Assembly (NCBI GenBank): GCA_014706385.1
Contig: JACGZH010000017.1
Location: 1-33,997, forward strand
Reading direction: 5' to 3'
DNA from: Phaffia rhodozyma
Lineage: Eukaryota; Basidiomycota; Tremellomycetes; Cystofilobasidiales; Mrakiaceae
Length of the DNA stretch: 33,997 nt
Shown: positions 1 to 33,997 of the stretch, piece after piece
Numbering within the stretch: position 1 is the first letter of the stretch
Layout of the letters: each line of letters opens with the position of its first letter
The notes under the pieces: generated by a model
Told to the model about the DNA's origin: nothing
The model's input: the letters and a program-made list of their open reading frames with translations, nothing else
Databases searched by the model: none
Translations under genes and position numbers: made by a program

Positions 1-39
1 GGTGGAACGGTCGTCATGGCCGGCTGCCAGCTTGTATGC

Positions 40-136
40 ATCAGGAAATCGCGGGTTCGAACCCCGTCTTGGTCTAGTGGTCCCACCACCCATTCGCTCT
101 GGCCGAGTGGCCCAGCGGTAAGGCGTCTGACTACGA
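40..136 (+). tRNA. trnR-ACG: circularly permuted tRNA-Arg(ACG), unit A
   Basis: The 3' half comes first. It gives A38 (40), anticodon-stem strand TCAGG (41-45), a 5-nt variable loop, the T-arm GCGGG/TTCGAAC/CCCGT (51-67), acceptor strand CTTGGTC (68-74) and T73 (75). A 25-nt linker (76-100) with a 5-bp hairpin (77-89) follows. The 5' half then gives acceptor strand GGCCGAG (101-107), the D-arm with GG at 117-118, stem TCTGA (126-130), C32-T33, anticodon ACG (133-135) and A37 (136). The halves pair 7/7 in the acceptor stem (two G-U) and 5/5 in the anticodon stem (one G-U). The body matches eukaryotic tRNA-Arg. In known permuted genes the transcript is spliced into a circle, then cut at the mature ends. 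All four copies are identical here, which argues against a broken pseudogene. The leader of this copy lies outside the window. Confidence 0.9.
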
Positions 137-154
137 GGATCTTTGCCTTCTTTT
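137..154 (+). terminator. trailer stem arm and Pol III terminator of permuted tRNA-Arg
   Basis: Directly after the 5' half, ATCTTTGCCTT (139-149) is the exact complement of AAGGCAAAGAT, found in the leader of the same gene in units B-D. A TTTT run (151-154) then ends the transcript. The position fits a transcript that covers leader, 3' half, linker, 5' half and trailer. Confidence 0.75.
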
Positions 155-320
155 GTTTTGGTCTTTCTGTTGTGTTGACACTGTGTTGCTGGTGCATTGC
201 ATTGCATGGTTTGTTCTCGTTGTGTTCTACGCTATGTTTTTACTGTGTTGCCATTGTTATGCTGTTGTCTTTCTGCCATATGTCTTTTCCTCTTTCTATA
301 TTGATGCCTCTATCGTTGAC

Positions 321-452
321 GAAAAAAAAGAAGAAAAAAGAAGAAAAAGGGAAACGAAGGGAAAAGAAGGGAAAAAAGAAGGGAAAAAAAGAGGAAAAAA
401 GAGGACAAAGAAAAAACGGGAGAGGAAAAAGAAAAAGAAAAAAAAAAAAGAG
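321..452. repeat. long purine tract (A/G-rich), unit A
   Basis: Almost pure A and G on the plus strand, built of irregular GAAAA, GGGAAAA and GAGGAAAA motifs, 132 bases here. The matching tracts are 9934-10129, 19681-19885 and 29417-29629, so the length differs in every unit. The stretch from the permuted tRNA-Arg to tRNA-Pro (137-586) holds no gene: a T/G-rich segment, this tract, and a short ordinary spacer. Confidence 0.9.
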
Positions 453-586
453 TACACAGCATAGGGTACACGCGGACGCTATGTGGCGGGTAATCCTATG
501 AGTAGCACAGCCAAGTAACACAGCAACTGACACAGCAAGTAACCCTACACCGACCACGCCACCCGCCCAGACGGGCCGAACAAAAA
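453..586. other. non-tRNA spacer between purine tract and tRNA-Pro
   Basis: This block is conserved in all units and includes CATAGG near 460 facing CCTATG near 495, plus a repeated CACAGCAA motif. I see no tRNA arms, A-box or B-box, and no open frame of interest. Function unknown. Confidence 0.5.
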
Positions 587-679
587 GGCGCGATTCCGGG
601 ATTGAACCGAAGACCTCCAAGAGATGTGCACGGCAGAAGTGTGCCCAAACTTGGCGTGATACCACTACACCAATCACGC
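587..679 (-). tRNA. trnP-TGG: tRNA-Pro(TGG) with intron
   Basis: Read on the minus strand: acceptor GCGTGAT pairs with ATCGCGC; A-box region TGGTGTAGTGG; anticodon stem CCAAG/CTTGG around T-T-TGG-G37; T-arm loop TTCAATC. A 21-nt intron (623-643) sits between positions 37 and 38; it is 22 nt in units B-D. C73 (587) is usual for eukaryotic tRNA-Pro. The terminator is the A-run 582-586 on the plus strand. Confidence 0.95.
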
Positions 680-821
680 ACGATGGCAGCCCGTCAGCCC
701 GTCTGTCTCTCTGCCTGGCGGGGTGTGAGCATGCGGAGACAGCAAACACAGACAGCAAGGAAGGATCGACGCGACAGAAGGCAGAGAGAACGGAAGTGGG
801 CAAAAAGAAAAAGAGAAAGGA

Positions 822-931
822 CGACCGCTGTAGGATTTGAACCTACGCCTTCAGAGAAGAGTAGCTGTCGCGTCGTCCCACAGAGGGGACTCGTTCGAGG
901 CTACCGCGTTAGACCACTCCGCCAAACGGCC
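822..931 (-). tRNA. trnS-CGA: tRNA-Ser(CGA) with intron
   Basis: A class II tRNA with a long variable arm (CTTC/GAAG stem). Acceptor GGCCGTT pairs with AGCGGTC through G-U pairs at 2-71 and 6-67. Anticodon stem GTAGC/GCTAC frames C-T-CGA-A37. A 27-nt intron (867-893) lies between 37 and 38. G73 (822) is the usual serine discriminator. The T-run terminator corresponds to A's at 808-812. Confidence 0.95.
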
Positions 932-1087
932 TTGGATGGACGCCGCTCGGTGAGCGGTGAGCACAAGCCGGTGGGCAGCAGACCAAGAGAAGACACACAG
1001 AACACGACACACAACATGCCATATGAAATGCAACGAAATCAAATACGCCAAGATAAAACAAACACACCGAAACACACCAAAAAGAGA

Positions 1088-1169
1088 TGGAGACTCCGGG
1101 AATCGAACCCAGGAATGACACATGATCGACAGTGCGAAGCGTCCAGTTTACCAACTAGCCTAAATCCCC
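1088..1169 (-). tRNA. trnA-CGC: tRNA-Ala(CGC) with intron
   Basis: Acceptor GGGGATT/AGTCTCC has the G3-U70 pair that marks alanine tRNAs, which supports reading the anticodon as CGC. Stem GACGC/GTGTC contains one G-U. A 10-nt intron (1123-1132) follows A37. The D-stem is weak, with one mismatch. The T-loop is TTCGATT and the discriminator A. The terminator A-run is 1079-1083. Confidence 0.9.
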
Positions 1170-1203
1170 AGCTGCCCTGCCCCCCCGGCCGGGACAAAAG
1201 GAA

Positions 1204-1302
1204 TGATGAAGACGAGATTTGAACTCGCGCCATTACTGACTGCGGTCTGGACTCGGAAGAGAGACCTAAACACAGCGCCTTAGACCACTCGGCCACTTCA
1301 CC
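1204..1302 (-). tRNA. trnL-TAG: tRNA-Leu(TAG) with intron
   Basis: Class II tRNA. Acceptor GGTGAAG/CTTCATC; D-loop AGTGGTCTAA typical of Leu; anticodon stem CTGTG/CGCAG around T-T-TAG-G37; short variable arm; T-arm GCGAG/CTCGT. The intron is 19 nt (1246-1264). A73 is the leucine discriminator. The body closely matches tRNA-Leu(AAG) at 2008-2100, so the two are probably paralogues. The terminator is the A-run 1196-1199. Confidence 0.95.
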
Positions 1303-1318
1303 AGCATGCTTTCCCTGC

Positions 1319-1379
1319 GTTTGTGGTGTTGTTTGTGGTGTCGTTTGTGGTGTGTGGTGTGGTGTGGTGCTGTGCTTTG
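1319..1379. repeat. GT-rich 12-base repeat in spacer
   Basis: Copies of GTTTGTGGTGTT and shortened forms. Units C (20754-20814) and D (30498-30558) match unit A in length, while unit B (10997-11090) is expanded. Confidence 0.85.
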
Positions 1380-1501
1380 TGCGGAACCCTAACGAGCACG
1401 CGTCGACCAGACGCCCGCCGGGGCGACAGGGAAGGATACAACAGAAAAAGAAGAAGAAGAAATGAACGGAAATGAACGGAGAATAAAAAAAAAGAAGAAT
1501 G

Positions 1502-1574
1502 TTCCTGCTAGCCGATTTGAACGACTGACCTCGACATTACTAGTGTCGCGCTCTACCAACTGAGCTAAGAAGGA
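1502..1574 (-). tRNA. trnT-AGT: tRNA-Thr(AGT)
   Basis: No intron. Acceptor TCCTTCT/AGCAGGA carries a T5-C68 mismatch kept in all four units. D-arm GCTC/GAGC, anticodon stem CGACA/TGTCG with loop CTAGTAA, T-loop TTCAAAT, A73. AGT would be read as INN after A34 editing, as in other eukaryotes. The terminator A-run is 1485-1493. Confidence 0.94.
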
Positions 1575-1765
1575 CGGTTGGTGTCCACCGAGCGCGTCGG
1601 TACGTCCTTCGTGTCCTGCCCCTGTGTCGGCACAGACGCACTGCTCGTCCGAACGGCAGCACACACCATCATCGCACCAGCCGGCGAGACCGAACACGGA
1701 CGATCGGCAGATGTGCACCCGCCAGCACAGAGCCGATCGGTGTGTGGGACGAGAAAAAAAAAGGA

Positions 1766-1836
1766 TACAACCGCGGGGAATCGAACCCCGGCCTAGTGCA
1801 TGGCAAGCACCAATGATACCATTTCACCACAGCTGT
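1766..1836 (-). tRNA. trnG-GCC: tRNA-Gly(GCC)
   Basis: No intron. Acceptor ACAGCTG/CGGTTGT, anticodon stem GGTGC/GCACT around loop TTGCCAT, T-arm CGGGG/CCCCG with loop TTCGATT, A73. The first pair is A1-U72 rather than the G1-C72 common in Gly tRNAs. The terminator A-run is 1754-1762. Confidence 0.95.
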
Positions 1837-2007
1837 TGGATGCTGTACGGTCTGTTCATTCAGTCCACAGTCCAAAACGGACCGGCAGACAGCAAGGGGG
1901 TGTGGCAGTGTTGCAACGTGGCATCATACTACCATGGCACCGCACCTGAGAGCACAGCCCGGCCAGGCAGACCCGAGAGGCACGGCCCGTGCCGGCCGGA
2001 CAAAAAG

Positions 2008-2100
2008 TGATGAGGGCGAGATTCGAACTCGCGCCATTACTGACTGCGGGGCATAGAAAGAGCCTTAACACAGCGCCTTAGACCACTCGGCCACCTCACC
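2008..2100 (-). tRNA. trnL-AAG: tRNA-Leu(AAG) with intron
   Basis: Class II tRNA. Acceptor GGTGAGG/CCTCATC, anticodon stem CTGTG/CGCAG around T-T-AAG-G37, 13-nt intron (2050-2062), variable arm and T-arm nearly the same as in tRNA-Leu(TAG), A73. The terminator A-run is 2002-2006. Confidence 0.95.
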
Positions 2101-2309
2101 TGGATGAAGGCCTGTCCGGCCGGTCGGCCAGTGTGCTCGCAGCAGCCGGCCTGTCTCGGTGCAACACATGGTGTGTGATGTGGTGGGCAGGACGGAGCAT
2201 GACCGAGAGGAGCAGAGCGAAAGAAGAGAGTGCAAAAAAGGCAGCGGGCGGAAAAAAAAAAAAAGACTACCAAAAAACACAAAAAACACACAAAAACGAC
2301 ACAAAAAAG

Positions 2310-2382
2310 TGGAGATTGTAAGAATCGAACTCACGACCTCAACCATGCTAAGATTGCGCTCTGCCAACTGAGCTAAATCCCC
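2310..2382 (-). tRNA. trnA-AGC: tRNA-Ala(AGC)
   Basis: No intron. Acceptor GGGGATT/AATCTCC with the alanine G3-U70 pair; D-arm GCTC/GAGC; anticodon stem CAATC/GGTTG with loop TTAGCAT; T-arm GTGAG/CTTAC; A73. The terminator A-run is 2303-2308. Confidence 0.96.
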
Positions 2383-2549
2383 GTGTGTGTCTGTCTGTCC
2401 GTGCTACCAGCCCAGATCGTCAGACATGCCCGCGCGACCCACCAGCCGACCCACCTCTCACCTCTGTTCAACCCTCCATGCACCCTTCCACCGTCGACGG
2501 CCCACCAAGCGCACACCAAGCCAGCAAACAAAAACACAAAGAACGAAAA

Positions 2550-2574
2550 CAGAAACAGAAACAGAAACAGAAAC
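2550..2574. repeat. CAGAAA microsatellite
   Basis: Four copies of a 6-base repeat in unit A and five in B (12259-12289), C (21985-22015) and D (31729-31759). It lies in the transcription-downstream spacer of tRNA-Lys. Confidence 0.9.
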
Positions 2575-2606
2575 AAAAAATCACACCGACACACAAAAAC
2601 GAAGCT

Positions 2607-2700
2607 AGCCCCATGGGGGGGTCGAACCCCCAGCCTTCAGATGCCAACTGTCAAGAGACTGGGTAAGAGTCTGACGCTCTACCGATTGAGCTAACAGGGC
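2607..2700 (-). tRNA. trnK-CTT: tRNA-Lys(CTT) with intron
   Basis: Acceptor GCCCTGT/ATGGGGC, D-arm GCTC/GAGC, anticodon stem TCAGA/TCTGA around C-T-CTT-A37, 21-nt intron (2643-2663), T-arm GGGGG/CCCCC with loop TTCGACC. The discriminator is T (2607), unlike the purine usual for Lys. The terminator A-run is 2595-2599. Confidence 0.95.
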
Positions 2701-2868
2701 GGTTATAGTCCCCAGCCCGGCCCGTACCCCTAGACACCAACGCCGCCACCCAACTAGCCCCTCCCACGCCCCGGTCGTGTGCCTCAGAGTCTTGCCGCCG
2801 TCCGCCCAGTGTCTTGTACTGCCACCGCCTCCGCCCCCGCCACGCGCACAAAAAAAAAATGACAAAAA

Positions 2869-2940
2869 TGAGATGTAGGTGAATCGAACACCTGTCTCCA
2901 GAATGGAAATCTGGAATAATAACCATTATACGAACATCCC
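2869..2940 (-). tRNA. trnG-TCC: tRNA-Gly(TCC)
   Basis: No intron. Acceptor GGGATGT/ACATCTC, anticodon stem CCAGA/TCTGG with loop TTTCCAT, 4-nt variable loop, T-arm AGGTG/CACCT with loop TTCGATT, A73. The terminator A-run is 2864-2868. Confidence 0.94.
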
Positions 2941-3032
2941 GTTGATGGGAGGGTCCACATACATCAGTCCTATACCCTGCGCATACAGTGCACACTCTAC
3001 AGCCCGCCAGCATACCAAGCGTCTCACGTGTA

Positions 3033-3106
3033 CACCCACATTCTCACCCACCTTCTCACTCACATTCTCACTCACACCCCACTCACACCCCACTCACACC
3101 CCAACC
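3033..3106. repeat. CACTCACACCCC-type spacer repeat
   Basis: C/A-rich repeats with CACATTCTCAC and CACTCACACCCC motifs. Units B-D have a rearranged version containing CAACCACACCCC. No gene signal. Confidence 0.8.
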
Positions 3107-3128
3107 ACGCCCGCCGCAAAAAAAGAGA

Positions 3129-3214
3129 AACCCCGCCTGGGGATTGAACCCAGAATCTTCACCTCTCTCACCAGACAGTAGGAAGGAGACGCGTTACCAT
3201 TCTGCCAACGGGGC
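3129..3214 (-). tRNA. trnR-CCT: tRNA-Arg(CCT) with intron
   Basis: Acceptor GCCCCGT/GCGGGGT has G1-U72, as animal tRNA-Arg(CCT) also does. Stem TCTCC/GGTGA contains a T29-T41 mismatch in all copies, around T-T-CCT-A37. The 14-nt intron is 3165-3178. T-arm CTGGG/CCCAG, T73. The terminator A-run is 3118-3124. The anticodon stem is the weak point of the call. Confidence 0.86.
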
Positions 3215-3303
3215 GTGTGTGTGCCCGGGCAGGGTGCACTCGCTCTACGCCGCCCACACTCCCGCACACTCCCGCACCCACACACACCTCACGCACCCCA
3301 TCC

Positions 3304-3385
3304 GGACAGATGGCCGAGCGGTCTAAGGCGTCAGACTCAAGTTCTGATATCGCAAGATGCGGGGGTTCGAATCCCCCTCTGTTCA
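3304..3385 (+). tRNA. trnL-CAA: tRNA-Leu(CAA)
   Basis: Class II, no intron. Acceptor GGACAGA/TCTGTTC, Leu-type D-loop, anticodon stem TCAGA/TCTGA with loop CTCAAGT, variable arm ATC/GAT, T-arm GGGGG/CCCCC, A73. Terminator TTTT 3388-3391. First of five plus-strand genes in a row. In many eukaryotes this tRNA has an intron; here it has none. Confidence 0.96.
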
Positions 3386-3534
3386 TCTTTTGCCCCCCGC
3401 CGAGAGATTCCGTGTGGTTTTGCAACCAAGACTCTGTTTCTGATAGCATCATACCAGACCTCACCTCGCCGCACCTCACCGCACCGCACCGCACTTCGCC
3501 CCACCGGCCGACACACCACGCCTCCATCCCACAC

Positions 3535-3606
3535 GGGCTTATGGTGTAGTGGTATCACATTCGCTTTGCATGCGAAAGGCCGCGGGTTCAATCCCTGCTG
3601 GGTCCA
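3535..3606 (+). tRNA. trnA-TGC: tRNA-Ala(TGC)
   Basis: No intron. Acceptor GGGCTTA/TGGGTCC includes the alanine G3-U70 pair. A-box TGGTGTAGTGG, anticodon stem TTCGC/GCGAA with loop TTTGCAT, T-arm GCGGG/CCTGC, A73. Terminator TTTTT 3608-3612. Confidence 0.96.
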
Positions 3607-3680
3607 CTTTTTGCCGTCCGGTCGGAAGCATGCTGACCGGCGGCCACCCGCTCACAGCCTACCGCACGACGGAGCAGGCT

Positions 3681-3720
3681 GCACACGACTGCGCACGACT
3701 GCAGACGACTGCAGACGACT
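3681..3720. repeat. GCAGACGACT 10-base repeat
   Basis: Four imperfect direct copies in the spacer between tRNA-Ala(TGC) and tRNA-Glu(TTC), kept in all units. No gene signal. Confidence 0.85.
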
Positions 3721-3746
3721 CGACCGATTCGGCGTGCTTGTACTAG

Positions 3747-3819
3747 TCCTCATTGGTCAAACGGTTTACGATATCAGCTTTTCACGCTGAGGACCCGGGT
3801 TCGACTCCCGGATGGGGAA
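3747..3819 (+). tRNA. trnE-TTC: tRNA-Glu(TTC)
   Basis: No intron. Acceptor TCCTCAT/ATGGGGA, anticodon stem TCAGC/GCTGA with loop TTTTCAC, 4-nt variable loop, T-arm CCGGG/CCCGG, A73. The U1-A72 start is usual for eukaryotic Glu tRNAs. Terminator TTTTT 3826-3830. Confidence 0.96.
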
Positions 3820-4010
3820 CGATCCTTTTTGTTTTCTCCCCGGGCTGCCTCGTCTGAGGGCCAGCTTGTCGGCAGGCATGGTCCCGGTGTCGCACGATCG
3901 GGCTGATGGGCCGGCCGACCGATGGACACACAGCGGCGGGCGGGCAGACGGCGGAGCGAGCGGTGCCTGGTCGATGAGTAGGATACTGGGCAGAGACCGG
4001 CAGTCATCAG

Positions 4011-4082
4011 AGTTGCATGGTGTAACGGTTATCACTTGAGTCTAACACACTCACGACCCCAGTTCGACTCTGGGTGCGACTA
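4011..4082 (+). tRNA. trnV-AAC: tRNA-Val(AAC)
   Basis: No intron. Acceptor AGTTGCA/TGCGACT, A-box TGGTGTAACGG, anticodon stem TGAGT/ACTCA with loop CTAACAC, T-arm CCCAG/CTGGG, A73. Terminator TTTTT 4086-4090, at the start of a long T/C-rich repeat. Confidence 0.95.
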
Positions 4083-4085
4083 CTC

Positions 4086-4188
4086 TTTTTGTTCTTTTTG
4101 CTCTTTTTTCTTGCTCTTTTTTCTTGCTCTTTTTTCTTGCTCTTTTTTCCTGTTCTTTTTTCTGCTCCTTTGTTCCTTTTGTTTTCTC
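4086..4188. repeat. pyrimidine repeat CTCTTTTTTCTTG
   Basis: Tandem CTCTTTTTTCTTG-type units after tRNA-Val(AAC). They contain many T-runs that could act as back-up Pol III terminators. Units C and D have one more GTTCTTTTT unit. Confidence 0.85.
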
Positions 4189-4354
4189 TGTGCAGATGCA
4201 GCATCTGTGACGCCGGCCTGGTCGCACCGGGCGATGTTGCGTCCACAGCTGCCACTACTCGATCGCAGGACGACAAAGCGGCTGCCACTGTGCTGTGTGC
4301 ATGTGTGCAAGCGTGCCTGTGGATGATCTGTCCGATGGCGCGGCAGCCTCATAC

Positions 4355-4427
4355 GGAGTTATAGCACAGCGGTAGTTGCGGCTGGTTGCAACCCAGCAGG
4401 TCCCTGGTTCAATCCCGGGTGACTCCT
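4355..4427 (+). tRNA. trnC-GCA: tRNA-Cys(GCA)
   Basis: No intron. Acceptor GGAGTTA/TGACTCC, anticodon stem GCTGG/CCAGC with loop TTGCAAC, T-arm CCTGG/CCGGG with loop TTCAATC. T73 (4427) is the standard cysteine discriminator and begins the terminator T-run 4427-4432. Confidence 0.96.
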
Positions 4428-4570
4428 TTTTTCTTGCCGGCCGAGCATGCTGGTGGAAGATGGATGATGTCCATCGCAAGAACATACCAAGAACACGCAC
4501 ACCTCATGGACGGCAGAAGACGAGAGGGGAAGTACTGCACAGGAAAGGGAGAGGGAAAAAAAATGAGGAG

Positions 4571-4610
4571 ACGAAAAGACGACAAAAAGACGACAAAAAG
4601 ACGACAAAAA
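4571..4610. repeat. AAAAAGACGAC repeat before tRNA-Asn
   Basis: Tandem 11-base repeat. On the minus strand each unit supplies a TTTTT run, so it acts as a row of possible terminators for the minus-strand tRNA-Asn. Confidence 0.85.
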
Positions 4611-4612
4611 GA

Positions 4613-4685
4613 CTGCCCCGTACGGGCTCGAACCGTAGACCTTGGAGTTAACAGCTCCACGCTCTACCAACTGAGCTACAGGGCA
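4613..4685 (-). tRNA. trnN-GTT: tRNA-Asn(GTT)
   Basis: No intron. Acceptor TGCCCTG/CGGGGCA, D-arm GCTC/GAGC, anticodon stem TGGAG/CTCCA with loop CTGTTAA, T-arm TACGG/CCGTA, G73. The terminator A-run is 4606-4610. Confidence 0.96.
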
Positions 4686-4880
4686 TGGGATGGTCGCCTG
4701 CTGTGTCCGAGCACTCAGAGAGCACACGCCGACGGTCAGTGCCCAGCATGTTTTGCCTGCCGCGTCAGCACACACACCGACCCGGCTGAGACCGACCGAG
4801 TGAGTGCCAGCCGGACGGCCCGACGGCCCGACAGCCACCCAGACGGGCCATGGCCTGATGGACGGCGCTGACTGTCACCG

Positions 4881-4966
4881 GCCGTCATAGCTCAATTGGT
4901 GGAGCGTATGACTGAAGACATCTGTCCGCAATCATAAGGTCGCCTGTTCGATTCAGGCTGACGGCA
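4881..4966 (+). tRNA. trnF-GAA: tRNA-Phe(GAA) with intron
   Basis: Acceptor GCCGTCA/TGACGGC pairs perfectly. D-arm GCTC/GAGC, stem TATGA/TCATA around C-T-GAA-G37, 13-nt intron (4918-4930), T-arm GCCTG/CAGGC, A73. The nine-T terminator is 4971-4979. Confidence 0.96.
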
Positions 4967-5188
4967 TCCCTTTTTTTTTCCGGTCCTCGCTCTGTGTGTC
5001 AGTGAGGATGGCTTCGATGGTGTGGCCGTCTTTTTTTTTGTTTGGGCTGGCTGCCCGGTGTGTGCGTACTATGCATACATGAACGACAACCATAGACACA
5101 CATAGGCAAAGGCATAGAAGAGAAGAAGAAGAAAAAAAAAAGCAAAAAGAGCAAAGGCCACGGTGGCAAAGTACAGGGTGCAAAAGAA

Positions 5189-5271
5189 AGCTGTCTGCAG
5201 GATTCGAACCTGCGCCCTCAAAGAGGAAGAGATTTCTAATCTCTCATCGTAGACCACTTGATTAAGACAGC
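5189..5271 (-). tRNA. trnS-AGA: tRNA-Ser(AGA)
   Basis: Class II, no intron. Acceptor GCTGTCT/AGACAGC, anticodon stem AGAGA/TCTCT with loop TTAGAAA, variable arm CCTC/GAGG, T-arm GCAGG/CCTGC. T73 (5189) differs from the G73 seen in tRNA-Ser(CGA). The terminator A-run is 5182-5185. Confidence 0.94.
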
Positions 5272-5571
5272 GTATGGTCTCGGTCTGCCGATCGACTGCC
5301 CATAGCCTGTGCTCAACAGCCATCCAGCCAGTTGGTCTGCCCAGCGCACACGTGTCGGCGTGCTGTGCTGTGCTGTGCTGTGCTCGGTGCGTCTTTCGGA
5401 GCGTGTGCTGCCAAACATGCGCCGTCAAAGAGAGCAAAAGAAAAAGAAAGAGAAAAAGAAGGAGACATACAGACCAAAGAAAAAAAGATAACGATCGATG
5501 GCCGTCGACGGACAAACACAACAAAGCAAGACAACCATACAGCTGTACAGCAAAAGAGAATGGAAAGAAAA
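5272..5571. other. gene-free spacer with GTGCT repeat
   Basis: Long spacer between tRNA-Ser(AGA) and tRNA-Asp. It holds a GTGCT pentamer repeat around 5360-5382 and A/G-rich stretches. I see no tRNA arms on either strand. The same region lies after 15042 and 24778. Confidence 0.6.
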
Positions 5572-5631
5572 AATGCAAATGCAGATGCAAATGCAAATGC
5601 AAATGCAAATGCAAGTACAAATGCAAGTACA
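5572..5631. repeat. ATGCAA hexamer microsatellite
   Basis: Tandem ATGCAA units with a few GTACAA variants. Units B (about 15343-15396) and C (about 25079-25132) are one unit shorter. Confidence 0.88.
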
Positions 5632-5658
5632 AAAGAGAGGAGCAAAAGGCAAAAAGTG

Positions 5659-5730
5659 CTCCCGGACGGGGAGTCGAACCCCGGTCTCCCGCGTGACAGG
5701 CGGAAATCATAACCGTTAGACCATCCAAGA
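5659..5730 (-). tRNA. trnD-GTC: tRNA-Asp(GTC)
   Basis: No intron. Acceptor TCTTGGA/TCCGGGA (two G-U), anticodon stem TCCGC/GCGGG with loop CTGTCAC, 4-nt variable loop, T-arm CGGGG/CCCCG, G73 as usual for Asp. The terminator A-run is 5651-5655. Confidence 0.96.
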
Positions 5731-5960
5731 GTCGGTTGATTGTCAGCCTTGTCCGCTCGCCAGGTGGCTGGACAGCTGGCCGGTGCATGCACCCCATACC
5801 GTGCATTCAACCACACAGTACCCGAAGGCACACACCAGCGCTGATACCAGTGGTCAGAACGGACATACAAAAACAAGACGAAACAGAAAGACGAAAGGAA
5901 AGAAGGACAAGGAATAAAAGAAAAAAAGAAACGAGAGCAAAAGAAAAGACCAAAAGAGAG

Positions 5961-6032
5961 ATCCCCAACCGGGAGTCGAACCCGGGCCTACCGCGTGAGA
6001 GGCGGTTATCATAGCCGTTAGACAATTGAGGA
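5961..6032 (-). tRNA. trnE-CTC: tRNA-Glu(CTC)
   Basis: No intron. Acceptor TCCTCAA/TTGGGGA, anticodon stem ACCGC/GCGGT with loop CTCTCAC, T-arm CCGGG/CCCGG. T73, whereas tRNA-Glu(TTC) in the same unit has A73. The terminator A-run is 5952-5955. Confidence 0.95.
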
Positions 6033-6241
6033 CTTGATGGCTGTCATCCGTGTCCAGACAGCTTGTCCAGACAGCTTGTCCATGCGTCAGAGACGTCTCC
6101 ACCGGGTGCACACATCGCTTGTCTGCTGCCGAGAAAGTGGCGGAGAGTGGCAAAAAGTGAGTGAAAAGTGGCAGAAAACAACGAAGAGCGACAGGAAGCG
6201 CTCGGGAAAAGGAAACAAAGAACGAAAGGAAAAGGAAAAAA

Positions 6242-6328
6242 GGCACGCTCCCAGGATTGAACTGAGGACCTCCATGAGACAAGGCGCAAAGACCCTAACA
6301 TGGCGCGATACCACTACACCAAGCATGC
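6242..6328 (-). tRNA. trnP-AGG: tRNA-Pro(AGG) with intron
   Basis: Acceptor GCATGCT/AGCGTGC, A-box TGGTGTAGTGG, anticodon stem CCATG/CATGG around T-T-AGG-G37, 15-nt intron (6278-6292), T-arm CTCAG/CTGGG, C73. Same family as Pro(TGG) and Pro(CGG). The terminator A-run is 6236-6241. Confidence 0.95.
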
Positions 6329-6584
6329 ACGATGCCTCCCAGCCCAGCCCAGACACCATAGGCCCATGTCTGGTCGGACACTGTCCAGCACAGCCGGGTG
6401 TATATCTGCGTTCCCATCGTCGCCACCGCACCACCACATCGTCACACCGTCACAACACTGCATCGCTCACCATGGAGCGTGCCAGTCGACAACAATGCCA
6501 CACAGACCGCAACGGTCGAGAACAGGAGGGGTGCAAAAAAGATGGCAAAAAAAGATGGCGAAAATTAGAAAAAGAAAGAAAAAG

Positions 6585-6658
6585 TGATCAATGAGGGGGT
6601 CGAACCCGCGACCTTGGCGTTATTAGCACCACGCTCTAACCAACTGAGCTAATCGATC
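6585..6658 (-). tRNA. trnI-AAT: tRNA-Ile(AAT)
   Basis: No intron. Acceptor GATCGAT/ATTGATC, D-arm GCTC/GAGC, anticodon arm TGGTG-CTAATAA-CGCCA as in animal tRNA-Ile(AAT), T-loop TTCGACC. T-stem GCGGG/CCCTC has one mismatch (50-64) in all copies. A73. The terminator A-run is 6579-6583. Confidence 0.95.
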
Positions 6659-6727
6659 CGATGACTGTCAGGCCCACCCGGCAGACCATGGCCAGGTGTA
6701 CCGTCGGTCGCACCAGTCGATGGTGTG

Positions 6728-6861
6728 ACTGGCATTGACACTGGCATTGGTAATGACACTGGTGTTGGCACTGGCATCGACACTGGTGCTGGCACTGGCA
6801 TCGACACTGGTGCTGGCACTGGCATCGACACTGACGTCGACACTGACATCGACACCGGCAC
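6728..6861. repeat. CTGGCACTGGCATCGACA-type minisatellite
   Basis: Tandem 24-base units built from ACTGG and GCATCGAC motifs, lying upstream of initiator tRNA-Met. It is 134 bases in unit A but 86 in B (16493-16578) and C (26229-26314), a loss or gain of exactly two 24-base units. Confidence 0.9.
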
Positions 6862-6914
6862 GTGACCTGCGGCCGACACCACATACACACTCCTCAGCCA
6901 TGGTCTCCCATCAA

Positions 6915-6986
6915 TGCCAAGTAGCGCAGTGGAAGCGCGCCGGGCTCATAACCCGGAGGTCGCCTGATCGAGACGGGCCTTGGCAA
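6915..6986 (+). tRNA. trniM-CAT: initiator tRNA-Met(CAT)
   Basis: The anticodon stem ends in three G-C pairs (CCGGG/CCCGG) next to loop CTCATAA, and the T-loop is ATCGAGA with A54 and A60. Both are hallmarks of eukaryotic initiators. D-arm GCGC-AGTGGAA-GCGC also matches. Acceptor TGCCAAG/CTTGGCA gives U1-A72 instead of the usual A1-U72. A73. Terminator TTTTT 6994-6998. Confidence 0.95.
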
Positions 6987-7143
6987 CATTGTCTTTTTGC
7001 TCGTTTTCCCTCGGTTTTTTCCCTGGCCCCCGTCCGGCCGTCCGTGCTGGAGGCCTGCAAGCCGGCCGCATGGTGCCACCGTCTGTACGGCCAGCCAGCC
7101 GGGCGCTCGACATACCCTCTGGGCACGGAGGCCCCGGGCAAGC

Positions 7144-7217
7144 GACCCATTAGCTCAGTTGGTAGCAGCGCAAGATTCCAAATCTTGAGGTCATCCGTTC
7201 AAGTCGGGTATGGGTCT
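7144..7217 (+). tRNA. trnW-CCA: tRNA-Trp(CCA)
   Basis: No intron. Acceptor GACCCAT/ATGGGTC pairs perfectly; D-stem GCT/AGC; anticodon stem CAAGA/TCTTG with loop TTCCAAA; T-arm ATCCG/CGGGT. T73 (7217) is also the first T of the terminator run 7217-7223. Confidence 0.95.
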
Positions 7218-7431
7218 TTTTTTGTTTTCCCGCCCGTCTGCCTGCCCCACCACAGGGAGCTGTGTCGACCTGGCTCGACCGTGGTGGACACGCGCACACA
7301 GGCCAGACCGGTCGGACAGACAGTGACCCACACAACGGCCGATAGAAACAGAGTGCAGAGAGAGCGTGCAGAGAAAAAGAAGGGCAAAAAGGAGGGCAAA
7401 AAAGAAAGGGGGACACAAAAAGTGAACATTT

Positions 7432-7530
7432 AGACCGATGTCGGGATCGAACCGACGACCAGCAGCGAGCGAAGACGACCTTGCGGACGAGTACCGAAAA
7501 CTGCTGTGATAGCCACTACACCAATCGGCC
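7432..7530 (-). tRNA. trnR-TCG: tRNA-Arg(TCG) with intron
   Basis: Acceptor GGCCGAT/ATCGGTC, stem GCAGT/GCTGC around T-T-TCG-G37, 26-nt intron (7468-7493), T-arm GTCGG/CCGAC. T73, as in the other two Arg genes here. The acceptor start GGCCGA matches the permuted tRNA-Arg(ACG). The terminator A-run is 7417-7421. Confidence 0.94.
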
Positions 7531-7751
7531 AGATATGATCGCTTGCCCTGCCCCGGTGACCACTACATCGGCAGCAGCAGCTGGGAGAACGTCATCGGTC
7601 GCATCGCCCGTCTGGCCGAGACAGTGCGCATGCTGCGTGAGAGCGACCGGACTGGACCGAAGGCAGGAACCCTAGCAGTCAAAGAGGAAGCAGCCACAAG
7701 GCAGAAAAAAAGAACAAAAAAGAACAAAAAGCAAAAGGCAAAAAAACAAGA

Positions 7752-7838
7752 TCGCCGCTCTCGGGATCGAACCGAGTGCCTTCGGTGAACAAGTGTATCC
7801 TTTACAAACCAACGCTCTTCCAGATGAGCTAAGCGGCG
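7752..7838 (-). tRNA. trnY-GTA: tRNA-Tyr(GTA) with intron
   Basis: Acceptor CGCCGCT/AGCGGCG with the eukaryotic Tyr C1-G72 pair. Stem TTGGT/ACCGA around T-T-GTA-A37, 14-nt intron (7788-7801), T-arm CTCGG/CCGAG, A73. An intron in tRNA-Tyr is near universal in eukaryotes. The terminator A-run is 7740-7746. Confidence 0.97.
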
Positions 7839-8080
7839 GGTATGGTGCCAGCACCGTTTGTCCGGATAGATTCTCGTCCAAGCGGACTCTGCGCAGCAGC
7901 AGTCGTCGTCGTCATCAGCACTGCCGACGCCACCGCCACCGCCACCGCCGCCACTTCCACTGCCGTCATGCTCAGCCCATCTGACGGCCGGATCCGACCG
8001 CACCTCCGCCTGGCCCAGCCCGGCCGCCCACCAACCATCAGGAAGGATGGGAAACACAGCAAAAGAGGAAAAAAAAGAGT

Positions 8081-8167
8081 TGCCCAGAGCGAGAATCGAA
8101 CTCGCGGCTGAGGATCACACTCGGGTGACGGTATGAGACCTACGTTTTACCACTAAACTACCCAGGC
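8081..8167 (-). tRNA. trnM-CAT: elongator tRNA-Met(CAT) with intron
   Basis: Acceptor GCCTGGG/TCTGGGC, D-arm GTTT/AAAC, C-T-CAT-A37. Stem TAGGT/TCCTC has only three pairs, with T31-T39 and T27-C43 mismatches; a T31-T39 mismatch also occurs in animal elongator tRNA-Met. 16-nt intron (8116-8131). T-arm GCGAG/CTCGC, A73. The terminator A-run is 8069-8076. The weak stem lowers confidence in the exact intron ends. Confidence 0.85.
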
Positions 8168-8318
8168 ACGTTGACTGCCCAGCCGCCCCGGCGGTCGACC
8201 TCGATGGGCTACGTCTGGCCGAGCGGACGGTGTGGGCCGGGTCCTGACCACACCGGTACACCAACACATCGACACACCAACACCCTTAGAGACAACACGA
8301 CCGGGCGACGGGCACCAG

Positions 8319-8391
8319 GCCCGAATAGCTAAGTGGTTATAGTGCGCCGCTCGTAACGGTGAGGTCCGTGGTTCAAATCCGCGTTTGGGCT
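8319..8391 (+). tRNA. trnT-CGT: tRNA-Thr(CGT)
   Basis: No intron. Acceptor GCCCGAA/TTTGGGC, D-arm GCTA/TAGT, anticodon stem CGCCG/CGGTG with loop CTCGTAA, T-arm CGTGG/CCGCG. T73, whereas tRNA-Thr(AGT) has A73. Terminator TTTTT 8395-8399. Confidence 0.94.
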
Positions 8392-8583
8392 TGCTTTTTG
8401 CTCCGATGTCCGCTGTGTGTATCGGGTCGGCCGTGCGTGTCATGCCGGCCGGGCCACGTGCGGCGGGCGGACAGGTCGGCCAGCGATGTAAGCACACCTG
8501 CCAGCGGACACGCGCCGACGGACCCTTGCCAGCGGACACACCGCCGGAACGAGACTCGCGAGGGCAATAGGCCGACAACGACC

Positions 8584-8666
8584 GGTTCTATGGTGAAGTT
8601 GGTTATCACGCGAGATTCTGATTGACTCACCTTCTCGAATCCCCAGTTCGAATCTGAGTAGGACCT
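8584..8666 (+). tRNA. trnQ-CTG: tRNA-Gln(CTG) with intron
   Basis: Acceptor GGTTCTA/TAGGACC, D-arm GTGA/TCAC, stem CGAGA/TCTCG around T-T-CTG-A37, 10-nt intron (8622-8631). T-stem CCCAG/CTGAG has one mismatch (50-64). T73 is usual for eukaryotic Gln. Terminator of eight T's 8671-8678. Confidence 0.94.
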
Positions 8667-8769
8667 TTCCTTTTTTTTCGCCCTCTTTTTCCCGTCCTCC
8701 CTCCTGCCGCCTGTGCCGTCTTCTGTCGGACTCGGCCCGGTCTGGCGTGTGCCGTCCGGTGCGGCCTTC

Positions 8770-8815
8770 TCTCGTCCTGTCTCGTCCTGTCTCGTCCTGT
8801 CTTGTCATGTCTCGT
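8770..8815. repeat. TCTCGTCCTG 10-base repeat
   Basis: Four to five direct copies in the spacer before tRNA-Ile(TAT), with one base change in the last copies between unit A and units B-C. No gene signal. Confidence 0.85.
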
Positions 8816-8839
8816 CTTTTTCCACCGACGCTTACCTTT

Positions 8840-8937
8840 ACTCCATTGGCGAAGTGGTTATCGCATTGTTCTTATAGGTTGCCGTCCGTGCCTCTAGTGC
8901 TTAACAAGGATCATGAGTTCGAACCTCATATGGAGTA
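8840..8937 (+). tRNA. trnI-TAT: tRNA-Ile(TAT) with intron
   Basis: Acceptor ACTCCAT/ATGGAGT pairs perfectly; D-arm GCGA/TCGC; stem TTGTT/AACAA around C-T-TAT-A37; 25-nt intron (8877-8901); T-arm ATGAG/CTCAT; A73. tRNA-Ile(TAT) carries an intron in many eukaryotes. Terminator TTTT 8940-8943. Confidence 0.96.
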
Positions 8938-9015
8938 TCTTTTGCCTCCCGGACGGACGGACGGACGGCCGGCTGGAGACCGACAAACTGACCGGCCAGG
9001 CCTGTGCGATCACTG

Positions 9016-9115
9016 GCGGGATTGGTGTAGTGGTATCACGCCGTCTTCGGGCTTTGCTGGCTCGCATGAAACACGTGTCTGACGGAGGTCCTCGGTTCAA
9101 TCCCGGGATCGCGCC
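9016..9115 (+). tRNA. trnP-CGG: tRNA-Pro(CGG) with intron
   Basis: Acceptor GCGGGAT/ATCGCGC has a G4-G69 mismatch in all three copies. A-box TGGTGTAGTGG, stem CCGTC/GACGG around T-T-CGG-G37, 28-nt intron (9052-9079), the longest in the array. T-arm CTCGG/CCGGG, C73. Terminator TTTTT 9121-9125. Confidence 0.94.
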
Positions 9116-9335
9116 TTGTCTTTTTGCCGACCTGGCTTTTATCTTGTATCTTTTGTCTTTTGTCTTTTGTCTTTATCGCCATCTTATCTTCTTTCTTTCT
9201 TGCCGATCGATCGTGTCTGTCGATCTTATCTGCCATCTCTGTCGGCTGGCTGTGTATCTTATCATGCATCTTATCTTGCGATGGCTTCTCTCGGTCTGTC
9301 CATCGTGGGCGTGTGCTGAGGGCAAAAAGACGTCA

Positions 9336-9419
9336 TGGTCACCGCCAGGATCGAACTGGCGACCTATTGCGCACCGGGTGAGATGTGAAGCAAGCGTCAT
9401 ACCACTAGACCAGGCGACC
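9336..9419 (-). tRNA. trnV-CAC: tRNA-Val(CAC) with intron
   Basis: Acceptor GGTCGCC/GGTGACC, D-arm GTCT/TGAC, stem CTTGC/GCAAT (four pairs, C27-T43 mismatch) around T-T-CAC-A37, 12-nt intron (9372-9383), T-arm GCCAG/CTGGC, A73. The terminator A-run is 9324-9328. Confidence 0.93.
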
Positions 9420-9602
9420 GATCGACACGGCCTTTTCTCCGCCGGGCTCCGTACTCCGGGGCTCGACGTCCGACGTCCGACGTCCGATATCCGATGGGCG
9501 ATCGGACGGATCGGCCGGACGCCCACCGCCTCGGATAACCCTAGCAGAGCCAACGCCCACACATCCACTTGGCCATACATCCACACAACCAGACGAAAGC
9601 TA

Positions 9603-9652
9603 AAGGCAAAGATGGTGGAACGGTCGTCATGGCCGGCTGCCAGCTTGTATGC
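9603..9652 (+). promoter_or_regulatory. leader of permuted tRNA-Arg: stem arm and A-box-like element, unit B
   Basis: AAGGCAAAGAT (9603-9613) is the exact complement of the trailer arm ATCTTTGCCTT (9752-9762). TGGTGGAACGG (9613-9623) matches the A-box form of neighbouring genes such as tRNA-Val (TGGTGTAACGG), and stands upstream of the B-box GGTTCGAACCC (9667-9677). This restores normal A-then-B order for a gene whose own A-box is downstream. CTTGTA just before the 3' half can pair with TACGAG at the end of the 5' half. Function inferred. Confidence 0.55.
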
Positions 9653-9749
9653 ATCAGGAAATCGCGGGTTCGAACCCCGTCTTGGTCTAGTGGTCCCACC
9701 ACCCATTCGCTCTGGCCGAGTGGCCCAGCGGTAAGGCGTCTGACTACGA
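9653..9749 (+). tRNA. trnR-ACG: circularly permuted tRNA-Arg(ACG), unit B
   Basis: Copy identical to 40-136. Here both leader (9603-9613) and trailer (9752-9762) arms are inside the window, so the full pre-tRNA fold can be seen. Confidence 0.9.
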
Positions 9750-9767
9750 GGATCTTTGCCTTCTTTT
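9750..9767 (+). terminator. trailer stem arm and TTTT terminator, unit B
   Basis: ATCTTTGCCTT (9752-9762) pairs with the leader arm 9603-9613. TTTT at 9764-9767. Confidence 0.75.
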
Positions 9768-9933
9768 GTTTTGGTCTTTCTGTTGTGTTGACACTGTGTT
9801 GCTGGTGCATTGCATTGCATGGTTGTGTTCTCGTTGTGTTCTCGCTATGTTTTTACTGTGTTGCCATTGTTATGCTGTTGTCTTTCTGCCATATGTCTTT
9901 TTCTCTTTCTATATTGATGCATCTATCGTTGAC

Positions 9934-10129
9934 AGAAAAAAAAGAAGAAAAAAGAAGAAAAAAGAAGAAAAAAGGAAAAGAGGGAAAAGAAGGGAAAAGA
10001 GGGGAAAAAAGAGGGGGAAAAAGAAGGGAAAAAAGAAGGGAAAAAAGAGGAAAAAAGAGGAAAAAAGAGGAAAGAAAAAGGACAAAGAAAAAACGGGAGA
10101 GGAAAAAGAAAAAAGAAAAAAAAAAAGAG
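9934..10129. repeat. long purine tract, unit B
   Basis: Counterpart of 321-452, 196 bases. The interval 9750-10262 holds no gene apart from this tract and the trailer. Confidence 0.9.
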
Positions 10130-10262
10130 TACACAGCATAGGGTAACAGCGGACGCTATGTGGCGGGTAATCCTATGAGTAGCACAGCAAGTAACACAGC
10201 AACTGACACAGCAAGTAACCCTACACCGACCACGCCACCCGCCCAGACGGGCCGAACAAAAA

Positions 10263-10356
10263 GGCGCGATTCCGGGATTGAACCGAAGACCTCCAAGAGA
10301 TGTGCACGGCAGAAAGTGTGCCCAAACTTGGCGTGATACCACTACACCAATCACGC
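10263..10356 (-). tRNA. trnP-TGG: tRNA-Pro(TGG) with intron, unit B
   Basis: Copy of 587-679 with one extra A in the intron (22 nt). Confidence 0.95.
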
Positions 10357-10498
10357 ACGATGGCAGCCCATCAGCCCGTCTGTCTGTCTGCCTGGCGGGG
10401 TGTGAGCATGCGGAGACAGCAAACACAGACAGCAAGGAAGGATCGACGCGACAGAAGGCAGAGAGAACGGAAGTGGGCAAAAAGAAAAAGAGAAAGGA

Positions 10499-10608
10499 CG
10501 ACCGCTGTAGGATTTGAACCTACGCCTTCAGAGAAGAGTAGCTGTCGCGTCGTCCCACAGAGGGGACTCGTTCGAGGCTACCGCGTTAGACCACTCCGCC
10601 AAACGGCC
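10499..10608 (-). tRNA. trnS-CGA: tRNA-Ser(CGA) with intron, unit B
   Basis: Copy of 822-931, same length and intron. Confidence 0.95.
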
Positions 10609-10765
10609 TTGGATGGACGCCGCTCGGTGAGCGGTGAGCACAAGCCGGTGGGCAGCAGACCAAGAGAAGACACACAGAACACGACACACAACATGCCATA
10701 TGAAATGCAACGAAATCAAATACGCCAAGATAAAACAAAACACACCGAAACACACCAAAAAGAGA

Positions 10766-10847
10766 TGGAGACTCCGGGAATCGAACCCAGGAATGACACA
10801 TGATCGACAGTGCGAAGCGTCCAGTTTACCAACTAGCCTAAATCCCC
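10766..10847 (-). tRNA. trnA-CGC: tRNA-Ala(CGC) with intron, unit B
   Basis: Copy of 1088-1169, same length and intron. Confidence 0.9.
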
Positions 10848-10881
10848 AGCTGCCCTGCCCCCCCGGCCGGGACAAAAGGAA

Positions 10882-10980
10882 TGATGAAGACGAGATTTGA
10901 ACTCGCGCCATTACTGACTGCGGTCTGGACTCGGAAGAGAGACCTAAACACAGCGCCTTAGACCACTCGGCCACTTCACC
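10882..10980 (-). tRNA. trnL-TAG: tRNA-Leu(TAG) with intron, unit B
   Basis: Copy of 1204-1302, same length and intron. Confidence 0.95.
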
Positions 10981-10996
10981 AGCATGCTTTCCCTGC

Positions 10997-11090
10997 GTTT
11001 GTGGTGTTGTTTGTGGTGTTGTTTGTGGTGTTGTTTGTGGTGTTGTTTGTGGTGTTGTTGTGGTGTGTGGTGGTGTGGTGCTGTGCTTTG
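10997..11090. repeat. expanded GT-rich 12-base repeat, unit B
   Basis: Counterpart of 1319-1379 with additional GTTTGTGGTGTT units. Confidence 0.85.
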
Positions 11091-11212
11091 TGCGGAACCC
11101 TAACGAGCACGCGTCGACCAGACGCCCGCCGGGACGACAGGGAAGGATACAACAGAAAAAGAAGAAGAAGAAATGAACGGAAATGAACGGAGAATAAAAA
11201 AAAAGAAGAATG

Positions 11213-11285
11213 TTCCTGCTAGCCGATTTGAACGACTGACCTCGACATTACTAGTGTCGCGCTCTACCAACTGAGCTAAGAAGGA
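11213..11285 (-). tRNA. trnT-AGT: tRNA-Thr(AGT), unit B
   Basis: Copy of 1502-1574, same length. Confidence 0.94.
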
Positions 11286-11476
11286 CGGTTGGTGTCCACC
11301 GAGCGCGTCGGTACGTCCTTCGTGTCCTGCCCCTGTGTCGGCACAGACGCACTGCTCGTCCGAACGGCAGCACACACCATCATCGCACCAGCCGGCGAGA
11401 CCGAACACGGACGATCGGCAGATGTGCACCCGCCAGCACAGAGCCGATCGGTGTGTGGGACGAGAAAAAAAAAGGA

Positions 11477-11547
11477 TACAACCGCGGGGAATCGAACCCC
11501 GGCCTAGTGCATGGCAAGCACCAATGATACCATTTCACCACAGCTGT
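11477..11547 (-). tRNA. trnG-GCC: tRNA-Gly(GCC), unit B
   Basis: Copy of 1766-1836, same length. Confidence 0.95.
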
Positions 11548-11718
11548 TGGATGCTGTACGGTCTGTTCATTCAGTCCACAGTCCAAAACGGACCGGCAGA
11601 CAGCAAGGGGGTGTGGCAGTGTTGCAACGTGGCATCATACTACCATGGCACCGCACCTGAGAGCACAGCCCGGCCAGGCAGACCCGAGAGGCACGGCCCG
11701 TGCCGGCCGGACAAAAAG

Positions 11719-11811
11719 TGATGAGGGCGAGATTCGAACTCGCGCCATTACTGACTGCGGGGCATAGAAAGAGCCTTAACACAGCGCCTTAGACCACTCG
11801 GCCACCTCACC
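11719..11811 (-). tRNA. trnL-AAG: tRNA-Leu(AAG) with intron, unit B
   Basis: Copy of 2008-2100, same length and intron. Confidence 0.95.
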
Positions 11812-12018
11812 TGGATGAGGGCCTGTCCGGCCGGTCGGCCAGTGTGCTCGCAGCAGCCGGCCTGTCTCGGTGCAACACATGGTGTGTGATGTGGTGGGCA
11901 GGACGGAGCATGACCGAGAGGAGCAGAGCGAAAGAAGAGAGTGCAAGAAAAGGCAGCGGGCGGAAAAAAAAAAAAAAAGACTACCAAAAAACACAAAAAA
12001 CAAAACGACACAAAAAAG

Positions 12019-12091
12019 TGGAGATTGTAAGAATCGAACTCACGACCTCAACCATGCTAAGATTGCGCTCTGCCAACTGAGCTAAATCCCC
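12019..12091 (-). tRNA. trnA-AGC: tRNA-Ala(AGC), unit B
   Basis: Copy of 2310-2382, same length. Confidence 0.96.
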
Positions 12092-12321
12092 GTGTGTGTC
12101 TGTCTGTCCGTGCTACCAGCCCAGATCGTCAGACATGCCCGCGCGACCCACCAGCCGACCCACCTCTCACCTCTGTTCAACCCTCCATGCACCCTTCCAC
12201 CGTCGACGGCCCACCAAGCGCACACCAAGCCAGCAAACAAAAACACAAAGAACGAAAACAGAAACAGAAACAGAAACAGAAACAGAAACAAAAAATCACA
12301 CCGACACACAAAAACGAAGCT

Positions 12322-12415
12322 AGCCCCATGGGGGGGTCGAACCCCCAGCCTTCAGATGCCAACTGTCAAGAGACTGGGTAAGAGTCTGACGCTCTACCGA
12401 TTGAGCTAACAGGGC
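12322..12415 (-). tRNA. trnK-CTT: tRNA-Lys(CTT) with intron, unit B
   Basis: Copy of 2607-2700, same length and intron. Confidence 0.95.
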
Positions 12416-12583
12416 GGTTATAGTCCCCAGCCCGGCCCGTACCCCTAGACACCAACGCCACCACCCAACTAGCCCCTCCCACGCCCCGGTCGTGTGCCTC
12501 AGAGTCTTGCCGCCGTCCGCCCAGTGTCTTGTACTGCCACCGCCTCCGCCCCCGCCACGCGCACAAAAAAAAAATGACAAAAA

Positions 12584-12655
12584 TGAGATGTAGGTGAATC
12601 GAACACCTGTCTCCAGAATGGAAATCTGGAATAATAACCATTATACGAACATCCC
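12584..12655 (-). tRNA. trnG-TCC: tRNA-Gly(TCC), unit B
   Basis: Copy of 2869-2940, same length. Confidence 0.94.
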
Positions 12656-12853
12656 GTTGATGGCAGGGTCCACATACATCAGTCCTATACCCTGCGCATA
12701 CAGTGCACACTCTACAGCCCGCCAGCATACCAAGCGTCTCACGTGTACACCCACATTCTCACCCACCTTCTCACTCACACCTCAACCACACCCCAACCAC
12801 ACCCCACTCACACCCCACTCACACCCCAACCACGCCCGCCGCAAAAAAAGAGA

Positions 12854-12939
12854 AACCCCGCCTGGGGATTGAACCCAGAATCTTCACCTCTCTCACCAGA
12901 CAGTAGGAAGGAGACGCGTTACCATTCTGCCAACGGGGC
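12854..12939 (-). tRNA. trnR-CCT: tRNA-Arg(CCT) with intron, unit B
   Basis: Copy of 3129-3214, same length; the T29-T41 mismatch is kept. Confidence 0.86.
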
Positions 12940-13048
12940 GTGTGTGTGCCCGGGCAGGGTGCACTCGCTCTACCCGGCCCACACTCCCGCACACTCCCGC
13001 ACACTCCCGCACACTCCCGGACCCACACACACCTCACGCACCCCATCC

Positions 13049-13130
13049 GGACAGATGGCCGAGCGGTCTAAGGCGTCAGACTCAAGTTCTGATATCGCAA
13101 GATGCGGGGGTTCGAATCCCCCTCTGTTCA
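13049..13130 (+). tRNA. trnL-CAA: tRNA-Leu(CAA), unit B
   Basis: Copy of 3304-3385, same length. Confidence 0.96.
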
Positions 13131-13304
13131 TCTTTTGCCCCCCGCCGAGAGGTTCCGTGTGGTTTTGCAACCAAGACTCTGTTTCTGATAGCATCATACC
13201 AGACCTCACCTCACCGCACCTTACCGCACCGCACCTTACCGCACCTCACCGCACCGCACCGCACTTCGCCCCACCGGCCGACACACCACGCCTCCATCCC
13301 ACAC

Positions 13305-13376
13305 GGGCTTATGGTGTAGTGGTATCACATTCGCTTTGCATGCGAAAGGCCGCGGGTTCAATCCCTGCTGGGTCCA
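13305..13376 (+). tRNA. trnA-TGC: tRNA-Ala(TGC), unit B
   Basis: Copy of 3535-3606, same length. Confidence 0.96.
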
Positions 13377-13516
13377 CTTTTTGCCGTCCGGTCGGAAGCA
13401 TGCTGACCGGCGGCCACCCGCTCACAGCCTACCGCACGACGGAGCAGGCTGCACACGACTGCGCACGACTGCAGACGACTGCAGACGACTCGACCGATTC
13501 GGCGTGCTTGTACTAG

Positions 13517-13589
13517 TCCTCATTGGTCAAACGGTTTACGATATCAGCTTTTCACGCTGAGGACCCGGGTTCGACTCCCGGATGGGGAA
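13517..13589 (+). tRNA. trnE-TTC: tRNA-Glu(TTC), unit B
   Basis: Copy of 3747-3819, same length. Confidence 0.96.
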
Positions 13590-13780
13590 CGATCCTTTTT
13601 GTTTTCTCCCCGGGCTGCCTCGTCTGAGGGCCAGCTTGTCGGCAGGCATGGTCCCGGTGTCGCACGATCGGGCTGATGGGCCGGCCGACCGATGGACACA
13701 CAGCGGCGGGCGGGCAGACGGCGGAGCGAGCGGTGCCTGGTCGATGAGTAGGATACTGGGCAGAGACCGGCAGTCATCAG

Positions 13781-13852
13781 AGTTGCATGGTGTAACGGTT
13801 ATCACTTGAGTCTAACACACTCACGACCCCAGTTCGACTCTGGGTGCGACTA
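13781..13852 (+). tRNA. trnV-AAC: tRNA-Val(AAC), unit B
   Basis: Copy of 4011-4082, same length. Confidence 0.95.
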
Positions 13853-14124
13853 CTCTTTTTGTTCTTTTTGCTCTTTTTTCTTGCTCTTTTTTCTTGCTCT
13901 TTTTTCTTGCTCTTTTTTCCTGTTCTTTTTTCTGCTCCTTTGTTCCTTTTGTTTTCTCTGTGCAGATGCAGCATCTGTGACGCCGGCCTGGTCGCACCGG
14001 GCGATGTTGCGTCCACAGCTGCCACTACTCGATCGCAGGACGACAAAGCGGCTGCCACTGTGCTGTGTGCATGTGTGCAAGCGTGCCTGTGGATGATCTG
14101 TCCGATGGCGCGGCAGCCTCATAC

Positions 14125-14197
14125 GGAGTTATAGCACAGCGGTAGTTGCGGCTGGTTGCAACCCAGCAGGTCCCTGGTTCAATCCCGGGTGACTCCT
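14125..14197 (+). tRNA. trnC-GCA: tRNA-Cys(GCA), unit B
   Basis: Copy of 4355-4427, same length. Confidence 0.96.
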
Positions 14198-14382
14198 TTT
14201 TTCTTGCCGGCCGAGCATGCTGGTGGAAGATGGATGATGTCCATCGCAAGAACATACCAAGAACACGCACACCTCATGGACGGCAGAAGACGAGAGGGGA
14301 AGTACTGCACAGGAAAGGGAGAGGGAAAAAAAATGAGGAGACAAAAAGACGACAAAAAGACGACAAAAAGACGACAAAAAGA

Positions 14383-14455
14383 CTGCCCCGTACGGGCTCG
14401 AACCGTAGACCTTGGAGTTAACAGCTCCACGCTCTACCAACTGAGCTACAGGGCA
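14383..14455 (-). tRNA. trnN-GTT: tRNA-Asn(GTT), unit B
   Basis: Copy of 4613-4685, same length. Confidence 0.96.
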
Positions 14456-14650
14456 TGGGATGGTCGCCTGCTGTGTCCGAGCACTCAGACAGCACACGCT
14501 GACGGTCAGTGCCCAGCATGTTTTGCCTGCCGCGTCAGCACACACACCGACCCGGCTGAGACCGACCGAGTGAGTGCCAGCCGGACGGCCCGACGGCCCG
14601 ACAGCCACCCAGACGGGCCATGGCCTGATGGACGGCGCTGACTGTCATCG

Positions 14651-14736
14651 GCCGTCATAGCTCAATTGGTGGAGCGTATGACTGAAGACATCTGTCCGCA
14701 ATCATAAGGTCGCCTGTTCGATTCAGGCTGACGGCA
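14651..14736 (+). tRNA. trnF-GAA: tRNA-Phe(GAA) with intron, unit B
   Basis: Copy of 4881-4966, same length and intron. Confidence 0.96.
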
Positions 14737-14959
14737 TCCCTTTTTTTTTCCGGTCCTCGCTCTGTGTGTCAGTGAGGATGGCTTCGATGGTGTGGCCGTC
14801 TTTTTTTTTTGTTTGGGCTGGCTGCCCGGTGTGTGCGTACTATGCATACATGAACGACAACCATAGACACACATAGGCAAAGGCATAGAAGAGAAGAAGA
14901 AGAAAAAAAAAAGCAAAAAGAGCAAAGGCCACGGTGGCAAAGTACAGGGTGCAAAAGAA

Positions 14960-15042
14960 AGCTGTCTGCAGGATTCGAACCTGCGCCCTCAAAGAGGAAG
15001 AGATTTCTAATCTCTCATCGTAGACCACTTGATTAAGACAGC
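14960..15042 (-). tRNA. trnS-AGA: tRNA-Ser(AGA), unit B
   Basis: Copy of 5189-5271, same length. The following 15043-15423 has no gene, only the repeats seen at 5272-5631. Confidence 0.94.
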
Positions 15043-15423
15043 GTATGGTCTCGGTCTGCCGATCGACTGCCCATAGCCTGTGCTCAACAGCCATCCAGCC
15101 AGTTGGTCTGCCCAGCGCACACGTGTCGGCGTGCTGTGCTGTGCTGTGCTGTGCTCGGTGCGTCTTTCGGAGCGTGTGCTGCCAAACATGCGCCGTCAAA
15201 GAGAGCAAAAGAAAAAGAAAGAGAAAAAGAAGGAGACATACAGACCAAAGAAAAAAAGATAACGATCGATGGCCGTCGACGGACAAACACAACAAAGCAA
15301 GACAACCATACAGCTGTACAGCAAAAGAGAATGGAAAGAAAAAATGCAAATGCAGATGCAAATGCAAATGCAAATGCAAGTACAAATGCAAGTACAAAAG
15401 AGAGGAGCAAAAGGCAAAAAGTG

Positions 15424-15495
15424 CTCCCGGACGGGGAGTCGAACCCCGGTCTCCCGCGTGACAGGCGGAAATCATAACCGTTAGACCATCCAAGA
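15424..15495 (-). tRNA. trnD-GTC: tRNA-Asp(GTC), unit B
   Basis: Copy of 5659-5730, same length. Confidence 0.96.
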
Positions 15496-15725
15496 GTCGG
15501 TTGGTTGTCAGCCTTGTCCGCTCGCCAGGTGGCTGGACAGCTGGCCGGTGCATGCACCCCATACCGTGCATTCAACCACACAGTACCCGCAGGCACACAC
15601 CAGCGCTGATACCAGTGGTCAGAACGGACATACAAAAACAAGACGAAACAGAAAGACGAAAGGAAAGAAGGACAAGGAAAAAAAGAAAAAAAGAAACGAG
15701 AGCAAAAGAAAAGACCAAAAGAGAG

Positions 15726-15797
15726 ATCCCCAACCGGGAGTCGAACCCGGGCCTACCGCGTGAGAGGCGGTTATCATAGCCGTTAGACAATTGAGGA
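15726..15797 (-). tRNA. trnE-CTC: tRNA-Glu(CTC), unit B
   Basis: Copy of 5961-6032, same length. Confidence 0.95.
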
Positions 15798-16006
15798 CTT
15801 GATGGCTGTCATCCGTGTCCAGACACCTTGTCCAGACAGCTTGTCCATGCGTCAGAGACGTCTCCACCGGGTGCACACATCGCTTGTCTGCTGCCGAGAA
15901 AGTGGCGGAGAGTGGCAAAAAGTGAGTGAAAAGTGGCAGAAAACAACGAAGAGCGACAGGAAGCGCTCGGGAAAAGGAAACAAAGAACGAAAGGAAAAGG
16001 AAAAAA

Positions 16007-16093
16007 GGCACGCTCCCAGGATTGAACTGAGGACCTCCATGAGACAAGGCGCAAAGACCCTAACATGGCGCGATACCACTACACCAAGCATGC
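16007..16093 (-). tRNA. trnP-AGG: tRNA-Pro(AGG) with intron, unit B
   Basis: Copy of 6242-6328, same length and intron. Confidence 0.95.
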
Positions 16094-16349
16094 ACGATGC
16101 CTCCCAGCCCAGCCCAGACACCATAGGCCCATGTCTGGTCGGACACTGTCCAGCACAGCCGGGTGTATATCTGCGTTCCCATCGTCGCCACTGCACCACC
16201 ACATCGTCACACCGTCACAACACTGCATCGCTCACCATGGAGCGTGCCAGTCGACAACAATGCCACACAGACCGCAACGGTCGAGAACAGGAGGGGTGCA
16301 AAAAAGATGGCAAAAAAAGATGGCGAAAATTAGAAAAAGAAAGAAAAAG

Positions 16350-16423
16350 TGATCAATGAGGGGGTCGAACCCGCGACCTTGGCGTTATTAGCACCACGCT
16401 CTAACCAACTGAGCTAATCGATC
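16350..16423 (-). tRNA. trnI-AAT: tRNA-Ile(AAT), unit B
   Basis: Copy of 6585-6658, same length. Confidence 0.95.
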
Positions 16424-16492
16424 CGATGACTGTCAGGCCCACCCGGCAGACCATGGCCAGGTGTACCGTCGGTCGCACCAGTCGATGGTGTG

Positions 16493-16578
16493 ACTGGCAT
16501 TGACACTGGCATTGGTAATGACACTGGTGCTGGCACTGGCATCGACACTGACGTCGACACTGACATCGACACCGGCAC
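16493..16578. repeat. contracted minisatellite, unit B
   Basis: Counterpart of 6728-6861 lacking two 24-base units. Confidence 0.9.
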
Positions 16579-16631
16579 GTGACCTGCGGCCGACACCACA
16601 TACACACTCCTCAGCCATGGTCTCCCATCAA

Positions 16632-16703
16632 TGCCAAGTAGCGCAGTGGAAGCGCGCCGGGCTCATAACCCGGAGGTCGCCTGATCGAGACGGGCCTTGG
16701 CAA
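16632..16703 (+). tRNA. trniM-CAT: initiator tRNA-Met(CAT), unit B
   Basis: Copy of 6915-6986, same length; U1-A72 is kept. Confidence 0.95.
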
Positions 16704-16860
16704 CATTGTCTTTTTGCTCGTTTTCCCTCGGTTTTTTCCCTGGCCCCCGTCCGGCCGTCCGTGCTGGAGGCCTGCAAGCCGGCCGCATGGTGCCACCGTC
16801 TGTACGGCCAGCCAGCCGGGCGCTCGACATACCCTCTGGGCACGGAGCCTCCGGGCAAGC

Positions 16861-16934
16861 GACCCATTAGCTCAGTTGGTAGCAGCGCAAGATTCCAAAT
16901 CTTGAGGTCATCCGTTCAAGTCGGGTATGGGTCT
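16861..16934 (+). tRNA. trnW-CCA: tRNA-Trp(CCA), unit B
   Basis: Copy of 7144-7217, same length. Confidence 0.95.
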
Positions 16935-17148
16935 TTTTTTGTTTTCCCGCCCGTCTGCCTGCCCCACCACAGGGAGCTGTGTCGACCTGGCTCGACCGTG
17001 GTGGACACGCGCACACAGGCCAGACCGGTCGGACAGACAGTGACCCACACAACGGCCGATAGAAACAGAGTGCAGAGAGAGCGTGCAGAGAAAAAGAAGG
17101 GCAAAAAGGAGGGCAAAAAAGAAAGGGGGACACAAAAAGTGAACATTT

Positions 17149-17247
17149 AGACCGATGTCGGGATCGAACCGACGACCAGCAGCGAGCGAAGACGACCTTG
17201 CGGACGAGTACCGAAAACTGCTGTGATAGCCACTACACCAATCGGCC
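17149..17247 (-). tRNA. trnR-TCG: tRNA-Arg(TCG) with intron, unit B
   Basis: Copy of 7432-7530, same length and intron. Confidence 0.94.
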
Positions 17248-17469
17248 AGATATGATCACTTGCCCTGCCCCGGTGACCACTACATCGGCAGCAGCAGCTG
17301 GGAGAACGTCATCGGTCGCATCGCCCGTCTGGCCGAGACAGTGCGCATGCTGCGTGAGAGCGACCGGACTGGACCGAAGGCAGGAACCCTAGCAGTCAAA
17401 GAGGAAGCAGCCACAAGGCAGAAAAAAAAGAACAAAAAAGAACAAAAAGCAAAAGGCAAAAAAACAAGA

Positions 17470-17556
17470 TCGCCGCTCTCGGGATCGAACCGAGTGCCTT
17501 CGGTGAACAAGTGTATCCTTTACAAACCAACGCTCTTCCAGATGAGCTAAGCGGCG
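17470..17556 (-). tRNA. trnY-GTA: tRNA-Tyr(GTA) with intron, unit B
   Basis: Copy of 7752-7838, same length and intron. Confidence 0.97.
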
Positions 17557-17798
17557 GGTATGGTGCCAGCACCGTTTGTCCGGATAGATTCTCGTCCAAG
17601 CGGACTCTGCGCAGCAGCAGTCGTCGTCGTCATCAGCACTGCCGACGCCACCGCCACCGCCACCGCCGCCACTTCCACTGCCGTCATGCTCAGCCCATCT
17701 GACGGCCGGATCCGACCGCACCTCCGCCTGGCCCAGCCCGGCCGCCCACCAACCATCAGGAAGGATGGGAAACACAGCAAAAGAGGAAAAAAAAGAGT

Positions 17799-17885
17799 TG
17801 CCCAGAGCGAGAATCGAACTCGCGGCTGAGGATCACACTCGGGTGACGGTATGAGACCTACGTTTTACCACTAAACTACCCAGGC
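17799..17885 (-). tRNA. trnM-CAT: elongator tRNA-Met(CAT) with intron, unit B
   Basis: Copy of 8081-8167, same length and intron. Confidence 0.85.
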
Positions 17886-18036
17886 ACGTTGACTGCCCAG
17901 CCGCCCCGGCGGTCGACCTCGATGGGCTACGTCTGGCCGAGCGGACGGTGTGGGCCGGGTCCTGACCACACCGGTACACCAACACATCGACACACCAACA
18001 CCCTTAGAGACAACACGACCGGGCGACGGGCACCAG

Positions 18037-18109
18037 GCCCGAATAGCTAAGTGGTTATAGTGCGCCGCTCGTAACGGTGAGGTCCGTGGTTCAAATCCGC
18101 GTTTGGGCT
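18037..18109 (+). tRNA. trnT-CGT: tRNA-Thr(CGT), unit B
   Basis: Copy of 8319-8391, same length. Confidence 0.94.
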
Positions 18110-18301
18110 TGCTTTTTGCTCCGATGTCCGCTGTGTGTATCGGGTCGGCCGTGCGTGTCATGCCGGCCGGGCCACGTGCGGCGGGCGGACAGGTCGGCCA
18201 GCGATGTAAGCACACCTGCCAGCGGACACGCGCCGACGGACCCTTGCCAGCGGACACACCGCCAGAACGAGACTCGCGAGGGCAATAGGCCGACAACGAC
18301 C

Positions 18302-18384
18302 GGTTCTATGGTGAAGTTGGTTATCACGCGAGATTCTGATTGACTCACCTTCTCGAATCCCCAGTTCGAATCTGAGTAGGACCT
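18302..18384 (+). tRNA. trnQ-CTG: tRNA-Gln(CTG) with intron, unit B
   Basis: Copy of 8584-8666, same length and intron. Confidence 0.94.
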
Positions 18385-18557
18385 TTCCTTTTTTTTCGCC
18401 CTCTTTTTCCCGTCCTCCCTCCTGCCGCCTGTGCCGTCTTCTGTCGGACTCGGCCCGGTCTGGCGTGTGCCGTCCGGTGCGGCCTTCTCTCGTCCTGTCT
18501 CGTCCTGTCTCGTCCTGTCTTGTCATCTCTCGTCTTTTTCCACCGACGCTTACCTTT

Positions 18558-18655
18558 ACTCCATTGGCGAAGTGGTTATCGCATTGTTCTTATAGGTTGC
18601 CGTCCGTGCCTCTAGTGCTTAACAAGGATCATGAGTTCGAACCTCATATGGAGTA
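18558..18655 (+). tRNA. trnI-TAT: tRNA-Ile(TAT) with intron, unit B
   Basis: Copy of 8840-8937, same length and intron. Confidence 0.96.
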
Positions 18656-18733
18656 TCTTTTGCCTCCCGGACGGACGGACGGACGGCCGGCTGGAGACCG
18701 ACAAACTGACCGGCCAGGCCTGTGCGATCACTG

Positions 18734-18833
18734 GCGGGATTGGTGTAGTGGTATCACGCCGTCTTCGGGCTTTGCTGGCTCGCATGAAACACGTGTCTGA
18801 CGGAGGTCCTCGGTTCAATCCCGGGATCGCGCC
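18734..18833 (+). tRNA. trnP-CGG: tRNA-Pro(CGG) with intron, unit B
   Basis: Copy of 9016-9115, same length; the G4-G69 mismatch is kept. Confidence 0.94.
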
Positions 18834-19060
18834 TTGTCTTTTTGCCGACCTGGCTTTTATCTTGTATCTTTTGTCTTTTGTCTTTTGTCTTTTGTCTTTA
18901 TCGCCATCTTATCTTCTTTCTTTCTTGCCGATCGATCGTGTCTGTCGATCTTATCTGCCATCTCTGTCGGCTGGCTGTGTATCTTATCATGCATCTTATC
19001 TTGCGATGGCTTCTCTCGGTCTGTCCATCGTGGGCGTGTGCTGAGGGCAAAAAGACGTCA

Positions 19061-19144
19061 TGGTCACCGCCAGGATCGAACTGGCGACCTATTGCGCACC
19101 GGGTGAGATGTGAAGCAAGCGTCATACCACTAGACCAGGCGACC
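19061..19144 (-). tRNA. trnV-CAC: tRNA-Val(CAC) with intron, unit B
   Basis: Copy of 9336-9419, same length and intron. Confidence 0.93.
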
Positions 19145-19327
19145 GATCGACACGGCCTTTTCTCCGCCGGGCTCCGTACTCCGGGGCTCGACGTCCGACG
19201 TCCGACGTCCGATATCCGATGGGCGATCGGACGGATCGGCCGGACGCCCACCGCCTCGGATAACCCTAGCAGAGCCAACGCCCACACATCCACTTGGCCA
19301 TACATCCACACAACCAGACGAAAGCTA

Positions 19328-19377
19328 AAGGCAAAGATGGTGGAACGGTCGTCATGGCCGGCTGCCAGCTTGTATGC
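19328..19377 (+). promoter_or_regulatory. leader of permuted tRNA-Arg, unit C
   Basis: Same leader as 9603-9652: stem arm 19328-19338 and A-box-like TGGTGGAACGG directly after it. Confidence 0.55.
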
Positions 19378-19474
19378 ATCAGGAAATCGCGGGTTCGAAC
19401 CCCGTCTTGGTCTAGTGGTCCCACCACCCATTCGCTCTGGCCGAGTGGCCCAGCGGTAAGGCGTCTGACTACGA
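19378..19474 (+). tRNA. trnR-ACG: circularly permuted tRNA-Arg(ACG), unit C
   Basis: Copy identical to 40-136. Confidence 0.9.
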
Positions 19475-19492
19475 GGATCTTTGCCTTCTTTT
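19475..19492 (+). terminator. trailer stem arm and TTTT terminator, unit C
   Basis: Stem arm complementary to 19328-19338, then TTTT at 19489-19492. Confidence 0.75.
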
Positions 19493-19680
19493 GTTTTGGT
19501 CTTTCTGTTGTGTTGACACTGTGTTGACACTGTGTTGCTGGTGCATTGCATTGCATGGTTGTGTTCTCGTTGTGTTCTCATTGTGTTCTCGCTATGTTTT
19601 TACTGTGTTGCCATTGTTATGCTGTTGTCTTTCTGCCATATGTCTTTTTCTCTTTCTATATTGATGCATCTATCGTTGAC

Positions 19681-19885
19681 AGAAAAAAAAGAAGAAAAAA
19701 GAAGAAAAAAAGAAGAAAAAAGAAGAAAAAAGGAAAAGAGGGAAAAGAAGGGAAAAGAGGGAAAAGAGGGGAAAAAAGAGGGGGAAAAAGAAGGGAAAAA
19801 AGAAGGAAAAAAGAGGAAAAAAGAGGAAAGAAAAAGGACAAAGAAAAAACGGGAGAGGAAAAAGAAAAAAGAAAAAAAAAAAGAG
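19681..19885. repeat. long purine tract, unit C
   Basis: Counterpart of 321-452, 205 bases. The interval 19475-20018 holds no gene apart from this tract and the trailer. Confidence 0.9.
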
Positions 19886-20018
19886 TACACAGCATAGGGT
19901 AACAGCGGACGCTATGTGGCGGGTAATCCTATGAGTAGCACAGCAAGTAACACAGCAACTGACACAGCAAGTAACCCTACACCGACCACGCCACCCGCCC
20001 AGACGGGCCGAACAAAAA

Positions 20019-20112
20019 GGCGCGATTCCGGGATTGAACCGAAGACCTCCAAGAGATGTGCACGGCAGAAAGTGTGCCCAAACTTGGCGTGATACCACTA
20101 CACCAATCACGC
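20019..20112 (-). tRNA. trnP-TGG: tRNA-Pro(TGG) with intron, unit C
   Basis: Copy of 587-679 with a 22-nt intron as in unit B. Confidence 0.95.
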
Positions 20113-20254
20113 ACGATGGCAGCCCGTCAGCCCGTCTGTCTGTCTGCCTGGCGGGGTGTGAGCATGCGGAGACAGCAAACACAGACAGCAAGGAAGGATC
20201 GACGCGACAGAAGGCAGAGAGAACGGAAGTGGGCAAAAAGAAAAAGAGAAAGGA

Positions 20255-20364
20255 CGACCGCTGTAGGATTTGAACCTACGCCTTCAGAGAAGAGTAGCTG
20301 TCGCGTCGTCCCACAGAGGGGACTCGTTCGAGGCTACCGCGTTAGACCACTCCGCCAAACGGCC
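20255..20364 (-). tRNA. trnS-CGA: tRNA-Ser(CGA) with intron, unit C
   Basis: Copy of 822-931, same length and intron. Confidence 0.95.
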
Positions 20365-20521
20365 TTGGATGGACGCCGCTCGGTGAGCGGTGAGCACAAG
20401 CCGGTGGGCAGCAGACCAAGAGAAGACACACAGAACACGACACACAACATGCCATATGAAATGCAACGAAATCAAATACGCCAAGATAAAACAAAACACA
20501 CCGAAACACACCAAAAAGAGA

Positions 20522-20603
20522 TGGAGACTCCGGGAATCGAACCCAGGAATGACACATGATCGACAGTGCGAAGCGTCCAGTTTACCAACTAGCCTAAATC
20601 CCC
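20522..20603 (-). tRNA. trnA-CGC: tRNA-Ala(CGC) with intron, unit C
   Basis: Copy of 1088-1169, same length and intron. Confidence 0.9.
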
Positions 20604-20638
20604 AGCTGCCCTGCCCCCCCCGGCCGGGACAAAAGGAA

Positions 20639-20737
20639 TGATGAAGACGAGATTTGAACTCGCGCCATTACTGACTGCGGTCTGGACTCGGAAGAGAGAC
20701 CTAAACACAGCGCCTTAGACCACTCGGCCACTTCACC
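20639..20737 (-). tRNA. trnL-TAG: tRNA-Leu(TAG) with intron, unit C
   Basis: Copy of 1204-1302, same length and intron. Confidence 0.95.
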
Positions 20738-20935
20738 AGCATGCTTTCCCTGCGTTTGTGGTGTTGTTTGTGGTGTCGTTTGTGGTGTGTGGTGTGGTGT
20801 GGTGCTGTGCTTTGTGCGGAACCCTAACGAGCACGCGTCGACCAGACGCCCGCCGGGGCGACAGGGAAGGATACAACAGAAAAAGAAGAAGAAGAAATGA
20901 ACGGAAATGAACGGAGAATAAAAAAAAGAAGAATG

Positions 20936-21008
20936 TTCCTGCTAGCCGATTTGAACGACTGACCTCGACATTACTAGTGTCGCGCTCTACCAACTGAGCT
21001 AAGAAGGA
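20936..21008 (-). tRNA. trnT-AGT: tRNA-Thr(AGT), unit C
   Basis: Copy of 1502-1574, same length. Confidence 0.94.
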
Positions 21009-21199
21009 CGGTTGGTGTCCACCGAGCGCGTCGGTACGTCCTTCGTGTCCTGCCCCTGTGTCGGCACAGACGCACTGCTCGTCCGAACGGCAGCACACAC
21101 CATCATCGCACCAGTCGGCGAGACCGAACACGGACGATCGGCAGATGTGCACCCGCCAGCACAGAGCCGATCGGTGTGTGGGACGAGAAAAAAAAAGGA

Positions 21200-21270
21200 T
21201 ACAACCGCGGGGAATCGAACCCCGGCCTAGTGCATGGCAAGCACCAATGATACCATTTCACCACAGCTGT
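21200..21270 (-). tRNA. trnG-GCC: tRNA-Gly(GCC), unit C
   Basis: Copy of 1766-1836, same length. Confidence 0.95.
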
Positions 21271-21441
21271 TGGATGCTGTACGGTCTGTTCATTCAGTCC
21301 ACAGTCCAAAACGGACCGGCAGACAGCAAGGGGGTGTGGCAGTGTTGCAACGTGGCATCATACTACCATGGCACCGCACCTGAGAGCACAGCCCGGCCAG
21401 GCAGACCCGAGAGGCACGGCCCGTGCCGGCCGGACAAAAAG

Positions 21442-21534
21442 TGATGAGGGCGAGATTCGAACTCGCGCCATTACTGACTGCGGGGCATAGAAAGAGCCTT
21501 AACACAGCGCCTTAGACCACTCGGCCACCTCACC
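21442..21534 (-). tRNA. trnL-AAG: tRNA-Leu(AAG) with intron, unit C
   Basis: Copy of 2008-2100, same length and intron. Confidence 0.95.
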
Positions 21535-21744
21535 TGGATGAAGGCCTGTCCGGCCGGTCGGCCAGTGTGCTCGCAGCAGCCGGCCTGTCTCGGTGCAACA
21601 CATGGTGTGTGATGTGGTGGGCAGGACGGAGCATGACCGAGAGGAGCAGAGCGAAAGAAGAGAGTGCAAAAAAGGCAGCGGGCGGAAAAAAAAAAAAAGA
21701 CTACCAAAAAACACAAAAAAACACATAAAAACGACACAAAAAAG

Positions 21745-21817
21745 TGGAGATTGTAAGAATCGAACTCACGACCTCAACCATGCTAAGATTGCGCTCTGCC
21801 AACTGAGCTAAATCCCC
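21745..21817 (-). tRNA. trnA-AGC: tRNA-Ala(AGC), unit C
   Basis: Copy of 2310-2382, same length. Confidence 0.96.
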
Positions 21818-22047
21818 GTGTGTGTCTGTCTGTCCGTGCTACCAGCCCAGATCGTCAGACATGCCCGCGCGACCCACCAGCCGACCCACCTCTCACCTCT
21901 GTTCAACCCTCCATGCACCCTTCCACCGTCGACGGCCCACCAAGCACACACCAAGCCAGCAAACAAAAACACAAAGAACGAAAACAGAAACAGAAACAGA
22001 AACAGAAACAGAAACAAAAAATCACACCGACACACAAAAACGAAGCT

Positions 22048-22141
22048 AGCCCCATGGGGGGGTCGAACCCCCAGCCTTCAGATGCCAACTGTCAAGAGAC
22101 TGGGTAAGAGTCTGACGCTCTACCGATTGAGCTAACAGGGC
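22048..22141 (-). tRNA. trnK-CTT: tRNA-Lys(CTT) with intron, unit C
   Basis: Copy of 2607-2700, same length and intron. Confidence 0.95.
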
Positions 22142-22310
22142 GGTTATAGTCCCCAGCCCGGCCCGTACCCCTAGACACCAACGCCGCCACCCAACTAGCC
22201 CCTCCCACGCCCCGGTCGTGTGCCTCAGAGTCTTGCCGCCGTCCGCCCAGTGTCTTGTACTGCCATCCGCCTCCGCCCCCGCCACGCGCATAAAAAAAAA
22301 ATGACAAAAA

Positions 22311-22382
22311 TGAGATGTAGGTGAATCGAACACCTGTCTCCAGAATGGAAATCTGGAATAATAACCATTATACGAACATCCC
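22311..22382 (-). tRNA. trnG-TCC: tRNA-Gly(TCC), unit C
   Basis: Copy of 2869-2940, same length. Confidence 0.94.
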
Positions 22383-22580
22383 GTTGATGGCAGGGTCCAC
22401 ATACATCAGTCCTATACCCTGCGCATACAGTGCACACTCTACAGCCCGCCAGCATACCAAGCGTCTCACGTGTACACCCACATTCTCACCCACCTTCTCA
22501 CTCACACCTCAACCACACCCCAACCACACCCCACTCACACCCCACTCACACCCCAACCACGCCCGCCGCAAAAAAAGAGA

Positions 22581-22666
22581 AACCCCGCCTGGGGATTGAA
22601 CCCAGAATCTTCACCTCTCTCACCAGACAGTAGGAAGGAGACGCGTTACCATTCTGCCAACGGGGC
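22581..22666 (-). tRNA. trnR-CCT: tRNA-Arg(CCT) with intron, unit C
   Basis: Copy of 3129-3214, same length and intron. Confidence 0.86.
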
Positions 22667-22775
22667 GTGTGTGTGCCCGGGCAGGGTGCACTCGCTCTAC
22701 CCGGCCCACACTCCCGCACACTCCCGCACACTCCCGCACACTCCCGGACCCACACACACCTCACGCACCCCATCC

Positions 22776-22857
22776 GGACAGATGGCCGAGCGGTCTAAGG
22801 CGTCAGACTCAAGTTCTGATATCGCAAGATGCGGGGGTTCGAATCCCCCTCTGTTCA
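22776..22857 (+). tRNA. trnL-CAA: tRNA-Leu(CAA), unit C
   Basis: Copy of 3304-3385, same length. Confidence 0.96.
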
Positions 22858-23031
22858 TCTTTTGCCCCCCGCCGAGAGGTTCCGTGTGGTTTTGCAACCA
22901 AGACTCTGTTTCTGATAGCATCATACCAGACCTCACCTCACCGCACCTTACCGCACCGCACCTTACCGCACCTCACCGCACCGCACCGCACTTCGCCCCA
23001 CCGGCCGACACACCACGCCTCCATCCCACAC

Positions 23032-23103
23032 GGGCTTATGGTGTAGTGGTATCACATTCGCTTTGCATGCGAAAGGCCGCGGGTTCAATCCCTGCTGGGT
23101 CCA
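23032..23103 (+). tRNA. trnA-TGC: tRNA-Ala(TGC), unit C
   Basis: Copy of 3535-3606, same length. Confidence 0.96.
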
Positions 23104-23243
23104 CTTTTTGCCGTCCGGTCGGAAGCATGCTGACCGGCGGCCACCCGCTCACAGCCTACCGCACGACGGAGCAGGCTGCACACGACTGCGCACGACTGCA
23201 GACGACTGCAGACGACTCGACCGATTCGGCGTGCTTGTACTAG

Positions 23244-23316
23244 TCCTCATTGGTCAAACGGTTTACGATATCAGCTTTTCACGCTGAGGACCCGGGTTCG
23301 ACTCCCGGATGGGGAA
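23244..23316 (+). tRNA. trnE-TTC: tRNA-Glu(TTC), unit C
   Basis: Copy of 3747-3819, same length. Confidence 0.96.
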
Positions 23317-23507
23317 CGATCCTTTTTGTTTTCTCCCCGGGCTGCCTCGTCTGAGGGCCAGCTTGTCGGCAGGCATGGTCCCGGTGTCGCACGATCGGGC
23401 TGATGGGCCGGCCGACCGATGGACACACAGCGGCGGGCGGGCAGACGGCGGAGCGAGCGGTGCCTGGTCGATGAGTAGGATACTGGGCAGAGACCGGCAG
23501 TCATCAG

Positions 23508-23579
23508 AGTTGCATGGTGTAACGGTTATCACTTGAGTCTAACACACTCACGACCCCAGTTCGACTCTGGGTGCGACTA
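23508..23579 (+). tRNA. trnV-AAC: tRNA-Val(AAC), unit C
   Basis: Copy of 4011-4082, same length. Confidence 0.95.
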
Positions 23580-23860
23580 CTCTTTTTGTTCTTTTTGTTC
23601 TTTTTGCTCTTTTTTCTTGCTCTTTTTTCTTGCTCTTTTTTCTTGCTCTTTTTTCCTGTTCTTTTTTCTGCTCCTTTGTTCCTTTTGTTTTCTCTGTGCA
23701 GATGCAGCATCTGTGACGCCGGCCTGGTCGCACCGGGCGATGTTGCGTCCACAGCTGCCACTACTCGATCGCAGGACGACAAAGCGGCTGCCACTGTGCT
23801 GTGTGCATGTGTGCAAGCGTGCCTGTGGATGATCTGTCCGATGGCGCGGCAGCCTCATAC

Positions 23861-23933
23861 GGAGTTATAGCACAGCGGTAGTTGCGGCTGGTTGCAACCC
23901 AGCAGGTCCCTGGTTCAATCCCGGGTGACTCCT
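23861..23933 (+). tRNA. trnC-GCA: tRNA-Cys(GCA), unit C
   Basis: Copy of 4355-4427, same length. Confidence 0.96.
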
Positions 23934-24118
23934 TTTTTCTTGCCGGCCGAGCATGCTGGTGGAAGATGGATGATGTCCATCGCAAGAACATACCAAGAAC
24001 ACGCACACCTCATGGACGGCAGAAGACGAGAGGGGAAGTACTGCACAGGAAAGGGAGAGGGAAAAAAAATGAGGAGACAAAAAGACGACAAAAAGACGAC
24101 AAAAAGACGACAAAAAGA

Positions 24119-24191
24119 CTGCCCCGTACGGGCTCGAACCGTAGACCTTGGAGTTAACAGCTCCACGCTCTACCAACTGAGCTACAGGGCA
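24119..24191 (-). tRNA. trnN-GTT: tRNA-Asn(GTT), unit C
   Basis: Copy of 4613-4685, same length. Confidence 0.96.
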
Positions 24192-24386
24192 TGGGATGGT
24201 CGCCTGCTGTGTCCGAGCACTCAGACAGCACACGCTGACGGTCAGTGCCCAGCATGTTTTGCCTGCCGCGTCAGCACACACACCGACCCGGCTGAGACCG
24301 ACCGAGTGAGTGCCAGCCGGACGGCCCGACGGCCCGACAGCCACCCAGACGGGCCATGGCCTGATGGACGGCGCTGACTGTCATCG

Positions 24387-24472
24387 GCCGTCATAGCTCA
24401 ATTGGTGGAGCGTATGACTGAAGACATCTGTCCGCAATCATAAGGTCGCCTGTTCGATTCAGGCTGACGGCA
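24387..24472 (+). tRNA. trnF-GAA: tRNA-Phe(GAA) with intron, unit C
   Basis: Copy of 4881-4966, same length and intron. Confidence 0.96.
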
Positions 24473-24695
24473 TCCCTTTTTTTTTCCGGTCCTCGCTCTG
24501 TGTGTCAGTGAGGATGGCTTCGATGGTGTGGCCGTCTTTTTTTTTTGTTTGGGCTGGCTGCCCGGTGTGTGCGTACTATGCATACATGAACGACAACCAT
24601 AGACACACATAGGCAAAGGCATAGAAGAGAAGAAGAAGAAAAAAAAAAGCAAAAAGAGCAAAGGCCACGGTGGCAAAGTACAGGGTGCAAAAGAA

Positions 24696-24778
24696 AGCTG
24701 TCTGCAGGATTCGAACCTGCGCCCTCAAAGAGGAAGAGATTTCTAATCTCTCATCGTAGACCACTTGATTAAGACAGC
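24696..24778 (-). tRNA. trnS-AGA: tRNA-Ser(AGA), unit C
   Basis: Copy of 5189-5271, same length. The following 24779-25159 has no gene, only spacer repeats. Confidence 0.94.
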
Positions 24779-25159
24779 GTATGGTCTCGGTCTGCCGATC
24801 GACTGCCCATAGCCTGTGCTCAACAGCCATCCAGCCAGTTGGTCTGCCCAGCGCACACGTGTCGGCGTGCTGTGCTGTGCTGTGCTGTGCTCGGTGCGTC
24901 TTTCGGAGCGTGTGCTGCCAAACATGCGCCGTCAAAGAGAGCAAAAGAAAAAGAAAGAGAAAAAGAAGGAGACATACAGACCAAAGAAAAAAAGATAACG
25001 ATCGATGGCCGTCGACGGACAAACACAACAAAGCAAGACAACCATACAGCTGTACAGCAAAAGAGAATGGAAAGAAAAAATGCAAATGCAGATGCAAATG
25101 CAAATGCAAATGCAAGTACAAATGCAAGTACAAAAGAGAGGAGCAAAAGGCAAAAAGTG

Positions 25160-25231
25160 CTCCCGGACGGGGAGTCGAACCCCGGTCTCCCGCGTGACAG
25201 GCGGAAATCATAACCGTTAGACCATCCAAGA
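25160..25231 (-). tRNA. trnD-GTC: tRNA-Asp(GTC), unit C
   Basis: Copy of 5659-5730, same length. Confidence 0.96.
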
Positions 25232-25461
25232 GTCGGTTGGTTGTCAGCCTTGTCCGCTCGCCAGGTGGCTGGACAGCTGGCCGGTGCATGCACCCCATAC
25301 CGTGCATTCAACCACACAGTACCCGCAGGCACACACCAGCGCTGATACCAGTGGTCAGAACGGACATACAAAAACAAGACGAAACAGAAAGACGAAAGGA
25401 AAGAAGGACAAGGAAAAAAAGAAAAAAAGAAACGAGAGCAAAAGAAAAGACCAAAAGAGAG

Positions 25462-25533
25462 ATCCCCAACCGGGAGTCGAACCCGGGCCTACCGCGTGAG
25501 AGGCGGTTATCATAGCCGTTAGACAATTGAGGA
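25462..25533 (-). tRNA. trnE-CTC: tRNA-Glu(CTC), unit C
   Basis: Copy of 5961-6032, same length. Confidence 0.95.
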
Positions 25534-25742
25534 CTTGATGGCTGTCATCCGTGTCCAGACACCTTGTCCAGACAGCTTGTCCATGCGTCAGAGACGTCTC
25601 CACCGGGTGCACACATCGCTTGTCTGCTGCCGAGAAAGTGGCGGAGAGTGGCAAAAAGTGAGTGAAAAGTGGCAGAAAACAACGAAGAGCGACAGGAAGC
25701 GCTCGGGAAAAGGAAACAAAGAACGAAAGGAAAAGGAAAAAA

Positions 25743-25829
25743 GGCACGCTCCCAGGATTGAACTGAGGACCTCCATGAGACAAGGCGCAAAGACCCTAAC
25801 ATGGCGCGATACCACTACACCAAGCATGC
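25743..25829 (-). tRNA. trnP-AGG: tRNA-Pro(AGG) with intron, unit C
   Basis: Copy of 6242-6328, same length and intron. Confidence 0.95.
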
Positions 25830-26085
25830 ACGATGCCTCCCAGCCCAGCCCAGACACCATAGGCCCATGTCTGGTCGGACACTGTCCAGCACAGCCGGGT
25901 GTATATCTGCGTTCCCATCGTCGCCACTGCACCACCACATCGTCACACCGTCACAACACTGCATCGCTCACCATGGAGCGTGCCAGTCGACAACAATGCC
26001 ACACAGACCGCAACGGTCGAGAACAGGAGGGGTGCAAAAAAGATGGCAAAAAAAGATGGCGAAAATTAGAAAAAGAAAGAAAAAG

Positions 26086-26159
26086 TGATCAATGAGGGGG
26101 TCGAACCCGCGACCTTGGCGTTATTAGCACCACGCTCTAACCAACTGAGCTAATCGATC
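26086..26159 (-). tRNA. trnI-AAT: tRNA-Ile(AAT), unit C
   Basis: Copy of 6585-6658, same length. Confidence 0.95.
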
Positions 26160-26228
26160 CGATGACTGTCAGGCCCACCCGGCAGACCATGGCCAGGTGT
26201 ACCGTCGGTCGCACCAGTCGATGGTGTG

Positions 26229-26314
26229 ACTGGCATTGACACTGGCATTGGTAATGACACTGGTGCTGGCACTGGCATCGACACTGACGTCGACACTGAC
26301 ATCGACACCGGCAC
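26229..26314. repeat. contracted minisatellite, unit C
   Basis: Counterpart of 6728-6861, same short form as in unit B. Confidence 0.9.
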
Positions 26315-26367
26315 GTGACCTGCGGCCGACACCACATACACACTCCTCAGCCATGGTCTCCCATCAA

Positions 26368-26439
26368 TGCCAAGTAGCGCAGTGGAAGCGCGCCGGGCTC
26401 ATAACCCGGAGGTCGCCTGATCGAGACGGGCCTTGGCAA
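26368..26439 (+). tRNA. trniM-CAT: initiator tRNA-Met(CAT), unit C
   Basis: Copy of 6915-6986, same length; U1-A72 is kept. Confidence 0.95.
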
Positions 26440-26596
26440 CATTGTCTTTTTGCTCGTTTTCCCTCGGTTTTTTCCCTGGCCCCCGTCCGGCCGTCCGTGC
26501 TGGAGGCCTGCAAGCCGGCCGCATGGTGCCACCGTCTGTACGGCCAGCCAGCCGGGCGCTCGACATACCCTCTGGGCACGGAGCCTCCGGGCAAGC

Positions 26597-26670
26597 GACC
26601 CATTAGCTCAGTTGGTAGCAGCGCAAGATTCCAAATCTTGAGGTCATCCGTTCAAGTCGGGTATGGGTCT
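26597..26670 (+). tRNA. trnW-CCA: tRNA-Trp(CCA), unit C
   Basis: Copy of 7144-7217, same length. Confidence 0.95.
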
Positions 26671-26884
26671 TTTTTTGTTTTCCCGCCCGTCTGCCTGCCC
26701 CACCACAGGGAGCTGTGTCGACCTGGCTCGACCGTGGTGGACACGCGCACACAGGCCAGACCGGTCGGACAGACAGTGACCCACACAACGGCCGATAGAA
26801 ACAGAGTGCAGAGAGAGCGTGCAGAGAAAAAGAAGGGCAAAAAGGAGGGCAAAAAAGAAAGGGGGACACAAAAAGTGAACATTT

Positions 26885-26983
26885 AGACCGATGTCGGGAT
26901 CGAACCGACGACCAGCAGCGAGCGAAGACGACCTTGCGGACGAGTACCGAAAACTGCTGTGATAGCCACTACACCAATCGGCC
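26885..26983 (-). tRNA. trnR-TCG: tRNA-Arg(TCG) with intron, unit C
   Basis: Copy of 7432-7530, same length and intron. Confidence 0.94.
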
Positions 26984-27205
26984 AGATATGATCACTTGCC
27001 CTGCCCCGGTGACCACTACATCGGCAGCAGCAGCTGGGAGAACGTCATCGGTCGCATCGCCCGTCTGGCCGAGACAGTGCGCATGCTGCGTGAGAGCGAC
27101 CGGACTGGACCGAAGGCAGGAACCCTAGCAGTCAAAGAGGAAGCAGCCACAAGGCAGAAAAAAAAGAACAAAAAAGAACAAAAAGCAAAAGGCAAAAAAA
27201 CAAGA

Positions 27206-27292
27206 TCGCCGCTCTCGGGATCGAACCGAGTGCCTTCGGTGAACAAGTGTATCCTTTACAAACCAACGCTCTTCCAGATGAGCTAAGCGGCG
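27206..27292 (-). tRNA. trnY-GTA: tRNA-Tyr(GTA) with intron, unit C
   Basis: Copy of 7752-7838, same length and intron. Confidence 0.97.
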
Positions 27293-27534
27293 GGTATGGT
27301 GCCAGCACCGTTTGTCCGGATAGATTCTCGTCCAAGCGGACTCTGCGCAGCAGCAGTCGTCGTCGTCATCAGCACTGCCGACGCCACCGCCACCGCCACC
27401 GCCGCCACTTCCACTGCCGTCATGCTCAGCCCATCTGACGGCCGGATCCGACCGCACCTCCGCCTGGCCCAGCCCGGCCGCCCACCAACCATCAGGAAGG
27501 ATGGGAAACACAGCAAAAGAGGAAAAAAAAGAGT

Positions 27535-27621
27535 TGCCCAGAGCGAGAATCGAACTCGCGGCTGAGGATCACACTCGGGTGACGGTATGAGACCTACGTT
27601 TTACCACTAAACTACCCAGGC
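27535..27621 (-). tRNA. trnM-CAT: elongator tRNA-Met(CAT) with intron, unit C
   Basis: Copy of 8081-8167, same length and intron. Confidence 0.85.
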
Positions 27622-27772
27622 ACGTTGACTGCCCAGCCGCCCCGGCGGTCGACCTCGATGGGCTACGTCTGGCCGAGCGGACGGTGTGGGCCGGGTCCTG
27701 ACCACACCGGTACACCAACACATCGACACACCAACACCCTTAGAGACAACACGACCGGGCGACGGGCACCAG

Positions 27773-27845
27773 GCCCGAATAGCTAAGTGGTTATAGTGCG
27801 CCGCTCGTAACGGTGAGGTCCGTGGTTCAAATCCGCGTTTGGGCT
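27773..27845 (+). tRNA. trnT-CGT: tRNA-Thr(CGT), unit C
   Basis: Copy of 8319-8391, same length. Confidence 0.94.
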
Positions 27846-28037
27846 TGCTTTTTGCTCCGATGTCCGCTGTGTGTATCGGGTCGGCCGTGCGTGTCATGCC
27901 GGCCGGGCCACGTGCGGCGGGCGGACAGGTCGGCCAGCGATGTAAGCACACCTGCCAGCGGACACGCGCCGACGGACCCTTGCCAGCGGACACACCGCCA
28001 GAACGAGACTCGCGAGGGCAATAGGCCGACAACGACC

Positions 28038-28120
28038 GGTTCTATGGTGAAGTTGGTTATCACGCGAGATTCTGATTGACTCACCTTCTCGAATCCCCAG
28101 TTCGAATCTGAGTAGGACCT
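28038..28120 (+). tRNA. trnQ-CTG: tRNA-Gln(CTG) with intron, unit C
   Basis: Copy of 8584-8666, same length and intron. Confidence 0.94.
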
Positions 28121-28293
28121 TTCCTTTTTTTTCGCCCTCTTTTTCCCGTCCTCCCTCCTGCCGCCTGTGCCGTCTTCTGTCGGACTCGGCCCGGTCTGGC
28201 GTGTGCCGTCCGGTGCGGCCTTCTCTCGTCCTGTCTCGTCCTGTCTCGTCCTGTCTTGTCATCTCTCGTCTTTTTCCACCGACGCTTACCTTT

Positions 28294-28391
28294 ACTCCAT
28301 TGGCGAAGTGGTTATCGCATTGTTCTTATAGGTTGCCGTCCGTGCCTCTAGTGCTTAACAAGGATCATGAGTTCGAACCTCATATGGAGTA
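28294..28391 (+). tRNA. trnI-TAT: tRNA-Ile(TAT) with intron, unit C
   Basis: Copy of 8840-8937, same length and intron. Confidence 0.96.
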
Positions 28392-28469
28392 TCTTTTGCC
28401 TCCCGGACGGACGGACGGACGGCCGGCTGGAGACCGACAAACTGACCGGCCAGGCCTGTGCGATCACTG

Positions 28470-28569
28470 GCGGGATTGGTGTAGTGGTATCACGCCGTCT
28501 TCGGGCTTTGCTGGCTCGCATGAAACACGTGTCTGACGGAGGTCCTCGGTTCAATCCCGGGATCGCGCC
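28470..28569 (+). tRNA. trnP-CGG: tRNA-Pro(CGG) with intron, unit C
   Basis: Copy of 9016-9115, same length; the G4-G69 mismatch is kept. Confidence 0.94.
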
Positions 28570-28796
28570 TTGTCTTTTTGCCGACCTGGCTTTTATCTTG
28601 TATCTTTTGTCTTTTGTCTTTTGTCTTTTGTCTTTATCGCCATCTTATCTTCTTTCTTTCTTGCCGATCGATCGTGTCTGTCGATCTTATCTGCCATCTC
28701 TGTCGGCTGGCTGTGTATCTTATCATGCATCTTATCTTGCGATGGCTTCTCTCGGTCTGTCCATCGTGGGCGTGTGCTGAGGGCAAAAAGACGTCA

Positions 28797-28880
28797 TGGT
28801 CACCGCCAGGATCGAACTGGCGACCTATTGCGCACCGGGTGAGATGTGAAGCAAGCGTCATACCACTAGACCAGGCGACC
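28797..28880 (-). tRNA. trnV-CAC: tRNA-Val(CAC) with intron, unit C
   Basis: Copy of 9336-9419, same length and intron. Confidence 0.93.
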
Positions 28881-29063
28881 GATCGACACGGCCTTTTCTC
28901 CGCCGGGCTCCGTACTCCGGGGCTCGACGTCCGACGTCCGACGTCCGATATCCGATGGGCGATCGGACGGATCGGCCGGACGCCCACCGCCTCGGATAAC
29001 CCTAGCAGAGCCAACGCCCACACATCCACTTGGCCATACATCCACACAACCAGACGAAAGCTA

Positions 29064-29113
29064 AAGGCAAAGATGGTGGAACGGTCGTCATGGCCGGCTG
29101 CCAGCTTGTATGC
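29064..29113 (+). promoter_or_regulatory. leader of permuted tRNA-Arg, unit D
   Basis: Same leader as 9603-9652: stem arm 29064-29074 and the A-box-like element after it. Confidence 0.55.
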
Positions 29114-29210
29114 ATCAGGAAATCGCGGGTTCGAACCCCGTCTTGGTCTAGTGGTCCCACCACCCATTCGCTCTGGCCGAGTGGCCCAGCGGTAAGGCGT
29201 CTGACTACGA
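29114..29210 (+). tRNA. trnR-ACG: circularly permuted tRNA-Arg(ACG), unit D
   Basis: Copy identical to 40-136. Confidence 0.9.
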
Positions 29211-29228
29211 GGATCTTTGCCTTCTTTT
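29211..29228 (+). terminator. trailer stem arm and TTTT terminator, unit D
   Basis: Stem arm complementary to 29064-29074, then TTTT at 29225-29228. Confidence 0.75.
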
Positions 29229-29416
29229 GTTTTGGTCTTTCTGTTGTGTTGACACTGTGTTGACACTGTGTTGCTGGTGCATTGCATTGCATGGTTGTGT
29301 TCTCGTTGTGTTCTCATTGTGTTCTCGCTATGTTTTTACTGTGTTGCCATTGTTATGCTGTTGTCTTTCTGCCATATGTCTTTTTCTCTTTCTATATTGA
29401 TGCATCTATCGTTGAC

Positions 29417-29629
29417 AGAAAAAAAAGAAGAAAAAAGAAGAAAAAAGAAGAAAAAGAAGAAAAAAGAAGAAAAAAGGAAAAGAGGGAAAAGAAGGGAAAA
29501 GAGGGAAAAGAGGGGAAAAAAGAGGGGGAAAAAGAAGGGAAAAAAGAAGGAAAAAAGAGGAAAAAAGAGGAAAGAAAAAGGACAAAGAAAAAACGGGAGA
29601 GGAAAAAGAAAAAAGAAAAAAAAAAAGAG
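29417..29629. repeat. long purine tract, unit D
   Basis: Counterpart of 321-452, 213 bases, the longest of the four. The interval 29211-29762 holds no gene apart from this tract and the trailer. Confidence 0.9.
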
Positions 29630-29762
29630 TACACAGCATAGGGTAACAGCGGACGCTATGTGGCGGGTAATCCTATGAGTAGCACAGCAAGTAACACAGC
29701 AACTGACACAGCAAGTAACCCTACACCGACCACGCCACCCGCCCAGACGGGCCGAACAAAAA

Positions 29763-29856
29763 GGCGCGATTCCGGGATTGAACCGAAGACCTCCAAGAGA
29801 TGTGCACGGCAGAAAGTGTGCCCAAACTTGGCGTGATACCACTACACCAATCACGC
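29763..29856 (-). tRNA. trnP-TGG: tRNA-Pro(TGG) with intron, unit D
   Basis: Copy of 587-679 with a 22-nt intron. Confidence 0.95.
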
Positions 29857-29998
29857 ACGATGGCAGCCCGTCAGCCCGTCTGTCTGTCTGCCTGGCGGGG
29901 TGTGAGCATGCGGAGACAGCAAACACAGACAGCAAGGAAGGATCGACGCGACAGAAGGCAGAGAGAACGGAAGTGGGCAAAAAGAAAAAGAGAAAGGA

Positions 29999-30108
29999 CG
30001 ACCGCTGTAGGATTTGAACCTACGCCTTCAGAGAAGAGTAGCTGTCGCGTCGTCCCACAGAGGGGACTCGTTCGAGGCTACCGCGTTAGACCACTCCGCC
30101 AAACGGCC
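29999..30108 (-). tRNA. trnS-CGA: tRNA-Ser(CGA) with intron, unit D
   Basis: Copy of 822-931, same length and intron. Confidence 0.95.
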
Positions 30109-30265
30109 TTGGATGGACGCCGCTCGGTGAGCGGTGAGCACAAGCCGGTGGGCAGCAGACCAAGAGAAGACACACAGAACACGACACACAACATGCCATA
30201 TGAAATGCAACGAAATCAAATACGCCAAGATAAAACAAAACACACCGAAACACACCAAAAAGAGA

Positions 30266-30347
30266 TGGAGACTCCGGGAATCGAACCCAGGAATGACACA
30301 TGATCGACAGTGCGAAGCGTCCAGTTTACCAACTAGCCTAAATCCCC
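30266..30347 (-). tRNA. trnA-CGC: tRNA-Ala(CGC) with intron, unit D
   Basis: Copy of 1088-1169, same length and intron. Confidence 0.9.
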
Positions 30348-30382
30348 AGCTGCCCTGCCCCCCCCGGCCGGGACAAAAGGAA

Positions 30383-30481
30383 TGATGAAGACGAGATTTG
30401 AACTCGCGCCATTACTGACTGCGGTCTGGACTCGGAAGAGAGACCTAAACACAGCGCCTTAGACCACTCGGCCACTTCACC
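30383..30481 (-). tRNA. trnL-TAG: tRNA-Leu(TAG) with intron, unit D
   Basis: Copy of 1204-1302, same length and intron. Confidence 0.95.
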
Positions 30482-30679
30482 AGCATGCTTTCCCTGCGTT
30501 TGTGGTGTTGTTTGTGGTGTCGTTTGTGGTGTGTGGTGTGGTGTGGTGCTGTGCTTTGTGCGGAACCCTAACGAGCACGCGTCGACCAGACGCCCGCCGG
30601 GGCGACAGGGAAGGATACAACAGAAAAAGAAGAAGAAGAAATGAACGGAAATGAACGGAGAATAAAAAAAAGAAGAATG

Positions 30680-30752
30680 TTCCTGCTAGCCGATTTGAAC
30701 GACTGACCTCGACATTACTAGTGTCGCGCTCTACCAACTGAGCTAAGAAGGA
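30680..30752 (-). tRNA. trnT-AGT: tRNA-Thr(AGT), unit D
   Basis: Copy of 1502-1574, same length. Confidence 0.94.
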
Positions 30753-30943
30753 CGGTTGGTGTCCACCGAGCGCGTCGGTACGTCCTTCGTGTCCTGCCCC
30801 TGTGTCGGCACAGACGCACTGCTCGTCCGAACGGCAGCACACACCATCATCGCACCAGTCGGCGAGACCGAACACGGACGATCGGCAGATGTGCACCCGC
30901 CAGCACAGAGCCGATCGGTGTGTGGGACGAGAAAAAAAAAGGA

Positions 30944-31014
30944 TACAACCGCGGGGAATCGAACCCCGGCCTAGTGCATGGCAAGCACCAATGATACCAT
31001 TTCACCACAGCTGT
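30944..31014 (-). tRNA. trnG-GCC: tRNA-Gly(GCC), unit D
   Basis: Copy of 1766-1836, same length. Confidence 0.95.
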
Positions 31015-31185
31015 TGGATGCTGTACGGTCTGTTCATTCAGTCCACAGTCCAAAACGGACCGGCAGACAGCAAGGGGGTGTGGCAGTGTTGCAACGTGGC
31101 ATCATACTACCATGGCACCGCACCTGAGAGCACAGCCCGGCCAGGCAGACCCGAGAGGCACGGCCCGTGCCGGCCGGACAAAAAG

Positions 31186-31278
31186 TGATGAGGGCGAGAT
31201 TCGAACTCGCGCCATTACTGACTGCGGGGCATAGAAAGAGCCTTAACACAGCGCCTTAGACCACTCGGCCACCTCACC
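31186..31278 (-). tRNA. trnL-AAG: tRNA-Leu(AAG) with intron, unit D
   Basis: Copy of 2008-2100, same length and intron. Confidence 0.95.
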
Positions 31279-31488
31279 TGGATGAAGGCCTGTCCGGCCG
31301 GTCGGCCAGTGTGCTCGCAGCAGCCGGCCTGTCTCGGTGCAACACATGGTGTGTGATGTGGTGGGCAGGACGGAGCATGACCGAGAGGAGCAGAGCGAAA
31401 GAAGAGAGTGCAAAAAAGGCAGCGGGCGGAAAAAAAAAAAAAGACTACCAAAAAACACAAAAAAACACATAAAAACGACACAAAAAAG

Positions 31489-31561
31489 TGGAGATTGTAA
31501 GAATCGAACTCACGACCTCAACCATGCTAAGATTGCGCTCTGCCAACTGAGCTAAATCCCC
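31489..31561 (-). tRNA. trnA-AGC: tRNA-Ala(AGC), unit D
   Basis: Copy of 2310-2382, same length. Confidence 0.96.
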
Positions 31562-31791
31562 GTGTGTGTCTGTCTGTCCGTGCTACCAGCCCAGATCGTC
31601 AGACATGCCCGCGCGACCCACCAGCCGACCCACCTCTCACCTCTGTTCAACCCTCCATGCACCCTTCCACCGTCGACGGCCCACCAAGCACACACCAAGC
31701 CAGCAAACAAAAACACAAAGAACGAAAACAGAAACAGAAACAGAAACAGAAACAGAAACAAAAAATCACACCGACACACAAAAACGAAGCT

Positions 31792-31885
31792 AGCCCCATG
31801 GGGGGGTCGAACCCCCAGCCTTCAGATGCCAACTGTCAAGAGACTGGGTAAGAGTCTGACGCTCTACCGATTGAGCTAACAGGGC
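31792..31885 (-). tRNA. trnK-CTT: tRNA-Lys(CTT) with intron, unit D
   Basis: Copy of 2607-2700, same length and intron. Confidence 0.95.
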
Positions 31886-32052
31886 GGTTATAGTCCCCAG
31901 CCCGGCCCGTACCCCTAGACACCAACGCCACCACCCAACTAGCCCCTCCCACGCCCCGGTCGTGTGCCTCAGAGTCTTGCCGCCGTCCGCCCAGTGTCTT
32001 GTACTGCCACCGCCTCCGCCCCCGCCACGCGCACAAAAAAAAATGACAAAAA

Positions 32053-32124
32053 TGAGATGTAGGTGAATCGAACACCTGTCTCCAGAATGGAAATCTGGAA
32101 TAATAACCATTATACGAACATCCC
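32053..32124 (-). tRNA. trnG-TCC: tRNA-Gly(TCC), unit D
   Basis: Copy of 2869-2940, same length. Confidence 0.94.
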
Positions 32125-32322
32125 GTTGATGGCAGGGTCCACATACATCAGTCCTATACCCTGCGCATACAGTGCACACTCTACAGCCCGCCAGCATACC
32201 AAGCGTCTCACGTGTACACCCACATTCTCACCCACCTTCTCACTCACACCTCAACCACACCCCAACCACACCCCACTCACACCCCACTCACACCCCAACC
32301 ACGCCCGCCGCAAAAAAAGAGA

Positions 32323-32408
32323 AACCCCGCCTGGGGATTGAACCCAGAATCTTCACCTCTCTCACCAGACAGTAGGAAGGAGACGCGTTACCATTCTGCC
32401 AACGGGGC
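32323..32408 (-). tRNA. trnR-CCT: tRNA-Arg(CCT) with intron, unit D
   Basis: Copy of 3129-3214, same length and intron. Confidence 0.86.
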
Positions 32409-32517
32409 GTGTGTGTGCCCGGGCAGGGTGCACTCGCTCTACCCGGCCCACACTCCCGCACACTCCCGCACACTCCCGCACACTCCCGGACCCACACACA
32501 CCTCACGCACCCCATCC

Positions 32518-32599
32518 GGACAGATGGCCGAGCGGTCTAAGGCGTCAGACTCAAGTTCTGATATCGCAAGATGCGGGGGTTCGAATCCCCCTCTGTTCA
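32518..32599 (+). tRNA. trnL-CAA: tRNA-Leu(CAA), unit D
   Basis: Copy of 3304-3385, same length. Confidence 0.96.
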
Positions 32600-32773
32600 T
32601 CTTTTGCCCCCCGCCGAGAGGTTCCGTGTGGTTTTGCAACCAAGACTCTGTTTCTGATAGCATCATACCAGACCTCACCTCACCGCACCTTACCGCACCG
32701 CACCTTACCGCACCTCACCGCACCGCACCGCACTTCGCCCCACCGGCCGACACACCACGCCTCCATCCCACAC

Positions 32774-32845
32774 GGGCTTATGGTGTAGTGGTATCACATT
32801 CGCTTTGCATGCGAAAGGCCGCGGGTTCAATCCCTGCTGGGTCCA
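32774..32845 (+). tRNA. trnA-TGC: tRNA-Ala(TGC), unit D
   Basis: Copy of 3535-3606, same length. Confidence 0.96.
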
Positions 32846-32985
32846 CTTTTTGCCGTCCGGTCGGAAGCATGCTGACCGGCGGCCACCCGCTCACAGCCTA
32901 CCGCACGACGGAGCAGGCTGCACACGACTGCGCACGACTGCAGACGACTGCAGACGACTCGACCGATTCGGCGTGCTTGTACTAG

Positions 32986-33058
32986 TCCTCATTGGTCAAA
33001 CGGTTTACGATATCAGCTTTTCACGCTGAGGACCCGGGTTCGACTCCCGGATGGGGAA
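32986..33058 (+). tRNA. trnE-TTC: tRNA-Glu(TTC), unit D
   Basis: Copy of 3747-3819, same length. Confidence 0.96.
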
Positions 33059-33249
33059 CGATCCTTTTTGTTTTCTCCCCGGGCTGCCTCGTCTGAGGGC
33101 CAGCTTGTCGGCAGGCATGGTCCCGGTGTCGCACGATCGGGCTGATGGGCCGGCCGACCGATGGACACACAGCGGCGGGCGGGCAGACGGCGGAGCGAGC
33201 GGTGCCTGGTCGATGAGTAGGATACTGGGCAGAGACCGGCAGTCATCAG

Positions 33250-33321
33250 AGTTGCATGGTGTAACGGTTATCACTTGAGTCTAACACACTCACGACCCCA
33301 GTTCGACTCTGGGTGCGACTA
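33250..33321 (+). tRNA. trnV-AAC: tRNA-Val(AAC), unit D
   Basis: Copy of 4011-4082, same length. Confidence 0.95.
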
Positions 33322-33603
33322 CTCTTTTTGTTCTTTTTGTTCTTTTTGCTCTTTTTTCTTGCTCTTTTTTCTTGCTCTTTTTTCTTGCTCTTTTTTTCCT
33401 GTTCTTTTTTCTGCTCCTTTGTTCCTTTTGTTTTCTCTGTGCAGATGCAGCATCTGTGACGCCGGCCTGGTCGCACCGGGCGATGTTGCGTCCACAGCTG
33501 CCACTACTCGATCGCAGGACGACAAAGCGGCTGCCACTGTGCTGTGTGCATGTGTGCAAGCGTGCCTGTGGATGATCTGTCCGATGGCGCGGCAGCCTCA
33601 TAC

Positions 33604-33674
33604 GGAGTTATAGCAAGCGGTAGTTGCGGCTGGTTGCAACCCAGCAGGTCCTGGTTCAATCCCGGGTGACTCCT
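33604..33674 (+). tRNA. trnC-GCA: tRNA-Cys(GCA) with two deletions, unit D
   Basis: Copy of 4355-4427 lacking one base in the D-arm and one C at the start of the T-stem, 71 instead of 73 bases. The anticodon arm and acceptor stem are intact. This is either a damaged gene or consensus error near the contig end; the cluster of similar deletions nearby favours error. Confidence 0.75.
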
Positions 33675-33857
33675 TTTTTCTTGCCGGCCGAGCATGCTGG
33701 TGGAAGATGGATGATGTCCATCGCAAGAACATACCAAGAACACGCACACCTCATGGACGGCAGAAGACGAGAGGGGAAGTACTGCACAGGAAAGGAGAGG
33801 GAAAAAAAATGGGAGACAAAAAGACGACAAAAAGACGACAAAAAGACGACAAAAAGA

Positions 33858-33929
33858 CTGCCCCGTACGGGCTCGAACCGTAGACCTTGGAGTTAACAGC
33901 TCCACGCTCTACCAAATGAGCTAAGGGCA
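33858..33929 (-). tRNA. trnN-GTT: tRNA-Asn(GTT) with changes, unit D
   Basis: Copy of 4613-4685, one base shorter. The acceptor 5' strand has lost a base beside the D-arm, and one D-arm base is changed. The anticodon and T-arm are intact. Same caution as for the neighbouring tRNA-Cys. Confidence 0.75.
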
Positions 33930-33997
33930 TGGGATGGTCGCCTGCTTGTCCGAGCACTCAGACAGCACACGCTGACGGTCAGTGCCCAGCATGTTTT

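Follow-up and report, generated by a model that had tools for sequence, protein, structure and literature searches.

A probable circularly permuted tRNA-Arg(ACG) gene in the tandem tRNA array of the yeast Phaffia rhodozyma

Can a tRNA gene whose two halves are encoded in reverse order serve the nucleus of a fungus? The question is raised by a locus of Phaffia rhodozyma (syn. Xanthophyllomyces dendrorhous), a basidiomycete yeast of the Tremellomycetes, Cystofilobasidiales, at which the 3′ half of a tRNA-Arg(ACG) precedes the 5′ half. Judged from its sequence, the locus is very probably a working nuclear gene, circularly permuted in the type II manner with its junction between nucleotides 37 and 38, carried by the units of a tandem array and probably the only kind of gene that the cell has for this tRNA. 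Permuted tRNA genes have been recorded from algae, from a relict algal nucleus (nucleomorph) and from one archaeon (PMC3978253, which is cited, like PMC4404019 and PMC12633428, for selected parts), and none from a fungus was found in the open-access literature that we searched.

Order, fold and identity of the two halves

The window, by which we mean the whole 33,997-nucleotide stretch of DNA analysed here, is the whole of contig C6; along it a 9.7-kb unit occurs about three and a half times. Our script parsed 32 conventional tRNA genes in the unit; tRNA-Ala(CGC), which Rfam recognizes and which we parsed by hand, is one more, and the permuted gene brings the total to 34. Lying on both strands, these genes serve 19 of the 20 amino acids, and the unit is repeated more than 40 times in the assembly. 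A tRNA-His(GTG) was not found in the unit at 9604–19328 by our own scan or by ARAGORN.

At the permuted locus, the 3′ half, a 25-nt linker (the known range is 1–74 nt) and the 5′ half follow one another on one strand, which is the type II layout. A sequence-only reading had placed the halves of the first copy at 40–75 and 101–136, on either side of a linker at 76–100, and had counted the gene four times. This layout is borne out, and the four copies in the window are exact, with 3′ halves that begin at 40, 9653, 19378 and 29114. The features of the four copies, read from the sequence unless another basis is given, are listed below.

1..39, +, leader, copy 1; its first 10 nt are missing at the contig start
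40..75, +, 3′ half of tRNA-Arg(ACG), nucleotides 38–73, copy 1
76..100, +, linker of 25 nt, from 3′ end to 5′ end, copy 1
101..136, +, 5′ half of tRNA-Arg(ACG), nucleotides 1–37, copy 1
137..148, +, trailer, copy 1
9604..9652, +, leader, copy 2, 49 nt; its first 10 nt and the last 10 of the trailer are exactly complementary
9613..9625, +, A box within the leader, copy 2, score 13.2 (A-box scoring against spacer positions)
9653..9688, +, 3′ half, copy 2
9667..9677, +, B box inside the 3′ half (nucleotides 52–62), copy 2, 54 nt past the start of the leader A box (box scoring)
9689..9713, +, linker, copy 2, without a T4 run
9714..9749, +, 5′ half, copy 2, with its own A box at 9721 (sequence and box scoring)
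9750..9761, +, trailer, copy 2, with the 10-nt complement of the leader at its end
9764..9767, +, first T4 run past the 5′ half, likely Pol III terminator, copy 2 (T-run scan)
19329..19377, +, leader, copy 3
19378..19413, +, 3′ half, copy 3
19414..19438, +, linker, copy 3
19439..19474, +, 5′ half, copy 3
19475..19486, +, trailer, copy 3
29065..29113, +, leader, copy 4
29114..29149, +, 3′ half, copy 4
29150..29174, +, linker, copy 4
29175..29210, +, 5′ half, copy 4
29211..29222, +, trailer, copy 4

When 101–136 is rejoined to 40–75 and set between artificial flanks, ARAGORN calls tRNA-Arg(acg). The rejoined molecule has an acceptor stem of 7/7 pairs (two G-U), an anticodon stem of 5/5 (one G-U), a T stem of 5/5 (one G-U) and a D stem of three pairs, and G18G19, U33 and A37 are present. 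By ARAGORN and by the score of the covariance model described below, it therefore has the canonical cloverleaf with eukaryotic consensus nucleotides; both the full cloverleaf and the Arg(ACG) isotype claimed by the earlier reading are confirmed, as is the T73 that it shares with Arg(TCG) and Arg(CCT) of the unit. Joining position 136 to 40 gives the anticodon loop CUACGAA, with the junction at 37/38; in the other register, 137 to 41, the loop would be CUACGAG. Order, fold, isotype and copy number are thus all supported as first read. Two features described below, the leader A box and the perfect complement that leader and trailer form, are new and lie beyond the coordinates of that reading.

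Detection of the permuted gene

A structural scan for permuted tRNAs, run on both strands of the window and allowing a variable loop of 3–23 nt, gave four matches with perfect acceptor, anticodon and T stems, all of them the tRNA-Arg(ACG) gene. Four poor matches on the minus strand, each combining a Lys T arm with spacer (anticodon stem 4/5, variable loop of 3), are counted as chance. In 60 first-order Markov sequences, the scan returned 0.067 matches per window and none with perfect stems; this null was scanned with variable loops of 4–5 only and is less permissive than the real scan.

The earlier reading had also proposed that the rejoined halves be scored in software, as was done with ARAGORN. 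To score the permuted order itself, we artificially rotated 18 conventional tRNAs of the unit and built a covariance model from them, with tRNA-Arg(ACG) left out. The permuted gene scores 52.3 bits (E = 5.5e-15, on a rough calibration). Among 161 matches up to E = 1, all except the four gene copies score at most 27.3 bits, which is the value of the next-best match. In the unit's spacers, neither the structural scan nor the rotated model revealed any convincing further tRNA, whether cryptic or permuted; a few lone A-box-like and B-box-like stretches lie there.

Standard tools miss the gene. The Rfam tRNA model, which reports 27 tRNAs in the same unit, does not report the permuted locus (16.3 bits against a gathering threshold of 29), nor does ARAGORN on the unmodified window. 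That both pass over a tRNA that is probably essential is a warning for annotation.

Putative promoter and terminator signals

How might such a gene be transcribed? The leader contains an A box, TGGTGGAACGGTC, at 9613, the score of which (13.2) falls among those of the 32 real A boxes of the unit (8.8–17.8) and is reached at none of 12312 spacer positions on both strands. From this box to the B box in the 3′ half the distance is 54 nt, compared with 42 to 81 nt in the 32 unit genes, 9 of which lie at 53–58 nt. Because the A box sits in the leader, the ordinary order of A box and then B box is restored, and the two boxes are likely to form the Pol III promoter of the gene. Around the conventional genes of the unit we saw no conserved upstream motif (the top hexamer occurs in 7/32), and only one of the 32 has a TATA-like stretch within 50 nt upstream.

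A second A-box-like stretch, at 9683–9695 and in the other copies, scores 15.5 and reaches from the acceptor end of the 3′ half into the linker; no B box lies at a suitable distance downstream of it within the locus. As for the origin of the leader, homology to the 5′ half beyond the A box is unsupported, given that 797 of 2000 shuffled leaders align equally well, and an origin by tandem duplication from an intron-bearing gene therefore stays a guess.

Leader, 3′ half, linker and 5′ half are free of T4 runs, the first of which stands 14 nt beyond the 5′ half. A linker without a terminator, followed by a T run past the 5′ half, is what the sequence of a single transcription unit should contain. 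In the conventional genes of the unit a run of T4–T9 occurs 0–10 nt downstream in all 32 parsed, so that the terminator-like T4 of the permuted gene is short and lies farther out than in the 32 others.

Predicted leader–trailer pairing and splice junction

The 49-nt leader starts with AGGCAAAGAT and the 12-nt trailer ends with ATCTTTGCCT, which form a perfect 10-bp complement. Counting the next base, the complement extends to 11 bp, a length reached at 2 of 1358 other unit positions of the same geometry. The energy of the flank duplex alone is unremarkable (284 of the 1358 positions are as low). When the precursor is held to the cloverleaf, its predicted energy is -54.6 kcal/mol with the real flanks; shuffled flanks average -42.6 (sd 3.0), and none of 500 was as low.

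The junction itself is less regular. The anticodon–intron (A-I) pair, between nucleotide 32 and intron position -3, is C-U at the permuted junction and thus no standard pair. Among the 15 intron genes that our script parsed in the unit, 13 have a standard 32:-3 pair; Arg(CCT) shows one when parsed by hand, and Met, the last of the 15, was left unscored. tRNA-Met(CAT), at 17799–17885 on the minus strand, carries a long insert, and its anticodon stem pairs poorly in the parse. The canonical pair is also missing, by hand parse, from tRNA-Ala(CGC) (10766–10847, minus strand), which has a short intron. Instead of 32:-3, nucleotides 33–37 of the permuted gene and the first trailer base are able to pair with the leader (33:-4, 34:-5 and 35:-6 are possible). 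Because this pairing is available and the A-I pair is missing, the predicted junction motif is unusual and differs from the usual bulge-helix-bulge (BHB) type. The weak point of the permuted-gene reading is the endonuclease cut itself.

Folding predictions add a caution. The free fold of the precursor (-64.2) is lower than the fold with the cloverleaf imposed (-54.6), so that the cloverleaf is not predicted to be favoured, and the circle is predicted at -30.7 when free and at -13.7 as the bare cloverleaf. For the mature tRNA the values are -23.1 and -20.3, an ordinary gap that 23 of 30 conventional unit tRNAs equal or exceed; this control covers the mature form.

Array copies and the search for an ordinary gene

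The assembly that we searched comprises 19.77 Mb in 15 contigs, several of which end in TTAGGG repeats. Its assignment to P. rhodozyma rests on heat-shock protein 90: over a piece of 444 residues the protein encoded there shows 100% identity to that of P. rhodozyma, with Mrakia frigida next at 86%, and the telomere repeats agree with this host. The array lies at an end of five large contigs and on four small contigs (C4–C7 and C9–C13); no prior description of a tRNA array in P. rhodozyma was found in the open-access literature searched. A permuted gene inside a tandem tRNA array had been put forward as new; this understated the novelty, as the host is a fungus rather than an alga.

The array could also have spread a casualty. 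A tRNA gene broken by rearrangement might have been multiplied by array homogenisation and be dead, with an ordinary Arg(ACG) gene elsewhere doing its work; we regard this as improbable, and it is the alternative that survives best. The missing A-I pair would suit it, and so would the homogenised state of the array, in which the identity of copies is no proof of use. With four further copies from fetched loci, the assembly holds 44 permuted copies, 43 of which could be read whole through the core, one being cut by the end of its locus. Across 97 nt, 39 of these 43 cores are identical; the remaining four have small insertions or deletions, mostly in single-base runs, that could be sequencing errors. 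Among the three full units (40 to 29113), the stretch from the 3′ half through the trailer varies in 0 of 109 columns; among spacer windows 158 columns wide, 543 of 1891 show no variation either. Copy identity was therefore rejected as proof of selection and is weak evidence, because the array is homogenised. A comparison of column classes is harder to reconcile with a dead gene: tRNA columns vary in 1/2738 and spacer columns in 337/7093. The stems of the permuted gene are all intact, its flanks are complementary, and its promoter boxes and terminator are suitably placed.

A dead gene would also require a living one. The earlier reading had found no ordinary Arg(ACG) gene in the array unit, a result upheld by our own scan and by ARAGORN, and had proposed to look for one in the genome. 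We did so by whole-genome DNA search and with anticodon/T-arm patterns, and no contiguous match was found. The 72 letters of the joined tRNA gave 80 matches at 40 places (the best 40 of 44 candidates scored), all split in the permuted order and none contiguous. A pattern that combines YTACGR with the T arm GGTTCRANYCC, spaced as in an ordinary gene or one with a short intron, gave 83 matches, 79 of them at array positions; these are D arms of Ser-AGA and Glu-TTC where the letters were printed, those from contig C10 on being assigned by position. Of the four off-array matches, one was identified, as an intron of Lys(TTT); the other three, and the limits of the search, leave some room for a dead gene. 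A pattern with longer gaps gave 20 matches, compared with 23 in the control, and looser anticodon/T-arm patterns showed no ordinary Arg(ACG) among the matches listed; such searches could miss a divergent Arg(ACG) with an unusual T arm or an intron of more than about 60 nt. Eight of the 20 longer-gap matches are one dispersed tRNA-like stretch. Near-identical stretches of this kind lie at seven places on contig C1 and at C9:1018798, and are possibly a tRNA-derived mobile element or scattered tRNA copies.

These sequence searches make it probable that P. rhodozyma has no kind of gene for tRNA-Arg(ACG) other than the permuted one. With A34 converted to inosine, its tRNA would read CGU, CGC and CGA. 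P. rhodozyma uses CGU and CGC, and CGA is the top arginine codon in the sets tabulated in PMC4404019.

Two further explanations are each very improbable. If a 5′ half were joined across a giant intron to the 3′ half of the next unit, the gene would be in ordinary order after all, and a 5′ half followed by a 3′ half does recur along the array; the interval, however, is 9628 nt long, with 41 runs of at least T4 (11 of at least T6), and encloses more than 30 other tRNA genes on both strands, and leader and trailer are complementary around the permuted order. At that distance and with those runs, an ordinary intron-containing gene was rejected as lying beyond what could be transcribed. Nor is the locus likely to encode a structural RNA that only resembles a permuted tRNA, as the bacterial Y RNAs of the YrlA type do: the YrlA family (RF02553) has a permuted tRNA-like part and paired ends, and its model aligns over the locus in the same order, but at 18.0 bits (E = 0.22) the match is far under the gathering threshold of 69, the locus has a perfect anticodon arm (U33, ACG, A37), and our searches yielded no second Arg(ACG) gene.

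Proposed pathway and implications

For the permuted gene, we propose a route modelled largely on that of algae, in which a linear precursor undergoes BHB cleavage, a circle forms, the linker is removed, possibly by RNase P and tRNase Z, and CCA is added (PMC3978253, in the parts used). Pol III, directed by the leader A box together with the B box in the 3′ half, would make a single RNA that runs from the leader through 3′ half, linker and 5′ half to the trailer. Leader–trailer pairing, suggested by the complementarity, would bring the ends together in the manner of an intron hairpin. By analogy with the algal pathway, the tRNA splicing endonuclease would then cut before nucleotide 38 and after nucleotide 37, tRNA ligase would join the tRNA ends into a circle, and RNase P and RNase Z would excise the 25-nt linker before CCA addition. 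Matches to Pfam domains for parts of this machinery are present in the genome: splicing endonuclease domains at two places, the T4-type RNA ligase domain as in fungal tRNA ligase, the Tau95 domain, and the B-block TFIIIC domain, which is unspecific, matching also in 4/14 prokaryote controls.

If the permuted-gene reading is true, permutation can arise and become fixed under ordinary eukaryotic machinery, in a yeast whose genome has matches to TFIIIC, splicing endonuclease and fungal-type ligase domains. The leader A box would then suggest, in concrete terms, how a permuted gene may be transcribed. We lean towards a fuller account: that this is the first permuted tRNA gene of a fungus, and indeed of an opisthokont; that it has kept an ordinary Pol III promoter, in which a surrogate A box in the leader works with the 3′-half B box, an arrangement that would result if, in a duplicated pair of tRNA genes, the upstream one had shed its coding 5′ half and retained its promoter; and that the cell depends on its more than 40 copies for CGU and CGC. 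The host is a cultivable yeast in which gene deletions are feasible, and the circular-intermediate pathway would thereby be open to testing.

Comparison with known permuted genes

The permuted genes of the green alga Auxenochlorella share the permuted order and came to light after an incomplete tRNAscan-SE set, as described in the parts of PMC12633428 cited here; the present host is not an alga. With the red alga Cyanidioschyzon merolae, the P. rhodozyma gene shares the order of its halves, an expected BHB-type cut and an expected circular intermediate. According to the passages of PMC3978253 on C. merolae, most permuted genes there have TATA-like boxes upstream, the A and B boxes, being reversed, are regarded as ill suited to TFIIIC, and no homologue of TFC1 or TFC3 was identified. 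P. rhodozyma, by contrast, has TFIIIC domain matches, a leader A box and a TATA-like stretch in just 1 of 32 unit genes. The same source ties the survival of permuted genes to transcription from upstream promoters and, in C. merolae, also to an endonuclease of broad specificity.

Further close counterparts are the type II genes known from green algae and from the nucleomorph of Bigelowiella natans, as given in Table 1 and other selected parts of PMC3978253. In those genes, too, the 3′ half comes first and the junction is at 37/38, and the P. rhodozyma linker falls inside their reported range of 1 to 74 nt and lacks a terminator, with a T run past the 5′ half. The P. rhodozyma gene differs from them in its isotype, as Arg(ACG) is absent from that table, in the missing A-I pair of its hBH motif, and in its fungal host, its 44 assembled array copies and its leader A box.
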